The position numbers and the translations under genes were made by a program. From assembly GCF_013283745.1 (NCBI RefSeq), contig NZ_JABSTZ010000005.1, forward strand, positions 124,001 to 188,000: a DNA stretch of 64,000 bases. Direction: 5' to 3'. The notes under the pieces are model-generated. The model was not told the DNA's origin. It saw only the letters and a list, made by a program, of their open reading frames with translations, and did not search any database. This stretch comes from Aeromicrobium stalagmiti (GTDB lineage: Bacteria; Actinomycetota; Actinomycetes; Propionibacteriales; Nocardioidaceae). Positions 1 through 64,000 of this stretch are shown here, piece by piece; position 1 is the first letter of the stretch; each line of letters opens with the position of its first letter.

Positions 1-623
1 TGGTCGCAATGTTGCGCGATCCGCGGCGCCGGACGAACAGCGGGAGTGAAGTCGTTCACCTACTCAGCGGCATTGCCAAGTGCGGTCGATGTGGTGGAGC
101 CATGCGGGGGGCACCTGCAAACCGGACCGGTAACAAGCGTCAGCCCCGTGCGTACTTCTGCGCCTCCTGTTACAAGGTGCGCCGCAAGGCGGATTCTGTC
201 GACGAAGTGGTCGAGGGGGTCGTCGTGGCCCGCCTCTCACGCCCTGACGCGGTCGGACTCTTCGGCGGAAACCCGGACGCAATGAGGCGAGCGCGCGACG
301 AGGCTTCAGCGATCGAGTCGCGCATGGAGATCGCGGCCGATCAGTTCGCAGACGGGGCAATCACGGGTCCGCAGCTGGAGCGCATCACCGCGAAGCTCAA
401 GCCCCAACTGGAAGTCGCGCGCGCACGTCTTCGAGAAAGTGAGCCCGCGCCTGAGATGCAGGAACTAACAGGACCAAAGGCGGGGGAGTCTTGGCGACAG
501 GCGACGATCGACCGGAAGCGCGCGGTCATCGAAGCGATCATGACGATTACGATCCTGCCGTCCGGGGCAGGGAAGTCGTTCGATGCCAGCCAGGTGAAGA
601 TTGATTGGACGGCGACAAGATGA
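1..623 (+). CDS. Large serine recombinase (phage integrase), C-terminal part
   Basis: This is the C-terminal portion of a large serine recombinase that would catalyse element integration and excision. The frame is open to the left edge, so the catalytic serine domain lies outside the window. Counting from the first in-window ATG at 9, a zinc ribbon is visible with cysteine pairs at about residues 25/28 (KCGRCGG) and 51/54 (FCASC). A charged helical stretch (about 90-150) then suggests the coiled-coil arm of phiC31/Bxb1-type enzymes. The gene ends in an ATGA overlap with the next one. The family is clear from zinc ribbon plus coiled coil plus context; the subtype cannot be judged. Confidence 0.85.
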   Translation, partial: VAMLRDPRRRTNSGSEVVHLLSGIAKCGRCGGAMRGAPANRTGNKRQPRAYFCASCYKVRRKADSVDEVVEGVVVARLSRPDAVGLFGGNPDAMRRARDEASAIESRMEIAADQFADGAITGPQLERITAKLKPQLEVARARLRESEPAPEMQELTGPKAGESWRQATIDRKRAVIEAIMTITILPSGAGKSFDASQVKIDWTATR

Positions 624-979
624 GCCGGCGCAAGAAGACCCCTCGGAGTCGGCCCGAGATCGCAAAGCTCACGATCCGTTGTTTTGGTTCTCGTGAACCG
701 CACGGCGCCCAACGAGTGGGCACGGCCCAGATGAACCTGCTTGGCAACGCTGGGACTGTAAGGGTTGAGTACGGGGGGCTCGGCGAGCCGGAGAGTCCTA
801 CAGGCCACTACCGGCCGGACGACGCTGGCGGGCACATGACATATCGCTTCGTGTGTCGAAGGTGCGGCTACGACTTCCCCATCCAGCAGGACAAACTTGC
901 CGCGGTGATTATCGGCAAGGCTTCTGTCGGCGAGTCCTCAATATCTCTGTCAGAACTATCCGCTATCGTTACTAAGTAA
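620..979 (+). CDS. Hypothetical protein with a CxxC motif
   Basis: A 119-residue protein starting at the ATG that overlaps the integrase stop (ATGA), which indicates translational coupling. An upstream in-frame ATG at 605 is less likely because it would overlap the integrase by 19 bases. The N-terminus is basic (SRRKKTPRSR). A late VCRRCG motif could be one half of a metal or nucleic-acid binding site. I do not recognise the family. Its position directly behind the integrase might suit a recombination directionality factor, but nothing in the sequence shows that. Confidence 0.55.
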   Translation: MSRRKKTPRSRPEIAKLTIRCFGSREPHGAQRVGTAQMNLLGNAGTVRVEYGGLGEPESPTGHYRPDDAGGHMTYRFVCRRCGYDFPIQQDKLAAVIIGKASVGESSISLSELSAIVTK

Positions 980-1070
980 TAGCCACCGTGCCGCTCAGGA
1001 ATGGGCGTTCAGAAATCCGAATCATTGCCTCCAGCAGAGGTCTAGACAGACTCTGCATGGAGGCATTTCG

Positions 1071-1271
1071 ATGTCCTGGACCAAGACGCGATCTGAGATC
1101 GCGCACGCTAAGCGAGCAAACCCAAAGGCTGATGTAACCGAGCTTCGCCGAAAGCTGAAGGCGGAGCGGCTCGAGGAGTACATCCAACAGACGGTGGAAT
1201 CAGCACCGCCATTGACGCTAGAACAGCGGCAGCGTCTCGCGCTTCTGCTTCGTGGCGGTGACGCCGCGTGA
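1071..1271 (+). CDS. Small basic helical protein
   Basis: A 66-residue protein, probably a single helical hairpin, rich in Lys, Arg and Glu. A ribosome binding site (GGAGG, about 1059-1063) lies upstream of the ATG. It ends in a GTGA overlap with the next gene and so heads a tightly coupled run of four genes (1071-3044) that leads into the RepA-like ATPase. I do not recognise the family. Small helical proteins at this position are common in actinobacterial phage-like islands. Confidence 0.65.
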   Translation: MSWTKTRSEIAHAKRANPKADVTELRRKLKAERLEEYIQQTVESAPPLTLEQRQRLALLLRGGDAA

Positions 1272-1741
1272 CCCATCTCAATGAGAGAGGCCGCCCCGGC
1301 GAAAAGGCGGCCTACTCGAAGTCACTGGCTGGCGACACTGTCGATTCTACCGCCGTCCACCGGAAATCGTGGTCTCGCGCGCTCATCGATAAGGCAACTC
1401 GGCCCATTCAGCGCTACGGCTCGCCAGAGTGGTGCGCGCTGCCTCTCGATCATCCGAACCGGATTGCGGCTGTCGTGCTCGCGGCCGAGGCATGGGCGTG
1501 GGACTGGGAGAACCTGGAAGCGAACCTGCGGCGAGAAGTTGAGTCCCTTCGCACGGCGTTCAAGCAAGAGGAGGACGCGGAGTACGCCCGGAGCGTCGCT
1601 GAGCATCGGAAGGTGTGGTCCCGCAAGTCCAACAGCGTGGTCCTTATGTCCTTCGAGGAGCGACGTCGACACCAGCTCGACGAAGCGGGTCGCCCGCGTC
1701 CCGGCGACTTTCCTGGGCGCAACGGCGGGGGTGTCGCGTGA
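1268..1741 (+). CDS. DUF2742-like phage-island protein
   Basis: A 157-residue protein of unknown function. The centre, YGSPEWCALPLDHPNR followed by an AAVVLAAEAWA helix and a charged helix, resembles the DUF2742 family, known from the phiRv-type prophages of mycobacteria. The GTG start overlaps the previous stop (GTGA), and the end overlaps the next gene the same way. The last 30 residues are basic and Gly/Pro-rich. The family assignment comes from remembered motif spacing and should be treated as probable. Confidence 0.6.
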   Translation: MTHLNERGRPGEKAAYSKSLAGDTVDSTAVHRKSWSRALIDKATRPIQRYGSPEWCALPLDHPNRIAAVVLAAEAWAWDWENLEANLRREVESLRTAFKQEEDAEYARSVAEHRKVWSRKSNSVVLMSFEERRRHQLDEAGRPRPGDFPGRNGGGVA

Positions 1742-1977
1742 AGCGCGACGGCTGGATCAAGGTCGAGATTGACCCCGTCAACCACTCCGCATTCGTAAGT
1801 GGCTGGAAAGCGAAGTCATACATCGAGCAGTGTGGCGGTCGCCCGCTCTACTCCCGACGACGAAAAGCGTGGTCGACGTCAGAAAACACAGCCCGCGACG
1901 TGCTCGCGTTGGCCGATCACGACGGCTGCGGCATCCACTACGCAAACCTTGCCCACTGTGACGAGGTGGCCGGATGA
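1738..1977 (+). CDS. Small hypothetical protein
   Basis: A 79-residue protein starting at the GTG that overlaps the previous stop (GTGA). The frame extends further upstream, but the overlapping start is preferred because every junction in this run has the same form. The sequence mixes beta-like stretches (WIKVEIDP, SAFVSGW) with a basic patch (PLYSRRRKAW) and contains HDGCGIHYAN near the end. I do not recognise the family. It is encoded immediately before the RepA-like ATPase, with which it overlaps by 4 bases. Confidence 0.6.
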   Translation: MKRDGWIKVEIDPVNHSAFVSGWKAKSYIEQCGGRPLYSRRRKAWSTSENTARDVLALADHDGCGIHYANLAHCDEVAG

Positions 1978-3044
1978 GCGCCGATCTAGACGCTTGGGTT
2001 CCCGACGAGATTGAGGCCACGACAGAACTCAAGAGGTCTTGGCAGGCCGTCGACCTCTCGGCGGTCCTTGACGGTTCGTGGACGCCGCCTGAGGCGCATG
2101 TGGGGCGCCGTACAGACGGTGTTGGCCTGTTCTACGCAGGCAAGGTCCACACGATCGCCAGCGAGTCAGAGGCGGGCAAGACTTGGTTGATGCTGTCGGC
2201 GTGCATCGACGAGATGACCGCTGGCAACCATGTCGTCTACCTCGACTTCGAGGATGACGAGGGCGGGCTCGTCAGGCGGCTACTTGGCCTTCAGTGCAAT
2301 CCCGAGGTCATCCGAGCGCGGTTCCACTATGTGAAGCCCTCGACGGCTCTCGGGACCGGGATTAATGCCGATGATCTGCGTGAGGTGATGGCTGTCTACA
2401 AGCCGACCCTCACCGTGATCGACGGGGTCACCGAGGCGATGACGATGCACGGGATGGACCCGCTGTCGAACAAGGACATCGCAACCTTCGGCCGGATGCT
2501 TCCGCGAGCCCTGGCCGCCTTTGGCTGCGCTGTCGTGTGCCTCGACCATGTCGTCAAAAGTGGCGAGAATCGCGGCCGGTACGCGCTAGGCGGCGTGCAT
2601 AAGCTCAATGGTCTCGATGGTGCCGCTTTCGTGCTCGAGAACCGCAAGCCGTTCGGCGTCGGGTTGGTCGGCATCTCAACAATTCGCCTCGCCAAGGACC
2701 GTCCTGGTCAGCTCCGCAAGAACGGCGTGCCGAGCAAGGAGGGCATGTTCTGGTTCGCAGACCTGAGGCTGAACAGCCACACCGAGGGATTCCTCGAGGT
2801 CGAGATCGTGCCACCCGAGATCAAGGAGCAGGGCGAGTTCCGACCGACCGCGCTCATGGGTCAGATCTGCGCCGCTCTCGAGAAGCACGGTCCGCTGTCC
2901 GCGGCCAAGATCGAGGCTGTCGTCAGGGGTAAGGCGATGACCATCAGGACTGCCCGCAACCTTCTGCAGATCGAGGGATTCGTCTCCGATGGAACACCTC
3001 ACGCCTTGCTGAAGCCATGGGTGGAGGGAGATCAGAATGATTGA
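1974..3044 (+). CDS. RepA/RecA-like AAA ATPase (probable replication helicase)
   Basis: A 356-residue P-loop ATPase of the RepA/RecA-like type (AAA_25 style). The Walker A-like loop is SESEAGKT (residues 63-70), and an acidic strand TLTVIDG follows at 145-151 as Walker B. A conserved CLDHVVKSG segment lies near 189-197. The last 70 residues look like a winged helix (GPLSAAKIEAVVRG). Such proteins are hexameric replicative helicases of plasmids and phage islands. The start overlaps the previous gene (ATGA). Directly behind the stop lies a repeated octamer array, which would suit a replication origin. Function is inferred from family and context. Confidence 0.75.
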   Translation: MSADLDAWVPDEIEATTELKRSWQAVDLSAVLDGSWTPPEAHVGRRTDGVGLFYAGKVHTIASESEAGKTWLMLSACIDEMTAGNHVVYLDFEDDEGGLVRRLLGLQCNPEVIRARFHYVKPSTALGTGINADDLREVMAVYKPTLTVIDGVTEAMTMHGMDPLSNKDIATFGRMLPRALAAFGCAVVCLDHVVKSGENRGRYALGGVHKLNGLDGAAFVLENRKPFGVGLVGISTIRLAKDRPGQLRKNGVPSKEGMFWFADLRLNSHTEGFLEVEIVPPEIKEQGEFRPTALMGQICAALEKHGPLSAAKIEAVVRGKAMTIRTARNLLQIEGFVSDGTPHALLKPWVEGDQND

Positions 3045-3046
3045 CT

Positions 3047-3189
3047 CTCGTCCCCTCGTCCCCACCTCGTCCCTACTCGTCCCGGACGAGGCCCCAAGTA
3101 CCTCGTCCCTCGTCCCCCTCCCTAAGGGGGGACGAGGACGAGGACGTAGGACGGGGTCACCAACACCGGTTGGCCTCGTCCCTCGTCCC
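3047..3189. repeat. Iteron-like array of CTCGTCCC octamers
   Basis: Eight direct copies of CTCGTCCC start at 3047, 3055, 3066, 3076, 3102, 3109, 3175 and 3182. One inverted copy, GGGACGAG, lies at 3129-3136, with partial GACGAG repeats beside it. Spacings cluster at 7, 8, 10 and 11 bases. The array begins 3 bases after the stop of the RepA-like ATPase. Iterons next to a replication ATPase commonly mark an origin, but the copies here are not in helical phase, so this is a suggestion only. A reading frame crosses the array but is low-complexity Ser/Pro/Arg. Confidence 0.6.
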
Positions 3190-3210
3190 GAGGCCTGGAT
3201 CGACTGTGGT

Positions 3211-3423
3211 TCAGGCCGGACGAAGTGGACCTTGCCCGTCATCGTCGTCATCGTCGTCGTAGCCCCAGAAGTTCCTGACGTCGATGCCCTCGAAGCGCGC
3301 GACGATGTACATGATGGCGGCGATACCGATCGCGGCTCCCTTCGCGGAGTTCGGTCCCTGCCACATCGTCAGCACCAGCCCCGCGATCAGCACACTTGCG
3401 CCGATCCTGATGAGCCACTTCAT
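3211..3423 (-). CDS. Small membrane protein with a poly-aspartate tail
   Basis: A 70-residue protein on the strand opposite its neighbours. Two hydrophobic segments (about residues 4-20 and 30-44) are followed by a soluble tail with a run of seven aspartates (GYDDDDDDDG). The amphipathic pattern and sensible TM helices favour a real gene over a shadow. No strong ribosome binding site is visible, and the tail is encoded by a simple GAC/GAT run. Unknown function. It would be transcribed convergently toward the octamer array. Confidence 0.45.
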   Translation of the reverse strand: MKWLIRIGASVLIAGLVLTMWQGPNSAKGAAIGIAAIMYIVARFEGIDVRNFWGYDDDDDDDGQGPLRPA

Positions 3424-3449
3424 CCGTCGAGCGTAACGGCGGTGTCAGC

Positions 3450-3857
3450 GTGAGCGACTACCAGCGGCGCTCTTGGCGAATCAAGAAGAGCGAGGGCATC
3501 AGCATCGTGACCGGCAGGGTTGCCGCGATCATGCACGAGCGTCTCGATCTGGCCGAACTGCGACGCGCGGCGTTGGGGTCGGACCCCGAGCTGCACGACC
3601 AGTTGCTCAGCCTGCATGAAGCGGCTCTCGAGTGGCGTGCTTCCGCAACCGGAAGTGCCATCGCGCCAGAGCCGGAAGTTCCGCGAGAGTCAAAGCAGTG
3701 GATGAGTACGGGTCAGGTTGCCAGCCAGTTGGGGATCACTGACCGGGCGGTTCGCCTAGCGATCGCCCGGTCAGCCCTCAAAGCAACAGAGGTCGGCGGC
3801 AGGTACCGGATCACCCGCGAAGACATGGAGCACTACCGAGCCGCAAGAGCGGCGTGA
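3450..3857 (+). CDS. HTH protein with excisionase-type C-terminal domain
   Basis: A 135-residue DNA-binding protein. The N-terminal half is charged and helical. The C-terminal 50 residues carry an excisionase/MerR-type winged HTH: MSTGQVASQLGITDRAVRLA followed by a wing (VGGRYRITREDMEHY). Such domains serve as excisionases or repressors in actinobacterial elements. The GTG start at 3450 follows a region without a clear ribosome binding site. The TGA overlaps a GTG of the next frame, but the downstream gene has a better start at 3869. It could be the directionality factor for the serine integrase or a regulator of the tape-measure operon. Confidence 0.7.
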   Translation: MSDYQRRSWRIKKSEGISIVTGRVAAIMHERLDLAELRRAALGSDPELHDQLLSLHEAALEWRASATGSAIAPEPEVPRESKQWMSTGQVASQLGITDRAVRLAIARSALKATEVGGRYRITREDMEHYRAARAA

Positions 3858-3868
3858 AGGAGATCAGC

Positions 3869-4501
3869 ATGGAACGACAGGAAGCAATCAAGACGCTCGT
3901 CAAGGGCGGCAAGTCAGCCGACGTCCGGAAGTTGCTCCACGAGAAGGCCGACTCCGCTCACCGTGCGTACAGCCAGATCACGAGCGACGCCGATCTCACC
4001 GAAGAGGCGAAGCGTTCGCGTCAAGCGGCCCACTACATGAGCGTGATCAAGGGCGTGAACGATGAGCTGAGTCGGATGGCCAGCCGTGTTTACCTCACGG
4101 ACCAGGACGACGCCTCGACCGTGTTCGGTATCAAGGGGCTCGACGGTGACGTTGCCAGTCTGTCGATCTCGCGTCGAGATGCCGCGGACCGTATCGCATC
4201 GTGTGAGGCCAGCGCGCAGGTCCTCGAGCTGCTGCGGCGTGCAACTCGTTCCGGCGATGAGGTGCTGGCCCGGGCAGCCGCTGAGTGGGGAGTTGAGCAC
4301 CGCGACCCCAAGGTGGCTAACGAGTTCCTCAAGACCCGGCCGCAGCACGACGCAGCCCTCCAGCGGCTCTGGGATGGCGAGGCAGCAGAACGCGGCGGAG
4401 GCATGGATATCGCGATCGCAGTCGGTGGCATCCGGCCAGGCGACATGTTCTCGATGTCGGACAGCCAGATCGAAGCCCTCGCCCAGCCGGCGTACTCGTG
4501 A
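3869..4501 (+). CDS. Hypothetical protein upstream of the tape-measure gene
   Basis: A 210-residue, mostly alpha-helical acidic protein. The ATG at 3869 is preferred over an in-frame GTG at 3854 because AAGGAG (3857-3862) sits 6 bases ahead of it. The stop overlaps the next gene (GTGA). In tailed phages the two genes just before the tape measure usually encode tail-assembly chaperones made by ribosomal frameshifting. This gene and the next occupy that position, but I see no clear slippery sequence near 4490 and no recognisable chaperone motif. Function unknown. Confidence 0.65.
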   Translation: MERQEAIKTLVKGGKSADVRKLLHEKADSAHRAYSQITSDADLTEEAKRSRQAAHYMSVIKGVNDELSRMASRVYLTDQDDASTVFGIKGLDGDVASLSISRRDAADRIASCEASAQVLELLRRATRSGDEVLARAAAEWGVEHRDPKVANEFLKTRPQHDAALQRLWDGEAAERGGGMDIAIAVGGIRPGDMFSMSDSQIEALAQPAYS

Positions 4502-4707
4502 TCAGCGACGACGACGCCATGGCCACCTTCACCCGCGCCCTCTTCGGAGTTGAAGGTGAGCGACCCGCAGCACATGAGCAAGCGGAGACAGCTAAGCCGA
4601 ACCGCGCTCCTCGAGAAGGCAACATCACCCCGCCTGATCACTCGGACCGAGAGGGTCGGTACTTCGCTGCCGACCTCTTCGGGATCGATCGGGCATACAT
4701 CCGATGA
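4498..4707 (+). CDS. Small hypothetical protein before the tape-measure gene
   Basis: A 69-residue acidic protein whose GTG start overlaps the previous stop (GTGA). It contains two similar hydrophobic patches, FTRALFG near the N-terminus and FAADLFG near the C-terminus, separated by a disordered charged linker. That layout would suit two binding motifs for one partner. It lies where a second tail-assembly chaperone would be expected. I do not recognise the family, and the role is inferred from position only. Confidence 0.55.
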   Translation: MISDDDAMATFTRALFGVEGERPAAHEQAETAKPNRAPREGNITPPDHSDREGRYFAADLFGIDRAYIR

Positions 4708-4866
4708 GGACCAGGGGGAGTGGCACCCGGTCACGGCACAGCCGCACCTCCCGGCATTGGCGGTCCTCTCTATCTGACCCCCCTCCCCCCCCTTATCTGA
4801 CAACTGAATCCCCATCCAGGCGCACTACCGGAGCAACTCGCGGCGTGCGTCAATCAAAAGCTAGGC

Positions 4867-4899
4867 GCGCACCTGGCGATCAACTCAAGGCAGGTGCGC
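4867..4899 (+). promoter_or_regulatory. Hairpin at the tape-measure translation start
   Basis: A perfect 9-bp inverted repeat, GCGCACCTG (4867-4875) and CAGGTGCGC (4891-4899), with a 15-base loop. It ends 4 bases before the GTG at 4904. The probable ribosome binding site (AAGGCAGG, 4887-4894) is partly inside the stem, so folding of the transcript could limit translation. The upstream 160 bases (4708-4866) contain no gene; they show a pyrimidine run near 4780-4795 flanked by two TATCTGAC copies. Confidence 0.5.
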
Positions 4900-4903
4900 A
4901 CCA

Positions 4904-6976
4904 GTGGCAGAAGTGGCAGCAGCATGGGTCAGCTTGGCCCCCTCCGCTAGAGGCTTCGGCAAGAAGCTCGACGCGGAGGTTGGCCCACAACTCGACAAGT
5001 CGGGCAAGTCGGCGTCGAAGCGTCTGGGCAGTTCGATTGGGTCCGGCCTCAAGTCGGCCCTGACTCCTGCCCTTGCGATCCTCGGCACGGCTGGTGTCGG
5101 CTCGTTCTTGAAGGGCTCGATCGACGAGGCGCGTGAGGCTCAGAAGGTTGGCGCGCTGACGAACGCTGTCATCAAGTCGACGGGTGGTATCGCGAACGTC
5201 ACCGCCAAGGATGTCGACAAGTTGGCCTCTTCGCTGTCCGCGAAGATCGGTGTCGACGACGAGGCCATCGCCGCTGGTCAAAATATGCTCTTGACCTTTG
5301 GCCGGGTGCGCAACGAGGTCGGCAAGGGCAACGACATCTTCAACCAGGCCACCGTGGCTGCCAATGACATGGCGGCGGCGTTCGGCGGCGACGCGGTGTC
5401 GAACTCGAAGATGCTCGGCAGGGCCCTCAATGATCCGACCAAGGGCGTTTCGGCCCTGACCCGTGTCGGTGTCTCGTTCACGTCGCAGCAGAAAGAGCAG
5501 ATCAAGACGCTGCAGGCGTCGGGCGACATTCTCGGGGCGCAGAAGATCATCCTTGGCGAGGTCGCCAAGCAGACCGAGGGCGCAGCAGCCGCAACCGCCA
5601 CCAGTGGCGAGAAGATGTCGGTCGCGTTCGGCAACCTGCAGGAGACTGTCGGCACTGCGCTGATCCCGGTCATCGACAAGTTCAACAAGAAGCTGACCAG
5701 CGACATCATTCCGGCTGTCTCGTCGTTCGTGACGGGCATGCAGGATGGCACTGGCGCGGGTGGTCAGGTCGCAAGCACGCTGCGTGACATCTACAACGCT
5801 GGCAAGCCGATCGTGACCGTCCTCGCTGCGATCGTCCAGGGTTTCGCTGGGCTTCCGGGTGGGACGCAGAAGGTCATCCTGCTCGCTGGTGCAGTCGCGC
5901 TGTTGTCGAATCGGTTCTCTGGCTCGCTTCCCTCGTTGCAGAACTTTGATCGCACGGCCGCGCTCGCTACGGCTAAGACGGTCGCGCTTCGTGGCGGCGC
6001 GCTTGCTGCGGGTGCTGGACTCGCTGCGCTGACGACGAAGGCTGGCGGAACCTCGACCAGCCTTGGTGCGCTCACGACGATCGGCGCAGGCGTTGCCACC
6101 GGGTTCGCTGTCGGCGGGCCGTGGGGCGCTGCTCTCGGCGGCGCGGCTGGCCTCCTGTCGGTCTTCACTGGCCGCTCGAATGCCGCCGCCGCGTCGCAGG
6201 CGCGCTTCAAGGCCAACGCTGCCAGTGTTGTCGCGACGCTGAATCAGGAGACGGGCGCACTTACGGGAGCCACCCGTGCAGCGACCGCCAAGGCCCTCGC
6301 GGACGACGACGCATTTAGCGCGGCGCGAAAGATGGGGATCTCCTACAACGATGTCCTCGCTGCGACGCTCGGCAACGAGGCCGCGACCAAGAGGGTTCAG
6401 AAGGCCACCGAGACTTACCTAACCACCCAGAACACCAGCATCAAGAGCCTCGGGGCTGCGTCGGAGCACGTCGACACATTGCGTCGCGCGATGGGAACCA
6501 CGAGTAGCGAGATCGCGCGGTTCAAGCGCAACACTGACCAGGCGAACTCCGCGCTCGGCAAACTCGACAAGGCGAAGGCCAACCCGAGCGTTCAGATCAC
6601 CGGGCTCACGACCGCACTCGCAAGCATCGCGGTCCTGAATGCTGCCATCGACCATGCCGCTCGCAGGTCTGCAAAGCTCAAGATCGGTGCGAACGCCAAG
6701 GGCACGGACAACTGGCGTGGCGGTCTGACGATGGTCGGCGAGAAGGGTCCTGAGCTCATCAACCTCGCCAAGGGTGCGCAGGTCATCCCGAACCACAAAC
6801 TCGGCGATGTCGGCTCTCAGTCAAAGTCGGGCAGTGTCGGAGCAGGTGACTCGGCGATGGTTGCGCTTCTCGAGCGCATCGCGGTCGCAGCAGAGGCCGG
6901 GAGCAGCGTGCAGATCGATGGGCGCGAGTTCGCCAGGCAAGTGAAGCGAGCAGAGCAGATGGGGAGACGGCTGTGA
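4904..6976 (+). CDS. Phage tail tape-measure protein
   Basis: A 690-residue tape-measure protein, the molecular ruler that fixes siphophage tail length. Evidence: a VSLAPSARGFGKKLDAEVGP-like start, long alanine-rich helices, a central domain with Asn-Asp-Pro-Thr-Lys-Gly-Val, two hydrophobic Gly/Ala-rich stretches (about 300-430), and a C-terminal GGLTMVGEKGPELINL segment seen in many actinophage tape measures. Starts at GTG 4904; the stop overlaps the next gene. By the usual rule of about 1.5 angstrom per residue it would set a tail near 100 nm. No other tail or head genes are nearby, which is unusual. Confidence 0.88.
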   Translation: MAEVAAAWVSLAPSARGFGKKLDAEVGPQLDKSGKSASKRLGSSIGSGLKSALTPALAILGTAGVGSFLKGSIDEAREAQKVGALTNAVIKSTGGIANVTAKDVDKLASSLSAKIGVDDEAIAAGQNMLLTFGRVRNEVGKGNDIFNQATVAANDMAAAFGGDAVSNSKMLGRALNDPTKGVSALTRVGVSFTSQQKEQIKTLQASGDILGAQKIILGEVAKQTEGAAAATATSGEKMSVAFGNLQETVGTALIPVIDKFNKKLTSDIIPAVSSFVTGMQDGTGAGGQVASTLRDIYNAGKPIVTVLAAIVQGFAGLPGGTQKVILLAGAVALLSNRFSGSLPSLQNFDRTAALATAKTVALRGGALAAGAGLAALTTKAGGTSTSLGALTTIGAGVATGFAVGGPWGAALGGAAGLLSVFTGRSNAAAASQARFKANAASVVATLNQETGALTGATRAATAKALADDDAFSAARKMGISYNDVLAATLGNEAATKRVQKATETYLTTQNTSIKSLGAASEHVDTLRRAMGTTSSEIARFKRNTDQANSALGKLDKAKANPSVQITGLTTALASIAVLNAAIDHAARRSAKLKIGANAKGTDNWRGGLTMVGEKGPELINLAKGAQVIPNHKLGDVGSQSKSGSVGAGDSAMVALLERIAVAAEAGSSVQIDGREFARQVKRAEQMGRRL

Positions 6977-7290
6977 ACGAACAGATCGGCCACCGCCCTC
7001 CTACCGCGCAAGAGCAACAGGCAGCGGTGATCATCACCGCCATGATCACCGCGATAGTCCGCAACGACTCGCACACGGCGAGCGACGTCGGAGCGCTTAA
7101 GGAGGATCTATTCGAACTGTTGCCAGACGCCAAGTCAGTGGTTGACCTGACGCTGCAAACCACCGCGTCACTGATCAGCGGCCTATGTCACAGGACGATC
7201 AACGCAGATCCCGAAATCGTCATGCGGCTCTGGCTTGAAAGGGTGCGCGACAGCCCGACTCAAGACATTCGCCCCAGCTCGGAGGGATGA
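6973..7290 (+). CDS. Hypothetical protein behind the tape-measure gene
   Basis: A 105-residue protein starting at the GTG that overlaps the tape-measure stop (GTGA), so the two are probably co-translated. The sequence predicts several amphipathic helices (AVIITAMITAIV, VVDLTLQTTASLISGL) and no membrane anchor. In tailed phages a distal tail gene usually follows here, but this protein is far too short and resembles none that I know. Function unknown. Confidence 0.6.
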   Translation: MNEQIGHRPPTAQEQQAAVIITAMITAIVRNDSHTASDVGALKEDLFELLPDAKSVVDLTLQTTASLISGLCHRTINADPEIVMRLWLERVRDSPTQDIRPSSEG

Positions 7291-7338
7291 TTTTCACCGC
7301 CGGGCCAGGATTGGCTTGCATGGGTCTACGCTCCGAGA

Positions 7339-7665
7339 ATGGCCCCCGCCGACCTGCCCCCGCCGTCTATTCTTCCGCAGTTCATCACCACGCTGCCGAC
7401 GCTTCCCGGTTACCGGATCGTTCGAACGGTCGGCATCGTGACCGACGCCGGCACAGGCTCGGGTGCGACGGCAAAGACGAAAGCGGCACGCGCCTACAGG
7501 GAGGCAATGGACACGCTCGCCGTCTCAGGTGTTTCGGTGGGAGGCAACGCGATTGTTGGCCTGACCATCAGCTCGTTCGGTAGCTCGATCGGTGGCACTG
7601 CGATGGGTGATGCTGTTGGCATCCTCCTCATGGGGGCCGCGGTAGTCATCGAAGTCGAGCAGTAG
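7339..7665 (+). CDS. YbjQ/UPF0145-like protein
   Basis: A 108-residue protein whose last 80 residues follow the YbjQ (UPF0145, putative heavy-metal-binding) pattern. A YRIVRTVGIV strand leads to a long alanine-rich helix, a GVSVGGNAIVGLTI strand, and a final hydrophobic strand ending in a GTAM-type motif and VVIEV. In the family this fold forms pentamers of unclear function. The ATG at 7339 lacks an obvious ribosome binding site, and the N-terminus before YRIV is proline-rich. A terminator hairpin begins 5 bases after the stop. Confidence 0.65.
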   Translation: MAPADLPPPSILPQFITTLPTLPGYRIVRTVGIVTDAGTGSGATAKTKAARAYREAMDTLAVSGVSVGGNAIVGLTISSFGSSIGGTAMGDAVGILLMGAAVVIEVEQ

Positions 7666-7669
7666 CCCC

Positions 7670-7691
7670 GGGGTGGGGTCAGCCCCGCCCC
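7670..7691 (+). terminator. Probable terminator hairpin
   Basis: GGGGTGGGG (7670-7678) pairs with CCCCGCCCC (7683-7691) through one G-T wobble and a 4-base TCAG loop. It begins 5 bases after the YbjQ-like stop codon. There is no U-tract, as is common in high-GC actinobacteria. Confidence 0.6.
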
Positions 7692-7699
7692 GCGCCCTT

Positions 7700-7782
7700 C
7701 GCACCTCCTGGCATAGGCGAGTCTCTCTCCCCGCTTGGAAAAAAACCTCGGGGAGGGAAGCCCGCCTATGCCAGGAGGTGCG
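7700..7782. repeat. Long perfect inverted repeat (nested stem)
   Basis: Twenty-base arms at 7700-7719 and 7763-7782 are perfect reverse complements (the left arm begins CGCACCTCCTGG). Inside them, CTCCCCG (7727-7733) pairs with CGGGGAG (7749-7755), leaving a 15-base A-rich loop. The structure lies between a terminator and a promoter, in DNA without a gene. It is far longer than a terminator needs to be. It could be a structured RNA, a single-strand origin, or a recombination or packaging site. Confidence 0.8.
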
Positions 7783-7794
7783 GGGTCGCGGCGA

Positions 7795-7822
7795 TTGGGG
7801 TGACCTCCCCCTGGGGTACAAC
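7795..7822 (+). promoter_or_regulatory. Promoter of the small membrane protein gene
   Basis: A -35-like TTGGGG (7795-7800) and a -10-like TACAAC (7817-7822) are 16 bases apart. The -10 ends 6 bases before the ATG at 7829, the geometry expected for a leaderless transcript. Confidence 0.5.
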
Positions 7823-7828
7823 ATCGCC

Positions 7829-8056
7829 ATGGCTCATATCCTCCGCGACCTCAACGCCCTATCCGACAGCGACCTCATCCGTCTGCATGACGCGGCGGCG
7901 GACAATGTCACCGTCGGGGTCGACTACTACCTCAACGAGATCCATCGCCGCCAAGCGGCGGCGGCTATCCGAACCTCGCAGAGACTCGCGGCTGCGGCTA
8001 CGGGTCTTGCTGCTGTTGGGGCGACGGCAGGAGTCGTCTCGCTGTTCCTGCGCTGA
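7829..8056 (+). CDS. Small C-tail-anchored membrane protein
   Basis: A 75-residue protein with a soluble helical N-terminal part (ALSDSDLIRLHDAAADNV) and one hydrophobic segment at the C-terminus (about residues 53-74, AAAATGLAAVGATAGVVSLF). This suggests a C-tail-anchored membrane protein. The ATG at 7829 is chosen because a promoter-like -10 lies 6 bases upstream and the longer frame would cross the inverted repeat. Function unknown. Confidence 0.6.
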   Translation: MAHILRDLNALSDSDLIRLHDAAADNVTVGVDYYLNEIHRRQAAAAIRTSQRLAAAATGLAAVGATAGVVSLFLR

Positions 8057-8094
8057 TTCAAGTATCACAAGATGTCTGACCGTCCTGCGATCGT

Positions 8095-8916
8095 GTGCTC
8101 GTGACCGAACCGAACATGACACCCGAGAAGACGGAGCTCGGATGGAAGATCATCTGGGACGAGGCGCAGACATGGCAGACGCGGAGCGACACGCAGGACG
8201 CGTGGAAGTTCGCGCCGGGTAGCAAGCTCGCTGGAGACAACAAGCGGACCAAGCCGTTCCAGACGTCGCACGCTTGCAGGGCGGTGATCCACGCAGCCGT
8301 CGACCACCAGCATGCGGTTGGGGCGCTTGTCATGGATGCTCATGCGCTTCACACCTATGCGGGGGCCACGCTCGTTCGCGCTGCGATCGAGTCGGCATCC
8401 TTCGCCATCTGGATGCTCGAGCCCGAGTCCAAGGAAGAGCGCGCGCTTCGAACCTTCAAATGGTCCGCGAAGGACTACGCCGACGAACTGCGCTTCGAAG
8501 CAACGTCGATGGGGAAGCCGACCAACATCAAAGCAGCCGTCGTCGAAAGGTTCGGGCCTGCGGTTGAACGTGCGGGCCTCAGCATCGTCGAGGTAGTCAA
8601 GGGCGTTCAGAGCACCGAGGCGGTTCGGGCTGCAGATGCCTACGCCGTTCGCACCGGCGAAGTGATGAGGCCCATGCTCTACTGGCAGCTTGCTTCGGGT
8701 TTTGCTCACGGTCGACGCTGGTCGACCCTCGCGTTCGCCGAGCGCCAGGAGAGAGACACGGACGATCCCGACGTCCTCAACGTCCGATTCAGCATGAGCC
8801 AGGATCGAGTGCTGCAGTTAGCGTTCGCCTCGTCCGCCGCGATTGAGATGGCGATCGGCCTCTGGGAGTCGCGGGCAGCCAGAGCCGTCCCTCCCCGCGC
8901 AAAGGCTAAGAGGTAA
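8095..8916 (+). CDS. Hypothetical accessory protein with an RAAIESASFAIWML motif
   Basis: A 273-residue soluble helical protein that I cannot assign. The centre contains VRAAIESASFAIWMLEPES, a signature that I associate with uncharacterised actinobacterial accessory proteins. A later QLASGFAHGRRWS segment has a conserved-looking His-Gly-Arg. The combination of long helices with buried Arg, Glu and His is reminiscent of HEPN-type proteins, but the RxxxxH nuclease motif is not present. The start is uncertain: GTG 8095, GTG 8101 or ATG 8116. Its place among cargo genes would allow a defence role; that is speculation. Confidence 0.6.
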   Translation: MLVTEPNMTPEKTELGWKIIWDEAQTWQTRSDTQDAWKFAPGSKLAGDNKRTKPFQTSHACRAVIHAAVDHQHAVGALVMDAHALHTYAGATLVRAAIESASFAIWMLEPESKEERALRTFKWSAKDYADELRFEATSMGKPTNIKAAVVERFGPAVERAGLSIVEVVKGVQSTEAVRAADAYAVRTGEVMRPMLYWQLASGFAHGRRWSTLAFAERQERDTDDPDVLNVRFSMSQDRVLQLAFASSAAIEMAIGLWESRAARAVPPRAKAKR

Positions 8917-8924
8917 CCGACTCA

Positions 8925-9191
8925 ATGGGGATGAACCGGCCGAAGTCCGACAAGTGGCCGCCCTACAAACCCACCCGCCACGTCCTCATCAAGCGCGAGG
9001 ACCACCGGTTTGCGCGCCCGTTCCAGGGCTTCGTTGTTGACTGGAAGCGGACTGGCAAGAAGTGGGAGGCACTTGTGGTCTTCATGGACGAGCGGGTCGA
9101 CGGGATGCCGCTCGTACAAACATGGTTCCCAATCGAGCAGCTGATGCCGTGCCATCCAGACCCGAATCCTCGGCGCGACGAGTGGTTCTGA
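8925..9191 (+). CDS. Small SH3-like hypothetical protein
   Basis: An 88-residue protein starting at ATG 8925, 8 bases after the previous stop. The pattern HVLIKREDHRFARPFQGFVV, WEALVVFMDE and LVQTWFPIEQL predicts a compact all-beta, SH3-like fold. Similar small proteins occur in actinophage and island genomes without known function. It seems to be co-transcribed with the gene before it. Confidence 0.6.
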   Translation: MGMNRPKSDKWPPYKPTRHVLIKREDHRFARPFQGFVVDWKRTGKKWEALVVFMDERVDGMPLVQTWFPIEQLMPCHPDPNPRRDEWF

Positions 9192-9227
9192 ACCGCTGAG
9201 CCTTGTAGGCCGCTACGCTCAGGCTCG

Positions 9228-9692
9228 ATGACTCTGCCGGATCTGCGCAACTCCATGCTGGCGATGACGTGTCAGTGCGATGACGGGCCGATCGACTGTT
9301 TGAAGTCCGATCAGCCGGTGACGCAATTCGTTCCAGGGGACGACCAATTTCGCTGCCAGCCTCGAAGTGATCGTGAGGTCGGGCTGTCACTTCAGAAGGG
9401 CACTCTGTCGACAACGGGTGCGCGAGACGCAATGCTCGGTAAAGCTCGATCGAGCAAGCCCAAAACCGGTTCGCGGGTTCGGTACAGCACGGTTGGAACA
9501 TTGCGCGATAATGGTTTCGAGGTCATCCACACGCCTCGCAAGATCGCGAATGGAACGCATGTGTCGGTTGTGTGGCCGAACACGAACTCTGTGTACGACG
9601 CCTTCGTGCCATGGCCCGAAGATGTGACACAGACCTTCAATGAGTGCTTTGATGAACCAACAGACCCCGTAGATGCGGGAGGTGCAGAATGA
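9228..9692 (+). CDS. Unrecognised cargo protein
   Basis: A 154-residue protein. A -10-like TACGCT (9214-9219) lies 8 bases before ATG 9228, consistent with a leaderless start. The N-terminal 65 residues look weakly structured, and a second possible start is ATG 9432. The C-terminal half (SRVRYSTVGTLRDNGFEVIH, then THVSVVWP) looks like a compact alpha/beta domain. Codon third positions are less GC-rich than in neighbouring chromosomal genes. The stop overlaps the next gene (ATGA), so the two form a bicistronic unit. Family not recognised. Confidence 0.5.
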   Translation: MTLPDLRNSMLAMTCQCDDGPIDCLKSDQPVTQFVPGDDQFRCQPRSDREVGLSLQKGTLSTTGARDAMLGKARSSKPKTGSRVRYSTVGTLRDNGFEVIHTPRKIANGTHVSVVWPNTNSVYDAFVPWPEDVTQTFNECFDEPTDPVDAGGAE

Positions 9693-10165
9693 ATTTTGAC
9701 TTGATCGTTGCTCGAGGCCAGTTGCCCTGGACTCCCAATCCGCATGCCGAAGACCTCGACGTTTGGCATGAGCACGAAATTCCGTTTGCTGGCACTTTTC
9801 AGCAGGCAGGGCACGTCATCCTGTTTACGGCTGTCGGGAACATCGATTCTTCGATGACCATCGGTTCGTGGGCCTACACCGAACTGCTGACGCAACCGCC
9901 AGCAACTTTCTCCGATGTCGATGAGATGCGCGATTGGGTTGAAAGTCAGTTCGTCGGTGCGAAGGCAATCTACGCCGTGTCGCGCGATCTGGTTCTGTTC
10001 CGCTACTCCGAGTGCAAGCAGGTTGAGACCTTGTACGACGGGGCCTCGGACTTCCTCGACGAGGTTCTTGACTCTGTTACCGATAAGCGAAGCCGAGATT
10101 TGGCTCGCTTCTCGGCGCATCAGGCTGAGGTCGAGGTTGTAGAGAAGGAACTCGTCGACGCCTAG
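9689..10165 (+). CDS. Unrecognised cargo protein, second gene of a pair
   Basis: A 158-residue acidic protein with a good ribosome binding site (GGGAGGT) 5 bases before its ATG, inside the end of the upstream gene. The sequence suggests an alpha/beta fold: strands FDLIVAR, HVILFTAVG and LVLFRYS, followed by a long acidic C-terminal helix. No catalytic motif or membrane segment is obvious. Relaxed codon use and the ATGA coupling suggest a transferred two-gene module; toxin-antitoxin or toxin-immunity pairs are often built like this, but no family match supports that here. Confidence 0.6.
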   Translation: MNFDLIVARGQLPWTPNPHAEDLDVWHEHEIPFAGTFQQAGHVILFTAVGNIDSSMTIGSWAYTELLTQPPATFSDVDEMRDWVESQFVGAKAIYAVSRDLVLFRYSECKQVETLYDGASDFLDEVLDSVTDKRSRDLARFSAHQAEVEVVEKELVDA

Positions 10166-10180
10166 TTTGACAACGCCAAG

Positions 10181-10570
10181 TTACCGAGTCGGCCTCTCGG
10201 CTCTTGCGTTTGCCACGACTTCGATCTGCCGGTGCCGGTACACCCGCTGCCCAGACTTCGTGACGTGCACCGGGATCCTCTCCTCGTTCGCGAGCTGCGA
10301 TACCCGCACGTGGCTGATGCCGAGGATCATCGCCGCCTGGCGACCGTTCAGCCACGGGTTGTCGATGAACTCCTGGACGTCGGCGCGCGAGTAGGAGGGC
10401 AGGCCCTCGAGCGTGATCAGCAGGCCCTCGCGGCGAAACCTGGTCACGGTCACTTCGGACATCCCCAGCATCTCAGCGGCTTCAGCGAGGGTGATCGCGT
10501 CCGGATTCACAAGCCTTCTGGAAGTCACGACAGCACGATGACACATCCCCGCGATGTATGCATCGGGCAT
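10181..10570 (-). CDS. Tandem-HTH DNA-binding regulator
   Basis: A 129-residue protein with two helix-turn-helix units. The first is ITLAEAAEMLGMSEVTVTRF (about residues 26-45) and the second is NGRQAAMILGISHVRVSQLA (about 74-93), each followed by a short wing. Both resemble excisionase/MerR-type domains. It reads toward the cargo pair (tail to tail) and away from the gene at 10660, with about 90 bases between the divergent starts. A repressor or recombination directionality factor is plausible. The start could also be an internal GTG or ATG (10546). Confidence 0.7.
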   Translation of the reverse strand: MPDAYIAGMCHRAVVTSRRLVNPDAITLAEAAEMLGMSEVTVTRFRREGLLITLEGLPSYSRADVQEFIDNPWLNGRQAAMILGISHVRVSQLANEERIPVHVTKSGQRVYRHRQIEVVANARAERPTR

Positions 10571-10659
10571 TCCACAGTGCTTTAGCAGCCCATAGACCGC
10601 CTACGGAGTGGTGGGCATTCGAAAGTTGTGAGCAGAATTTCGCTACGAAACTTCAGACA

Positions 10660-11184
10660 ATGGCAGTTCTTCGCGCCGATACTTGGATCGGTAGACGGTC
10701 GGCAACGGAGTCCAGTATGTACATTTCGAAAAGTGTGCGAGAGGCCAACGTCGTTGAGACGTGGGAGGCCGAGACGGGTCATCGATTGAACGTTATGCGA
10801 CGCGTCGAATTCTTGAGGCGGCCGGAAGTTCGCGAGCTTCGGAGGATTAGTCGTCAACTCCTAGGTGAGGGTGCGCGCATCGCCGTTCGTCGTAACCCGC
10901 ACGGTCACCTTCTGCTTGGTGAATGGCTTGAATGTTGCGAGCAGCGTCGGCGCGCCGTAGAGAGCGCCACCCTTCCCTCTGGCGGGAACCTATCGGGCAG
11001 AGGCGAAACTCGCCGCATGAGACGCGTTCTATCCAAGCGAGCGGGTGTAGACATTGAAGCTGAGCGCAAAGAGTTTGAGCGAGAACGGGACGCCAGGCGA
11101 TCGTCAAAGCTTCATGCTGAAGGCCCCCCTAGCTGCTCGTCGTGTGGACGAGTCATCTCGTCGAATGGCCAGTGCTCGTGCTGA
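10660..11184 (+). CDS. Basic hypothetical protein with a C-terminal cysteine knuckle
   Basis: A 174-residue, strongly basic and Arg-rich protein that ends in CSSCGRVISSNGQCSC, a probable zinc knuckle. The frame begins at 10558, but that start would overlap the divergent HTH gene; ATG 10660 or ATG 10717 leave room for promoters. Codon use is less GC-biased than in the host genes. The stop is 6 bases from the convergent end of the DGQHR gene. Nucleic-acid binding is likely; function unknown. Confidence 0.5.
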   Translation: MAVLRADTWIGRRSATESSMYISKSVREANVVETWEAETGHRLNVMRRVEFLRRPEVRELRRISRQLLGEGARIAVRRNPHGHLLLGEWLECCEQRRRAVESATLPSGGNLSGRGETRRMRRVLSKRAGVDIEAERKEFERERDARRSSKLHAEGPPSCSSCGRVISSNGQCSC

Positions 11185-11190
11185 GTCTGC

Positions 11191-12000
11191 TCATTTGGGT
11201 TCCGGAAAGTTCTCTGGCGTCAGTCCGCCCTTGGGCATCTGAAGCTTCAATCTTCTGCCGCCCGCTCGGTGCGCGTTCCACGCCAAGATCATGAGGGCGA
11301 GCGCTTCGGTCTCGTTGACCCGCCCACCTCCAACGCGCAGCTTCACGATGCGGAGGCGCAGCGCAGCGATCGGGGAGTCGGCCGCGACTCCATCACCGTC
11401 AGCGACCCTCGCAAGGAACCAGTCAGCTTCGTCGGGATCGAGCGGCGAGAACAGCCAGTGGCATAGGCCAATGACCGACGCTGGCAGGAAAGTTCTGGTC
11501 GCGTACCGAGCGGCCACATCTGCAGACGTCCGTATCTGTGGGTTCGCGCCAATGAAGCCGTTCATCTCTCGAGCGGTCGGACGGACCGCACCAGTGTTCG
11601 TGCGTGCCCCTCGCTGCCACATAACGGCTCGCCTGACGACCGCGGCAAGTGTCGTGGTGTTGTCCTCGCCCTGGAGCTTCAGAGCGTCCGCATAGGTCCG
11701 TTTTGCGCCGACGTCGACCGTGTCCATCACATCGGCATCTACGCCCCGCATGACGACCATGGGAATCGTGACGTCGGCGGCGACGACGGCGGAGAGGCGA
11801 TGCTGGCCGTCGATGAGCTTGCCGGTTTGGTCGAACTTCAGAGTCTCGCCGTTGAGCATCCAGTTGCCGGCGAGCATGTCGCGGGCGTAGGAGTTCACGA
11901 CGGGTTGGCGGAGGTTGCGGTTGTTCGGATTCTTCGCGAGCCAGGATTCGGCCATGGCGGGGGTGACGTCGATGATCTCGACGGTGGGCGGGTTGGGCAT
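11191..12000 (-). CDS. DGQHR/ParB-like domain protein
   Basis: A 269-residue protein. An N-terminal helical region that includes NNRNLRQPVVNSYARDM is followed by DGQHR at residues 64-68 and AVVAADVTIPMVVMRGVD, which matches the ParB/Srx-like DGQHR fold of phage, plasmid and island proteins. ATG 12000 is chosen because AAGGA sits about 7 bases ahead. A longer form from GTG 12090 would run through three of the four palindromes upstream. The role may be partition, DNA modification or regulation. It is last in a minus-strand operon. Confidence 0.7.
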   Translation of the reverse strand: MPNPPTVEIIDVTPAMAESWLAKNPNNRNLRQPVVNSYARDMLAGNWMLNGETLKFDQTGKLIDGQHRLSAVVAADVTIPMVVMRGVDADVMDTVDVGAKRTYADALKLQGEDNTTTLAAVVRRAVMWQRGARTNTGAVRPTAREMNGFIGANPQIRTSADVAARYATRTFLPASVIGLCHWLFSPLDPDEADWFLARVADGDGVAADSPIAALRLRIVKLRVGGGRVNETEALALMILAWNAHRAGGRRLKLQMPKGGLTPENFPEPK

Positions 12001-12016
12001 CGGATTTCCTTGGTGA

Positions 12017-12131
12017 GTGTCGCCAATTGGCGACAGGGGCGGGGCAGCCTCCAAATCCTTGGAGGCCGGTGTATCGGAAATTTCCGACACTGTGGCGCCG
12101 CCGCCCGGGTGTCTACCGTGGTAGACACCCG
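12017..12131. repeat. Cluster of four palindromes upstream of the DGQHR gene
   Basis: Four dyads in 115 bases. (1) TGTCGCCAATTGGCGACA, perfect 18-mer, 12018-12035. (2) GCCTCCAA and TTGGAGGC arms, 12047-12066. (3) TCGGAAATTTCCGA, 12074-12087, inside GTGT...ACAC flanks. (4) CGGGTGTCTACC and GGTAGACACCCG arms, 12106-12131. Sites 1, 3 and 4 fit one pattern: GTGTC, a self-complementary decamer, then GACAC (site 3 has a 2-base insertion, site 1 a final G). The inner decamers differ but stay palindromic. They may be operators, partition sites or RNA hairpins. Confidence 0.8.
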
Positions 12132-12174
12132 AGTGGCGGGCGCGGTGAGCCTCGTGTGCCGTTCGGGTCGGGGA

Positions 12175-12795
12175 TCATGCGCGAGCCGCCTCGCATGCGT
12201 CGAGGGCATGTTGGATCGCCAGATGATTGGCCTTGCTCGCCATCCAGGGAGCTGGCCACGCGGGGAGGCAGTCGGGGCCGAACTGCTCCCATTTGCGCAT
12301 CGCAGTCTTGAGCGTGACTCCCTTTCGCCAGTCGGCATACGCCTGGAACATTCGCCAATCGACGAGAAGCACTCGGCGCAAGATCCGGCCGGCGACCGCA
12401 AAGTGCGCGTCGCTGTCGTTCATGTAATCGATCAACAGGTCATACAAGACTGGGTCGATCAATCGTTGAGAAGCAGCCCGCTGCACCCGACGCTCCTCGA
12501 TGCGCTCCTTGCCCCCGCTCCGTTCGAACCCGCCTCGATCAAGATGGACCAACTCGTGGGTCAGGGTGGAACGAAGCGAATGCTCCGGGCGACCGACCAA
12601 GAGCGAAACGGATAGATCTGCGAAGTGGGTGACCCCCAAGGGGCGCTCCCACTTCGCGACCTTGCCGTTATGCCACCTGAGGTCAACCCCGGTACGGCGT
12701 GCGAGATCGTCCCACGGCGAGTACGCGGCCGGACGGCTCATGAGCCGAACGCCCACGGCTTCGGCGAGCCGAGGAGGTAGCCCGCCCGCCTTCAC
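12175..12795 (-). CDS. HExxH zinc metallopeptidase-like protein
   Basis: A 206-residue protein with HELVH (residues 80-84) in the context RSTLTHELVHLDRGG, typical of IrrE/ImmA-like or minimal metallopeptidases. Acidic residues some 20 positions further (ERIEERR) could supply the third zinc ligand. The GTG start at 12795 overlaps the previous stop (GTGA), so it is preferred over longer frames. In phage islands such peptidases often cleave a repressor to trigger induction. Whether this one does so, and on which HTH protein of the element, is unknown. Confidence 0.7.
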   Translation of the reverse strand: MKAGGLPPRLAEAVGVRLMSRPAAYSPWDDLARRTGVDLRWHNGKVAKWERPLGVTHFADLSVSLLVGRPEHSLRSTLTHELVHLDRGGFERSGGKERIEERRVQRAASQRLIDPVLYDLLIDYMNDSDAHFAVAGRILRRVLLVDWRMFQAYADWRKGVTLKTAMRKWEQFGPDCLPAWPAPWMASKANHLAIQHALDACEAARA

Positions 12796-12989
12796 GCGTC
12801 GGCCCGCTCGTCGAGCCAGTCGCACTTGGCCTGCATGTCCGCAATTGCGGATAGTTGGGTCCAATCGTCGGCGGTCATCTCGTTCATGACCCGCATATGA
12901 GTCCGGATCGAAGCGCGGACATCGTCAGCAAGCCCGGCAACATCGATGGTCATGTAGTCGCCGCAGTGGACGACGCGCCCGGTACTCAT
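12792..12989 (-). CDS. Small hypothetical protein in the minus-strand operon
   Basis: A 65-residue acidic protein of two predicted helices (VAGLADDVRASIRTHMRVMN and an Asp/Trp-containing C-terminal helix). The ATG overlaps the stop of the upstream gene (ATGA), and the stop overlaps the downstream peptidase start (GTGA), which fixes both ends well. Family not recognised. Confidence 0.6.
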   Translation of the reverse strand: MSTGRVVHCGDYMTIDVAGLADDVRASIRTHMRVMNEMTADDWTQLSAIADMQAKCDWLDERADA

Positions 12990-13387
12990 GCGTCCAACTC
13001 CGATCGAAGGTCGGTCATGATCGCGAGGATGGCAGGAAGGTCGAGCACGTCGTACTCCGAGAAGCCTCCGAAGCCGCTGTCGTCGTGGCCGTCGACCTCT
13101 ATGAACGGGCCGTAGGCGAGCGCGTCCGTTTCGATCGGCGTCTCCAAGCACTCGTACCAAGCGAGGCGGGCAACAAACACGCCGCCGCGGGCCGTGGGGT
13201 GCTTCCGCTCTGCGCCGCGGTGGAAGGCTCCCTCAGAGCTGACCACGTCGCCTTGGTCGTGCTTCTCCGCGCACCAGGCGGGACAGATGAATCCGTCAAG
13301 AGGTTGGACGGGAAGTTCGACCTTGCGGTCGAGTTCCGTCATGTACGGCTTCGGTGGCCGTGACTTCGTTTCAGTAGTGTTGGTCAT
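12986..13387 (-). CDS. DUF6907-like protein, first gene of the minus-strand operon
   Basis: A 133-residue protein. Start ATG 13387 is chosen for its strong ribosome binding site (AAGGGAG); the frame continues upstream only through element/host junction DNA. The centre, FICPAWCAEKHDQG (C35, C39, H43), followed by an acidic region with a second His, fits the DUF6907 pattern common in streptomycete and nocardioform mobile elements, possibly metal-binding. It overlaps the next gene by 4 bases. Its promoter must lie within about 80 bases of the element's right end. Confidence 0.65.
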   Translation of the reverse strand: MTNTTETKSRPPKPYMTELDRKVELPVQPLDGFICPAWCAEKHDQGDVVSSEGAFHRGAERKHPTARGGVFVARLAWYECLETPIETDALAYGPFIEVDGHDDSGFGGFSEYDVLDLPAILAIMTDLRSELDA

Positions 13388-13419
13388 AGTTCGATCTCCC
13401 TTGTTGAGGTTGAACTCAC

Positions 13420-13448
13420 GTCCCCGGCTGCTGAAACAGCGCGGGGAC
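13420..13448. repeat. Hairpin near the right end of the element
   Basis: GTCCCCG (13420-13426) pairs with CGGGGAC (13442-13448), with inner GCTG/CAGC arms. It lies about 33 bases upstream of the first minus-strand gene and about 20 bases from the element boundary. It may belong to the operon leader or to the integrase half-site, since serine-integrase att sites are imperfect palindromes. Confidence 0.55.
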
Positions 13449-13475
13449 ACTTTGCGTATCTGAAGTGAATGTTGT
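13449..13475. other. Probable right attachment junction (attR)
   Basis: The TadC-like frame can be read from 13469 rightward but is closed by a TGA at 13466-13468, so element DNA must give way to host DNA here. Without the left end or an empty-site sequence, the crossover dinucleotide cannot be named. Confidence 0.55.
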
Positions 13476-13564
13476 TCCCGGTCGTGTTCCTGATCCTGCC
13501 CGTGACCGTCGTCTTCGCCTTCTTTCCCGGCTATGTCGGGCTCCACCTCACTTCGGGCATGTAA
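13469..13564 (+). pseudogene. tadC: C-terminal fragment of tadC (type II/IV secretion F-family protein)
   Basis: A 32-codon frame encodes MLFPVVFLILPVTVV, then AFFPGYVGLHL, the hydrophobic last membrane helix expected of TadC, the inner-membrane platform protein of Tad/Flp pili. It is followed directly by the DUF4244, TadE and TadG-like genes, the normal order behind tadC. A stop codon abuts it on the left, so it is not expressed as an intact protein. The N-terminal part should lie on the far side of the element, left of the window. Its short length is the main uncertainty. Confidence 0.7.
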
Positions 13565-13578
13565 CGGAAGGAAATCCC

Positions 13579-13740
13579 ATGAGACGACTCCGATCCCACC
13601 GCCACGACGAGCGTGGTGACGTCCCCGGCTGGGTCATGATCACCGTCATGTCCGCCGGGCTGGTGGCGGTCCTCACCGCTGCTGCCGGGCCCCAGCTGCG
13701 GAGCATGCTGACGCAGGCTCTGTCGGCGGTCGGCGGCTGA
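13579..13740 (+). CDS. DUF4244 Flp-pilin-like protein
   Basis: A 53-residue single-TM protein. The N-terminus is basic and charged (MRRLRSHRHDERGDVPGW), followed by a hydrophobic helix (VMITVMSAGLVAVLTAAAGP), as in DUF4244 proteins, the probable major pilins of actinobacterial tad clusters. GGAAGGA lies 6-8 bases ahead of the ATG. It is the first intact tad gene right of the element; its original promoter, far upstream in the cluster, is probably separated from it by the insertion. Confidence 0.8.
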   Translation: MRRLRSHRHDERGDVPGWVMITVMSAGLVAVLTAAAGPQLRSMLTQALSAVGG

Positions 13741-13742
13741 CC

Positions 13743-14129
13743 GTGCCCGACGCCGGACGCGAGCGAGGCTCCGCGGTCGTCGACTTCGTGCTGATCATGG
13801 TGCTGCTCGTTCCGCTCGTGCTGGGCATCGCGCAGGTCGCGCTGGTGCTGCACGTGCGCAACACCTTGGCGTCGGCCGCGTCCGAGGGCGCACGCTCCGC
13901 CGCACCCCTCGGTGCCACGCCTGCTGACGGCGCTGAGCGGACCCGCAGCATGATCCGCCGCGCTCTCGACGACCGCTACGCCGATGACGTGTCAGCGTCG
14001 TTGACCACGGTCGGCGGTGTGCCGGGAGCCGTCGTCCAGGTGCGGGCCAAGGTGCCCGCGCTCGGCCTGTTCGGTCCGTCGGTGACCCTCGACGTGAGCG
14101 GGCACGCGGTGCGTGAGGTCGAGCCGTGA
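13743..14129 (+). CDS. TadE-like pseudopilin
   Basis: A 128-residue protein with the TadE signature: a short N-terminus (RERGSAVVDF), one membrane helix (VLIMVLLVPLVLGIAQVALV) and the following HVRNTLASAASEGARSAA segment. TadE-type pseudopilins are processed minor components of Tad pili. The GTG start lies 3 bases after the pilin stop, and the end overlaps the next gene (GTGA). Confidence 0.85.
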   Translation: MPDAGRERGSAVVDFVLIMVLLVPLVLGIAQVALVLHVRNTLASAASEGARSAAPLGATPADGAERTRSMIRRALDDRYADDVSASLTTVGGVPGAVVQVRAKVPALGLFGPSVTLDVSGHAVREVEP

Positions 14130-14554
14130 GGCCGCGCGACGACGGCACCGCGACCGTCGAGTTCGTCTGGCTGACCCTGCTCCTGCTGGTGCCGTTCGTC
14201 TACATCCTGGTCGCGGTGTTCGACACGCAGCGCGCCTCCTACGGCGTCTCCACGGCCAGCCGTTCGGCGGCGCGGGCCTTCCTGCAGGCGTCCGACCCGG
14301 CGACCGGCGAGAAGCGGGCGCGGCTCGCCGCGAGGGTCGCCCTGGACGACCAGGGGCTCGACGCCGCCAGCATCCGCATCACCTGCCTGCCGGCGCCGGG
14401 GGAGTGCCTGCAGCCGGGCTCGTCGGTGCGGGTCGTGGTGCGGGCGACCCAGCCGCTGCCCCTGACTCCGAGCGCGCTCGGTAGCCAGCTGGGCGGGGTG
14501 ACGGTCGACAGCACCCACACCGAGCCCTATGGCACGTTCCGGGAGGAGCGGTGA
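14126..14554 (+). CDS. Second TadE-like pseudopilin
   Basis: A 142-residue protein with an N-terminal DDGTATVEFVWLTLLLLVPF helix and an ASYGVSTASRSAARAF segment, again TadE-like. Two cysteines (CLPAPGEC) in the C-terminal domain could form a disulfide outside the membrane. It is translationally coupled to the genes on both sides (GTGA overlaps). It probably forms a minor pilin complex with the upstream TadE-like protein. Confidence 0.8.
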   Translation: MRPRDDGTATVEFVWLTLLLLVPFVYILVAVFDTQRASYGVSTASRSAARAFLQASDPATGEKRARLAARVALDDQGLDAASIRITCLPAPGECLQPGSSVRVVVRATQPLPLTPSALGSQLGGVTVDSTHTEPYGTFREER

Positions 14555-14949
14555 GGCGCGAGGACGGTCAGGTCACCGTCATGACGATCGGCTTCCTGCT
14601 GTTCGTCGGCCTGCTCGCGGTCGTCGTCATCAACTCGTCGGCGGCGTTTCTCGAGCGGCAGCGGCTCGACAACATGGCCGACGGCGCGGCGCTCTCCGCA
14701 GCGGACGGGTTGAGCCGCGCCACGTTCTACCGTCGCGGCGAGGTGACGCTCGACGGCGCGCAGGCGCGGCGACTCGTCGGGCGTTACGTCGGCGGCGACG
14801 GTGTCCGGATCGTCCGGGTCACGACGGACGACGAGCAGGTGAGTGTGCGTCTGGAGCGGTCGATCGACCTCGCCCTCGCACCGCCGGGATGGGACTCGCA
14901 GACCACGATCGTGTCGGAGGCGACGGCTCAGCTGAGGCTGGGGGACTGA
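14551..14949 (+). CDS. TadG-like pilus-associated protein
   Basis: A 132-residue protein: a REDGQVTVMTIGFLLFVGLL helix, then LERQRLDNMADGAALSAAD, the TadG/Rv3660-type signature in which the region after the helix resembles TadE. It lacks the large von Willebrand domain of proteobacterial TadG, as is usual in actinobacteria. It is the last gene of the tad cluster, with a GTG start overlapping the previous stop; the neighbour at 14951 is convergent, with the two stop codons one base apart. Confidence 0.75.
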   Translation: MRREDGQVTVMTIGFLLFVGLLAVVVINSSAAFLERQRLDNMADGAALSAADGLSRATFYRRGEVTLDGAQARRLVGRYVGGDGVRIVRVTTDDEQVSVRLERSIDLALAPPGWDSQTTIVSEATAQLRLGD

Positions 14950-14950
14950 G

Positions 14951-15529
14951 TCAGACCAGGCGCTGGATGACGACGCCGCCGAAGCGAGCCTCACCGATCG
15001 TGCACTCGATGCCGTCGATCCAGCACCGCCCGGTCTCGAGCACCTCACCTGCGATCTCGCTCTGGGGCCCGGCCGGAGACTCGGCGTAGAACACGATGAG
15101 CCCGCCGGCCATGCCCTCGTTGTAGCCGACGACGCGGCGTCCGCCACGGTCGGCGGCGCGCTGTGAGCAGTCGGCGCACACCGATGCCGGGTAGCGGTCG
15201 GTGAGGAACGTCGGTCGGCCGCAGATCGGGCACGGGTGGGTGGGGGAGGCGTCGGGCTCCGGGGCAGGGGCCGGCGCGTCGACGCCGTACAGGTGCCGCT
15301 GCTCGGCGAGCCAGCCGACGATGAGTGTCTCGATCGTCTCGCCCGACAGGGCCGTCATGCTGGTCTGATATCCGCCGCGATAGCCGATGACAGCGGCGCG
15401 GTCGCCACCGTCGAAGGCGAAGCCACCGCACACGAGATCGCCCTCGAGCTCGTCGTGGGGGTGAGGGACGACGTCGACGTGGAGCACCTCTGCGGCCTTC
15501 GCGGCGGCCTGTGCGCGGGTCAAGGTCAT
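14951..15529 (-). CDS. Conserved hypothetical protein with a zinc ribbon
   Basis: A 192-residue protein. The ATG at 15529 overlaps the stop of the HIT gene (ATGA); longer frames only shadow that gene. A middle CPICGRPTFLTDRYPASVCA segment with four cysteines forms a probable zinc ribbon. The N-terminal half begins with helices (LTRAQAAAKAAEVLHV), and the C-terminus is beta-rich. I do not know its function. Coupling with a HIT hydrolase suggests a nucleotide-related role, which is inference. Confidence 0.65.
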   Translation of the reverse strand: MTLTRAQAAAKAAEVLHVDVVPHPHDELEGDLVCGGFAFDGGDRAAVIGYRGGYQTSMTALSGETIETLIVGWLAEQRHLYGVDAPAPAPEPDASPTHPCPICGRPTFLTDRYPASVCADCSQRAADRGGRRVVGYNEGMAGGLIVFYAESPAGPQSEIAGEVLETGRCWIDGIECTIGEARFGGVVIQRLV

Positions 15530-15942
15530 GCCAGGGCCTCCCGGATCGTGGCGGCACAGGTCTCGGCCTCGCCGTCGGCATACTTCGTGCGGGGCCAGAA
15601 GAAGCCACGCAGGCCGTCGCCCTTGGTGCGGGGGACGACGTGCACGTGCAGGTGCGCGACGCTCTGCGACACGACGTTGTTCATCGCGACGAACGTGCCC
15701 TGGGCGCCGAGCCCCGACGTGATCGCGTCGGCGACGCGCTGCGCCGCGGAGAACAGCGGCACGATGAGCGGCTCCGGCAGGTCGGACAGCGTCACGACGT
15801 GCTGGCGCGGCACCAGCAGGACGTGCCCCTTGAAGACCGGTCGCACGTCGAGGAACCCGACCACGTCGTCGGTCTCCATCACGATCGTCGCCGGCGTCGT
15901 CCCGGCGACGATGCCGCAGAACAGGCAATCGGGATCGTTCAC
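15526..15942 (-). CDS. HIT family nucleotide hydrolase
   Basis: A 138-residue histidine triad protein. The N-terminus has a zinc CxxC (CLFCGIVAG), and the active site HLHVHVV carries the H-x-H-x-H triad near residue 100. HIT enzymes cleave nucleotide phosphoramidates or dinucleoside polyphosphates in the cytoplasm. Length and motifs are typical. It is cotranscribed with the zinc-ribbon gene at 14951 and divergent from the DUF5302 gene. Confidence 0.9.
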   Translation of the reverse strand: MNDPDCLFCGIVAGTTPATIVMETDDVVGFLDVRPVFKGHVLLVPRQHVVTLSDLPEPLIVPLFSAAQRVADAITSGLGAQGTFVAMNNVVSQSVAHLHVHVVPRTKGDGLRGFFWPRTKYADGEAETCAATIREALA

Positions 15943-15967
15943 GGGACCAGTCCATCACGAACAGCGT

Positions 15968-15973
15968 TAGTGT
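15968..15973 (+). promoter_or_regulatory. Leaderless -10 element (DUF5302 gene)
   Basis: TAGTGT ends 6 bases before ATG 15980; the transcript would start at or next to the start codon. Confidence 0.45.
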
Positions 15974-15979
15974 GAGGAC

Positions 15980-16162
15980 ATGGCTGACTCAGAGAGCAAC
16001 GACCAGAAGGCTGACATGAAGGCCAAGTTCCGCGAGGCGCTGGAGAAGAAGAAGGGCAAGCACCACGCGACGGCCGAGGGCGCCGAGCACGACGGCAGCG
16101 AGAAGTCGCACGGCGCGAACGGCCCGACGCAGTCGCCGGAGTTCCGCCGCAAGAGCGTGTGA
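15980..16162 (+). CDS. DUF5302 protein
   Basis: A 60-residue hydrophilic protein. MADSESNDQKADMKAKFREA followed by LEKKKGKHH matches the small actinobacterial DUF5302 family. It is highly charged and probably disordered. Function unknown. A -10-like TAGTGT lies 6 bases upstream, suggesting a leaderless mRNA. It precedes prfB, but that gene has its own promoter motif. Confidence 0.8.
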   Translation: MADSESNDQKADMKAKFREALEKKKGKHHATAEGAEHDGSEKSHGANGPTQSPEFRRKSV

Positions 16163-16172
16163 CCTGACGCGG

Positions 16173-16178
16173 TAGCCT
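16173..16178 (+). promoter_or_regulatory. Leaderless -10 element (prfB)
   Basis: TAGCCT ends 6 bases before the prfB GTG at 16185. Confidence 0.45.
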
Positions 16179-16184
16179 CGACAG

Positions 16185-17291
16185 GTGGCAGCACCAGATT
16201 TCGAAGAGCAGACCAAGGCACTCGACGCGACCCTGACGTCCATCGAGAAGGTGCTCGACCTCGACGCCGTGCGTCGGGAGATCGACGGACTCCAGGTGGA
16301 GGTCGGCGACCCGGCACTCTGGGACGACCAGGCCAACGCGCAGCGCGTCACGAGTCGCCTGTCGACCCTGCAGGCACAGGTCGAGCGGGTCACCGGTCTG
16401 CGCACCAGCCTCGACGACATCGCGATCATGCACGAGATGGCTGTCGAGGAGGGCGACGCCGAGACGGCCGCCGAGGTCGATCGCGAGCTCGCCCGCACCC
16501 GCAAGGCCATCGAGTCCCTCGAGGTCCGCACCCTGCTGTCGGGCGAGTACGACGAGCGCGACGCGCTGGTCTCGATCCGCTCGGGCGCCGGTGGCGTCGA
16601 CGCCGCCGACTTCGCGCTGATGCTGCAGCGCATGTACATCCGCTGGGCCGAGCGTCACGGCTACACCGTCGAGATCTACGACGTCTCCTACGCCGAGGAG
16701 GCCGGCATCAAATCGACGACCTTCGCGGTCAAGGCCCCCTACGCCTACGGCACGCTGTCGGTCGAGTCCGGCACCCACCGCCTGGTGCGCATCTCGCCGT
16801 TCGACAACCAGGGTCGCCGGCAGACGTCGTTCGCCGCGATCGAGGTCGTGCCGGTGCTGGAGCAGACCGACGAGATCGACGTCCCCGACGAGGAGATCCG
16901 CGTCGACGTCTACCGGTCGTCAGGACCCGGTGGCCAGAGCGTCAACACGACCGACTCGGCCGTCCGCCTCACGCACATCCCGACCGGCACGGTCGTCAGC
17001 TGCCAGAACGAGAAGAGCCAGCTGCAGAACAAGGCCAGTGCCATGGTGATCCTCAAGGCCAAGCTGCTCGCGCTCAAGAAGGCCGAGGAGCGCGCCCACC
17101 TCGACGAGCTGCGCGGAGACGTGCAGGCGTCGTGGGGCGACCAGATGCGCAACTACGTGCTCAACCCGTACCAGATGGTCAAGGACCTGCGTACCGAGTA
17201 CGAGAGCGGCAACACGCAGGGCGTGCTCGACGGCGAGATCGACGACTTCATCGAGGCGGGCATCCGCTGGCGCCGGGAGCACGCCGCGTAG
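16185..17291 (+). CDS. prfB: Peptide chain release factor 2
   Basis: A 368-residue RF2 that terminates translation at UGA and UAA. The tripeptide anticodon SPF is at residues 204-206 ([10 protein letters not shown]) and the catalytic GGQ at 249-251 ([11 protein letters not shown]). No programmed frameshift is needed: the frame is continuous from GTG 16185, in contrast to E. coli prfB. The last codons ([10 protein letters not shown]) lie within a 113-bp unit that recurs downstream. In mycobacteria prfB also sits near ftsE-ftsX-smpB; here a sugar cassette separates them. Confidence 0.97.
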
Positions 17292-17552
17292 CGGCTGTTC
17301 TCCGGCGTCAGCCGGTGGCCGGGCTAGCGCAGCGGGAGCGTCTCACGCCGCAGGCGTCGTCCTGCGAAGCCGGCATCCGCTGGCGCCGGGAGCACGCCGC
17401 GTAGCGGCTGTTCCTCGGCGTCAGCCGGTGCCCGGGCTAGCGCAGCGGGAGCGTCTCACGCCGCAGGCGTCATCCTGCGAAGCCGGCATCCGCTGGCGCC
17501 GGGAGCACGCCGCGTAGCGGCTGATCTTCGGCGGCAGCCGGTGCCCGGGCTG
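17259..17552. repeat. 113-bp tandem repeat containing the 3' end of prfB
   Basis: Copy 1 (17259-17371) begins inside prfB and includes its last 11 codons and stop. Copy 2 (17372-17484) repeats the same bases with a few changes. Copy 3 (17485-17552) is partial. The segment CATCCGCTGGCGCC occurs at 17261, 17374 and 17487. Each unit contains short hairpins: GCCGC-GTA-GCGGC, CCGGC-GTCA-GCCGG and ACGCC-GCA-GGCGT. It fills the gap between prfB and the convergent gene at 17558. Confidence 0.9.
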
Positions 17553-17557
17553 CGGCG

Positions 17558-18094
17558 TCAGTCCTCGAGGGCCTGCTTGTCCTCGACCCGCTGACGGATC
17601 CTGCCCATGCCGGGGATCTTGGCGATCATCTCGTTAAGCTCCTCGATCGTGTCGAGCATGTCGTGGATGTCGGGCGCGACCGACTTCATGTTCTCGACGA
17701 TCGGCAGGATGTCGGTGATCGTCTTGTCGACCAGGTCGGGCAGGTGGTCGATCAGGCGCACGAGGGCCTCGACCTCGTCGGGGCTGGTGCTCTTGGCGAG
17801 GCGGTCGAGCGTCGGCTTGAGCTGCTCGAGCGACGGCGCGAACGAGTCGAGCAGGTGCTGGGCCCGCTCGATGGTGGGCTCGACGCTGCCGACCGTGCCG
17901 GCGGTGCGGATGATGACCTTGTCGGCGGCCTCCCGCGTCCGTTCGATGCGGTCGACCAGCCCGTCGACGCGTGCCAGCAGCGCCTCGGCGGAGTCGAGCA
18001 GGGCGATGGCCCGGGGGACCAGGCCGAGCGCCTGCTCGACGAGCGCAGGTCCTCGGGCGACCAGGGCCAGTGCGTCACGCGGGTCGAGTCTCAT
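17558..18094 (-). CDS. Conserved amphipathic helical protein
   Basis: A 178-residue, all-helical protein rich in Leu, Ile, Asp and Val, with repeated heptad-like segments (LLARVDGLVDRIERTREAAD, LPDLVDKTITDILPIVENMK). Actinobacterial relatives are sometimes labelled ribulose bisphosphate carboxylase large subunit, which the sequence does not support. The pattern resembles apolipoprotein- or phasin-like surface-binding helices. Function unknown. It is convergent with prfB. Confidence 0.65.
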   Translation of the reverse strand: MRLDPRDALALVARGPALVEQALGLVPRAIALLDSAEALLARVDGLVDRIERTREAADKVIIRTAGTVGSVEPTIERAQHLLDSFAPSLEQLKPTLDRLAKSTSPDEVEALVRLIDHLPDLVDKTITDILPIVENMKSVAPDIHDMLDTIEELNEMIAKIPGMGRIRQRVEDKQALED

Positions 18095-18161
18095 CCCTCG
18101 ACGCTAGCCCGGGAGTGGTGAGTCTGCTCGTGACCACCCCCGGGGTGGTGCGGGGGTGGGG

Positions 18162-19169
18162 TCAGTCAGACGTGCTGAAGGCGGCGTCGAATGCCGCTGT
18201 CGGCGCGTCGAACAGGTTGGCCTTGACGAACTCCAGCGCCTCGGGCGCCCCGAGCAGGCGGTCCATGCCGGCGTCCTCCCACTCGATCGAGATGGGTCCC
18301 TCGTAGCCGATCGTGTTGAGCATGCGGAAGCACGCCTCCCACGGGACGTCGCCGCGACCGGTCGAGACGAAGTCCCAGCCCCGACGCGGGTCGGCCCACG
18401 GCAGGTGCGAGCCGAGGATGCCGTTGCGGCCGTTGCCGATCTGCTTCTTCGCGTCCTTGCAGTCGACGTGGTAGATCCGGTCCTTGAAGTCCCAGAGGAA
18501 CCCGAGCGGGTCGAGGTCCTGCCAGACGAAGTGCGACGGGTCCCAGTTGAGCCCGAACGCCTCGCGGTGACCGATCGCCTCGAGCGCTGCGTGCGTCGTC
18601 CAGTAGTCGTAGGCGATCTCGCTGGGGTGCACCTCGTGGGCGAAGCGGACGCCCTCGGCGTCGAAGACGTCGAGGATCGGGTTCCAGCGGTCGGCGAAGT
18701 CCTGGTAGCCCGCGGCGATCATCGCCTCCGAGGCCGGCGGGAACATCGCGACGTACTTCCAGATCGAGGAGCCCGTGAACCCGACGACGGTGTCGACGCC
18801 GAGCATGCGCGCTGCGCGTGCGGTGTGCTTCATCTCCTCGGCGGCGCGCTGCCGGACGCCCTCGGGGACGCCGTCGCCCCACACGCGCGCCGAGAGGATG
18901 TCGTGGTGGCGCTCGTCGATGGGGTCGTCGCAGACCGCCTGGCCCTTGAGGTGGTTGGAGATCGCGTGCACCTCGAGGCCGTAGTGCTCGAGGACGTCGA
19001 TGCGGGTCTGGATGTAGCCGGGGTCCTCGACCGCGGCCCACGGGTCGAGGTGGTCGCCCCAGCACGCGATCTCGAGGCCGTCGTAGCCCCAGCCGGACGC
19101 GAGCTTGGCGACCTCCTCGAAGGGCAGGTCGGCCCACTGGCCGGTGAACAGGGTGATCGGACGGGTCAT
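18162..19169 (-). CDS. Sugar phosphate isomerase/epimerase (TIM barrel)
   Basis: A 335-residue xylose-isomerase-like TIM-barrel protein. Metal-ligand candidates are in [23 protein letters not shown] and the terminal ISIEWED. Relatives isomerise or epimerise sugars or keto-inositols, often after oxidation by a Gfo/Idh/MocA enzyme. The ATG overlaps the stop of that dehydrogenase (ATGA), so the two are a biochemical pair. It is last in the sugar ABC operon. Substrate not predictable; inositol-like or 3-keto sugars are candidates. Confidence 0.85.
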
Positions 19170-20353
19170 GCGCTGGCTCCTGTCGAGCGGGTCGTGCCGT
19201 CGGCGGCGCTGGCCTCGACGGCGGCGAGCACGCGCTGCACCGCGAGCCCGTCGGCGAACGACGGCGTGGGGTCGGCGCCCTTGGCGATGTCGGTGACCAG
19301 GTCGACGACCTGGTGCGTGAAGCCGTGCTCGTAGCCGAGCCCGTGCCCGGGCGGCCACCACGCGGCGATGTAGGGGTGCGTGGCCTCGGTGACGAGGATG
19401 CGCCGGAACCCCGCGACGGACGGGTCCTCGGTGGCGTCGAACAGCTCGAGGACGTTCATGTCCTCGAAGTCGAACGCGAGCGAGCCGAGCGTGCCGTTGA
19501 TCTCCAGGCGCAGGGCGTTCTTGCGGCCGGTGGCGAACCGGGTCGCCTCGAAGACGCCGATGGCGCCGCCGACGAAGCGGGCGGTGAAGGCGGCCGCGTC
19601 GTCGACGGTCACCGGTCCACGCTCGGCGTCGGCACTGGAGGAGCCGCCCAGCGTCGCGTGGTCGCCCCCGAGAGGACGCGTCTTCACGAAGGTCTCCATC
19701 AGTCCGCTGACCGACGAGATCTCCGAGCCTGTGACGAACTGCGCCATGTCGATGATGTGTGCGCCGATGTCGCCGAGGGCGCCGGAGCCGGCGAGCGACT
19801 TGTCGAGGCGCCAGCTCATCGGGGCGTTCTCGTCGGCGAGCCAGTCCTGCAGGTACTGCCCGCGGACGTGGCGGATGGTGCCGAGGCGACCGGACGCCAC
19901 GAGCTGGCGGGCGAACGCGACGGCCGGGGTGCGGCGGTAGGTGAAGCCGCACATGGCGCGGACGCCCTTCTTCGCCGCCGCAGCGGCTGCCGCGGCCATC
20001 AGCTCGGCCTCCTCGACGGTGTTGGCCAGCGGCTTCTCGCACAGGACGTGCTTGCCGGCCTCGAGCGCGGCGATCGCGATCTCGGCGTGCGTGTTGCCGG
20101 GGGTGCAGATGTCGATGACGTCGATGTCGTCGCGGGTGAGCAGGGCCCGCCAGTCGGTCTCGACCGACTGCCAGCCGAAGCGTCGGGCGACCTCGCCGGC
20201 CGCGGCCTCGTCGCGTCCGCAGATCGCGCGGAGCTCGGGCGTCAGGGGCAGGTCGAAGAAGGCAGGTGCGGTCCGCCAGGCCTGGGAGTGCGCCGCGCCC
20301 ATGAAGGCGTAGCCGACCATCCCGATGCCGAGCCCGGTCCGTGTGTCGCTCAT
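19166..20353 (-). CDS. Gfo/Idh/MocA family oxidoreductase
   Basis: A 395-residue NAD(P)-dependent sugar or inositol dehydrogenase. The N-terminal Rossmann fold has a [11 protein letters not shown] loop, and the family EKP motif is in LCEKPLANT (about residues 105-113). The C-terminal half has the expected [13 protein letters not shown] segment. It lies between the binding-protein gene and the isomerase. A stable hairpin in the 78-base gap upstream probably lowers its expression relative to the transporter. Confidence 0.9.
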
Positions 20354-20397
20354 GCGTGGGTCCTCATGCTGGGGTTCCTCGTGGCTGGGTGGTGGTG

Positions 20398-20424
20398 GGG
20401 CCCGCGGCGTGGTGCCGCGGGCCC
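20398..20424 (-). terminator. Intercistronic hairpin (attenuating terminator or RNA stabiliser)
   Basis: A perfect 11-bp stem, GGGCCCGCGGC and GCCGCGGGCCC, with a 5-base loop. It lies directly after the binding-protein stop and before the oxidoreductase gene on the minus strand. No U-tract. It probably terminates part of the transcripts or protects the binding-protein mRNA. Confidence 0.65.
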
Positions 20425-20431
20425 TCGTCGA

Positions 20432-21484
20432 TCAGGACCTGAACGCGGACGGCAGGTAGGTGTCCACATTGTCCTTCGTGACGATCGGAGCAGCCAGCTT
20501 GAGCTGGCGCGGCACCTCGATCTCGGCGAGGTCCGACATCGACTTGCCCTGCACGAGCAGGCGGGCGAGCTTGATGCCGTCGGCAGCCTGCGTCGACGGG
20601 TAGATGACCGTCGCCTTGAGCACCGAGTTGTCGGCCTTGATGGCGTCCATGACGTCGGCCGATCCGGCGCCGCCGATCATCGTGAACTCGTCGCGGCCGG
20701 CGTTCTTGATGGCTGCGAGGACGCCGACGCCCTGGTCGTCGTCGTGGTTCCACAGGTAGTCGATCTTGGGCGCGGCCTGCAGCAGGTTGGACGCGGCCTT
20801 CTCGCCCGACTCGACCGTGAACTCCGCGGCGACGCGGTTGTCGACCTTGAGGCCGCACGACTTGAGCGCGTCCGAGAAGCCCTTCGAGCGCTCCTGCGTC
20901 AGGGGCAGCGAGTCGATGCCCGCGATCTCGGCGACCTTGAGGCCCTTCTTGCCCGCGGCGTCCTCGCAGACGAAGGTGCCGGCGGAGACGCCCATGCCGT
21001 AGTTGTCGCCCAGCACCGTGGTGCGGGCAGCGAACGGGGAGTCGAACTCGCGGTCGACGTTGATGACCGTGATGCCGGCGTCCATGGCCTTGCGGGCGAC
21101 CGACGTCATCGCGGCGCCGTCGAACGGCAGCAGGACGATCGCGTCGACCTTGTCGTTGATGAACGTCTCGACCTGGGAGATCTGCAGGTTGACGTCGTTG
21201 GTGCCCTCGGCGACCTTGAGCTCGACGTCGTCGTACTTGTCGGCCTGCGCGACCGCCGACTTGGTGATCGAGCCCATCCAGCCGTGGTCGGCCGCCGGTG
21301 CGGAGAAGCCGATGACGACCTTGTCGCCCGACTTGTCGTTGTCGGTGTTGCTCTTGCCGATCGACTCGCTGGTGTCGCTGTCGCCGCTCGAGCTGTTGGT
21401 GCAGGCGCCGAGGACGAGCGTGGCGGCCGCGAAGGCGCCGGCCATCGCGAACGCGCGACGGCGACGGGGGTGGATCGTGGACAT
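20432..21484 (-). CDS. Sugar ABC transporter substrate-binding lipoprotein
   Basis: A 350-residue periplasmic-binding protein of the ribose/galactose type. The N-terminus is a lipoprotein signal with lipobox LVLGAC, then a Ser/Thr/Asp-rich linker. The mature part has family features: VIGFSAPAADHGWMG, DAIVLLPFDGAAM and INVDREF. It delivers a sugar or polyol to the permease encoded upstream. ATG 21484 is followed by the basic stretch RRRRAF. Confidence 0.92.
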   Translation of the reverse strand: MSTIHPRRRRAFAMAGAFAAATLVLGACTNSSSGDSDTSESIGKSNTDNDKSGDKVVIGFSAPAADHGWMGSITKSAVAQADKYDDVELKVAEGTNDVNLQISQVETFINDKVDAIVLLPFDGAAMTSVARKAMDAGITVINVDREFDSPFAARTTVLGDNYGMGVSAGTFVCEDAAGKKGLKVAEIAGIDSLPLTQERSKGFSDALKSCGLKVDNRVAAEFTVESGEKAASNLLQAAPKIDYLWNHDDDQGVGVLAAIKNAGRDEFTMIGGAGSADVMDAIKADNSVLKATVIYPSTQAADGIKLARLLVQGKSMSDLAEIEVPRQLKLAAPIVTKDNVDTYLPSAFRS

Positions 21485-21525
21485 GTGGACTCCTGGTGTG
21501 GTGGGGGACTGCGTGTTGCTGGGTG

Positions 21526-22539
21526 TCACGTCTTGCGGTTCGCGATCCGCTGCTGCAGGAGCACAGCGATCACGATGATCACGCCCTTGGCGACGGCCTG
21601 GGCGGACGTCGAGAGGTTGTTGAGCGTGAAGACATTGGTGAGCGTCGTGAAGATCAGGACGCCGAACAGGGTGCCGACGACGGTGCCGCGGCCGCCGCTG
21701 AGCAGCGTCCCGCCGATCACGACGGCGGCGATCGCGTCGAGCTCGTAGAGGTTGCCGTGCGTCGAGGAGCCGGTCGTGGTCCGCGACATCAGCATCACCG
21801 CGGCGATGCCGCAGGTCGTGCCGAGGAGCGCGTAGAGGTAGACCGTGTGCCGCTGCACCTTGATGCCGGCGAGCCGGGCCGCCTCGGGGTTGCCGCCGAC
21901 CGCGAAGGTGCGTCGACCGAACGTCGTGCGGTTGAGCAGGAACCATCCGGCGGCGGTGACGACCGCGAAGATGATGACGATCACCGGGATGCCGAGCGGC
22001 TCGGCACCGAAGAAGTCGAGGAAGCCCTGGTTGCGGATGATCTGGGTCTTGCGGTCGGCGATGATCTCGGCGAGGCCGCGGGCCGAGGCGAGCATCGCGA
22101 GCGTGGCGATGAAGGGGACGATCCTGCCGTAGGCGATCAGGACTCCGTTGATCGCGCCGCACGCCGTGCCGACGAGGACCGCGCTGAACACCATCGCGAC
22201 CCAGCCGATGTCGTCGGCCATCGCCTGGGTGCCGGTCGTCGTGGCCCAGATCGAGGCGAGGGCGACGATGGCCCCGACCGACAGGTCGATGCCGCCGCCG
22301 GTGATGACGAACGTCATGCCGATCGCGACGACGCCGATCACCGCGGCGAGGCGCAGGATCGTCAGGAGGTTGTCGGTGCTGGCGAACCGGTCGCCGGCTG
22401 AGGCCACGCCCACGACGCACAGGATCACCAGCGCGATCACGAGGCCGAGGTTGCGGGCCAGCCCGACCGAGCCCCCGCGGTCACCCCGGGGCGTCGGGGT
22501 GGGGACGGTGGTGGAGGGGTCCTGCAGAGATGCGCTCAC
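21526..22539 (-). CDS. Sugar ABC transporter permease (RbsC-like)
   Basis: A 337-residue multi-spanning membrane protein of the RbsC/branched-chain class. Landmarks: GGGIDLSVGAIVALASI near the N-terminus, a conserved loop AVGGNPEAARLAGI and GGTLLSGGRGTVVGTL. The GTG start overlaps the ATPase stop (GTGA). It forms the channel of the importer, with the dual ATPase as motor. Confidence 0.93.
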   Translation of the reverse strand: MSASLQDPSTTVPTPTPRGDRGGSVGLARNLGLVIALVILCVVGVASAGDRFASTDNLLTILRLAAVIGVVAIGMTFVITGGGIDLSVGAIVALASIWATTTGTQAMADDIGWVAMVFSAVLVGTACGAINGVLIAYGRIVPFIATLAMLASARGLAEIIADRKTQIIRNQGFLDFFGAEPLGIPVIVIIFAVVTAAGWFLLNRTTFGRRTFAVGGNPEAARLAGIKVQRHTVYLYALLGTTCGIAAVMLMSRTTTGSSTHGNLYELDAIAAVVIGGTLLSGGRGTVVGTLFGVLIFTTLTNVFTLNNLSTSAQAVAKGVIIVIAVLLQQRIANRKT

Positions 22540-24062
22540 GCCGCATCTCCTTTCTGGTGGTCGTGGGTGGCAAGGATGCGGTCGAGGACGCCCGAGGCGT
22601 CGATGGCGTCGCTGGCTCCGTCGTGCACGACCGAGCCCTCGGCGATGACGAGCACGCGGTCGGACAGGCCGAGGACCTCGTCGATGTCGCTCGACACGAC
22701 GACGATCGCGACGCCGGAGTCGGCCAGCTGGCGCACGAGCGTGTAGATCTCCGCGCGCGCTCCGACGTCCACGCCGCGCGTGGGCTCGTCGAGCAGCAGG
22801 ACCTTGCACGACCTCAGCAACCAACGGGCCAGGACGACCTTCTGCTGGTTGCCGCCCGAGAGGGTGCGGATCACGCGGTCTGGGGCGTCGGGCCGGACGT
22901 CGACCGAGCGGATCGCCTCGTGGGCGGCGCGGCGCTCGGCGCCCTCGGTCGACACGCCGTAGCGGGAGAAGCGGTCGATGCTCGCGAGCGAGACGTTGCG
23001 ATAGACGGCGTCGTCGAGGATGAGCCCCTGCGACTTGCGCTCCTCGGGGCACAGGCCGAGGCCCGCTCGGACCGCCGCGTCGACCGACCCGTTGCGCAGC
23101 CGGTTGCCGTCGACCGTGACCGAGCCGCTGCTGGCGCGGCGGGCGCCGAAGATCGTCTCCACGATCTCGCTGCGCCCGGCGCCGACGAGTCCGGCGAGGC
23201 CGACGATCTCGCCGGGCCTGACCGCGAACGAGACGTCGGAGAACTCGCCGTCGCGCCCGAGAGCGTCGACCGAGAGCAGCGCGGGGCCGTCGGGGAGTGC
23301 CCCGGACCGACGGGGGAAGACCGACGAGACGGTGCGCCCGGTCATCAGCGTGATGAGCTCGGACGTCGGGGTGTCCTTGGCGGACAGGTCACCGGCGACG
23401 GTCCGGCCGTCCTTGAGCACCGTGAGGCGGTCGCCGATGCGGCGGATCTCCTCGAGCCGGTGGGAGATGTAGATGATGGCGGTGCCGGACGCCCGGAGGT
23501 CGTCGACGACCCGGAACAGGCCGTCGACCTCGTCGGGGTCGAGCACGGCCGACGGCTCGTCCATGACGATGACCTTGGCCTGCCGGGAGAGGGCCCGGGC
23601 CATCGAGACGATCTGCTTGCCGGCGGCCGAGAGGCTCCCGACCTCCCGGGTGGGGCGGATCTCGGGGTGTCCGAGGGTCTGGAGCAGCTCGCGGGCGGTC
23701 CGGTTCATCTCGGCGTCGCGGGTGACGCCGCCGCGAGCGCGCTCGTGCCCGAGGAAGATGTTGTCGGCGACGCTGAGCCCGTCGACGAGGTCGAGCTCCT
23801 GGTAGATCGTCGCGATCCCGGTCGCGAGCGCGGCCTGCGGATCGGTGAACGTCACGGGTTCGCCGTCCCAGAGGATCGTGCCCTCGTCGACGCCGTGGGC
23901 TCCGGAGAGCACCTTGATGAGCGTCGACTTGCCGGCGCCGTTCTGGCCCAGGAGGCAGTGGACCTCGCCGGGGCGGATCGTCAGGTCGACGCCGTCGAGC
24001 GCGCGGACGCCGGGGAACTCCTTGACGATGCCGCGCATCTCGAGCAGTGGGGGCTGTGACAT
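22536..24062 (-). CDS. Sugar ABC transporter ATP-binding protein (two domains)
   Basis: A 508-residue RbsA/MglA-type protein with two ATPase domains. Domain 1 has Walker A GQNGAGKS (39-46) and Walker B VIVMDEPSAVL, but its signature is LSAAGKQ rather than the usual LSxGxQQ form. Domain 2 has the degenerate Walker A GLVGAGRS common in this class and a standard LSGGNQQK signature. ATG 24062 is preferred; an in-frame GTG at 24080 would lie in the operator region. First gene of the operon, divergent from the ROK regulator. Confidence 0.92.
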   Translation of the reverse strand: MSQPPLLEMRGIVKEFPGVRALDGVDLTIRPGEVHCLLGQNGAGKSTLIKVLSGAHGVDEGTILWDGEPVTFTDPQAALATGIATIYQELDLVDGLSVADNIFLGHERARGGVTRDAEMNRTARELLQTLGHPEIRPTREVGSLSAAGKQIVSMARALSRQAKVIVMDEPSAVLDPDEVDGLFRVVDDLRASGTAIIYISHRLEEIRRIGDRLTVLKDGRTVAGDLSAKDTPTSELITLMTGRTVSSVFPRRSGALPDGPALLSVDALGRDGEFSDVSFAVRPGEIVGLAGLVGAGRSEIVETIFGARRASSGSVTVDGNRLRNGSVDAAVRAGLGLCPEERKSQGLILDDAVYRNVSLASIDRFSRYGVSTEGAERRAAHEAIRSVDVRPDAPDRVIRTLSGGNQQKVVLARWLLRSCKVLLLDEPTRGVDVGARAEIYTLVRQLADSGVAIVVVSSDIDEVLGLSDRVLVIAEGSVVHDGASDAIDASGVLDRILATHDHQKGDAA

Positions 24063-24085
24063 GGCCGTGACACTAGTCACACGTT

Positions 24086-24136
24086 ATGTCGGTCGTCAAG
24101 CAAAAGTCGGACGGCGAGCGACATACTTAGATGTCG
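24086..24136. promoter_or_regulatory. ROK repressor operators (CGACAT/ATGTCG)
   Basis: Three half-sites lie in the 103-base divergent region: ATGTCG (24086-24091), CGACAT (24119-24124) and ATGTCG (24131-24136). The last two form an 18-bp dyad with a 6-base spacer, 30 bases before the ROK start. A second dyad, GTGAC-ACTA-GTCAC (24067-24080), is closer to the ABC operon. This arrangement suits repression of both directions by the ROK protein. Confidence 0.6.
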
Positions 24137-24165
24137 AGCGTGATCCAAGGGGGTCTGGTTTACTC

Positions 24166-25368
24166 ATGGCCATGAGTTCGCCCGCCGGGCTGCCGCCGAC
24201 CCTCGTCGGCACGGGAGACCTGTTCCAGCTGCTGCGCGACGGCACGCCTCGCACGCGCGGCGAGCTGGCGCAGCTCTCGTCGCTCGCCCGATCCACCATC
24301 ACCGCGCGGGTCGACGCGCTGCTCTCGTCGGGGCTGCTGCAGCCGGTCGGTGAGGCGGCCTCCACCGGCGGACGTCCGCCGACCCGCTTCGCCCTCAACC
24401 GGGCCGACCGTGTCGTGCTGGCCATCGACCTGGGCGCCTCGCACGCCAGCGTCGCGGTGAGCGACCTGTCCGGGCAGGTCCTCGACCAGCGGACCGTCCA
24501 GAGCGACATCGCCGACGGCCCGGTCGTCGTCCTCGACCGTGTCGCCGCGATCGGCGTCGAGCTGCTCGGCGGCATCGACCGGCAGGTCGCCGACGTCGCG
24601 GGGGTCGGCATCGGGGTGCCCGGACCCGTCGAGCACGCCACGGGCCGCCCGGCCAACCCGCCGATCATGCCCGGGTGGCACGACTTCGACATCCCCGCCC
24701 ACCTGGGCCGTCAGTTCGCGGGGCCCGTGCTCGTCGACAACGACGTCAACCTCATGGCGCTCGGTGAGTACGTCACCTCGTGGCAGACGGCCCCGCACCT
24801 GCTGCTCGTCAAGGTCGCGACCGGCATCGGTGCCGGCATCGTGACCGACGGTCGGCTGCTGCGGGGAGCGCTCGGCTCGGCCGGAGACCTCGGGCACGTG
24901 CAGGTCGCGGGCGCTCCGCAGGACGTCGTGTGCCGCTGCGGCAACATCGGCTGCCTGGAGGCGATGGCGGCCGGTCCGGCGATCGCGGCCGCGCTGCGTG
25001 GCCAGGGTCTGGACGTCGAGTCGTCGCAGGACATCGTCGATGCCGTCTCGGCCGGCGACATCGCGGCGCTGCAGGCGGTGCGGGCGGCCGGGCGCGACCT
25101 CGGCTCGGTGCTGGCGACCTGCGTCAACCTGCTCAACCCGTCCGTCATCGTGATCGGCGGCAAGCTCTCCGAGGCGGGGGAGTACCTCCTCGCCGGGGTG
25201 CGCGAGGTCGTCTACCAACGCTCGCTCCCGCTGGCCACGCACGACCTGCGCATCGTCAGCACGTCCGCGGGCAGCCAGGGCGGCATCCTCGGGGCGAGCG
25301 CGATGGTCATCGACGCCGTCCTCGCGCCACGGGCCGTCGACGAGTACGTCGCTCGGCGGATCGCCTGA
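24166..25368 (+). CDS. ROK family transcriptional repressor
   Basis: A 400-residue NagC/XylR-type ROK regulator. An N-terminal winged HTH (TRGELAQLSSLARSTITARV) precedes a sugar-kinase-like fold with LAIDLGASHASVAVSDL, the DNDVNLMALGE motif and the zinc-site ROK signature CRCGNIGCLEAMA. It probably represses the divergent sugar ABC operon until its sugar ligand binds. ATG 24166 (or 24172) follows AAGGGGGT. Upstream in-frame starts would extend into the divergent ATPase gene and are rejected. Confidence 0.92.
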   Translation: MAMSSPAGLPPTLVGTGDLFQLLRDGTPRTRGELAQLSSLARSTITARVDALLSSGLLQPVGEAASTGGRPPTRFALNRADRVVLAIDLGASHASVAVSDLSGQVLDQRTVQSDIADGPVVVLDRVAAIGVELLGGIDRQVADVAGVGIGVPGPVEHATGRPANPPIMPGWHDFDIPAHLGRQFAGPVLVDNDVNLMALGEYVTSWQTAPHLLLVKVATGIGAGIVTDGRLLRGALGSAGDLGHVQVAGAPQDVVCRCGNIGCLEAMAAGPAIAAALRGQGLDVESSQDIVDAVSAGDIAALQAVRAAGRDLGSVLATCVNLLNPSVIVIGGKLSEAGEYLLAGVREVVYQRSLPLATHDLRIVSTSAGSQGGILGASAMVIDAVLAPRAVDEYVARRIA

Positions 25369-25403
25369 CCACCCGCCTCCCACGTCACTGGGCACCGTCT
25401 GCC

Positions 25404-25409
25404 TAGACT
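25404..25409 (+). promoter_or_regulatory. Leaderless -10 element (ftsE)
   Basis: TAGACT ends 7 bases before the ftsE GTG at 25417. Confidence 0.45.
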
Positions 25410-25416
25410 CGATCGG

Positions 25417-26106
25417 GTGATTCGATTCGACAAGGTCACCAAGACCTACCCGGGCCAGAAGCGCGCAGCGCTCGATGCTGTCGACCTCGAGATCGAGAAG
25501 GGCGAGTTCGTCTTCCTCGTCGGCGCCTCGGGCTCCGGCAAGTCGACCTTCCTGCGCCTGATCCTGCGCGAGGCCCGCCCGACCAGCGGACGCGTCTACG
25601 TCGCCGGCAAGGAGATCAACAAGCTCTCCAGCTGGAAGGTGCCCAAGCTGCGCCGCCAGGTCGGCACAGTGTTCCAGGACTTCCGCCTGCTGCCCAACAA
25701 GACCGTCACGGAGAACGTCGCGTTCGCCCTCGAGGTGATCGGTCGTCCGCGCGCCGACATCAAGAAGCTCGTCCCCGAGACGCTGGAGATGGTCGGTCTC
25801 GAGGGCAAGGGTCACCGCATGCCCGACGAGCTGTCCGGCGGCGAGCAGCAGCGCGTCGCCGTCGCGCGAGCGTTCGTCAACCGGCCGATGATCCTCATCG
25901 CCGACGAGCCCACCGGCAACCTCGACCCCGCCACCAGCGTCGGCATCATGAAGCTGCTCGACCGGATCAACCGCACCGACACGACCGTGATCATGGCCAC
26001 GCACGACTCCTCGATCGTCGACCAGATGCGCAAGCGCGTCATCGAGCTCGAGGGCGGACTCATCGTCCGCGACGAGGCCCGCGGCATCTACGGCTACCAG
26101 AACTAA
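25417..26106 (+). CDS. ftsE: Cell division ATP-binding protein FtsE
   Basis: A 229-residue ABC ATPase with Walker A GASGSGKS (about residues 36-43), Q-loop FQDFRLL, signature LSGGEQQR, Walker [12 protein letters not shown] and the switch His in MATHDSS. With FtsX it transmits ATP-driven changes across the membrane to activate a peptidoglycan hydrolase at the division site. It lies 15 bases upstream of ftsX and has its own promoter-like TAGACT. Length and motifs are typical. Confidence 0.97.
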
Positions 26107-26121
26107 AGAGGAACCCATTCG

Positions 26122-27036
26122 ATGCGAAGCACCCTGAGTGAGCTGCGCCAGAGCCTGTCGCGCAACAAGTCCATGTCGATCTCCCTCATCGTCACGATGA
26201 CGGTGTCCCTGCTGCTCGCGGCGCTGGGCCTGCTGATCCTGGCCCAGTCCGACCGCACGGAGAAGTACCTCGGCGACCGCCTGCAGCTGCAGGTCAACCT
26301 GTGCACCAAGAACTCGCCGAGCGCCAACTGCATCGGCGGCTTCGCGACCAAGGCCCAGCAGGCCGCGGTCGAGGAGGCCCTGCGGGGCAACTCCCAGGTC
26401 GAGTCGTTCGAGGAGCGGACCCCGGCCGAGCAGTACGAGGCGGCTCGGGTGAAGTTCGGCCAGTCCGAGACCGGCCGCAAGCAGCTCGAGACGTTCAGCC
26501 CTGCGTCGTTCCCGTCGTCCTACTTCGTGACGCTCGTCGACCCGCAGAAGTACGACAGCGTCGAGAGCGAGCTCAACGGCATGGACGGCGTCGGGAGCGT
26601 GATCTCGCTCAAGGAGACGCTCGGCCCCTTGTTCACCGCGCTCGACAAGCTGCGCGACGGCGCTCTGGCGATCTCCGGCCTGCTGGTCGTCGCCGCGATC
26701 CTGCAGGTCTCCAACACGATCCGCATGACGGCGTATGCCCGACGGCGCGAGATCGGCATCATGCGACTCGTCGGCGCGTCGAGCTGGCACATCCAGCTGC
26801 CGTTCGTGCTCGAGTCGCTGCTGGCCGCACTCATCTCGGCGGCGCTGGCCGCGGCCGGTCTGATGGCGTTCATGCGCTTCGTCGTCTACGGCTATCTGCG
26901 GCAAACCCTCGACACCTTCACGACCTGGGTCGCGTACGGCGACGCCGTCCAGGTGATCGGCTACACGACCGTGCTCGCGGTGCTGCTCGCGATGCTGCCG
27001 ACACTCCTTCTCACCCGGAAATACCTTGACGTGTGA
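26122..27036 (+). CDS. ftsX: Cell division protein FtsX
   Basis: A 304-residue membrane protein with the FtsX plan: an N-terminal TM (MSISLIVTMTVSLLLAALGL), an extracellular domain of about 140 residues with two cysteines (NLCTKNSPSANC), then three TM helices, the last ending in LLLTRKYLDV. It couples FtsE to an external hydrolase, probably the M23 protein encoded next. GAGGAA lies ahead of the ATG. Confidence 0.96.
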   Translation: MRSTLSELRQSLSRNKSMSISLIVTMTVSLLLAALGLLILAQSDRTEKYLGDRLQLQVNLCTKNSPSANCIGGFATKAQQAAVEEALRGNSQVESFEERTPAEQYEAARVKFGQSETGRKQLETFSPASFPSSYFVTLVDPQKYDSVESELNGMDGVGSVISLKETLGPLFTALDKLRDGALAISGLLVVAAILQVSNTIRMTAYARRREIGIMRLVGASSWHIQLPFVLESLLAALISAALAAAGLMAFMRFVVYGYLRQTLDTFTTWVAYGDAVQVIGYTTVLAVLLAMLPTLLLTRKYLDV

Positions 27037-27125
27037 GCTCCGTGGCTTAAAGTCGAGATTGACAGTTTCACCCGTACGTCGACAGTCCTCGGTCCGCCGG
27101 GGATCCTTCCCCCCAGGTCGAGGTC

Positions 27126-28397
27126 ATGTTCAGCTCCATCACGCACCCCAGGCGACGCCATGCGCTGACCGCCGCGGTTCTCGCGACGACGCTCGTCGCG
27201 TCCCTCTCATCGCCGTCCTTCGCTGACAAGAAGGACGACCTCGAGAAGCAGAAGAAGGACGCCAACAGCGCGGCCCAAGACGCGAAGAAGGATCTCGACG
27301 CGTCGAGCAAAGAGCTCATCGCCGCCGCAGCCGCCCTCAAGAAGGCCCAGGCCAAGCTCGACACGGCCCAAGCGACCCTCGGCAAGACCCGCGGCAAGGT
27401 CGCGACAGCCGCCGCGCTCGACCAGCAGATGCAGGCCAAGCTCAACCGCAGCCAGGCAGATCTTCGCGTCGCACGGGCCAAGCTCAGCTCGGGGCAGAAG
27501 AAGCTGACGGACTCCGAGGACTCCGTCGAGGAGTTCGCGGTGCAGCAGTTCCTGCAGGGCGACCAGAAGCTGCGCGCGGTCAGCGACCTCCTGCGCGGGC
27601 AGGATGCAGACTCCTTCGGCGAGGACCTGACCCTCACCACGGCCGTCGGCGACCAGCAGGTGGCCACGATGCAGGCACTCGACGCGACGCGCGTCATCCT
27701 CAAGCTCAAGCGCGAGAAGGTCCAGAAGCTCCGCGACCAGGTCAAGGAACAGCGGGAGCAGGCCGCGGCCAACCTCGCCGAGAAACAACGCCTCGAGGCG
27801 GCTGCCGAGGAGCAGGCCGCCCAGGTGACCGAGCTGGTCGTCGCCCGCAAGGGCGCCCGCAACTCAGCCGCCGCTGCGCGTCGCGAGGACGAGCGGCAGT
27901 ACCAGGAGAAGGTCGCCGAGAGCAACGCCCTGGCCGCTCGTATCCGGGCACTGGCCGCCAAGGACGTGAAGTCCGGAGGCAAGGGCACGGGCGGTGACGC
28001 CGGCGGTGCGCTGTCCTATCCCGTCAACGGCCCGATCACGTCGCCGTACGGCATGCGTCGTCACCCGATCACGGGCGTCTACAAGCTGCACGACGGCACC
28101 GACTTCGGCGTCGGCTGTGGCACGCCGATCAAGGCCGCCGCCAGCGGCACCGTCATTGAGCAGTACTTCAACGCCGCCTACGGCAACCGCGTCATCCTCA
28201 ACAACGGCGTCAAGCGCGGCGTCAGCGTCGTCACGACGTACAACCACCTGTCGCGCTTCGCGGTCAGCGCGGGCAGCAAGGTCACGCGTGGCCAGGTCAT
28301 CGGCTACGTCGGGACGACCGGCTACTCGACCGGCTGCCACCTGCACTTCATGGTGCTGACCAACGGCGCGACCGCGAACCCCATCGGCTGGTTGTGA
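27126..28397 (+). CDS. EnvC-like M23 family peptidoglycan hydrolase or activator
   Basis: A 423-residue exported protein. A signal peptide (to about residue 33, SFADKK) is followed by a long coiled coil (about 35-280, Lys/Ala/Gln-rich) and a C-terminal LytM/M23 domain (about 297-423). Zinc-site residues are visible: H in RHPITGVYKLHDGTDFG with its Asp, and HLHF near the end. The coiled coil plus LytM plan and the place after ftsX make it the likely FtsEX effector. Since the metal ligands are kept, it may be an active hydrolase, in contrast to E. coli EnvC. Confidence 0.9.
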   Translation: MFSSITHPRRRHALTAAVLATTLVASLSSPSFADKKDDLEKQKKDANSAAQDAKKDLDASSKELIAAAAALKKAQAKLDTAQATLGKTRGKVATAAALDQQMQAKLNRSQADLRVARAKLSSGQKKLTDSEDSVEEFAVQQFLQGDQKLRAVSDLLRGQDADSFGEDLTLTTAVGDQQVATMQALDATRVILKLKREKVQKLRDQVKEQREQAAANLAEKQRLEAAAEEQAAQVTELVVARKGARNSAAAARREDERQYQEKVAESNALAARIRALAAKDVKSGGKGTGGDAGGALSYPVNGPITSPYGMRRHPITGVYKLHDGTDFGVGCGTPIKAAASGTVIEQYFNAAYGNRVILNNGVKRGVSVVTTYNHLSRFAVSAGSKVTRGQVIGYVGTTGYSTGCHLHFMVLTNGATANPIGWL

Positions 28398-28867
28398 CGC
28401 GGATCGAGTCGAGCGTCGTCGTCGACCTCGAGCCGGCGCTGGCCTTCGCGGTCTCGCAGACGACCGGTGCGACGCGGCTGCGGTGGGACCCGTTCATCCA
28501 CGAGCAACACTTCCTCGACGGTGCGGCGGCTCCCGCCAAGGGCGTACGCACCGAGACCCGCCACCGCTCGCGGCTGCGCATGGTCAGTGAGTACGTCTCG
28601 TTCAACCCGCCGACCAACGTGGGCATGAAGATGGTCGAGGGCCCGTGGTTCTTCGCGTCGTTCGCCGGCGGATGGCGCTTCGCGGACGAGCCGGGCGGCG
28701 GCTGCCGCGCGACGTGGCGCTACAGCTTCCAGTGCCGGCCCGCCTGGCTGGCGCCCCTGGCCGAGCGGATCGGGGCGGTCGTCCTGCGCCGCGACATCGA
28801 TCGACGCATCGCCGGATTCGCGCGCGGATGCGCCGACCCCGAGGTCGTGGCCGCGGTCCGCGGCTGA
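28394..28867 (+). CDS. SRPBCC (polyketide-cyclase-like) domain protein
   Basis: A 157-residue protein of the START/SRPBCC helix-grip fold. It starts with RIESSVVVDLEPALAFAVS, has a beta-rich centre with W and F residues (EGPWFFASFAGGWRF), and ends in a long helix containing VVLRRDIDRRIAGFA. Such proteins bind hydrophobic ligands. The GTG overlaps the M23 gene stop (GTGA), placing it in the ftsEX operon. Ligand and role unknown. Confidence 0.75.
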   Translation: MTRIESSVVVDLEPALAFAVSQTTGATRLRWDPFIHEQHFLDGAAAPAKGVRTETRHRSRLRMVSEYVSFNPPTNVGMKMVEGPWFFASFAGGWRFADEPGGGCRATWRYSFQCRPAWLAPLAERIGAVVLRRDIDRRIAGFARGCADPEVVAAVRG

Positions 28868-28896
28868 CGTTCGCGGCGAGGTGACACAATGGGCGG

Positions 28897-29373
28897 GTGG
28901 CCAAGGAAACCGGGCGCAAGCTCGTTGCGCAGAACAAGAAGGCGCGCCACGACTTCCACATCGAAGACACGTTTGAGGCCGGACTGGTCCTGACGGGCAC
29001 CGAGGTGAAGTCGTTGCGTGCAGGTCGCGCATCCCTGACCGACGGGTTCGGCGAGATCGAGCGCGGCGAGGCCTGGCTGCTGCAGGTCCACATCCCCGAG
29101 TACACGCAGGGCACCTGGACCAACCACGAGACCCGCCGGCGTCGCAAGCTCCTGCTCAACCGGCAGGAGATCGACCGCATCGAGCGGCGCACGAGCGAGA
29201 AGGGCCTGACGATCGTCCCGCTGTCGCTGTACTTCAAGGACGGACGCGCGAAGGTCGAGATCGCGCTCGCGCGAGGCAAGAAGACGTACGACAAGCGCCA
29301 CGCGATCGCCGAGCGCACCGCGACCCGCGAGGCCGAGCGTGACCTGGGTCGGCGGCTCAAGGGCATGCACTAG
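28897..29373 (+). CDS. smpB: SsrA-binding protein SmpB
   Basis: A 158-residue SmpB, the partner of tmRNA in trans-translation. Characteristic segments: [33 protein letters not shown], and the basic C-terminal tail ([20 protein letters not shown]) that enters the decoding site. GTG start. Its RNA partner ssrA is in the window, 2.3 kb downstream, separated by two unrelated genes. Confidence 0.98.
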
Positions 29374-30263
29374 TGGCAGGCGCTTCGTCGTCGTTGCGCG
29401 ACGAGGACCTGCCGCGGCTGACGGCTGAGCTCGGCCTGCCGGGCATCATCGACGTCCACACCCACTTCATGCCGCCCGCGATCCTGGCGAAGGTGTGGGA
29501 CTACTTCGACTCCGCCGGTCCGCTGCTCGGCCGGCCGTGGCCCGTGACCTATCGCGGCAGCGACGAGGAGAGGGTGGCTCACCTGCGGTCGATGGGCGTC
29601 CGCCGGTTCTCGGCCCTGTCGTACGCCCACAAGCCGGGCATCGCCGGATTCATGAACGACTGGACGAAGCAGTTCGCCGAGCGGACGCCCGACGCCCTGT
29701 GGTCGGCGACGTTCTATCCCGAGCCGGACGCGGAGACGTACGTCCGCGAGCTCGTCGAGGGCGGCGTCGAGGTCTTCAAGGTCCACGTGCAGGTCGGCGA
29801 CTTCGCCCCCAACGACCCGCTGCTCGAGCCGGTCTGGGGCCTGCTGGCCGAGAGCGGCACCCCGATCGTCCTGCACGCCGGCTCGGGGCCTGCTCCGGGT
29901 GATCACACGGGACCTGCCGGAGTGGCCGACGTCCTGTCGAGACACCCCGACCTGGCGCTCGTCATCGCCCACCTGGGCATGCCGGAGATCCACGAGTTCC
30001 TCGACCTGGCCGAGCGGCACGACAACGTCCGCCTCGACACCACGATGGCCTTCGTCGACTTCTGGGGTCTGCCGGTGCCCGACGACATCCCGCCACGCCT
30101 GCTCGACCTGCAGCAGCGGCTGCTGTTCGGCACCGACTTCCCCAACCTCCCCTACGTCTACGCGCACCAGGTCGAGGTGCTGCAGCGCCTCGACCTCGGT
30201 GACGACTGGATGCGCAGCGTGCTCTGGCACAACGGCGCCGACCTGTTCGGCGTCGAGGCGTGA
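29373..30263 (+). CDS. Amidohydrolase family protein (metal-dependent TIM barrel)
   Basis: A 296-residue amidohydrolase-2 type enzyme. Metal-binding DVHTHF is near residue 27, further ligand candidates are VLHAG and IAHLGMPE, and a late Asp is in LLFGTDFPN. Relatives include decarboxylases and lactonases. The GTG shares one base with the smpB stop. It lies between smpB and the exporter gene; substrate unknown. Confidence 0.85.
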   Translation: MAGASSSLRDEDLPRLTAELGLPGIIDVHTHFMPPAILAKVWDYFDSAGPLLGRPWPVTYRGSDEERVAHLRSMGVRRFSALSYAHKPGIAGFMNDWTKQFAERTPDALWSATFYPEPDAETYVRELVEGGVEVFKVHVQVGDFAPNDPLLEPVWGLLAESGTPIVLHAGSGPAPGDHTGPAGVADVLSRHPDLALVIAHLGMPEIHEFLDLAERHDNVRLDTTMAFVDFWGLPVPDDIPPRLLDLQQRLLFGTDFPNLPYVYAHQVEVLQRLDLGDDWMRSVLWHNGADLFGVEA

Positions 30264-31648
30264 GCGCCGGCACGATCCGGCTCGCGAGCCCGCAGGGCAG
30301 GTGGCTGGTCGCGGCGATGGTGCTCGGCTCGGGCATGGCGTTCCTCGACGGCTCGATCGTCGGCCTGGCCCTGCCCGCCATGAACGCCGACCTCGATGCG
30401 GGCGCGGCCGGCGTGCAGTGGATCGTCAACGCCTACACGCTGACCCTTGCCGCCCTGATCCTGGTGGGCGGGTCGTTGGGCGACCGGATGGGACGTCGCC
30501 TGGTGTTCGTGATCGGCGTCGTGTGGTTCGCCGCGGCATCGATCCTGTGCGCGGTCGCCCCCACGATCGAGACGCTGGTCGCGGCCCGCGGGCTCCAGGG
30601 CGTGGGCGCTGCGCTGCTGACGCCGGGCAGCCTGGCGATCATCTCGGCGTCGTTCGCGCCGGAGGACCGGGGGCCGGCGATCGGTGTCTGGTCGGGGCTG
30701 GCAGGTGTGACGTCGGCGCTCGGACCGCTCGTCGGCGGATGGCTCGTCGACACGACCGGCTGGCGCGGCATCTTCTGGATCAACGTCCCCCTGGCCGCCG
30801 TCGTGGTGTGGCTCGCCGTCAAGCACGTGCCGGAGACCCGGGGCGGCCACGACCGCATCGACTTCACCGGTGCCGGGCTCGCCGCGGCGGGGCTGGCCGC
30901 GCTGACGTACGGCCTGGTCGAGAAGTCATGGTTGTGGGTCGGTGCCGGCATCGTCTTGATGATCGTGTTCGTGGTGCACCAGAAGCTCACGCCCCACGCG
31001 CTCGTGCCGCTGGCGCTGTTCGCCGACCGGGTGTTCACCGCCGCCAACATCTGCACCTTCGCGATCTACGGGGCGCTCGCGGCATCCGGCTTCCTGCTGG
31101 TGCAGCAGCTGCAGTACGTCTCGGGCTTCTCGCCGCTCGAGGCGGGTCTCGCCACGCTGCCGACGACCGTCATCATGCTGCTGCTCTCGGGGCGTGCCGG
31201 TGCGCTGGGGGCGAAGATCGGTCCGCGGTGGCCCATGACCGCCGGGCCCCTGATCGCCGCGGCCGGGCTGCTGATGATGCTGCGCATCGGGCCGGACGCG
31301 AGCTTCTGGTCCGACGTGCTGCCGGCCTCGATCGTGTTCGGCGCCGGCATCACGACGCTGGTGGCTCCGCTGACGACCGCGGTGCTGGCAGCGGCGCCGA
31401 TGGAGCAGACCGGCATCGCGTCGGGCATCAACAACGCGGTGGCCCGCACGGCGTCGCTGCTGGCGGTCGCCGCGATACCGCCGATCGCGGGCATCGCCGG
31501 TCGGGACTTTGCCGATCCGGACGTCTTCGGGCCGGGCTTCGAGACCGGCACCCTGATCTGTGTCGGCATGCTCGTGGTCGCGGCGGCGTGCGCGGTCGGG
31601 CTCATCCACGGGTCGAAGGTGAGCCCCGAGGCCCTGCAGTCGGAATGA
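30260..31648 (+). CDS. MFS drug exporter, DHA2 (14-TM) type
   Basis: A 462-residue membrane protein of the EmrB/QacA group. Features: GSGMAFLDGSIVGLALPAM in helix 1, the motif A-type loop GGSLGDRMGRR and the motif C-like GAALLTPGSLAIIS. About 14 hydrophobic segments are visible. It would export hydrophobic compounds by proton antiport. GTG start overlapping the amidohydrolase (GTGA), so they may act on the same compound. The stop lies 70 bases before mature tmRNA. Confidence 0.88.
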   Translation: MSAGTIRLASPQGRWLVAAMVLGSGMAFLDGSIVGLALPAMNADLDAGAAGVQWIVNAYTLTLAALILVGGSLGDRMGRRLVFVIGVVWFAAASILCAVAPTIETLVAARGLQGVGAALLTPGSLAIISASFAPEDRGPAIGVWSGLAGVTSALGPLVGGWLVDTTGWRGIFWINVPLAAVVVWLAVKHVPETRGGHDRIDFTGAGLAAAGLAALTYGLVEKSWLWVGAGIVLMIVFVVHQKLTPHALVPLALFADRVFTAANICTFAIYGALAASGFLLVQQLQYVSGFSPLEAGLATLPTTVIMLLLSGRAGALGAKIGPRWPMTAGPLIAAAGLLMMLRIGPDASFWSDVLPASIVFGAGITTLVAPLTTAVLAAAPMEQTGIASGINNAVARTASLLAVAAIPPIAGIAGRDFADPDVFGPGFETGTLICVGMLVVAAACAVGLIHGSKVSPEALQSE

Positions 31649-31676
31649 ACGGCTCGGAGTTGTCGTTGCAGGGGAG

Positions 31677-31682
31677 TAGGAT
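31677..31682 (+). promoter_or_regulatory. Candidate -10 of the ssrA promoter
   Basis: TAGGAT with a weak -35-like TCGGAG at 31654-31659 (17-base spacing). It lies about 37 bases before the mature tmRNA 5' end, so a short 5' leader would be trimmed. Weak evidence. Confidence 0.35.
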
Positions 31683-31718
31683 GATGGTGTTGCTTCGGCA
31701 GCGTTTGAAAACTCCAGA

Positions 31719-32085
31719 GGGGCTGATCGGTTTCGACTAAGGTCGTTCGATTCAGGTGAAGCGGGTAGAGGATCCAGGGTTATCTCTTAAACGATCTCTG
31801 GAAACCAACAAGTGCCGATTCCAAGCGCACTGACTTCGCCCTCGCTGCTTAAGCGATAGGTGAAGGGCTGGCCCGGGGGCGTCTCCGCTCCGGATCGCCA
31901 GTCTCATCAAGGGGACTTGCTGGTCACACGGCGTCACAGCGTGTGATCGGGACTTTTCTGTGACTGAGCCCGTCGGCGACGCGTCTGTCCGAGCGCCGGG
32001 GCTGAGAAAAGCGACTAGACGGACTGCACCCGGAGAAGCCCTGACTCAGCGCCGTAGGACCGGGGTTCGATTCCCCGCAGCTCCA
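31719..32085 (+). ncRNA. ssrA: Transfer-messenger RNA (tmRNA)
   Basis: A one-piece tmRNA that rescues stalled ribosomes with SmpB. The 5' end GGGGCUG (31719) pairs with CAGCUCC (to 32084) to form the acceptor stem, and the conserved GGTTTCGACTAA follows. The T-arm GGGGTTCGATTCCCC lies near the 3' end. The tag is encoded at 31814-31852: ADSKRTDFALAA then TAA, with the usual ALAA degron. CCA is not encoded; ACGCA follows the acceptor stem. Length about 367 nt is normal. Confidence 0.97.
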
Positions 32086-32088
32086 CGC

Positions 32089-32143
32089 ATGAGAAATGCC
32101 CCGCACCGACCCCGTTCTTGGGTCGGTGCGGGGCATTTCTCAT
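32089..32143 (+). terminator. Strong ssrA terminator
   Basis: A perfect 24-bp stem (arms 32089-32112 and 32120-32143, core CCCCGCACCGACCC) with a 7-base loop follows the tmRNA 3' end by a few bases. It has T-rich bases within the closing part of the stem (CATTTCTCAT) rather than a separate T-run. Confidence 0.88.
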
Positions 32144-32170
32144 ACATCGAAGGCTCCGTGAATCGAGTGG

Positions 32171-32358
32171 GCCCCCCACCGCCGCGTAGCGGCCGGCGAG
32201 GGATCCCCGCAGCTCGCCCCCCACCGCCGCGTAGCGGCCGGCGAGGGATCCCCGCAGCTCGCCCCCCACCGCCGCGTAGCGGCCAGCGAGGGATCCCCGC
32301 AGCTCGCCCCCACCGCCGCGAAGCGGCCGACGAGGGATCCCCGCAGCTCGCCCCCACC
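32171..32358. repeat. 45-bp tandem repeat array behind ssrA
   Basis: Four copies of a 45-bp GC-rich unit (GCCGC starts at 32181, 32226, 32271 and 32315; the last period is 44). Each unit contains the hairpin GCCGC-GTA-GCGGC (GAA in copy 4), the palindrome GGGATCCC and CCCCGCAGCTC. The last 11-mer equals the 3' end of the tmRNA (32073-32083). There is no gene between 32144 and 32366. Confidence 0.9.
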
Positions 32359-32366
32359 AGCCCAGC

Positions 32367-32738
32367 TCACGCCGGCGGGTGCTCCGCCACGCAGAACAGA
32401 TTGCCCTCGGGATCGGCGAGGGTCGTCCACTGCACGTGCGGCACCTCGTCGAGCACGTCCCACTGGAACGTCGCGCCGAGACCGATGATGCGTTCGACCT
32501 CTGCCGTTCGCGACCCCCACGGCACCGTCAGGTCCAGATGCATCGTCTGGTGGCCACGGTCGCCGTCCAGCGGCTGGAAGAACATCGCGAAGCCGGCAGG
32601 GCCGGCGGGTGGCAGGTAGACGGTGTCGCCCGCAGCCGGGGGCGCCGCGCCGATCACCGACGCCCAGAACCTCGACAGCTGAGTGGGGTCGCTGGCCTCG
32701 AGGTTGATCGCGCCCAGCGTGATCTGCGGTGTGGTCAT
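32367..32738 (-). CDS. VOC (glyoxalase/dioxygenase-like) family protein
   Basis: A 123-residue vicinal-oxygen-chelate protein. ITLGAINLEASDPTQLSRFW begins the first beta-alpha-beta unit, HLDLTVPWGSRTAEVERI the second, and LADPEGNLFCVAEHPP is the typical C-terminal strand. Possible metal ligands are His in QTMHLDL and Glu near the end. ATG 32738 has a TACCGT -10-like motif 7 bases upstream; longer frames are rejected. Substrate unknown. Confidence 0.88.
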   Translation of the reverse strand: MTTPQITLGAINLEASDPTQLSRFWASVIGAAPPAAGDTVYLPPAGPAGFAMFFQPLDGDRGHQTMHLDLTVPWGSRTAEVERIIGLGATFQWDVLDEVPHVQWTTLADPEGNLFCVAEHPPA

Positions 32739-32814
32739 GGCTGTGACGGTACGGGCACGGGACGACAATCCGTGGCCAGAGCCGTCGAGCACTTGCACGT
32801 GGGGCCGGCCGGGC

Positions 32815-32820
32815 TAGCGT
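32815..32820 (+). promoter_or_regulatory. Leaderless -10 element (pterin dehydratase gene)
   Basis: TAGCGT ends 6 bases before ATG 32827. Confidence 0.45.
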
Positions 32821-32826
32821 GAAGTC

Positions 32827-33108
32827 ATGACTGCCTTCACCGACGCCCAGATCGAAGATGCGCTCGACAGCCTCCCCGGCTGGTCGCAGGAGGGCGAGGC
32901 GATCGTGAAGTCGTACGAGTTCGATGACTTCGACGCCGCCCTCGCCTTCATGAACCGGGCGGCGGGCCCGATCAACGAGATGGATCATCACCCGGAGTGG
33001 ACCAACGTCTACAACCGGGTTGACGTGCGGCTCACCAGTCACGACGTCGGTGGGGTGACCGACCGTGACGTGCGGCTCGCCAAGGTCATCGAGCGGGTGG
33101 CCGGCTGA
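32827..33108 (+). CDS. 4a-hydroxytetrahydrobiopterin (pterin-4a-carbinolamine) dehydratase
   Basis: A 93-residue protein of the PhhB/PCD family. The active-site segment [19 protein letters not shown] carries the consecutive histidines and the HPxW motif. The family dehydrates the carbinolamine formed by pterin-dependent hydroxylases and can also act as a coactivator. No aromatic amino acid hydroxylase gene is in the window. Length and motif are typical. Confidence 0.92.
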
Positions 33109-33123
33109 TCGTGGCCGCGGACG

Positions 33124-33915
33124 TCAGAGCGATCCGAGGATGCGCTCGCGCTGGGCGCGGTACTCCTCGTCGCTGACCTGGCCGGCTCTGTGCAGCTCGT
33201 CCAGCTCGGCCAGCCTGGCCGGAACCTCGCCGGACGAGGCGCCTGTGGCGCGGCCGGCGATGGGCTGGTCCCAGTGGATGTCCATCACGGTGGGGCGGTC
33301 CGGCCCGTGCACGAGCGCCCTGAAGCCGTCGCCGACGCCGAGCGATCCCAGGGCCGTGTAGGGCACCGTGGCCAGCTTGGTCACCTCGTAGGCCGCCATG
33401 GCGGAGCCCGGCTCAGGCTCGACGAGCAGCTCGAGCGAGAGGCGGGGCCGTTCGTTGATGAACGTGCCGGTCTCGGCGGCGGAACGGATCGTGATCGTGG
33501 CGGGGGTGGTCGGCCGCGGTGACTGCTGTGCCTTCGCGGACACCGCCGTGCCCAGCAGGTAGAGGACCCCGCTGATCCCACCGACGCCGAGTGCCAGTGC
33601 GCCGACGACGAGCGGGAGCCACCGCCACTGCGTGTGGTCGGACGTGATGCCGAGCTCGAGCAGGCCGACCAGCAGCGACGGCGCGCCCAGGACGAACCAG
33701 AGCAGCGTGCCGACGGCGAACGTCCGAGCGTCGACGACCGGCTTGCCATCGACGACCAGCTCCGCGTCGCCGCCCTTCAGCGCGAGCACCCGGCGACCGT
33801 GCAGACGCATGACCGGGCCGAGCAGCACCCAGAACGCACCGATCGCGATGAGCCCGGTCTCGGTCAGGGCAAGGCCGAGGGCAACGGTCAATCCGCCGAG
33901 GACTGCGAGCTTCAT
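33124..33915 (-). CDS. Membrane protein with C-terminal SHOCT domain
   Basis: A 263-residue protein. Four hydrophobic segments occupy the N-terminal half (starting at LGGLTVALGLALTETGLIAI). A soluble domain follows, and the last 35 residues (PARLAELDELHRAGQVSDEE, then YRAQRERIL) form a clear SHOCT oligomerisation motif. Function unknown. It lies 9 bases downstream of the VKOR gene on the same strand. Confidence 0.8.
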   Translation of the reverse strand: MKLAVLGGLTVALGLALTETGLIAIGAFWVLLGPVMRLHGRRVLALKGGDAELVVDGKPVVDARTFAVGTLLWFVLGAPSLLVGLLELGITSDHTQWRWLPLVVGALALGVGGISGVLYLLGTAVSAKAQQSPRPTTPATITIRSAAETGTFINERPRLSLELLVEPEPGSAMAAYEVTKLATVPYTALGSLGVGDGFRALVHGPDRPTVMDIHWDQPIAGRATGASSGEVPARLAELDELHRAGQVSDEEYRAQRERILGSL

Positions 33916-33924
33916 GGGGACAGA

Positions 33925-34536
33925 TTAGGCGAAGACGTCGAAGCCGAACTTGAAATAGATGGCAGCGATCAGCGCGACGAACCAGAGGACGGTGATCAGC
34001 AGCGTCCAGTCGCCGACGAAGCGGGCGACCGGGTTGCCGGGCGCGAAGGCGACCAGGTTGCGGGCCGTGATCCAGATGAAGATCGGGATCGTCACGCTCC
34101 ACACGATCATGCAGTAGGGGCAGAGGGCGTTGAGGTTGTAGATGCTCTGGTACTGCAGCCAAGTCACCAGGCCGATGCCGAAGAGGGCGCCCACCTGCAG
34201 GCCGAGCCAGATGAACGCGGGCAGCGTGACCCGCGCGAGCAGCAGCACGCCGAGCGTCACGACGATCGAGAACCCGACGACGCCCATCAGCGGGTTGGGG
34301 AACCCGAACACCGACGCCTGGTCGGTGTTGATGACGTTGCCGCAGCCCACGATGGGGTTGATGTCGCAGCTGAGTGCCTGCTTCGGCTTCTCGAGCAGGT
34401 GAACCTTCTCGACGATCAGGACGGCCGCGGAGAACAGCCCGATGGCGCCTCCGATCGTCATCAACCAGCCGAGCCCCCGGTAGGACGGATCGTCCGTGCC
34501 GAGGTCGGTGTCCGTGTCGACGGTCTGCGCAGTCAT
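33925..34536 (-). CDS. Vitamin K epoxide reductase family protein
   Basis: A 203-residue membrane protein with the VKOR plan. Loop cysteines are in LSCDINPIVGCGNVI and the active-site CPYC in NALCPYCMIVW. Bacterial VKOR reoxidises DsbA-like proteins and so drives disulfide formation in exported proteins. Start ATG 34536 has a TAGGAT 7 bases upstream (34544-34549, complement), suggesting a leaderless mRNA. No Dsb partner is adjacent. Confidence 0.92.
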   Translation of the reverse strand: MTAQTVDTDTDLGTDDPSYRGLGWLMTIGGAIGLFSAAVLIVEKVHLLEKPKQALSCDINPIVGCGNVINTDQASVFGFPNPLMGVVGFSIVVTLGVLLLARVTLPAFIWLGLQVGALFGIGLVTWLQYQSIYNLNALCPYCMIVWSVTIPIFIWITARNLVAFAPGNPVARFVGDWTLLITVLWFVALIAAIYFKFGFDVFA

Positions 34537-34543
34537 GACAGTG

Positions 34544-34549
34544 ATCCTA
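34544..34549 (-). promoter_or_regulatory. Leaderless -10 element (VKOR gene)
   Basis: TAGGAT on the minus strand ends 7 bases before ATG 34536. Confidence 0.4.
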
Positions 34550-34610
34550 GAGCCGATGCACAACCACGGGGGTCGCCACCCATGGTCGCGGCGGTTACTC
34601 TGCGTTACAG

Positions 34611-34633
34611 TTCGCATACCAACGGTATGCGAA
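34611..34633. promoter_or_regulatory. Dyad operator of the EthA-like gene
   Basis: Perfect 10-bp arms TTCGCATACC and GGTATGCGAA around the 3-base spacer AAC, 9 bases before the start codon and overlapping the probable -10. The core TACC-N3-GGTA recurs in front of the TetR gene at 44.5 kb. A TetR-type operator is likely. Confidence 0.75.
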
Positions 34634-34642
34634 AGGCTCATC

Positions 34643-36106
34643 ATGGTGGCAGAGCACGTCGACGTGATCATCGTCGGAGCAGGGTTGTCCGGCATCGGCG
34701 CGGCCTACCGGCTGCAGGAGCAGTGCCCGGGCAAGTCGTACGCGATCCTCGAGGCACGCGACGCGGTCGGCGGCACCTGGGACCTGTTCCGCTACCCGGG
34801 GATCCGATCGGACTCCGACATGTACACGTTGAGCTTCCCGTTCCGACCGTGGACCAACCAGAAGTCGATCGCCGACGGCCACGACATCCGGACGTACATC
34901 GCCGAGGCCGCCGACGAGTTCGGCATCGAGGACCACATCCGCTTCGGTCACCGCGTGCAGAGCGCATCGTGGTCGTCCGAGGACGCCCGGTGGACCGTGA
35001 CCTCGTCGGTGGGTGACGAGTCCGTCGTGCAGACGGCGTCGTTCCTCTACCTGTGCAGCGGCTACTACAGCTATGACACGGGCTTCACGCCCGACTTCCC
35101 GGGACGGGACACCTTCGAGGGCCAGGTCGTCCACCCGCAGTTCTGGCCCGAGGACCTCGACTACGCCGGCAAGAAGGTCGTCGTGATCGGCAGCGGCGCG
35201 ACCGCCGTCACCCTCATCCCGTCGATGGCGGACGACGTCGAGCACATCACGATGCTGCAGCGCTCGCCGACGTACATCACGACCCTCCCTGCCGAGGACA
35301 AGCTGGCCCACGGCATGCGCAAGGTGCTGCCGGCGAAGATCGCGCACCGCGCCGTCCGGCGCAAGAACGCGATGGTCGCGATCGGCTTCTACCTGTTCTG
35401 CCGACGGTTCCCGAACGCTGCGAAGAAGGTGCTGCTCGGCCGCGCCAAGAAGCAGCTGCCCGACGGGACGGACATGAAGCACTTCACGCCGCGCTACAAC
35501 CCCTGGGACCAGCGCCTGTGCATCGTGCCCAACGGCGATCTCTTCCGCTCGATCCGCCGCGGCCAGGCGTCGATCGTCACCGACACGATCGCTGCCTTCA
35601 CGCCCACGGGCATCGACCTGGACTCCGGCGAGCACCTCGATGCCGACATCGTCGTGACGGCGACCGGACTGCAGGTCGTCGCGCTCGGGCAGATCTCGTT
35701 CGAGGTCGACGGGCGCGCGATTGACCCGCACGAGCTCTACGTCTACAAGGGGCTGATGTTCAGCGGCATGCCCAACTTCGCCTGGTGCGTCGGCTACACG
35801 AACGCCTCGTGGACCCTGCGCGCCGACCTGTCGTCGCAGTACGTCTGCCGGTTCATCAACCACCTCGACGCCCAGGGGCACGCCTTCGGCATGCCTGATC
35901 CGCGGGGCGCCTCGGACGAGGCCGCGCCGATCCTCGACCTCACGTCGGGCTACGTCACCCGGGTCGCCGACATCCTGCCGCAGCAGGGCTCGAGCACCCC
36001 GTGGACGATCCGGCAGAACTGGTTGCTCGACTCGCGCGACATGAAGAAGACCGACCTCGACGAGGCGATGGTCTTCGGACCGAAGAGGGTCGCCGTCAGC
36101 GCCTGA
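34643..36106 (+). CDS. EthA-like flavin monooxygenase (Baeyer-Villiger type)
   Basis: A 487-residue FAD- and NADPH-dependent monooxygenase. The FAD-binding loop is GAGLSGIGAAYRL (about residues 12-24), followed by GGTWDLFRYPGIRSDSDMYT, which closely matches my recollection of mycobacterial EthA. The Baeyer-Villiger fingerprint FxGxxxHxxxWP is exact (FEGQVVHPQFWP, about 153-164), and the NADPH loop is GSGATAVTLIP. Relatives oxidise ketones and thioamide prodrugs. GAAAGG precedes the ATG. The upstream dyad suggests TetR control, as with EthR-ethA, but the regulator is not adjacent. Confidence 0.92.
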   Translation: MVAEHVDVIIVGAGLSGIGAAYRLQEQCPGKSYAILEARDAVGGTWDLFRYPGIRSDSDMYTLSFPFRPWTNQKSIADGHDIRTYIAEAADEFGIEDHIRFGHRVQSASWSSEDARWTVTSSVGDESVVQTASFLYLCSGYYSYDTGFTPDFPGRDTFEGQVVHPQFWPEDLDYAGKKVVVIGSGATAVTLIPSMADDVEHITMLQRSPTYITTLPAEDKLAHGMRKVLPAKIAHRAVRRKNAMVAIGFYLFCRRFPNAAKKVLLGRAKKQLPDGTDMKHFTPRYNPWDQRLCIVPNGDLFRSIRRGQASIVTDTIAAFTPTGIDLDSGEHLDADIVVTATGLQVVALGQISFEVDGRAIDPHELYVYKGLMFSGMPNFAWCVGYTNASWTLRADLSSQYVCRFINHLDAQGHAFGMPDPRGASDEAAPILDLTSGYVTRVADILPQQGSSTPWTIRQNWLLDSRDMKKTDLDEAMVFGPKRVAVSA

Positions 36107-36111
36107 CCCGA

Positions 36112-36891
36112 TCAGGTCTGGCAGTGGGGGCACCAGAAGATGTTGCGCTCGGCGGTGGGCCGGTCGCCCAGCTGGTCGGTGCGGAGCCGGGTGCCGCACC
36201 GGCGGCAGCGGCCGCGCTCACGGCGGTAGACCCAGCGCTCCTCGCCGGCGCGCGTGCTGCCCGTGAACGACCGCTCGACCCGGGACTTGTTGACGTCGAG
36301 CATCCGCTGGCCGCGGGTGATGACCCGTCGGACGTCGCTGACGTCGCCGACCCGGCGGTGCGGGGCGAGCCCCATGATGAACAGCAGCTCGTTGACGTAC
36401 TCGTTGCCGAAGCCGGCCAGGTTGCGCTGGTCCATGAGGGCGAGGAAGACCGGTCGGTCGGGCTCACCCGTCACGCGGTGGACGGCCTCGTCGACGTCCC
36501 AGTGCGGGCCGAGGAGATCGGGTCCGAGGTGGTCTGTCGCGGTGTGCTCGTCGTCGATCGTCAGGACCTCGAGGACGCCCAGGGAGTAGCCGATGGCCTG
36601 CCACTCGTCGTTGTCGAGCACCGCGCGCGCCGAGTGGCCGGGGCGTCGCCAGTCGGTGCCGAGACGTTGGACGTGCCACGCGCCCTCCATCTTCAGGTGC
36701 GAGTGGATGGAGTGGGTCGGGGTGCGGATCAGCAGGTGCTTGCCGTGGCTGACGACCTCGTCGACGACCTGGCCCGACAGGTCGACCGTCGCGAACGCCG
36801 GCACCCGGAAGTCGGTGCGGGTCAGCTCGCGCCCGGCCAGTGCCTCGTGCAGGTGGTGGGCAGTGCGCCAGACGGTGTCACCTTCAGGCAT
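36112..36891 (-). CDS. nei2: Endonuclease VIII-type DNA glycosylase (Nei2)
   Basis: A 259-residue Fpg/Nei family glycosylase for oxidised bases. The N-terminus MPEGDTVW supplies catalytic Pro2 and Glu3 and has the threonine typical of Nei2. The C-terminal zinc finger has four cysteines (CRRCGTRLRTDQ...CPHC). It overlaps the lhr stop by 8 bases. The lhr-nei neighbourhood is also found in mycobacteria, which suggests a shared DNA-repair role. Confidence 0.93.
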   Translation of the reverse strand: MPEGDTVWRTAHHLHEALAGRELTRTDFRVPAFATVDLSGQVVDEVVSHGKHLLIRTPTHSIHSHLKMEGAWHVQRLGTDWRRPGHSARAVLDNDEWQAIGYSLGVLEVLTIDDEHTATDHLGPDLLGPHWDVDEAVHRVTGEPDRPVFLALMDQRNLAGFGNEYVNELLFIMGLAPHRRVGDVSDVRRVITRGQRMLDVNKSRVERSFTGSTRAGEERWVYRRERGRCRRCGTRLRTDQLGDRPTAERNIFWCPHCQT

Positions 36892-39800
36892 CGAGACGCA
36901 GCCCCTTGATCGTGCGCTCGAACCCGGCCTCGAGGAGAGCCTCGCCGAACGCCGTGGAGGCGACGGGCTGGCCCCCGGCGGTCTCGATCGTGAGCCGGCT
37001 GATGCGCCGGCCGCGGACGGTGGAGGCCAGCGACGCGGCGGCTGCCGCGAGACGCGCGGGATCGTCGTCGAAGACGAGGGCCTTCTTGCCGCCCCGCTCG
37101 AGGTAGGCCACGAGCCGTCCGTCGTGCAGGACGACGAGCGAGCCGGCCTTGCGGGCCGGTCGGTGCCGGGCCGACTCGTCGTCGGCGGCACGTCCGGGCC
37201 ACGCCAGCGCCGCGCCGTAGGGGTTGGCCGGATCGGTCGCAGCGAGCGTGAGCGCGGCGGCGTCGGTGGGACGCTCGTCGTCGGTCGCGTGGGCGCGCAT
37301 GCGGTCGACCGTCGACGTCGCCGCGAACTGGGCGGCGCCCAACGTCTCGATGTAGTAGCCGCGCAGGACCGATCCGGTCTGCTCGAGCTCGCGCAGGACG
37401 CGGTAGACCCCGGCGAAGCCGCCCGGCGTCTGCTCGGCCATGACCGATCCACGGGTGACCACGCCGTAGCGCCCGACGAGGGCCTCGGTGCGGGCGAGCT
37501 GCAGGGCGGTGGCGTCGCCAGTGGTCTCGGTGAGCGCGAACCAGCGTCCGCTGACGGTGGGCGGTCCCTGGAGAGCCACCCGCGGAGACCGGGTGCGCCG
37601 GCCGTGGATGCGGGCGCGCGGCGTCGGACGAGTCGTCCGGTGGGCACCACCGCGTCCGACCAGGGTGCGCAGCGGCGCGAAGGTGTCGTTGCTGACGCGC
37701 CCGCTCCAGACGAGGTCCCAGAGGGCCTCGGCGACCGCGGTGTGATCGGGCGGAGCAGGCTGGTCAGAATTCCTGCCGTCGCTGCCCAGGGCGTCGACCA
37801 GCTGACGGAACAAGAAGGCGCCACCGCCGTCGAGGGCCTCGGTGATCGCGGCGTGGAGTCCCTCGTCGGCGGGCGGCGGAGCGCCGGCAGCGCGCAGCAC
37901 GAAGTCGGCCGGGTGCAGCTGCACCCAGCCGTCGTTGCCGGGCAGGGTGCCGGCACCAGACCAGGCCACCTCACCGGCCGACGTCAGCTCGTCGAGCATC
38001 GAGGGGGAGTAGTCGCGCACGCGCGCCGGCAGGACGAGCGACTCCCAGGCAGACGCGGGCAGGGCCAGGCCGGCCAGCTGGTCGATCGCCGTGAGCACGC
38101 CGTCGGTGCCGCGCAGCGTGCCACCGACCCCCTGCCACGACGGAAGGAACCGGGCGAACGTGCCGGGGTCGACGGGCTCGACCTGCTGCCGGGCGGCAGC
38201 CAGCGATCGCGACCGGATGCGGCGCAGGACGCCGGGCTCGACCCACTCGCTGCCCGTGGCGTGCGGCCGGAACTCGCCCTCGGTGAGCCGGCCGTCGCGC
38301 GAGAGCCGGCGCAGCACCTGCAGGACGACCGCGGTGCCGAGGCCGAAGCGGGCGGCGACCTCCTCGGTCGTGAACGGTCCGTGCGTGCGGGTGTGGCGTG
38401 ACACCAGGTCGGTGAGCGGGTCGGCAGCCGACTCCAGGTGGGCCTCGGAGATGCCGAGCGGCACGACCACGCCGAGGGCGTCGCGCAGGCGTCCGGCGTC
38501 CTCGACGACTGCCCAGCGGATCTCTCCGGCCATCGAGACCTCGATCGCGCGTCGGGCGTCGCGCAGCTCGTCGAGCCACGCCGCGGCGTCGGCCGCGACA
38601 TCGGGCTGCACGCGGGCCGTCACCTCCTCGAGCGTGAGTGGCCCCAGCATGCGCAGCAGGTCGGCAACGCCCTCGAGGTCCTTGGCCCGTCGGTCGTCGG
38701 TCAGTCGTTGCAGCTCGAGCTCGGTGCGCTCGAGGACGTCGGGATCGAGCAGCTCGCGCAGCTCGGCGCGCCCCAGCAGCTCGGCGAGCAGGGTCGGGTC
38801 GAGCGTCAGGGCGGACGCGCGACGCTCGGCCAGCGGCGTGTCGCCCTCGTAGAGGAAGGCCGCGACGTAGCCGAACAGGAGGTTCTGGGCGAAGGGGGAC
38901 GCGCGCTCGGTGGTGACCTCGGCGATCTGCACCTCGCGCGACGCGATGCGTCGGGTGAGTGCGGTGAGCGCGGGAAGGTCGTAGACGTCCTGCAGGCACT
39001 CGCGGGCCGTCTCGAGCAGGATCGGGAACGAGGGGTACTTGCGGGCGACGTCGAGCAGCTGGGCCGAGCGTTGCCGCTGCTGCCACAGCGGAGCGCGGGA
39101 GCCGGGGTTGCGGCGTGGCAGCAGCAGGGCGCGGGCGGCGCACTCGCGGAACCGCGAGGCGAAGAGCGCCGAGCCCCCGACCTCCTCGGTGACGATCTTG
39201 TCGAGGTCGTCGGCCTCGAAGACGAAGAGGTCACCACCGGGCGGCTCGGTCTCGGTGTCGGGGATGCGGGCGACGATGCCGTCGTCGCTGGCGACGACCG
39301 ACCCGTCCATGCCATAGCGCTCGACGATGCGGGCGGCGACCGCCAGCGCCCACGGGGCGTGGACCCGCCGGCCGAACGGCGAGTGCAGCACGACGCGCCA
39401 GTCGCCGAGCTCGTCGCGGAAGCGCTCGACCAGCAGCGTGCGGTCGGAGGGCACCTGGCCGGTCGCGGCCTTCTGGTCGGCGAGGTAGGTGCCGAGGTTG
39501 TCGGCCGCCCGTCGGTCGAGCCCGAGCGCCGCGGTGTGCTCGGCGAGCTGCTCGGGTGCGAGCGCGGACGCCTCGCGGACGAAGGTGCCGATGGCCTCGC
39601 CGAGCTCGTAGGGGCGCCCGACGGCGTCGCCCTTCCAGAACGGCAGCCGGGCAGGCTGGCCGAAGGCGGGGGTGACCATGACGCGGTCGTGGGTGATCTC
39701 CTGGATGCGCCAGCTGGTGGCCCCGAGGGCGAAGACGTCGTTGATGCGCGACTCGTAGACCATCTCCTCGTCGAGCTCGCCGACCTTGCGGGAGCCGGTC

Positions 39801-41467
39801 TCCTCGGTGCCCGCGGCGATGTTGACCGAGAACATGCCGCGATCGGGGATCGTGCCGCCGCTGGTGACTGCGAGGCGCTGCGCCCCCGGGCGGCCGGTCA
39901 GGGTGCCGGCGTCGCGGTCCCACACCAGACGCGGGCGCAGCTCGGCGAACTCGTCGGAGGGATAGCGGCCCGAGAGCAGGTCGAGGGTCGCGTCGTAGGC
40001 AGACCTGGGCAGCGTCGCGAATGGGGCGCTGCGGCGCACCGTGTCGAACCACTCCTCGACGTCGATGCTCTCGAGCGCGGTGACGGCGACGGTCTGCTGG
40101 GCGAGGATGTCGAGCGGGTTGGCCGGGATGTCGAGCCGCTCGATCATGCCCTGCTGCATGCGGGACGTCGTGACGGCCGAGCCGAGGAGGTCCTGCCGGG
40201 AGGTGGGGAACATGACGCCGCGCGACAGCTCGCCGACCTGGTGGCCGGCGCGGCCGACCCGCTGCAGGCCGCTGGCGACCGAGGGCGGGGTGGACACCTG
40301 GATGACGAGGTCGACCGCGCCCATGTCGATGCCGAGCTCGAGGCTCGACGTGGCGACGACGCACCGCAGCCGGCCCGACTTGAGCTCGTCCTCGATGAGG
40401 GACCGCTGCTCCTTGCTGACCGAGCCGTGGTGGGCGCGGGCGAGGACGGCCTCGGCGCCCTCGGACTGGGCGCTGCCTCCCATGACCTGGGCGGGGGAGC
40501 GGCCTGCAGGGGGTGCGGTCTCGTCGGAGCCGAGGTGGGTGGCATAGGCCTCGTTGAGACGGGCCGTGAGTCGCTCGGCGACACCGCGGGAGTTGACGAA
40601 GACGATCGTCGAGCGGTGCTCGAGCACCCGCTGCATGACGGCCTCCTCGACGTGCGGCCAGATGCTGCCGCGCGGCTGACCGCCATCGGTGTCGTCGACC
40701 GAGCGCGCACCGCTGCCCTCGTCGCGCGGCGGTGCCGGGATGTTGGTCATGTCGTCGACCGGCACGGCGACGTGCATCTCGAGCCGGCTGGGTGACTCGG
40801 GCGCCACGACCTGGACCCGGCTCGACCCGGCGAGGAACCGGGCCACCTCGTCGTGCGGGCGGACCGTCGCGCTCAGCCCGATGCGACGGGCCGGCGACTC
40901 GAGCAGCGCATCGAGCCGCTCGAGGGAGAGCGCCAGGTGGGCGCCGCGCTTGGTGCCGGCCACGGCGTGGATCTCGTCGATGATGACGGTGTCGACGCTG
41001 CGCAGGGTCTCGCGCGCGGCGGACGTGAGCATCAGGAACAGCGACTCGGGCGTCGTGATGAGGATGTCGGGCGGACGGCTGACGAGGGCGCGTCGGTCGC
41101 GCTGCGACGTGTCGCCGGAGCGCACGCCCACCGTCACCTCGCGGAACTCGTCGCCGCGCCGGGCCGCCGCCTGGGTGATGCCGACCAGTGGCGAGCGCAG
41201 GTTGCGCTCGACGTCGACCGCGAGCGCCTTGAGCGGCGAGATGTAGAGGACGCGGGTGCCCTCGGACTCGCCCGCGTGCATCAGCCGGTCGATCGCTGAC
41301 AGGAACGCCGCCAACGTCTTGCCCGATCCCGTCGGCGCCACGACCAGCACGTGCTCGTCGCCGGCCACGCCCTGCCACGCGCCCACCTGTGCGGGGGTCG
41401 GAGCGTCGAAGGACTCGGCGAACCACGCCCGGGTCGCGGGCGCGAATCTCTCGAGCGGGTCGGACAT
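36884..41467 (-). CDS. lhr: Lhr-type ATP-dependent helicase
   Basis: A 1527-residue superfamily 2 helicase with 3'-5' polarity in characterised relatives. N-terminal motifs: APTGSGKTLAAFLS (motif I), VIIDEIHAVAGTKRG (motif II, DEIH), LSATVRP (motif III) and QRVGRAGHQVGE (motif VI). The long C-terminal half matches actinobacterial Lhr length (about 1500). It forms an operon with nei2. The reverse strand of this gene carries long open frames that are only shadows. Confidence 0.96.
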   Translation of the reverse strand: MSDPLERFAPATRAWFAESFDAPTPAQVGAWQGVAGDEHVLVVAPTGSGKTLAAFLSAIDRLMHAGESEGTRVLYISPLKALAVDVERNLRSPLVGITQAAARRGDEFREVTVGVRSGDTSQRDRRALVSRPPDILITTPESLFLMLTSAARETLRSVDTVIIDEIHAVAGTKRGAHLALSLERLDALLESPARRIGLSATVRPHDEVARFLAGSSRVQVVAPESPSRLEMHVAVPVDDMTNIPAPPRDEGSGARSVDDTDGGQPRGSIWPHVEEAVMQRVLEHRSTIVFVNSRGVAERLTARLNEAYATHLGSDETAPPAGRSPAQVMGGSAQSEGAEAVLARAHHGSVSKEQRSLIEDELKSGRLRCVVATSSLELGIDMGAVDLVIQVSTPPSVASGLQRVGRAGHQVGELSRGVMFPTSRQDLLGSAVTTSRMQQGMIERLDIPANPLDILAQQTVAVTALESIDVEEWFDTVRRSAPFATLPRSAYDATLDLLSGRYPSDEFAELRPRLVWDRDAGTLTGRPGAQRLAVTSGGTIPDRGMFSVNIAAGTEETGSRKVGELDEEMVYESRINDVFALGATSWRIQEITHDRVMVTPAFGQPARLPFWKGDAVGRPYELGEAIGTFVREASALAPEQLAEHTAALGLDRRAADNLGTYLADQKAATGQVPSDRTLLVERFRDELGDWRVVLHSPFGRRVHAPWALAVAARIVERYGMDGSVVASDDGIVARIPDTETEPPGGDLFVFEADDLDKIVTEEVGGSALFASRFRECAARALLLPRRNPGSRAPLWQQRQRSAQLLDVARKYPSFPILLETARECLQDVYDLPALTALTRRIASREVQIAEVTTERASPFAQNLLFGYVAAFLYEGDTPLAERRASALTLDPTLLAELLGRAELRELLDPDVLERTELELQRLTDDRRAKDLEGVADLLRMLGPLTLEEVTARVQPDVAADAAAWLDELRDARRAIEVSMAGEIRWAVVEDAGRLRDALGVVVPLGISEAHLESAADPLTDLVSRHTRTHGPFTTEEVAARFGLGTAVVLQVLRRLSRDGRLTEGEFRPHATGSEWVEPGVLRRIRSRSLAAARQQVEPVDPGTFARFLPSWQGVGGTLRGTDGVLTAIDQLAGLALPASAWESLVLPARVRDYSPSMLDELTSAGEVAWSGAGTLPGNDGWVQLHPADFVLRAAGAPPPADEGLHAAITEALDGGGAFLFRQLVDALGSDGRNSDQPAPPDHTAVAEALWDLVWSGRVSNDTFAPLRTLVGRGGAHRTTRPTPRARIHGRRTRSPRVALQGPPTVSGRWFALTETTGDATALQLARTEALVGRYGVVTRGSVMAEQTPGGFAGVYRVLRELEQTGSVLRGYYIETLGAAQFAATSTVDRMRAHATDDERPTDAAALTLAATDPANPYGAALAWPGRAADDESARHRPARKAGSLVVLHDGRLVAYLERGGKKALVFDDDPARLAAAAASLASTVRGRRISRLTIETAGGQPVASTAFGEALLEAGFERTIKGLRLDA

Positions 41468-41576
41468 GCTTCCATCGTCCCAGCAGGGTCGGACAACCGC
41501 TCGGGACCGTGGCCGGCGGCCTGCTCCGTGACGCTAGGCTGATGTCTCGCTGCGTTCGACGAAAAGGGGACGGCAC

Positions 41577-42305
41577 GTGTCGGACACCTCCGTGCGGCGG
41601 CTGGCCCTGCTCGCTGCTGTCGGGCTCGTCGTGGTCGTGGCCCTCGGTGCGGTCCTCGGGTCGTCTGCGACCGCCCGCGACCTGCAGCCGGCTGCGGAGA
41701 AGGCTCTCGTCTCGGCCGGTCTTGATGGCGTGCTGGTCGACGTCGACGGCCGCGAGGTCGTGCTCAGCGGCGGCAGCTCGGCCGACCTGCGCGAGGCCCA
41801 GGGCGTCGTCGAGGACGTCCGCGGCGTGCGGTGGGCCCGCATCGCCCGCGACCGCGACGACCGGCGCGACGACGAGGCGCGACCGCCCGTCTTCGACCGC
41901 GCGACGATCGAGCTGACGCGCCAGGGCGATCTCGTCGACATCGGCGGGGTCGTGCCCGACCCGGACGCCGCCGCCGAGATCAAGGCTGCCGCGTCGCTCG
42001 GGTTCGAGGCTACGGTCTCGGGCGACCTCGCCGTCGACGATGCCGTGGCCGCGGAGCCGTGGGTCGCGGCGCTGCCCGACCTGCTCGGCGATCTCGCAGG
42101 AGTCACGGACCTCGTGCTCGGGATCGACGGCCGGGGGACGGTCGAGATCGGGGGCACCGTCGGGAGCAGGGCCGAGCGCCGGGACGTGCTGGACCTCGTG
42201 GCCTCCGCCCTGCCCGACCTCGACGTCGTCGACGGGCTCGCGGTCGACTCCGGTGACGTGGACGTCGCAGCGGCCCGCGACGACGTCGTCGTGAGGGGGA
42301 GCTGA
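41577..42305 (+). CDS. Membrane-anchored BON-like protein
   Basis: A 242-residue protein with one N-terminal TM helix (RLALLAAVGLVVVVALGAVL) and an extracellular part of tandem BON-like units. Each has a helix, then a strand of the type VLVDVDGREVVLSGG or LVDIGGVVPDPDAAAEIKAA. The layout resembles ArfA/OmpATb without the OmpA domain. The start is GTG 41577. It lies 3 bases upstream of a small membrane gene, probably its partner. Confidence 0.75.
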   Translation: MSDTSVRRLALLAAVGLVVVVALGAVLGSSATARDLQPAAEKALVSAGLDGVLVDVDGREVVLSGGSSADLREAQGVVEDVRGVRWARIARDRDDRRDDEARPPVFDRATIELTRQGDLVDIGGVVPDPDAAAEIKAAASLGFEATVSGDLAVDDAVAAEPWVAALPDLLGDLAGVTDLVLGIDGRGTVEIGGTVGSRAERRDVLDLVASALPDLDVVDGLAVDSGDVDVAAARDDVVVRGS

Positions 42306-42308
42306 GTC

Positions 42309-42689
42309 ATGTCGACCTACACGATCGGCGAGATCCTCGTCTGGCTGGTCCTCGCTGGATTGCTCGGCTTCGTCCTCGGGTGGCTCGTGCGCGAGCTGCA
42401 GCTGCGCGCCAAGCGGCAGGCGCAGGGCGCCTCACCTGCTCCGGAGCAGAGGCCAGAACCAGAGCCCGAACCAGAACAAGAGCCGGAACCCGAGCCGGAA
42501 CCAGAGCCAGAACCAGAACCAGACCCCGAGCCCGAATCGGAGCCCGAGCCCTCGATCAAGGGCAAGACCAGCTCGATGATCTATCACTCCCCGGACAGTC
42601 CGGCCTATGCGCGCACCAAGGCCGACGTGTGGTTCCGCACGCCCGAGGAGGCGGAGGCGGCCGGCTTCCGCAAGCCCAAGAACGCCTAG
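42309..42689 (+). CDS. Membrane protein with Pro-Glu repeats and a sunset-like domain
   Basis: A 126-residue protein in three parts: an N-terminal TM helix ([19 protein letters not shown]), a Pro-Glu repeat tract of about 35 residues that would span the cell wall as a stiff acidic rod, and a C-terminal module containing [27 protein letters not shown] and EAAGFRKP. That module fits the domain now called sunset in actinobacterial proteins. The repeat DNA (GAGCC/GAACC units, about 42455-42550) may vary in length. It is coupled to the BON-like gene. Confidence 0.75.
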
Positions 42690-42735
42690 GGCACGCCTGC
42701 GCGGAGGCTGACCCGCGATGGGGCATGCTGGCCGC

Positions 42736-43773
42736 ATGAACCTGCGTCTCCTGGTCGTCGCGTCTGCCGCGAGCATCGCCCTCGCCGCCTGCTCGTCGTC
42801 GGACTCCCCGGAGCCGACGTCGCCCGACGCGAGCCAGGGATCGGCCGAGAAGCTGGTCGAGATCTCCCCGCTGACGGGCAGGGCGATGACGAAGGGACGT
42901 CCCGACAACCCGGTGTTCGTGGTCAAGATCGAGAACACCGCCGGGGGATCGCCCCAGTACGGCCTCGACCGCGCCGACATGATGCTCGAGGAGCTCGTCG
43001 AGGGCGGCCTCACCCGGCTGGCGGCGTTCTACTACTCAGCCCTGCCGGAGAAGGTCGGTCACGTGCGGTCGCTGCGGACGAGCGACATCGGCATCGCCGG
43101 CCCGGTCGGCGGTCAGATCGTCGCGTCGGGTGGCGCCAACGGCGCCTACAACAAGGTCGAGAAGGCCGGCATCACGGTGTTCTCCGAGGACGCCGGCTCG
43201 CCCGGGTTCAGCAGCGACCCGCTGAAGGTGCGGCCCTACAACCGCCTGATCAATCTCAAGACCGTCAACAAGTCGGCGAAGCGGACGACGATCAACGGCC
43301 CCTACCTGCCGTGGACGCCCAGGAAGGCCGCGAAGGCCACGGCCACCCCCGAGCCGACCGGATCGGCGACGGCGCCGTCGGCTGCCAAGAAGGCGACCAC
43401 CGCGACGGTGCGCTTCTCCAACTCGACCGCGACGTCGTGGGCGCTCAAGGGCAAGAAGTGGATGCGCACCAACGGTCACGCCGAGGCGGGCAAGGACTTT
43501 GCCGCCGACACGATGATCGTGCTGTTCTGCCGCGTCGGCGACGCCGGCTACACCGATCCGGCCGGCAACCCCGTGCCGGAGACGGTGTTCGAGGGCAGCG
43601 GCGAGGCGAAGGTCTTCCGCGGCGACGAGGTCACCAGCGTCACGTGGCGCAAGCCGAGCCTGGAGGAGGGGCTGACGTTCGAGACCGCAGACGGTGCTCC
43701 CTTCACGATCGATCCCGGTCGCGTGTTCCTCGAGCTGGTCCCGAAGGACGCCGGCTCGGTCAACGTCGGCTGA
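42736..43773 (+). CDS. DUF3048 (YerB-like) lipoprotein
   Basis: A 345-residue lipoprotein. Signal peptide with lipobox IALAAC, Ser/Asp/Pro-rich linker, then the DUF3048 domain. Conserved pieces are ENTAGGSPQYGLDRADMMLE, HVRSLRTSDIGIAGPVGG and YNRLIN. A Lys/Ala/Thr-rich insert (KAAKATATPEPTG) interrupts the middle. ATG 42736 is preferred to ATG 42718 because it starts right at the signal sequence. Role in the cell envelope is likely but not defined. Confidence 0.9.
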   Translation: MNLRLLVVASAASIALAACSSSDSPEPTSPDASQGSAEKLVEISPLTGRAMTKGRPDNPVFVVKIENTAGGSPQYGLDRADMMLEELVEGGLTRLAAFYYSALPEKVGHVRSLRTSDIGIAGPVGGQIVASGGANGAYNKVEKAGITVFSEDAGSPGFSSDPLKVRPYNRLINLKTVNKSAKRTTINGPYLPWTPRKAAKATATPEPTGSATAPSAAKKATTATVRFSNSTATSWALKGKKWMRTNGHAEAGKDFAADTMIVLFCRVGDAGYTDPAGNPVPETVFEGSGEAKVFRGDEVTSVTWRKPSLEEGLTFETADGAPFTIDPGRVFLELVPKDAGSVNVG

Positions 43774-43797
43774 GCAGGAGGCGCTCGGTCGAGGCGG

Positions 43798-44457
43798 TCA
43801 GCCGACCGTCGGCAGCAGGCGCAGCCCGCCGAGCAGGGCGCTGATCGTGGCCTGCACGTCGTCGCTGGCGGCATCGGGGTCCTCGGCGTCGGCGACGTAC
43901 TCCGACGCCGACCGGATGGCCCCGTAGAACACGGCGGTGAAGGCCTCGCCGAGCTGCTCGACGCCGCCGAGATCGGTGAGCAGGTCGTCGACGGCACCCT
44001 GCACGATGCCGTAGGACGCGGCCTTCTCGGCCTCCTGCCAGCGCTCGTGCCCCAGGGCGACGGGTCCCTCCTGCATGCAGATGCGGCGGAACTGCGGCTC
44101 GCGGCACACCTCGAGGAACTTCTCGAGGCCGATCTGCGCGCGCTCCCACGGGTCCTTGGACGAGCTGATCGCCTTCTCGATGTCGGCGGTCGTCGACTCC
44201 TGCACCCGCAGGAAGACGTTCTCGAACAGCGCGAGCTTGCTGGGGAAGTGGTGGTAGAGCGCGCCCTTGGTGACGCGGGCAGCCGCGACGACCTCGTCGA
44301 GCGACGTGCCGGCGTAGCCGTGATCGGTGAACAGGGCGGTGGCGCTGTCGAGCAGAGCCCGCTTGGTGCTGGAGGAGTAGTCCTGCCGACGCGACGTCTT
44401 GGAGGTCTTGCGAGCGGTGCGCAGGACGGTCTTCGTCACGCGTGCTGGATGGGACAT
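43798..44457 (-). CDS. TetR family transcriptional repressor
   Basis: A 219-residue TetR protein with a basic N-terminal extension (THKTSR-like Lys/Arg-rich, about 25 residues). The HTH is AGTSLDEVVAAARVTKGALY followed by HHFPSKLALFENVF. The C-terminal ligand domain has GPVALGHERWQEAEKAASYG, typical of one broad TetR subgroup. It is divergent from the gene at 44599. Sites in the shared intergenic region match the operator of the EthA-like gene at 34.6 kb, so it may control both. Confidence 0.92.
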   Translation of the reverse strand: MSHPARVTKTVLRTARKTSKTSRRQDYSSSTKRALLDSATALFTDHGYAGTSLDEVVAAARVTKGALYHHFPSKLALFENVFLRVQESTTADIEKAISSSKDPWERAQIGLEKFLEVCREPQFRRICMQEGPVALGHERWQEAEKAASYGIVQGAVDDLLTDLGGVEQLGEAFTAVFYGAIRSASEYVADAEDPDAASDDVQATISALLGGLRLLPTVG

Positions 44458-44501
44458 GGGTCCAAGTCTACGGTGATGCGGATCTCGTGCCACGGATCAC
44501 A

Positions 44502-44560
44502 TACCGGAGGTTTGCCAATACTCCGGGTCTCCAACATACTGAGAGTACGTACCGAGGGTA
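44502..44560. promoter_or_regulatory. Three TACY-N3-RGTA type TetR operators
   Basis: TACC-GGA-GGTT (44502-44512), TACT-GAG-AGTA (44537-44547) and TACC-GAG-GGTA (44550-44560) lie in the divergent region. Sites 2 and 3 are 13 bases apart and together make a dyad with CATAC/GTATG outer arms. CCGGAG/CTCCGG arms (44504-44526) form an additional inverted repeat. Confidence 0.65.
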
Positions 44561-44598
44561 TGGAACCCTCGATTCGACGGAACAGAAAGGAGCACACC

Positions 44599-45114
44599 AT
44601 GACCTGGGATGCTTACAACCGTCGCAAGGAAACACTCCGCGGAATGCTCGCCGTTGCTGACCTGCAGCGCGACATCACGCTCACCGATCTGATCGACTCC
44701 ACGGAGAACGGCCGTCTGGCCTTCCCGACCGACACCGACCTGCTCTTCGAGCTCCAGATGACCTGGTTCCAGCGCCTCAGCGGCCAGATGGACCGTCTCA
44801 TCTCCGAGGGCGAGGAGGACCCCGAGCTCGTGGCCGTCACGGCGTGGGTCAACACCGCGTCCGAGCTGCCCGGCGTCCGGGCCCTGCTCGACGCCCACCG
44901 CGACGAGCCGGCCCTCCGCAAGGCGTTCGCCAAGGAGCTCGGCTACCTGGCCGCCTCCGCGGGCGTCCCCACCTTCCACCCGGACCTCGCGGCCCGGGGT
45001 CAGCTCATCCAGGACTCCGCTCGTGAGTCGCTGGCCGAGCACGGACCGGTCCAGATCGAGGACGTCGCGCGTCCGGGCCTCATGGCCCGTCTGCGCAGCG
45101 TCATCGCTGCCTGA
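44599..45114 (+). CDS. Hypothetical protein divergent from TetR
   Basis: A 171-residue acidic helical protein with a strong AAAGGAG ribosome binding site. It contains DIDST-like acidic helices and a WFQRLSGQMDRLISEGEEDP segment; no membrane helix or catalytic motif. I do not recognise the family. It is divergent from the TetR gene and probably its target. A bidirectional terminator separates it from the convergent MerR gene. Confidence 0.7.
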   Translation: MTWDAYNRRKETLRGMLAVADLQRDITLTDLIDSTENGRLAFPTDTDLLFELQMTWFQRLSGQMDRLISEGEEDPELVAVTAWVNTASELPGVRALLDAHRDEPALRKAFAKELGYLAASAGVPTFHPDLAARGQLIQDSARESLAEHGPVQIEDVARPGLMARLRSVIAA

Positions 45115-45144
45115 CCCGTTCGTCCCACCGACCACCCCGGTCGG

Positions 45145-45170
45145 CGCCACCTCCCTCCCTCCCGGTGGCG
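45145..45170. terminator. Bidirectional terminator
   Basis: CGCCACC (45145-45151) and GGTGGCG (45164-45170) form a stem between two convergent genes; outer ACCGAC/GTCGGT bases can extend it. Confidence 0.55.
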
Positions 45171-45224
45171 TCGGTCGGGGTCGGTGCGTCTCTGGCCGGG
45201 CGAGCCCCGGCCGGGACATCTGGA

Positions 45225-45977
45225 CTAGGCGAGGCGCGCGGCGATGCCCGCGATCTGCTCGCCGACCTCGACGTCGATCGATTTTCGGATCTCGGAGCGG
45301 AAGATGCCGAGCGTCACCTGGCTGGCGATCGGCAGCAGGCCGTCGATCACGTCGATGATGCGCTGCCAGTCGTGCTCGGGCAGTCCCTTGTCGACGAACG
45401 GCTGGATCAGCTCGTTGGCAACCTCGCGCACGAACGTGTCGGCGATGATCCGCAGGTGCGACTGCAGCAGGGGGAACAGCTCGATGACGCTCTCGGGCGG
45501 CAGGCCGAGCGTCACGGCCGAGGCGCCCGCCCGGACGACCGCCGGCTCGACGAGACGGACCCGGTCACCCTCGAGCTTCTCGACCAGGCCGAGCCCGACC
45601 ATCGACTCGATGAGGGCGTCGTCGCGCTCGACGCCGGCCAGCGCCGCAAGGTCCTCGCGGGCCATGATCTCGTCGCCGTCGTTGTCGGGCAGGTCGAGGA
45701 TCGTCATGAGGTCGAGCGTGTGACCGGCCGCGTGGTGCGGGGCGTTCTGGATGGCCTTCTCGACCGCCGCGAGCGTGAAGCCACGCTCGAGCAGCTGCCG
45801 GATGAGCTGGAGGCGCTGCAGGTGCTCGCGGTTGTAGTAGCCGGTGCGGCCGGCGAGCCGGGGGGCCTCGATCAGGCCCCGGGCGGCGTACGCGCGCACG
45901 TTGCGGACCGTCATCTGAGCCCGCGACGCGAGCTCGTCGATCGTGAGCTCCTCGCCTGAGGTCGGGTCGTCGGCCAT
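45225..45977 (-). CDS. MerR family transcriptional regulator
   Basis: A 250-residue protein with a MerR-type winged HTH at the N-terminus (LTIDELASRAQMTVRNVRAY, then AARGLIEAPRLAGRTGYYN). A long helical domain (about 90-250) without the cysteines of metal sensors follows, so a small-molecule or developmental signal is more likely. Start ATG 45977, divergent from yqgE. Targets are not visible. Confidence 0.88.
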   Translation of the reverse strand: MADDPTSGEELTIDELASRAQMTVRNVRAYAARGLIEAPRLAGRTGYYNREHLQRLQLIRQLLERGFTLAAVEKAIQNAPHHAAGHTLDLMTILDLPDNDGDEIMAREDLAALAGVERDDALIESMVGLGLVEKLEGDRVRLVEPAVVRAGASAVTLGLPPESVIELFPLLQSHLRIIADTFVREVANELIQPFVDKGLPEHDWQRIIDVIDGLLPIASQVTLGIFRSEIRKSIDVEVGEQIAGIAARLA

Positions 45978-46032
45978 GCACGAAGCATAGGGTGTGCCGC
46001 AATCCCCGCACGGCATGGAGGGGAGGGGCATC

Positions 46033-46590
46033 ATGGAGACCATGGACACGCTGCGCGGCCGGTTGCTGGTGGCCACCCCGGCCATCGAGTCGGGACCGTT
46101 CCTGCGCAGCGTCGTGTTCCTGCTCGACCACGACGCCGACGGCGCCCTCGGCGTCATCGTCAACCGGCCGTTGGAGTCGGACGTCGACGACGTCCTGCCC
46201 GACTGGGCGGGGCTCGTCAACGCTCCGGTCTGCCTGTTCGACGGTGGTCCGGTCGCGATGGACTCGGCCCTCGCGCTGGGCGTCGTCGCGGACGACGCAC
46301 CGCCGGTGGGCTGGCGGCAGATGGCCGGCCGGGTGGGTCTCGTCGACCTCGACGGACCGCTGCCGGTGCACGGCGAGCTGTCGGGCCTACGGGTCTTCGC
46401 GGGCTATGCGGGGTGGGGGCCCGACCAGCTCGAGGCCGAGCTCGCCGAGGGGGCGTGGCTGGTCGTCGACGCGCGTGACGATGATCTCATCTCGCCCCAG
46501 CCGGAGACGTTGTGGCGAGAGGTCCTGCGACGCCAGCAGGACGACGTCAGGTTCTGGACGACATTCCCTGACGACCCGTCCGCGAACTAG
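46033..46590 (+). CDS. YqgE/AlgH family protein
   Basis: A 185-residue protein of the UPF0301 family. Family segments: LRGRLLVATPAIESGPFLRS, VVFLLDHDADGALGVIVNRP, LFDGGPVAMDS and VFAGYAGWGPDQLEAEL. Function in the family is not established. ATG 46033 follows GGAGGGGAGGGG; an in-frame ATG at 45994 is rejected as too close to the divergent MerR start. Confidence 0.92.
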   Translation: METMDTLRGRLLVATPAIESGPFLRSVVFLLDHDADGALGVIVNRPLESDVDDVLPDWAGLVNAPVCLFDGGPVAMDSALALGVVADDAPPVGWRQMAGRVGLVDLDGPLPVHGELSGLRVFAGYAGWGPDQLEAELAEGAWLVVDARDDDLISPQPETLWREVLRRQQDDVRFWTTFPDDPSAN

Positions 46591-46611
46591 GACTTGTCAG
46601 TCCTCACTCGT

Positions 46612-46617
46612 TAGACT
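46612..46617 (+). promoter_or_regulatory. Leaderless -10 element (DUF3039 gene)
   Basis: TAGACT ends 6 bases before GTG 46624. Confidence 0.45.
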
Positions 46618-46623
46618 CCCGAC

Positions 46624-46905
46624 GTGGCTTTCTTCCAACGTGGTTCGCAGACGGCACTCGACGAGCGCACCGACGAGCGCGTCGACCAGCGCACGGAGGA
46701 GGGCGATCACGAGAAGTTCTCGCACTACGTCCCCAAGGACGAGCTGACCGAGGCGATGGTCATGGGCAACCCGGTCATCGCGCTGTGCGGCAAGGTCTGG
46801 ACCCCCAGTCGTGATCCGGAGCGCTTCCCGATCTGCCCGGAGTGCAAGGACATCTGGGAGGGCCTCGACAAGGGTGACGAGGGGGACGGCTCGGGTGACG
46901 CGTAG
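46624..46905 (+). CDS. DUF3039 protein with a zinc-ribbon-like motif
   Basis: A 93-residue protein of the actinobacterial DUF3039 family. HYVPKDELTEAMVMGNPVIA is followed by LCGKVWTPSRDPERFPICPE with three cysteines (C, then CPEC), a probable metal site. The C-terminus is Gly/Asp-rich. GTG start with a TAGACT 6 bases ahead. The helicase gene begins 11 bases inside its 3' end, so the two are coupled. Confidence 0.88.
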   Translation: MAFFQRGSQTALDERTDERVDQRTEEGDHEKFSHYVPKDELTEAMVMGNPVIALCGKVWTPSRDPERFPICPECKDIWEGLDKGDEGDGSGDA

Positions 46906-48592
46906 CCAGCGCCTCCGGGTCTGGCAGCAAGAGGCGTTCGACCTCTACCAGCGCAAGCAACCGAGCGACTTCCTGACCGTCGCGACGCCCGGCGCCGGCA
47001 AGACCACGTTCGCCCTCACGATCGCTGCCGACCTGCTCGCCCGCGGGATCGTCGAGCGGGTCGTCATCGTGACGCCGACCGACCACCTCAAGACCCAGTG
47101 GGCCCTCGCCGCCGCGGGCATCGGCATCATGCTCGACCCGGCACTGCCCAGCCAAGGGGTGCTCGGCCAGGGGTTCCAGGGCTTCGCCGTCACCTATGCC
47201 GGCATCGCGGTCAACCCCAACGCCTACCGCGCGCGCATCGAGCACCGCTCCACGATGGTCATCATGGACGAGGTGCACCACGCCGGCGACGCCCTGACCT
47301 GGGGCGACGGCGTGCAGGAGGCGTGCGAGCCTGCTGTCCGACGCCTCGCCCTCACCGGCACGCCGTTCAGGTCCGACGACAACCCGATCCCGTTCGTGAC
47401 CTACGCACCGCAGGTCGACGGCTCCAAGCAGAGCGTCGCCGACTACTCCTACGGCTACGGTCACGCGCTCAAGGACGGGGTGGTCCGTCCGGTGCTGTTC
47501 ATGGCCTACTCCGGCCAGATGCACTGGCGCACCCGTGCGGGCGACGAGGTGGCCGCCCGGCTCGGCGAGCCGCTCGACCGGGCTGCGACGGCCCAGGCGC
47601 TGCGCACCGCCCTCGACCCCAACGGCTCGTGGATCCCCGAGGTCCTGCAGGCCGCCCACACGCGCCTCGTGGAGGTGCGCCGCGACGTCCCCGACGCCGG
47701 CGGGCTCGTCATCGCCAGCGACCAGGACAGCGCGCGAGCCTACGCGCGGGTGCTGGAGGAGATCACCGGCGCCAGGCCGACGGTGGTGCTGTCCGACGAG
47801 GCCGGAAGCAGCGCCAAGATTGCCGACTTCTCGGCTGGCATGGACCCGTGGATGGTCGCGGTGCGCATGGTCAGCGAGGGCGTCGACATCCCGCGCCTGT
47901 CGGTCGGCGTCTACGCCACGACCACCTCCACCCCGCTCTACTTCGCGCAGGCCGTCGGACGCTTCGTCCGTGCGCGGCGCAAGGGTGAGACGGCGTCGAT
48001 CTTCGTGCCCAGTGTCCCGCGCCTGCTCGCCCTGGCGTCCGACCTCGAGACGCAGCGCGACCACGTCGTCGGCCGCCCGGTCAAGGACGAGGGCGATCTC
48101 TTCGCCGCCGAGGCCGAGATGATCGCGAAGGCGCAGGAGCAGCAGGGAGCGTCCGACCAGCTGGGCGAGTACAGGGCGCTGGCCAGCGACGCCTCGTTCG
48201 ACCGACTCGTCTACGACGGGGGCGAGTTCGGCTACGACGCTTTGTCGGACGACGAGGGTGAGCTCGACTTCCTCGGCATCCCCGGACTGCTCGACCACGA
48301 CCAGGTCGCCGAGCTGCTCAAGGCGTCGCGGGCCAAGCGGGCCAAGGACAAGGCAGCCGGCGCGGCGCCCCAGGTCGCGGCCGACGTCGCGTTCGCGCGT
48401 CGCGGTGAGCTGCGTCGCGAGCTGCAGGCCCTCGTCGGGGCCTGGCACCACCGCACGGGCTCGCCGCACGGCGTGACCCACAGCCGGCTGCGCTCGCAGT
48501 GCGGAGGACCGCCCGCTGCGCAGGCGTCGTCCGACGAGCTGCAGGCCCGCATCGACGCGATCCGGGCCTGGGCGCTCAAGGCCTCCGGCTGA
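46895..48592 (+). CDS. DEAD/DEAH-box (SF2) helicase
   Basis: A 565-residue helicase. Motif I is ATPGAGKTTFAL (about residues 26-37), motif II VIMDEVHHAGD (DEVH), motif III LTGTPFRSDD, and motif VI QAVGRFVRARRKGE. A C-terminal region of 150 residues is charged and family-specific. GTG 46895 is chosen because it overlaps the DUF3039 gene; an earlier frame from 46811 is a shadow. DUF3039 and this helicase occur together widely in actinobacteria; the nucleic-acid substrate is unknown. Confidence 0.92.
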   Translation: MTRSQRLRVWQQEAFDLYQRKQPSDFLTVATPGAGKTTFALTIAADLLARGIVERVVIVTPTDHLKTQWALAAAGIGIMLDPALPSQGVLGQGFQGFAVTYAGIAVNPNAYRARIEHRSTMVIMDEVHHAGDALTWGDGVQEACEPAVRRLALTGTPFRSDDNPIPFVTYAPQVDGSKQSVADYSYGYGHALKDGVVRPVLFMAYSGQMHWRTRAGDEVAARLGEPLDRAATAQALRTALDPNGSWIPEVLQAAHTRLVEVRRDVPDAGGLVIASDQDSARAYARVLEEITGARPTVVLSDEAGSSAKIADFSAGMDPWMVAVRMVSEGVDIPRLSVGVYATTTSTPLYFAQAVGRFVRARRKGETASIFVPSVPRLLALASDLETQRDHVVGRPVKDEGDLFAAEAEMIAKAQEQQGASDQLGEYRALASDASFDRLVYDGGEFGYDALSDDEGELDFLGIPGLLDHDQVAELLKASRAKRAKDKAAGAAPQVAADVAFARRGELRRELQALVGAWHHRTGSPHGVTHSRLRSQCGGPPAAQASSDELQARIDAIRAWALKASG

Positions 48593-48658
48593 CCCGTCTC
48601 GCGTAGGCTCGACGGGCACGTGTCGCGACCCCCGCGACGCCCCGGGAAAGGCACGCCG

Positions 48659-49600
48659 TTGAGCAGCATGGCACTTCGCACGCGACTGTTCGCACGTCTG
48701 CTCAAGCTGTCGGAGACCGGCATCGAGGACGTCGTCGACCTGCCGGCCCACCGCGCGAAGCGCGCCAAGCTGCAGCAGTCGGCGATCGGACGACGCATCT
48801 TCGGTCGGGTCGACCCCGACGCGGTGCAGGAGCAGATCACGGTCGGCTCGGGCTCGCGTGCGCTGGTGCACCGGCCGAAGGACGCGATCGGGCCGCTGCC
48901 GTGCGTCGTCAACTTCCACGGGGGCGGCTGGGTGCAGGGCAACCCGGAGCAGTCGGCATGGATGGCGAGCAGGATCGCGGTCCGCAACCGCGTCGTCGTG
49001 GTGTCGCCTTCCTACCGGCTCGCACCCGACGCCCCGTTCCCAGCGGGTGTCGACGACAGCTGGGACGCCGTGCGGTGGGTCGTGGAGCACGCCGACGAGC
49101 TGGGCATCAACCCGTCACGCATCGCGGTCATGGGTGACAGCGCCGGCGGCAACCTGGCGGCGGTCGTCTCGCTCCTGGCACGCGACGCGGGTGGGCCCGA
49201 GATCCGCGCGCAGGTGCTGATCTACCCGGGCGTGGAGATGTACGACCGATGGCCCTCGGAGGACCGCAACGCCGACGCGCCCGTGCTCACGTCCAAGAAC
49301 ATGCGCGCGTTCGTCCGGCTCTACCTCGGTGAGCAGCACGGCACCGAGGACTTCAGGGCATCCCCGATCCGTGCCGCCTCGCACGCCGGCCTGCCCAAGG
49401 CATTCATCCTCACCGCGGAGGAGGACCCCCTGCTCGACAACGGGTCGAGATATCGCGATGCGCTGGTCGCCGCCGGCGTGCCGGTCCGCTACGTCGAGTA
49501 CGACGGCGCGATCCACGGCTTCATGAGCCTGCCGGGAGTCGTGCCGGTGGCCGACCGCGCCCTCGACGACATCGTCGGCTTCCTCCGCGAGGTGCTCTAG
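48659..49600 (+). CDS. Alpha/beta hydrolase (HSL-type esterase)
   Basis: A 313-residue esterase of the hormone-sensitive-lipase family. Oxyanion motif HGGGWVQGN and nucleophile GDSAGGN (Ser near residue 160) are clear; the catalytic Asp and His are probably in EEDPLLDN and GAIHGFMSLP. The start is either TTG 48659, 8 bases behind GGGAAAGG, or ATG 48668; a longer GTG frame from 48620 is less likely. The stop overlaps the convergent metalloprotease gene by 4 bases. Confidence 0.88.
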   Translation: MSSMALRTRLFARLLKLSETGIEDVVDLPAHRAKRAKLQQSAIGRRIFGRVDPDAVQEQITVGSGSRALVHRPKDAIGPLPCVVNFHGGGWVQGNPEQSAWMASRIAVRNRVVVVSPSYRLAPDAPFPAGVDDSWDAVRWVVEHADELGINPSRIAVMGDSAGGNLAAVVSLLARDAGGPEIRAQVLIYPGVEMYDRWPSEDRNADAPVLTSKNMRAFVRLYLGEQHGTEDFRASPIRAASHAGLPKAFILTAEEDPLLDNGSRYRDALVAAGVPVRYVEYDGAIHGFMSLPGVVPVADRALDDIVGFLREVL

Positions 49601-50658
49601 CCCTTCTCGCCGACGCGGCCGTTGCCGAGCTGCTTGAGCACGGTCGGCCACTGGGCGGGGAGGGCAGGCAGCTCGGTGATCGCCCCGTCCCCGTCGATGT
49701 CGGCACTCACGGGCTCGGAGCTGATGTAGCTCGCGTAGGGCGGCTGCCAGAACGGTGCGCCGGAGCAGTCCCAGTCGACGGGGCCGGTGGCGCGGCCGAC
49801 GAGCCGGACCTGCCCACCGCAGGACTGCGGCGCGTAGAACTTCGACAGGTAGGCGTCGCCGGCTGCCGACCCGGTCGAGTAGCCCTTGGTCTCGTCGAGG
49901 CTAGCCTCGTTGATGCTGGCGATCGTGTAGCGCCGGTAGTCGACGACGTGGGTCGTGCCGTTGGTGCCGAACAGGACGGCGCCTCCCGACATGACGTCGA
50001 AGCCGCGGGCGGGGCCGTGATCGATGCCGAAGATGTGACCGAGCTCGTGCATCGTCACGAGCGACCAGTCGCTGCCGCCGCCCCTGAGCCGCACGACGAA
50101 GTCGTTCTGGTTGGCGATGCCGGCGGCTCCGCACACAGCAAGGTCCTCGGCGACGATGCCGTTGCGGAAGACCGGCTTGCGCTTCGGCGAGAGGCCGTAC
50201 GACGACGGGTGGATGCAGCCGTCGGGTTGGTAGTCGGCGGCCTTCGCCGCGCTGATGCGGCCCGAGCCACCGAGGTTGTAGCTGCGGCTCTTGCACGTCT
50301 TGCCGGCGTCGAGGTGCAGCCGCACGCCCTTCTTGCCGTCACGGTTGGTGACGGGCGCCTTGGCGAAGGCGGAGTAGAGGATGTCGAGGCCGGAGCAGGA
50401 CACCTTCTGGGAGGGGATCTTCTCGGTGTAGTTGAGCTCGACGAAGACGTCCTTGTGGTTGTAGCGGGCGCCGAGCTTGTAGATGTCGAGGCCGCCGGGC
50501 GCCTTCTTGCCCTTCTTCTCCCACGAGTCCGGCAGGCCGTCGCCGTCGGTGTCGCGAGCGGCGGCGCTCGACGGCAGGGCGAACGCGAACGAGCCGATCA
50601 CGAAGGCGACCAGGAGCAGCAGGACCCGGAGGGCGGGGCGGTGGGAGTGGGAGCGCAT
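49597..50658 (-). CDS. Secreted metzincin-type zinc metalloprotease
   Basis: A 353-residue exported protein. Signal peptide (LRVLLLLVAFVIGSFAFALP, cleavage near SSAAA), then a thrombospondin-3/EF-type calcium loop (DTDGDGLPDSW). The zinc site is MHELGHIFGIDH, the full HExxHxxGxxH, and DVMSGG is a plausible Met-turn. A second DIDGDG loop is near the C-terminus, and eight cysteines after the signal suggest disulfides. A leaderless TAGGCT lies 6 bases before the ATG. Confidence 0.88.
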   Translation of the reverse strand: MRSHSHRPALRVLLLLVAFVIGSFAFALPSSAAARDTDGDGLPDSWEKKGKKAPGGLDIYKLGARYNHKDVFVELNYTEKIPSQKVSCSGLDILYSAFAKAPVTNRDGKKGVRLHLDAGKTCKSRSYNLGGSGRISAAKAADYQPDGCIHPSSYGLSPKRKPVFRNGIVAEDLAVCGAAGIANQNDFVVRLRGGGSDWSLVTMHELGHIFGIDHGPARGFDVMSGGAVLFGTNGTTHVVDYRRYTIASINEASLDETKGYSTGSAAGDAYLSKFYAPQSCGGQVRLVGRATGPVDWDCSGAPFWQPPYASYISSEPVSADIDGDGAITELPALPAQWPTVLKQLGNGRVGEKG

Positions 50659-50664
50659 CGCTGG

Positions 50665-50670
50665 AGCCTA
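50665..50670 (-). promoter_or_regulatory. Leaderless -10 element (metzincin gene)
   Basis: TAGGCT on the minus strand ends 6 bases before ATG 50658. Confidence 0.45.
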
Positions 50671-50718
50671 GGGGGCGGGGATCGATCCCGTGGCGAAACG
50701 GTAACTCTCGTTGACCCA

Positions 50719-50747
50719 TTGTGACAGTTCTACTGTCACGATAGGGT
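50719..50747 (+). promoter_or_regulatory. Promoter with an operator in its spacer (MpaB-like gene)
   Basis: A -35-like TTGTGA (50719-50724) and -10 TAGGGT (50742-50747) are 17 bases apart, and the -10 ends 6 bases before ATG 50754. A perfect dyad, GTGACAGT-TCT-ACTGTCAC (50721-50739), fills the spacer. A repressor bound there would block polymerase; TetR-type size, regulator unknown. Confidence 0.7.
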
Positions 50748-50753
50748 CCGAGC

Positions 50754-51635
50754 ATGAAGCGAGACCACTGGCAGCAGGTGATCGCCCGGCTCGATCCCGA
50801 GACCGACTACGAGGAGATCTCGCGGATCGTCGCGATGCACGAGTTCCCGTGGGACTCCCAGCAGTCGCTGAGCTTTGCGCTCTTTCGGACGTACGCCGTG
50901 CCGACGATCGGCCGGCTGCTGTTCGACACGGGGGAGTTCACCGGATCGGTGCAGAAGCGGCACGACGACACCGCGATCCTGCTCGAGACGATCGCCGCCG
51001 AGGGGCTCGAGTCGCCCGACGGCCGGGCGGGCGTGCGCCGCATGAACCAGATGCACGGCAGCTATGACATCTCCAACGACGACATGCGCTACGTCCTGGC
51101 GACGTTCGTCGTGACCCCCGTCCGCTGGAACGAGCGCTACGGCTGGCGCCGGCTCTCCGAGGTCGAGAAGCTCGCCGCCGTCCGCTACTACCAGCGGCTC
51201 GGACGCTTGATGGGCATCCAGCACGTACCGGCCGACTTCGAGGGCTTCGCGCGTCTCATGGACGACTACGAGCGAGAGACCTACGTCTTCGACGCCAAGG
51301 CGCGGGCCGTCGCCGACGCGACCCTCGACCTGTTCGTGTCGTACTACCCGCGACCGCTGCGGTCTGCGATGCGGCGCTTCAGCATCGCGTTGCTCGACGA
51401 CCACCTGCGCGCGGCGTTCGACTACCCCCGACCTCCCCGGCTGCTGGTGCGTCTGGCACACGCGTCGCTGGCCGCGCGAGGACGGGTGGTGCGGTTCCTG
51501 CCGCCTCGCCGTGCACCGATGTCGATCCGCGACACCGGCCGCATCCGCTCCTACCCGGGCGGGTTCATGATCGAGAAGCTCGGCACGTTCCCGGCCACGA
51601 TGCCGCAGGACGACGCCGACCTGAGACTTTCCTAA
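50754..51635 (+). CDS. MpaB-like (DUF2236) oxygenase family protein
   Basis: A 293-residue helical protein of the MpaB/latex-clearing-protein-like DUF2236 family. Recognisable: ALFRTYAVPTIGRLLFDTGE, RRMNQMHGSYDISNDDMRYV with the family histidine, then VLATFVVTPVRWNERYGWR. Members bind heme and act as oxygenases or are uncharacterised. The operator in its promoter indicates regulated expression. Confidence 0.82.
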   Translation: MKRDHWQQVIARLDPETDYEEISRIVAMHEFPWDSQQSLSFALFRTYAVPTIGRLLFDTGEFTGSVQKRHDDTAILLETIAAEGLESPDGRAGVRRMNQMHGSYDISNDDMRYVLATFVVTPVRWNERYGWRRLSEVEKLAAVRYYQRLGRLMGIQHVPADFEGFARLMDDYERETYVFDAKARAVADATLDLFVSYYPRPLRSAMRRFSIALLDDHLRAAFDYPRPPRLLVRLAHASLAARGRVVRFLPPRRAPMSIRDTGRIRSYPGGFMIEKLGTFPATMPQDDADLRLS

Positions 51636-51733
51636 GTCCCCGCGGCCCCGTGCCGTTCGAGGTTGCGCACCTGGTGCCCTCGCTCAGGATGGAAGCGACC
51701 CAGAGCCCCAGGACCACAGCCCAGGAGTGACTC

Positions 51734-52687
51734 ATGAGACGCATCCATCTCGTCGCGGCGGTCGCCGCCGCCACGCTCGCCGTGACCGCGGCACCAGCGA
51801 CCGCCGGTGACCGGCACGACCACAAGCCGGCGGTGCCGGACCGCATCGAGCTGCCCGACGGGTGGCTGCCTGAAGGCATCACCACCGACGGCAGCAACCT
51901 CTACTCAGGCTCCCGGGCGGACGGATCGATCCTCAAGATCGGCCTCCGGTCCGGCACGAGGACGACCTTCGCGGGCGCTCCGGGACGCATCGCCGTCGGT
52001 GTCGACCACGACCCGCGACGTGACGTGGTGTGGGTGGCAGGCGGCGCCGGCAAGCAGATCAGGGCGCAGGACGCCGACACCGGCGAGGTGCTCCGCACGT
52101 ATGACTTCCCGAGCACGGGTGCGCGTTTCGTCAACGACCTGACGGTCACCCGCTCGGCCGTCTATGCGACCGACTCGCTGAGCCGTGAGCTGCTGGTCGT
52201 CCCGCTGTCGACCCGCACCAAGGCACTGCCCGATCCGAGCCGGGCGACGACGCGGCCGCTGACCGGCGACCTGCAGCTGGCCGCGGGCAACAACCTCAAC
52301 GGCATCGTCAGCACGGGCCGCACGATCGTGGCTGTGCAGAGCAACACCGGGCTCCTGTTCAGGATCGACGCCCGTACGGGTGCGACCCGGCAGATCGACA
52401 CCGGCGGTCGGACGTTCGTCAACGGCGACGGCCTCGAGCTGGGGCGGCACCAGACGCTGTACGTGGTGCAGAACCGCGACAACAAGATCGCCGTCCTGCG
52501 CCTCGGCTCCCAGGCCCGCACCGGCACGCTCGTCGACACGATCGAGCGGAGCGAGTTCGCCGCGGACGTCGACGTGCCGACGACCGTCGCGCTCGTGAAG
52601 GACTCGCTGTTCGCGGTCAACGCCCGCTTCGGCATCGCCAGCCCCGCGACGGCGCAGTACTGGATCACGCGAGCCCCGGTGCGCTGA
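51734..52687 (+). CDS. Secreted beta-propeller (SMP-30/YncE-like) protein
   Basis: A 317-residue exported protein with a signal peptide (MRRIHLVAAVAAATLAVTAA, cut near ATAGD). The mature part has repeated propeller blades such as EGITTDGSNLYSGSRADGSI, GVDHDPRRDVVWVAGG and NDLTVTRSAVYATDSL. Function unknown; similar proteins may be lactonase-like or binding proteins. Relatives are sometimes named superoxide dismutase, which the sequence does not support. Ribosome binding: AGGAG before the ATG. Confidence 0.8.
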   Translation: MRRIHLVAAVAAATLAVTAAPATAGDRHDHKPAVPDRIELPDGWLPEGITTDGSNLYSGSRADGSILKIGLRSGTRTTFAGAPGRIAVGVDHDPRRDVVWVAGGAGKQIRAQDADTGEVLRTYDFPSTGARFVNDLTVTRSAVYATDSLSRELLVVPLSTRTKALPDPSRATTRPLTGDLQLAAGNNLNGIVSTGRTIVAVQSNTGLLFRIDARTGATRQIDTGGRTFVNGDGLELGRHQTLYVVQNRDNKIAVLRLGSQARTGTLVDTIERSEFAADVDVPTTVALVKDSLFAVNARFGIASPATAQYWITRAPVR

Positions 52688-52756
52688 ACGTGCGCTGAGG
52701 GCGCTGAGGCGGGACCGTCCGGGAAGTTTCCACGGGGGTCGAGCGTTGACCCCCGT

Positions 52757-53794
52757 GTGAGGCTTTCCGTGCTCGATCTCGTTCCCGTCCGGACCGACCA
52801 GTCGACGGGAGACGCCGTGGCTGCCACGGTGTCGCTCGCCCAGGTCGCCGACCGCATCGGCTACACCCGCTTCTGGGTCGCCGAGCACCACAACATGCCG
52901 GCGGTCGCGGCGACGTCCCCGCCGGTGCTGATCGCGATGCTCGGCGCACAGACGTCGACGATCCGGCTGGGCTCCGGCGGCGTGATGCTGCCCAACCACG
53001 CGCCACTCGCCGTGGCCGAGCAGTTCGCCCTGCTCGAGGCCGCCACCCCCGGTCGCATCGATCTCGGCATCGGTCGAGCCCCGGGGTCCGACCCGGTCAC
53101 GTCGATGGCCCTGCGGGGCGCGGCAGGGCGTGACGACACCGACATCGAGAAGTTCCCGCAGTACCTCGACGACGTCGTCGCCCTCATGTCGGCCGACGGC
53201 GTGCGCGTCGCCGTCCCGCGACAGGACTACGTCCTCAAGGCCACGCCCGGCGCCACGAGCGAGCCGCGCATGTGGCTGCTCGGCTCGTCGATGTACTCCG
53301 CCCACCTGGCCGCGGCCAAGGGCCTCCCGTACGTCTTCGCGCACCACTTCTCCGGGCAGGGCACGGCCGAGGCGCTGGCGGTCTACCGCTCGGAGTTCCG
53401 GCCCAGCGAGCTGGCGCCCGAGCCGGTCACGTTCCTGACGGTCAACGCGTCGGTTGCCGAGACCGACGAAGAGGCCGCCGCCATGATGCTGCCCAACCTG
53501 CACATGATGGCCAAGCTGCGCACCGGCCAGCCACTGACGGCGCTCGACCTGGTCGAGGACGCCGAGGCCAAGCAGCTGCACCCGCAGGTGCAGGCGATGG
53601 TCGAGTCGGCCTTCGGGCGCGCTGTCGTGGGCTCGCCCGCGTCGGCGGCGCAGCAGGTGCGCGACCTGGCCGAGCAGTTCGGCGTCGACGAGGTCATGGT
53701 CAACCCGGTCGCCTCCGCGCGTCGGGGCACCGACCCGCGCACCGCGCCGGCCCGTGAGCGCACGCTCGAGCTGCTCGCCAAGGAGCTGCTCTGA
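52757..53794 (+). CDS. LLM class flavin-dependent oxidoreductase
   Basis: A 345-residue luciferase-like monooxygenase. Segments AQVADRIGYTRFWVAEHHNM, RLGSGGVMLPNHAPLAVAEQ and RIDLGIGRAPGSDP are the classical family blocks, as in the MsnO8-type group. It uses reduced FMN, supplied by a separate reductase. The start is GTG 52757; length is typical. Substrate unknown. Confidence 0.9.
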   Translation: MRLSVLDLVPVRTDQSTGDAVAATVSLAQVADRIGYTRFWVAEHHNMPAVAATSPPVLIAMLGAQTSTIRLGSGGVMLPNHAPLAVAEQFALLEAATPGRIDLGIGRAPGSDPVTSMALRGAAGRDDTDIEKFPQYLDDVVALMSADGVRVAVPRQDYVLKATPGATSEPRMWLLGSSMYSAHLAAAKGLPYVFAHHFSGQGTAEALAVYRSEFRPSELAPEPVTFLTVNASVAETDEEAAAMMLPNLHMMAKLRTGQPLTALDLVEDAEAKQLHPQVQAMVESAFGRAVVGSPASAAQQVRDLAEQFGVDEVMVNPVASARRGTDPRTAPARERTLELLAKELL

Positions 53795-53834
53795 CGGCGA
53801 GGCCGCGCTGCGGGCAGGGGAGTCTTCGGGCGCG

Positions 53835-53856
53835 GGTCGCCTGACGTTCACCTGAC
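53835..53856 (+). promoter_or_regulatory. PHO-box-like 11-bp direct repeat
   Basis: GGTCGCCTGAC followed immediately by GTTCACCTGAC, two 11-base units with 9 matches. Actinobacterial PhoP binds tandem 11-mers of the type GTTCACC plus four bases. It lies 40 bases before the ATG of a phytase-like gene, which makes phosphate control plausible. Confidence 0.6.
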
Positions 53857-53896
53857 GGTGGGCGAGTGGTCGGCTGCTGCCGACAGGCTCGCCCCC

Positions 53897-56821
53897 ATGT
53901 CACACCTCCCCCTGCCCGCGCGCCCGTCGCGCATGTCCTTGCTGGTGCGGTCGATCGGCCGTCCTGCGCTCGTCGGCGTCGCTGCCGGTGCCCTGGCCGC
54001 AGTCGTCCTGCCCGCCACCGGTGCCACGGCCGACGCGGAGCAGAGCTTCCACCGCACCGCGACCTACCCGGTCTACAAGAACCTTCCCAAGGACGTCGCC
54101 GCGTCGTCGGCCACGGTCGCCGAGATCTCGGACGTCTCCCAGGACGGCAAGACGCTGATCTACACCGACGCCCTCGGCAAGCGGATCGGCTTCCTCGACA
54201 TCAGCGATCCGGACCAGCCCGTCGGCGCCGGGAGCCTGTCGCTGGCCCAGCTCGGCGACACCGACGACCAGCCGACGTCGGTGGCCGTCGTCGGCAAGTA
54301 CGTCCTCGTCGTGGTCGACACCAGCGACAGCTTCACGAACCCTTCGGGCCGCCTCGACGTCGTCCGCCTGTCGGACTCCAAGCGGATCCGCAGCATCGCG
54401 CTGGAGGGCCAGCCCGACTCGATCGACATCAGTGCGGGCGAGGACTACGCCGCGATCGCGATCGAGAACCAGCGCGACGAGGATGCGACCCCGCCGGGCA
54501 AGGCCAAGGGGGATCTCCCGCAGCTGCCCGCCGGCTTCGTGCAGGTCGTCGACCTCGACGGCGCGCCAGCCGACTGGGAGACGAACCGGGTCGACCTGGT
54601 GAACCCCGACGGATCGGCGCTGCAGTCGTTCCTCGACGCGGGCATCACCGAGCCGACCGATCCCGAGCCGGAGTACGTCTCGATCAACGGCCAGGACAAG
54701 CTCGCCCTGACCCTGCAGGAGAACAACGGCATCGTCATCATCGACCTCGCTACCCGTGAGGTCGAGAAGGTCTTCAGCGCCGGCAAGGTCACCGTCTCGG
54801 GCATCGACGCCAAGAAGGACGGCAAGATCTCGCTGACGGACACGATCACCGACGTCCCGCGCGAGCCCGACTCGATCGGCTGGGTCGACGACACGCACGT
54901 CGCCACCGCCAACGAGGGCGACTGGAAGGGTGGCTCGCGGGGCTGGACCGTCTTCAGCGCCACGGACGGCACCGTCACGTGGGACGCGGGCAACACCTTT
55001 GAGAAGCTCGCCGTCAAGCACGGCTTCTACAACGACGACCGCGCCGCCAAGAAGGGCGCCGAGCCCGAGGGCCTCGCGATCTCGACGATCGACGGCGTGA
55101 AGTATGCGTTCGTCGGCTCCGAGCGCAGCAACTTCGTCGCCGCCTACGACATCAGCAACCCGGCCGCCCCGGTGGTCAAGCAGGTGCTCCCGGCGACCAA
55201 CGGTCCCGAGGGCATCCTGCCGATCCCGGGCCGCAACCTGCTGGCCGTCTCGAGCGAGACCGACGACGCGGCAGCCAACGTCCGCGCCAGCGTCAGCCTC
55301 TACGAGCTGGGCGACGGTCCGGACACCTTCCCGTCGATCGTCTCCGACGAGGTGGCCGGCAACCCGGTCGGCTGGAGCGCGCTCGGCGCACTCAGCGCCA
55401 AGCCCGGCGACGCCGACACGATCTACTCGGCCGCGGACACGGTCCTGAAGCCGGCGCAGATCTACACCGTCGACGTCTCGCAGACCCCCGCCCACATCAC
55501 GTCGGCACTCACGGTCACGCAGGGCGGAGCCCCGGCCAACCTCGACATCGAGGGCCTCTTCGCCCGTCCCGACGGCGGCTTCTGGCTGGCCTCCGAGGGC
55601 TCCACCGGCGCGGCGAACAAGATCTACCGGACCAACGACGCCGGTGAGATCCAGGAGACGGTGTCGCTGCCGACGGAGATCACCGATCACGTCAAGAACT
55701 GGGGCCTGGAAGGCGTCACCGCCACGCAGGATGCCGACGGCGAGCACGTCTGGACCGTCATCCAGCGCCAGCTGTGGACCGACGTGAGCGACCAGACCGA
55801 GACGCTCGACGGCGACAACGTGACCCGCATCGGCCGCTACGACGTCGAGGACGAGTCGTGGCACTGGTACGGCTACGAGATGAACAGCCCCAAGCGGGAC
55901 GGCGCCGACTGGGTCGGTCTCTCCGAGATCACCGCGGTCGACAACGACACGTTCGCGGTCATCGAGCGCGACAAGCTCAACGGTCCCAACGCCCGCAACA
56001 AGCGGATCTACACCGTCGACATCCCCGCGGGCGACCCCGCGGGCGACGAGCTGCCGATCCTCGACAAGAAGCTCGCGATCGACGTCCTGCCCGAGCTGAG
56101 GGCCACCAACGGCTGGACGCAGGAGAAGCTCGAAGGCTTCACGATCGCTGCCGACGGCGCGCTCTTCGGCGTCACCGACAACGACGGGCTCAAGGACTCG
56201 ACGGGCGAGACGGTCTTCCTGCGCCTGGGCCAGGCCAAGGACGCCTTCGCCGACTCGCTCTCGAGCACGACCACCCTGTCGCTGCCCGCGGCCACCGCGT
56301 CGTACGGGCAGAAGCCGACCGCGACGGTCTCGGTCGCAGGCGGCTCCGGCATCGTGCCGAGCGGCGAGGTCACGATCAAGGACGGCTCGACGGTCCTCGG
56401 TCAGGGCACGCTCGAGGACGGCACCGCGATGGTGACGCTCTCGGGCCTGAAGGTCGGCGCCCGCCAGCTCGTCGCGGAGTATGCCGGCGACGCGCTCACC
56501 AGCGCCGGCACCAGCAACCCGTTCTCCCTCACCGTCGCCAAGGGATCGACGGAGACGTCGCTCTCCATCTCGGGCTCGGCGAAGAAGGGGCAGACCAAGA
56601 CCGCCAAGGTCACGGTCTCGGGCGAGGGCTTCACGCCCTCGGGCAAGGTCACGATCAAGGACGGGTCGAAGGTGCTCAAGACGTTCTTCGTCAGCGGCTC
56701 CACGCGGTCCGTCTCGATCAAGCTGACGCAGCGCGGCAACCGCAGCATCAAGGCGTACTACGCCGGGTCGAGCGTCGCGAAGTCGTCGACGTCCCCGACC
56801 GTCAAGGTGCGGGTGAAGTAG
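53897..56821 (+). CDS. Secreted phytase-like esterase with Ig-like repeats
   Basis: A 974-residue exported protein. A signal sequence (RPALVGVAAGALAAVVLPAT, cleaved near residue 47) precedes a propeller-like region with GKRIGFLDISDPDQPVGAGS and DSIGWVDDTHVATANEGDW. The esterase-like domain of the phytase family follows (NLDIEGLFARPDGGFWLASE, NKIYRTNDAG, NWGLEGVTATQDADG). Two C-terminal Ig-like repeats are visible (VPSGEVTIKDGSTVLG and TPSGKVTIKDGSKVLK). It probably hydrolyses extracellular phosphoesters. The start may instead be GTG 53858 or ATG 53933. A PHO-box-like repeat precedes it. Confidence 0.85.
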   Translation: MSHLPLPARPSRMSLLVRSIGRPALVGVAAGALAAVVLPATGATADAEQSFHRTATYPVYKNLPKDVAASSATVAEISDVSQDGKTLIYTDALGKRIGFLDISDPDQPVGAGSLSLAQLGDTDDQPTSVAVVGKYVLVVVDTSDSFTNPSGRLDVVRLSDSKRIRSIALEGQPDSIDISAGEDYAAIAIENQRDEDATPPGKAKGDLPQLPAGFVQVVDLDGAPADWETNRVDLVNPDGSALQSFLDAGITEPTDPEPEYVSINGQDKLALTLQENNGIVIIDLATREVEKVFSAGKVTVSGIDAKKDGKISLTDTITDVPREPDSIGWVDDTHVATANEGDWKGGSRGWTVFSATDGTVTWDAGNTFEKLAVKHGFYNDDRAAKKGAEPEGLAISTIDGVKYAFVGSERSNFVAAYDISNPAAPVVKQVLPATNGPEGILPIPGRNLLAVSSETDDAAANVRASVSLYELGDGPDTFPSIVSDEVAGNPVGWSALGALSAKPGDADTIYSAADTVLKPAQIYTVDVSQTPAHITSALTVTQGGAPANLDIEGLFARPDGGFWLASEGSTGAANKIYRTNDAGEIQETVSLPTEITDHVKNWGLEGVTATQDADGEHVWTVIQRQLWTDVSDQTETLDGDNVTRIGRYDVEDESWHWYGYEMNSPKRDGADWVGLSEITAVDNDTFAVIERDKLNGPNARNKRIYTVDIPAGDPAGDELPILDKKLAIDVLPELRATNGWTQEKLEGFTIAADGALFGVTDNDGLKDSTGETVFLRLGQAKDAFADSLSSTTTLSLPAATASYGQKPTATVSVAGGSGIVPSGEVTIKDGSTVLGQGTLEDGTAMVTLSGLKVGARQLVAEYAGDALTSAGTSNPFSLTVAKGSTETSLSISGSAKKGQTKTAKVTVSGEGFTPSGKVTIKDGSKVLKTFFVSGSTRSVSIKLTQRGNRSIKAYYAGSSVAKSSTSPTVKVRVK

Positions 56822-56827
56822 CCCGCA

Positions 56828-58123
56828 TCAGAACCAGATGCTGAGGAACGGCTCGACCGGGGAACGGAACATCCGGTCGAGCCGTTCTGCGTCTCCGGAC
56901 AGCGCACCCGTGGCGACGAGGGTGCGGGCGGGGACCCCACCGAGGTAGAGCGAGCCGAGGGCGTTGACGCTCATGGTGGCGTCGGCCGGGTCGTCGGTCG
57001 CGCTGACCGTGGCCCCGCCGTCGTCGGCGACGTCGACCGCCCAGGTGCCGTCGGCGTGGCCGAGCGGGTCGTCCACCGCGATCACGAGTCGTCCGGGGGA
57101 GCCGTACGTGCGCGCGCCCAGTGCCGCGGGGACGTCGAGGATGCGCACCCACAGGTGGTCGACCTCGGTGACCCGCACGGCGCGGAAGTCGTCGATCATC
57201 CACCGCAGCGGCTCGTCGACCGGTCGCAGGTGGGCCGACACCTTGGTCACGAGGTCCATGTCGAGCAGGAACCGCCAGAGCCCTGCGTAGGCGTCGGTCG
57301 TCGCGGCGACGAGGGTGTGGAGCTTGAGCTCGTGCTCGGCGAAGTCGGTGTCGTCACCGACGAGGTGATAGACGGCGAACCCCTGGGGCGTGCCGCTCGC
57401 GTCGTCGTAGCGGATGAGGCGGAGCTTCTTGGCGTTGTCGTCGTCGACCGACAGGCCGAGCTGCCGGGTCCAGAGGTGGCCGTCGTAGGAGATCTCGCCG
57501 GGGCGTCCCAGCCGCACCCGCTCGACGACGGCGTGCCCGTCGTCGCGGAGCTGCTCGGCCGACACGAAGTGCACGCGGCCGGCGGGCTGCGGGCCCGTCC
57601 AGCGCACGCGACGGGTCAGCACCGTGACGTCGCGGGCCAGCGCGGCCGTGGCATAGCCGTAGCGGCCGTAGAGGGTCGACTCCGACACCGTCAGCATCGC
57701 GACCGGCAGGTCGAGCGCGAGGGCCGTCCGCAGCTCGGCCTCCATCAACGCACGGGCGATGCCGCGACGGCGGTGGGTCTGGGAGACCGAGACCCCGCTG
57801 ACGGCCCACGCCGGGACGGCCCGGTGGCCGGGCACGGTGAGGTCGGCCGGCCAGCAGATCGTGGTCGCGACGGGCAGGTCGGGCTGCGCGCTCGACTCGT
57901 CGAAGACCCCGACGAGGCGACGATCGGCCGACAGCCCCGCATGGCGCTGCTGCAGCACCTCGGCCGTCGGCTGGTCGCCGTGGAAGCCGCGGCTCTCGGA
58001 CCGCAGCCACGCCTCGTAGGCGGCGGGGTCGGTCGCGTCGACGACCGCCATGCGCAGGCCGTCGGTCGCGAGTCGGGCCCGCGAGGTCTCGTCGATGGGC
58101 AGGCCGGTGGGTGCTGTGCTCAC
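56828..58123 (-). CDS. Eis family N-acetyltransferase
   Basis: A 431-residue GNAT-fold acetyltransferase of the Eis type. The acetyl-CoA loop is SVSQTHRRRGIARALM (about residues 120-135), a second GNAT-like domain follows, then an SCP2-like C-terminal domain. The chain ends in VEPFLSIWF, and in Eis the free C-terminal Phe carboxylate takes part in catalysis. In mycobacteria such enzymes modify aminoglycosides and other amines. The last residue is kept here, so it is probably active. Confidence 0.92.
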   Translation of the reverse strand: MSTAPTGLPIDETSRARLATDGLRMAVVDATDPAAYEAWLRSESRGFHGDQPTAEVLQQRHAGLSADRRLVGVFDESSAQPDLPVATTICWPADLTVPGHRAVPAWAVSGVSVSQTHRRRGIARALMEAELRTALALDLPVAMLTVSESTLYGRYGYATAALARDVTVLTRRVRWTGPQPAGRVHFVSAEQLRDDGHAVVERVRLGRPGEISYDGHLWTRQLGLSVDDDNAKKLRLIRYDDASGTPQGFAVYHLVGDDTDFAEHELKLHTLVAATTDAYAGLWRFLLDMDLVTKVSAHLRPVDEPLRWMIDDFRAVRVTEVDHLWVRILDVPAALGARTYGSPGRLVIAVDDPLGHADGTWAVDVADDGGATVSATDDPADATMSVNALGSLYLGGVPARTLVATGALSGDAERLDRMFRSPVEPFLSIWF

Positions 58124-58145
58124 CGGTCCAACCTAACGCCGTCGG

Positions 58146-58697
58146 TCAGGTCGTGGACACGCCCGCCGCGGCCCATTCCTGGCGGACGGTGGGGACGTTG
58201 TCGGGCGACACCGCGGCCGTCAGACCTTCGAGCACCCGGACGCTGAATCCTGCTCTCGCTGCGTCGAGCGCCGTGGCACGGACGCAGTAGTCGGTCGCGA
58301 TGCCGCAGACGTCGACGGCGTCGACGCCGGCGTCACGGAGCCAGTCGGCCAGCCCCACGCCTGACGCGGAGGCGCCCTCGAAGCCTGAGTAGGCCGCGGC
58401 GTACTCGCCCTTGAAGAAGGTCTCGGCGAACAGCTGTGGCGTCAGCGGGGCGTGCAGCTCCTCGCCGTCGGTGCCGACGACGCAGTGGCGGGGCCAGGAG
58501 TCGACGAAGTCGGGCGTGTCGGAGAAGTGGCTGCCGGGGTCGATGTGGTGGTCACGGGTGGCGACGACGGTCCCGTAGGTGCCGGACGCGATCAGGTCGG
58601 CTACGTCAGCGGCGACCCGGGCACCGCCGACGACGGCCAGGGAGCCGCCCTCGCAGAAGTCGTTCTGGACGTCGACGACGATCAGGGCTGTGCTCAT
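58146..58697 (-). CDS. pncA: Nicotinamidase
   Basis: A 183-residue isochorismatase-fold amidase converting nicotinamide to nicotinate. Catalytic triad candidates: Asp in VVDVQNDF (residue 10), Lys in FFKGEYAAAYSGFEG, Cys in GIATDYCVRAT. Metal ligands are in TRDHHIDPGSHFS. The ATG overlaps the pncB stop (ATGA), so product and next enzyme of the Preiss-Handler NAD salvage pathway are made together. Confidence 0.95.
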   Translation of the reverse strand: MSTALIVVDVQNDFCEGGSLAVVGGARVAADVADLIASGTYGTVVATRDHHIDPGSHFSDTPDFVDSWPRHCVVGTDGEELHAPLTPQLFAETFFKGEYAAAYSGFEGASASGVGLADWLRDAGVDAVDVCGIATDYCVRATALDAARAGFSVRVLEGLTAAVSPDNVPTVRQEWAAAGVSTT

Positions 58698-59998
58698 GCG
58701 GGGGTCTCCTCGTAGATCGTGTCGATCGCCGGGTCGGCCTTCGACAGCTGGCGGGCCGAGGCGGGCAGCTCGGCGAGCGACGCCTTCAGGCGGGCGCGGG
58801 CGTCCTCGAGCGACTCGGTGTGGACCCGCTCGCCGTCACGGACCAGCTCGACCAGCAGTGGCCGGTCGTTGGCGTCGTGCGCGGGAGGCGTGCCGACGCC
58901 GATGACCTCGGCCTGCGCGCGGCCGGCCGGGGTGAGGCGGCGCACGGCGTGCTTGCGCCCGCCGACCGAGACCTTGTCCTGGCTCTTCTTGGCGACGGAC
59001 ACCATCTCGCCGCCGTCGTCGGCGCGGGACACGAGCTTGTAGACGAAGCCGCTGGTCGGCACGCCCGAACCGGTGACGAGCGAGGTGCCGACGCCGTAGC
59101 CGTCGACCGGGGCGACGGCGAGCGCCGCGATGGCGTGCTCGTCGAGGTCGCTCGTGACGGTGATGCGGGTCTGGATGGCGCCGAGGTCGTCGAGCTGCTG
59201 CCGGACGGTCCGCGCCAGCGACACCAGGTCGCCGGAGTCGAGCCGGACGCCGCCGAGCTCGTCGCCGGCGAGGTCGACCGCGGTGCGGATCGCCTCGGGG
59301 ATGTCGTAGGTGTCGACCAGCAGGGTCGTGCCGGGACCCAGCGCCTGGATCTGCGCCTCGAAGGCGTCGCGCTCGGTGTCGTGCAGCAACGTGAAGGAGT
59401 GGGCGCTGGTGCCGGTCGTCGGGATGCCGTAGGTGCGCCCGGCCTCGAGGTTCGACGTCGCCGCGAAGCCCGCGATGTAGGCCGAGCGGGCGGCCGCGAC
59501 GGCCGACGCCTCGTGCGTGCGGCGCGACCCCATCTCGATGCAGGGACGGTCGCCGGCCGCCGTGATCATGCGGGCCGCCGCCGTCGCGATCGCCGAGTCG
59601 TGGTTGAGGATCGACAGGAGCACCGTCTCGAGGATGACGCACTCGGCGAACGTCCCCTCGACGATCATGACGGGGGACTGCGGGAAGTAGACCTCGCCGT
59701 CGGGGTAGCCCCAGATGGTGCCGGAGAAGCGGTAGTCCGCCAGCCAGGCGATCGTGTCGGCGTCGACGACGTCGGCCTCGCGCAGCCAGGTGAGCTCGGC
59801 GTCACCGAAGCGGAAGTCCGCCACGGCGTCGAGCGCGCGCCCGACCCCGGCGACGACCCCGTAGCGGCGGCCGCCGGACAGTCGTCGCGCGAAGAGCTCG
59901 AACACCGAATGTCGCTCGGCGGTGCCGTTGGCCAAGGTGGCCTGCAGCATCGTGAGCTCGTAGCGATCGGTCAGCAGCGCGGTGCTGGAGGTGGTCAC
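58694..59998 (-). CDS. pncB: Nicotinate phosphoribosyltransferase
   Basis: A 434-residue enzyme joining nicotinate and PRPP in NAD salvage. Typical blocks: ALLTDRYELTMLQATLANGT at the N-terminus, MGSRRTHEASAVAAARSAYI, GTSAHSF with the phosphorylated-His-type region, and GVRLDSGDLVSLAR. The GTG start at 59998 has TAGGCT 7 bases upstream (60006-60011, complement). First gene of the pncB-pncA operon, divergent from clpS. Confidence 0.95.
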   Translation of the reverse strand: MTTSSTALLTDRYELTMLQATLANGTAERHSVFELFARRLSGGRRYGVVAGVGRALDAVADFRFGDAELTWLREADVVDADTIAWLADYRFSGTIWGYPDGEVYFPQSPVMIVEGTFAECVILETVLLSILNHDSAIATAAARMITAAGDRPCIEMGSRRTHEASAVAAARSAYIAGFAATSNLEAGRTYGIPTTGTSAHSFTLLHDTERDAFEAQIQALGPGTTLLVDTYDIPEAIRTAVDLAGDELGGVRLDSGDLVSLARTVRQQLDDLGAIQTRITVTSDLDEHAIAALAVAPVDGYGVGTSLVTGSGVPTSGFVYKLVSRADDGGEMVSVAKKSQDKVSVGGRKHAVRRLTPAGRAQAEVIGVGTPPAHDANDRPLLVELVRDGERVHTESLEDARARLKASLAELPASARQLSKADPAIDTIYEETPA

Positions 59999-60005
59999 GG
60001 AGTCC

Positions 60006-60011
60006 AGCCTA
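60006..60011 (-). promoter_or_regulatory. Leaderless -10 element (pncB)
   Basis: TAGGCT on the minus strand ends 7 bases before GTG 59998. Confidence 0.45.
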
Positions 60012-60060
60012 GACGGGCCTCGAGTGCCGAGGTTTCGCGTCGTCAGGTGCCTGCGACACA

Positions 60061-60366
60061 ATGGACGACGTGACCACACCGACTCCTGTCGAGATCGCCG
60101 AGCCCGACGAAGACCTCGTCGTCGAGCTCGAGGACCCCTGGGTCACGATCGTCTGGAACGATCCGGTCAACCTGATGTCCTACGTGGCCTACGTCTTTCG
60201 CAACTACTTCGGCTACACCGACGAGAAGGCCCACGAGCTGATGCTCAACGTTCACCACGACGGCAAGGCCGTGGTCTCCAGCGGCAGCCGCGAGCAGATG
60301 GAGCGTCACGTGCAGGCGATGCACGAGTACGGCTTGTGGGCGACGCTCGAGAGGCAGGACGCGTGA
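60061..60366 (+). CDS. clpS: ATP-dependent Clp protease adapter ClpS
   Basis: A 101-residue N-end rule adapter. An acidic flexible N-terminus leads to the core [20 protein letters not shown], with the Asn-Asp pair of the N-degron pocket, then [20 protein letters not shown]. It hands proteins with destabilising N-termini to ClpAP/ClpCP. It starts at ATG 60061, divergent from pncB, and overlaps the DUF2017 gene (GTGA). Confidence 0.96.
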
Positions 60367-60947
60367 AGCCGTTCAAGAAGCGTCGCCGCGGCGGCCTGGT
60401 CGCCACGTTCGAGCTGGGGGAGGCGCACCTGCTGGCGAGCCTGACGGGGCAGGTCGTCGAGCTCCTGCGCGACCGCAACGGCGTCGAGGAGTCCGACGCC
60501 GACCCGCTGGCCGCGCAGCTCGGCATGGGCGGCCCGTCGCTCCCGCCCGAGGACCCGGTCCTGCAGCGGCTGCTGCCCGACGCCTACCGCGACGACGTCG
60601 AGGACGCCGGTGAGTTCCGCCGGTTCACCGAGCGTGGCCTGACGTCGACCAAGGTCGCCAACGCCGAGGCCCTGATCGGCTCGCTGGTCGACGGCGGGCT
60701 GACCTTCGGTGCCATGCCCGACGAGGACGGCGACCCCGTCGAGGTCGAGCTCGACGACGACGAGGTCCAGGCGTGGCTCCGCGCCCTCACCGATGTCCGG
60801 CTGTCACTGGCCGTGCGGCTCGGCATCGAGAACGACGAGGACACGATGCTCGTGGCGCAGTCCGAGGACGAGGCGATCGCGGCGATGTCCGACATCTTCG
60901 AGTGGCTGGGCTACGTCCAGGAGACCCTCATCGCCGCCCTCGACTGA
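60363..60947 (+). CDS. DUF2017 protein
   Basis: A 194-residue acidic helical protein of the DUF2017 family that accompanies clpS in actinobacteria. Segments include a basic N-terminus (FKKRRRGG), [24 protein letters not shown] and [20 protein letters not shown]. The GTG overlaps the clpS stop. Function unknown; genomic coupling suggests a role with ClpS or with the cysteine genes that follow. Confidence 0.88.
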
Positions 60948-61020
60948 CCCGGTCCCCGCAGCGCCGGTCTCGCGGTGTCTCATCGCAGCACCAGCAGCGT
61001 GCCGGCTGCGCGACAGCCGA

Positions 61021-61026
61021 TAAACT
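61021..61026 (+). promoter_or_regulatory. Leaderless -10 element (mec)
   Basis: TAAACT ends 6 bases before GTG 61033; the mec-cysO-cysM genes may have their own promoter here. Confidence 0.45.
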
Positions 61027-61032
61027 CGGCGA

Positions 61033-61493
61033 GTGCTGACCATCGACCAGGCCACGCATGACGCGATCATCGCGCATGCCCGGCGTGACCACCCCGACGA
61101 GGCCTGTGGCGTCGTCGCCGGGCCGATCGGCTCCGACGTGCCCGCGCGACTCATCCCGATGCTGAACGCCGCGATGTCGCCGACGTTCTACGAGTTCGAC
61201 TCCGGCGACCTGCTGCGGCTCTATCGCGAGATGGACGACAACGACGAGGAGCCCGTGGTCGTCTACCACTCGCACACGTCGACCGAGGCCTACCCGTCCC
61301 GCACCGACATCAAGCTGGCCGGCGAGCCCGGCGCCCACTACGTCCTGGTGTCGACCCGCGACGGCGCTCACGAGAGCGGCCCGGTCGACTTCCGGTCCTT
61401 CCGGATCGTGGACGGCGAGGTCACCGAGGAAGAAGTTCGGGTCGTCGACCGTTATGCAGACGACGCATCAACCCAAGAGAAGGCAGAGCACTG

Positions 61494-61494
<1 letters not shown>
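61033..61494 (+). CDS. mec: JAMM/M67 metalloprotease Mec
   Basis: A 153-residue zinc protease. The JAMM motif is complete: Glu in DEACGVVAGP, HSH in VVYHSHTSTEA, and the Ser and Asp in YPSRTD. In M. tuberculosis the homologue releases cysteine from the CysO-cysteine adduct. The stop overlaps the cysO start by one base. Because the neighbouring carrier has residues after its Gly-Gly, this protease may also trim that tail. Confidence 0.93.
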
Positions 61495-62739
<1,245 letters not shown>

Positions 62740-62806
62740 CTGCTGCTGTGAGATCGAGGGCATCGATCTGGAGTGTGATCGGTCGGTCGAGCAGTACGAT
62801 CGCGGC

Positions 62807-62953
62807 ATGAGCCAACCTGGACGGGAGCTGCAACAGTCCCAAGGCGAGCGCGTCCGCGGACGCGTGGTTCTTCTCGTCGCCGTCGGCGTGCCGATCGTCG
62901 TGGTGGGTGTGTTTGTGTGGTGGCTCGGCTTTGGGCTCTTCGACGGCGCGTGA
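62807..62953 (+). CDS. Small single-pass membrane protein
   Basis: A 48-residue protein with a hydrophilic Gln/Arg-rich N-terminus and one TM helix (VVLLVAVGVPIVVVGVFVWW). A TACGAT (62794-62799) lies 7 bases before the ATG, in line with a leaderless start. Hydrophobic pattern and promoter support it; function unknown. Confidence 0.55.
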   Translation: MSQPGRELQQSQGERVRGRVVLLVAVGVPIVVVGVFVWWLGFGLFDGA

Positions 62954-63031
62954 CCGAACAGCGCAGGTGGACTGATGCGTTGACCTGACCCTCGTCGGCC
63001 GAGGCTTTTCCGTGTGTCTCGTGGCCCGCCG

Positions 63032-64000
63032 TTATTGGCGTTGGTGGCCGGGGTCTCGTCCGGGGAGGACGGGTGGTGGGGTGGATCGGTATTGGTGGCC
63101 GGTGGGGGTGTGCCAGGTGGTGGTGTTGCCGGTGGTGGTGACTGACCATCCGGGTTGGTGCTTGATGGTGTGGGACCTGATGCAGAGCCCTTGACCGTTG
63201 TCGGCGACGGAGAGGCCGCCGTGTTCGTGGGCGTGGATGTGGTCGTCGTGGCGGATCTTGGCGTCGCAGCCGGGTTGTCTGCAGTGGCGGTCGCGGGTGC
63301 GGATGTGGGCTGAGGTGGTGCGGGTGAACCTGCGCCGTCTGGGTTCGCGGACGAGGAGGGTGCCGTCGGCGGGGTCGACGAACAGGCGGCGGATGGACGC
63401 GGTGCGGGCTTTGGCAATGATCTCGTCGGCGACGTCAGGACTGATGGGTCCGTAGCCGTCGAGCTCGACGGGTGTGTCGCCGCCGGCGACGAGGGTCTTG
63501 GCGTCGAGGACGAGGTTGATCTCGACGGCGATGTCGTCGGCGAATGCTTGTCCGGTGACGCGTTCGACGAGGGTGTCGACCATGATCTGCCCCCTGCCGC
63601 GGGGGTCTCCGGCGGAGCGGAGGCCGGTGGCCCAGTCGTCAAGGGCCCGGTGGGCGGCGACGATCTGCTCAGCCGGTCCCCGGACCCTCAGGTGGGCGAT
63701 GCCGTCGGTGTCGGGGTGCAGGGTGACGCGGGCGTCGGCCCGGTTGCGGCGGGCCCGTTCGTGGGCGGCCTCGGCGTCGATGCCGATCACGACCCTGGCT
63801 GCAGTGTCACGGGCCTGGGCGGTCGTCATGCCGGTGATCTTCGCGGCGATCTCCCCATCAGCGACCACGTCGTCATCCTCGTGCAGGGACTGGGTCTCGC
63901 GCGCCACCGCACGAGCGGTGGCCTCACTGATCAGGCCGGCTTCGAAGAGCGCGAACACCTTCGGCAGGCGTGTCATCCCGAGTGCGAGCTCGACCTGCGT
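63032..64000 (-). CDS. DUF222/HNH endonuclease domain protein (13E12-repeat type), N-terminus cut by window end
   Basis: At least 322 residues of a protein whose frame stays open to the right edge. The first visible ATG (63976) is internal, as upstream codons read TQVELALG. The DUF222 region (LFEAGLISEATARAVARETQ) is followed by a central helical part and a C-terminal HNH domain with CRQPGCDAKIRHDDHIHAHE and the final H and N residues. These genes are multicopy in actinobacteria (13E12 repeats) and may be mobile or toxin-like. Confidence 0.88.
   Translation of the reverse strand, partial: TQVELALGMTRLPKVFALFEAGLISEATARAVARETQSLHEDDDVVADGEIAAKITGMTTAQARDTAARVVIGIDAEAAHERARRNRADARVTLHPDTDGIAHLRVRGPAEQIVAAHRALDDWATGLRSAGDPRGRGQIMVDTLVERVTGQAFADDIAVEINLVLDAKTLVAGGDTPVELDGYGPISPDVADEIIAKARTASIRRLFVDPADGTLLVREPRRRRFTRTTSAHIRTRDRHCRQPGCDAKIRHDDHIHAHEHGGLSVADNGQGLCIRSHTIKHQPGWSVTTTGNTTTWHTPTGHQYRSTPPPVLPGRDPGHQRQ

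Follow-up and report, generated by a model that had tools for sequence, protein, structure and literature searches.

A complete tape-measure gene lies in a small integrated element of Aeromicrobium stalagmiti with no other recognised tail gene beside it, which raises the question of what use such an element makes of a single tail part. The window analysed here is the whole stretch of 64,000 nucleotides, and coordinates refer to it unless prefixed C16. The element is probably an integrative phage satellite that builds chimeric tails, in which the tube and tip of a helper phage are assembled round the satellite's own tape measure protein (TMP).

The element and its insertion site

The small element of roughly 15 kb with an integrase, a RepA-like ATPase and HTH proteins that had been described in a first-pass annotation was seen as a complete, integrated element of 14,300 bp, the ends of which were read on the sequence (window -823 to 13,477; Table 1). 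It splits a tadC-like pilus gene, inside which its left end lies 823 bp left of the window. When the flanks of the element are joined, the empty site is reconstructed and a TadC C-terminus as in relatives is regained. The uninterrupted gene end was found in 22 of 30 fetched loci of the genus, two of the other eight being occupied sites, and another species of the genus has a homologous element (G025) in this tadC site. The whole integrase gene (C16:123214-124623, 469 aa) begins outside the window, 786 bp to its left, and its product shares 69% identity with the G025 integrase. An integrase of its own together with defined ends, one criterion of a phage satellite, was found in the window element. 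Head or tail genes just left of the window, the presence of which was to count against a lone tape measure, were not there once the left end had been read. Contig G868 in IMG/VR was considered as a circular excised genome and rejected for want of an exact terminal overlap.

Table 1 Features of the integrated element in window coordinates
Feature	Position	Strand	Basis
Left attachment core CCCGGT	C16:123177 (window -823)		Flanks, once joined, read as intact TadC
Large serine integrase, C-terminal part	1..623	+	phrog_95 E 7.9e-23; Pfam Zn_ribbon_recom
RepA-like AAA ATPase, replication gene	1974..3044	+	AAA_25 E 2.6e-12; phrog_695
Iteron array CTCGTCCC, 9 copies, probable replication origin	3047..3189	no strand	Repeat count
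Small ORF, 70 aa, membrane-protein-like by reading	3211..3423	-	57% identical copy in L059
HTH protein, first gene of conserved cassette	3450..3857	+	HTH_17 E 1.9e-7
All-helical protein (DUF), hallmark of satellite family	3854..4501	+	AlphaFold pLDDT 89
Small ORF between DUF and TMP	4498..4707	+	Gene call; no confident Pfam family
Tape measure protein, 690 aa, intact	4904..6976	+	PHROGs, BLAST matches
ORF translationally coupled to TMP (GTGA overlap)	6973..7290	+	No family in Pfam/PHROGs scans
Protein with two HTH segments, excisionase-like	10181..10570	-	phrog_66 E 3e-11 (residues 13-71)
phrog_5931 protein	11191..12090	-	E 7.3e-71
SprT-like metallopeptidase candidate	12175..12864	-	Weak Pfam match, SprT-like E 0.013
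Right attachment core CCCGGT	13477..13482	no strand	Partner core 14,300 bp away

Gene content of the element

The complete 690-residue tape-measure gene claimed previously is confirmed by the open frame 4904-6976 on the forward strand. Its product matches the tape-measure families phrog_27166 (E 1.7e-23) and phrog_26084 (E 2e-12) in PHROGs, and the annotated tape-measure genes of the complete phages Pam4 (46%) and BetterKatz (38%) over about one third of its length. The supposed coupling of the gene to its neighbours holds on the downstream side, where the next ORF overlaps it by GTGA at 6973, and fails on the upstream side, where a gap of 196 bp precedes it. A tail assembly chaperone was sought beside the TMP gene, where the ORF at 4498-4707 has no confident family match in Pfam.

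Of the 18 ORFs in the element that were compared with PHROGs, only that of the TMP encodes a clear virion protein. In these scans the window element had no recognised gene for a capsid, portal, large terminase, tail tube or baseplate, and no recognised pseudogenes of other tail genes; the reported lack of terminase, portal, capsid, tail tube and baseplate genes stands, in that no convincing other virion gene was found. Two HTH proteins touch the small-terminase family phrog_57, that at 10181-10570 with E 8e-9 over 39 residues (71-109) and that at 3450-3857 with E 0.0065. Excisionase families fit both proteins, either more closely or across the same HTH segment, and they were therefore set aside as excisionase-like matches and not counted as a small terminase of the window element. 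The portal family PF04860, the one portal family searched, is absent from the genome that carries the element, which therefore has no resident helper of that portal type.

The RepA-like ATPase and the iteron array are predicted to give the element its own replication control. Nine of the 11 iteron copies of the window fall in the array, and an ORF called at 3037-3453 is probably no gene, the stretch being the iteron array. ATPase homologues were found in 6 of 39 other element loci, and the iterons track the ATPase among elements, the same array following it in four elements (that of the window, G025, L059 and G484c7) and a variant in a fifth (G206).

The HTH protein that opens the conserved cassette was found in 23 of the 39 other element loci, and its predicted model has a pTM of 0.40. 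Despite the good model of the DUF protein, its fold had no counterpart in BFVD or PDB at E<=0.001, and a search of the phage collection for a DUF homologue gave no match. The phrog_5931 protein, some phage homologues of which are annotated as ParB-like nuclease, is present in 7 of the 39 other element loci, and the SprT-like candidate has a 51% homologue in the G025 element.

Relatives across the Actinomycetes

The family was gathered by searching with DUF, the small helical protein whose gene lies upstream of that for the TMP, which gave 36 related loci across the Actinomycetes that are not duplicates of each other; L061, L065 and L066 repeat G377 and G484, and G300 and G505, weak matches inside very long frames, were left out. 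A TMP is carried by 24 of the 36 loci. The TMP call in G484c2 is phrog_37657, which has no named function and co-occurs with named tape-measure matches in six other elements, and the call in G484c7 rests on 93% identity to G484c2. That in L064 rests on E 2e-5, that in L056 is a fragment, on a contig of 4.5 kb, and those in G025, G038 and G361 come from BLAST to other TMPs and not from the PHROGs scan; the TMP of L057, on the far side of an integrase, was not counted. In the 12 loci that lack a TMP in the same element, two have both terminase subunits, one has a minor-tail gene instead and seven have no recognised virion gene.

A small terminase was found in at least 8 of the 24 TMP elements (G484c2, G372, G206, G361, L088, L058, L063 and L064), a lower bound, as the scan covered part of the 24; one guessed by eye in L056 was not borne out. 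In 11 TMP elements, 138 further called ORFs gave 20 PHROGs families at E<=1e-8, in which the virion or packaging names were phrog_1496 small terminase (two members), phrog_57 (one member, the window's own HTH protein) and phrog_226 minor tail (one member, a G206 protein called Terminase_7 by Pfam). These relatives bear on the reading of the element as an integrative plasmid, with the TMP as cargo that helps a phage to move it by generalised transduction. Many plasmids are also built on a RepA-like ATPase with iterons, and the window copy has no convincing small terminase. Packaging genes serve phage-dependent transfer, however, so that the DUF relatives with a small terminase, small and large terminases or a minor tail gene count against a plasmid, which we regard as quite improbable.

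A second sample, collected from the TMP, comprised 15 places, classified by reading as seven lone-TMP elements, seven TMPs in prophages and one degraded copy; the lone-TMP elements G038 and G153 have another integrase family (phrog_1). Many independent copies thus keep the TMP without other tail genes, as had been proposed for checking, in 24 of 36 loci by the first sample and 7 of 15 by the second. The degraded copy, a TMP-like frame of 232 aa beside transposase-like genes (G167), indicates that decay does occur, as would be needed if the window TMP were the last intact relic of a decayed prophage. Random breakage of the TMP in relatives was not seen, this copy being the one degraded example.

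Selection and mosaic history of the tape measures

The TMPs of the satellite family are under purifying selection. Between the TMPs of two satellites in one genome (G484) dN/dS is 0.13 (95% bootstrap 0.09-0.17), below 1, the check that the first-pass annotation had proposed, and dN is smaller than dS in 10 of 10 blocks of 100 codons. This close pair was used because comparisons with the window TMP have dS of 1.0-1.3, near saturation; they gave 0.33-0.42 in better-conserved domains (G025 middle domain, G038 and G155 N-domains) and, against G025, 0.53 for the whole, 0.59 for the C-domain and 0.78 for the N-domain. The retention of the TMP across numerous elements that differ in integrase and site, and the ratio in the G484 pair, argue for a satellite family and not a decaying prophage. 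Against decay also stand the lack of recognised tail-gene pseudogenes in the window element and the HTH and DUF-TMP blocks common to two elements of different integrase families, which are 82-92% identical in DNA. A decayed prophage, already refuted for the family, is accordingly the least credible of the alternatives and very improbable here. The satellite-like nature first suggested for the element is upheld by its integrase, excisionase-like protein, RepA/iteron module and HTH-DUF-TMP cassette, with a lone TMP kept under selection.

The idea that satellite TMPs form one clade apart from those of phages was rejected, BLAST giving mosaics instead. The N-domain of the window TMP matches satellite G038 at 61% and prophage G155 at 53%; the window and G025 TMPs are 28.5% identical in the N-domain and 57% in the middle domain.

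Proposed role of the tape measure

The lone TMP of the window element and the TMP in most of its relatives suggest hybrid tails, probably made with stolen helper parts. Once a siphophage helper is active, excision and replication of the element would follow, and the helper would supply heads, tube, terminator and tail tip. Helper tail subunits would then polymerise round the satellite TMP in place of the helper TMP, and the resulting chimeric tails would serve to deliver the satellite's DNA. The satellite would probably gain an advantage where tails are competed for, a match in the delivery of DNA on entry, or a way round defences directed against the helper TMP. Tail length would change only where satellite and helper TMPs differ in length, and it was rejected as a general function, since in Nocardioidaceae the lone TMPs (690-1380 aa, median 1053, n=14) and the prophage TMPs (863-1265 aa, median 1176, n=6) show no significant difference in length (P=0.35). 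The window TMP is the shortest of the 20 compared, and a ruler of 0.15 nm per residue would give its 690 aa a tail of about 100 nm. A tail of that length set by the satellite, as suggested in the first-pass annotation, is not supported as the point of the lone TMP.

The TMP might instead be an interference weapon that poisons or sequesters helper tail assembly and is absent from satellite particles. A full-length TMP might have a dominant-negative effect, and tail-assembly blockers are carried by satellites and prophages (Tai, PMC11364771; Rta in PLE11), although the available text of these sources does not describe Tai or Rta as full tape measures. The TMPs of PLEs go into virions (PMC12987554), and the constraint along all ten blocks of the G484 pair is as for a working structural part, so that a weapon appears unlikely. 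The chimeric-tail reading may be widened, tentatively, to a class-wide actinobacterial satellite family in which a conserved HTH-DUF cassette is joined to a place where one virion part can be exchanged, usually a TMP and otherwise small and large terminases or a minor tail protein. Each part would replace a single helper assembly step, and DUF would make the helper use the satellite's part.

Comparison with known satellites

In the actinobacterial family the lone TMP is the commonest recognised structural gene, and the question of why satellites bring their own tail ruler is now open to comparison across many TMPs, integrases and sites, to which relatives that apparently contribute another part in place of a TMP can be added. 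DUF provides a marker for finding such satellites in actinobacteria, where the literature searched describes few.

The window element resembles the SaPIs and PICIs in its size of about 15 kb, its integrase and replication module and the small terminase of several of its relatives. It differs in its serine integrase and in having TMP and DUF as family markers, PICI hallmark genes not having been compared by homology. The Mulch/Flayer satellites of Streptomyces are also actinobacterial phage satellites, but they encode capsid and packaging genes (PMC10690885), none of which was found in the window element. As described in the accessible text of that paper, which has no mention of 'tape measure', no tail-component genes were found in the Mulch system and MiniFlayer has a tail fibre. 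The cf-PICIs likewise provide some virion parts themselves and steal the others; their capsid, portal, head-tail connectors and both terminase subunits (PMC10690885) were not found in the window element, and putative tmp genes appear in a sampling of cf-PICIs (Extended Data Fig. 10 legend, PMC12987554).

The tail assembly proposed here is of the kind shown for PLE11, PLE1 and PLE4, phage-inducible chromosomal island-like elements of Vibrio cholerae, which have their own TMP and borrow the helper's tube, sheath and further tail components. As described in the available text of PMC12987554, the PLE TMP becomes part of chimeric tails and efficient transduction depends on it, its deletion cutting transduction by 96-99.9%, and PLE11 escapes Rta, a defence aimed at the helper TMP. 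The PLEs belong to another phylum and add a tail chaperone and in some cases a baseplate hub, whereas the TMP alone was recognised in the window element; their helper is contractile-tailed, whereas the nearest named phage homologues of the window TMP include siphophage-type tail modules. Satellite TMPs were first reported in March 2026, in PLEs and as putative tmp genes in some cf-PICIs (PMC12987554), and the family described here is an independent actinobacterial lineage of this recently recognised kind of satellite.

Element features and insertion site

The intact tape-measure protein (TMP; tail-length ruler) gene described in the first-pass annotation is real, and lies in a 14,300-bp integrated, satellite-like element bounded by two CCCGGT cores. 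The window covers G000:C16:124001-188000, G000 being the source genome. The serine integrase starts 786 bp left of the window, directly after a truncated TadC-like pilus gene, the missing end of which picks up again at 13,477 on the right side of the element. Joining the flanks gives a TadC C-terminus that is the same as the uninterrupted version in 22 of 30 fetched loci of the genus; the other eight, without a match to the TadC-end pattern used, include both occupied sites, in the source genome (G000) and in G025 of the same genus. The worry that head or tail genes might lie just left of the window was addressed by reading the left flank (40 kb fetched, genes listed across roughly the last 35 kb before the window), and none was found. 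As the integrase is directly beside the truncated gene and the ends are defined, no structural gene is hidden on this side.

Features of the satellite-like element, from left to right
Feature	Position	Size	Remarks
Serine integrase			Leftmost gene of the element; small ORFs next
RepA-like AAA ATPase			Right of the integrase and small ORFs
CTCGTCCC repeats, nine	3047-3189		9 of the 11 copies in the whole 64 kb
HTH gene			Right of the repeats
DUF			Small all-helical protein; marks the satellite family
Small ORF			Between DUF and TMP
TMP	4904-6976	690 aa	phrog_27166, E 1.7e-23; complete phages have homologues that carry a tape-measure annotation
Unassigned ORFs			Right of TMP
Two-HTH excisionase-like protein			Other strand, right part
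phrog_5931 protein			Other strand, right part
SprT-like peptidase			Other strand, right part; weak match

The CTCGTCCC array points to a putative iteron origin, because the repeats also sit behind the ATPase in G025, in the IMG/VR contig L059 and in one satellite of genome G484 (G484c7), with a variant in G206.

A second, smaller element (L003; -8105 to -3121 relative to the window start, G000:C16 about 115,895-120,879) brings a serine integrase of its own (119462-120862, minus strand) and, by our reading, splits tadA/cpaF of the same pilus locus, so that this locus is broken by two insertions in G000. A transposase-like fragment lies at C16:114651-114890. In the flanks read, tad genes adjoin DUF-bearing elements in four further genomes (L048/L049 in G224, L050/L051 in G361, L063 and L099); together with G000 and G025, they show repeated insertion at the tad pilus locus.

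Recurrence of the tape-measure gene

A homologous element occupies the same tadC site in G025 (identities: integrase 69 %, ATPase 74 %, DUF 48 %, TMP 39 %, phrog_5931 protein 76 %). Two genomes of the same family, G038 and G153, carry lone-TMP elements with a phrog_1 (tyrosine-type) integrase; the HTH, DUF and phrog_5931 proteins also occur in G038, and DUF was looked for and not found in G153 and loci L140-L142. The TMPs of L140-L142 were confirmed and about 14 kb of each locus was read by eye; in L141 one neighbouring gene might be another virion gene.

A DUF-first search was chosen so that loci were not selected on TMP presence. It gave 12 places (10 kept) in 341 genomes of the family, seven in IMG/VR, seven (four new) in GTDB, where the named hosts are Nocardioides, Modestobacter, Sphaerisporangium, Actinomadura and Mycobacterium interjectum, and 18 (15 new) in 394 genomes of the class, for a total of 36 loci, none duplicating another. 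The expectation that many copies would keep a TMP without other tail genes was borne out: a TMP is present in the same element in 24 of the 36, and a TMP-first search at the level of the order (293 genomes) hit 15 places, spread over 14 genomes, which by reading comprise seven TMPs without recognisable adjoining head genes, seven within prophages with other structural genes and one degraded fragment.

A small terminase was confirmed in at least 8 of the 24 TMP-bearing loci, part of which were scanned. Small and large terminases without a TMP occur in 2/36 (L060, L087), which we read as a packaging-only variant of the same DUF family; no portal, capsid or tape measure was recognised in either by reading. 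L090 has a 595-aa minor tail protein in place of the TMP (L090:11330-13117; phrog_110, E 3e-185), L057, not among the 24, has a weak minor-tail match (E 3e-4), and L096 has a small terminase only. No virion genes were recognised by reading in the remaining seven (L062, L089, L092, L094, L098, L099, L100), and a scan of single L089 genes and two L098 genes gave no match. DUF is interrupted by a stop in L094 and L099 and is a weak match in L100; the host of L062 is M. interjectum, and one L092 gene is possibly, by eye, a SIR2-type defence protein.

The other called ORFs of 11 TMP elements (138 of 75-650 aa, one of 139 listed being dropped as beyond its element; the length range excludes, for instance, the G361 small terminase of 73 aa) match 20 PHROGs families at E<=1e-8. 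Virion or packaging names among these belong to phrog_1496 (small terminase; two members), to phrog_57 (one member, which is the HTH protein of the window) and to phrog_226, a minor-tail family by name, whose G206 protein Pfam assigns to Terminase_7. The two-HTH protein matches phrog_57, a small-terminase family, across 39 residues (E 8e-9); we take this match to reflect a shared HTH rather than a terminase. No capsid, portal or large terminase was among the best 25 of 64 PHROGs families listed at E<=1e-3, or among the best 25 of 33 Pfam families listed.

Selection and apparent cassette exchange

The two satellites of G484 differ in integrase family (serine-type phrog_95 in C2, tyrosine-type phrog_1 in C7) but have HTH and DUF-TMP blocks in common at about 82-92 % DNA identity. 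As the first-pass annotation anticipated, the TMP dN/dS of this pair is below 1 (dN 0.049, dS 0.387, ratio 0.13; 0.09-0.17 in 500 bootstraps), with 0.21 for DUF, 0.08 for HTH and 0.11/0.35 for the yardstick phage pair Finalfrontier/Softsoap. Low ratios and blocks common to elements with different integrases thus indicate that the HTH-DUF-TMP cassette is maintained, and it appears to move as one unit.

The TMP itself is mosaic: against G025 (L020/L021) the first 300 residues are 28 % identical and the middle 57 %, although the insertion site is the same. By sequence identity, L059 (40.7 kb) is the closest relative in backbone (ATPase 84 %, phrog_5931 protein 89 %, ORF8925 82 %), but its 1084-aa TMP has no BLAST match to the window TMP, which argues that the TMP was swapped and the backbone kept. 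Two TMP-bearing elements of G816, L086 and L093, match exactly over 1,429 bp, which suggests that they exchanged DNA recently or that this DNA is a repeat.

Comparison with known satellites

By analogy with the Vibrio cholerae elements described below, the element probably supplies the TMP for the tails of a siphophage helper, whose tail tube would form round it. The sequences show which genes are present, that the TMP is intact, that it is under selection and that it recurs; from this we infer a helper, incorporation of the TMP into its tails and a benefit to the satellite. A satellite-set tail length, proposed earlier as the purpose, gains no support from comparison of TMP lengths.

The literature searched, which lay mainly outside subscription journals and bioRxiv, yielded no account of actinobacterial satellites with a TMP; in the accessible portion of an actinobacterial prophage survey (PMC10023795), the sole remark on the point concerns elements shorter than 15 kb, described as possible satellites. 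According to PMC12987554, well-characterised satellites use helper tails, and the phage-inducible chromosomal island-like elements (PLEs) of Vibrio cholerae place their own TMP at the core of chimeric tails; deletion of the PLE TMP loses 96-99.9 % of transduction, PLE11 tails are 10 nm shorter, and the legend of Extended Data Fig. 10 assigns putative tmp genes to PLE-like elements and a sampling of capsid-forming PICIs (cf-PICIs). Like a PLE, the window element encodes its own TMP.
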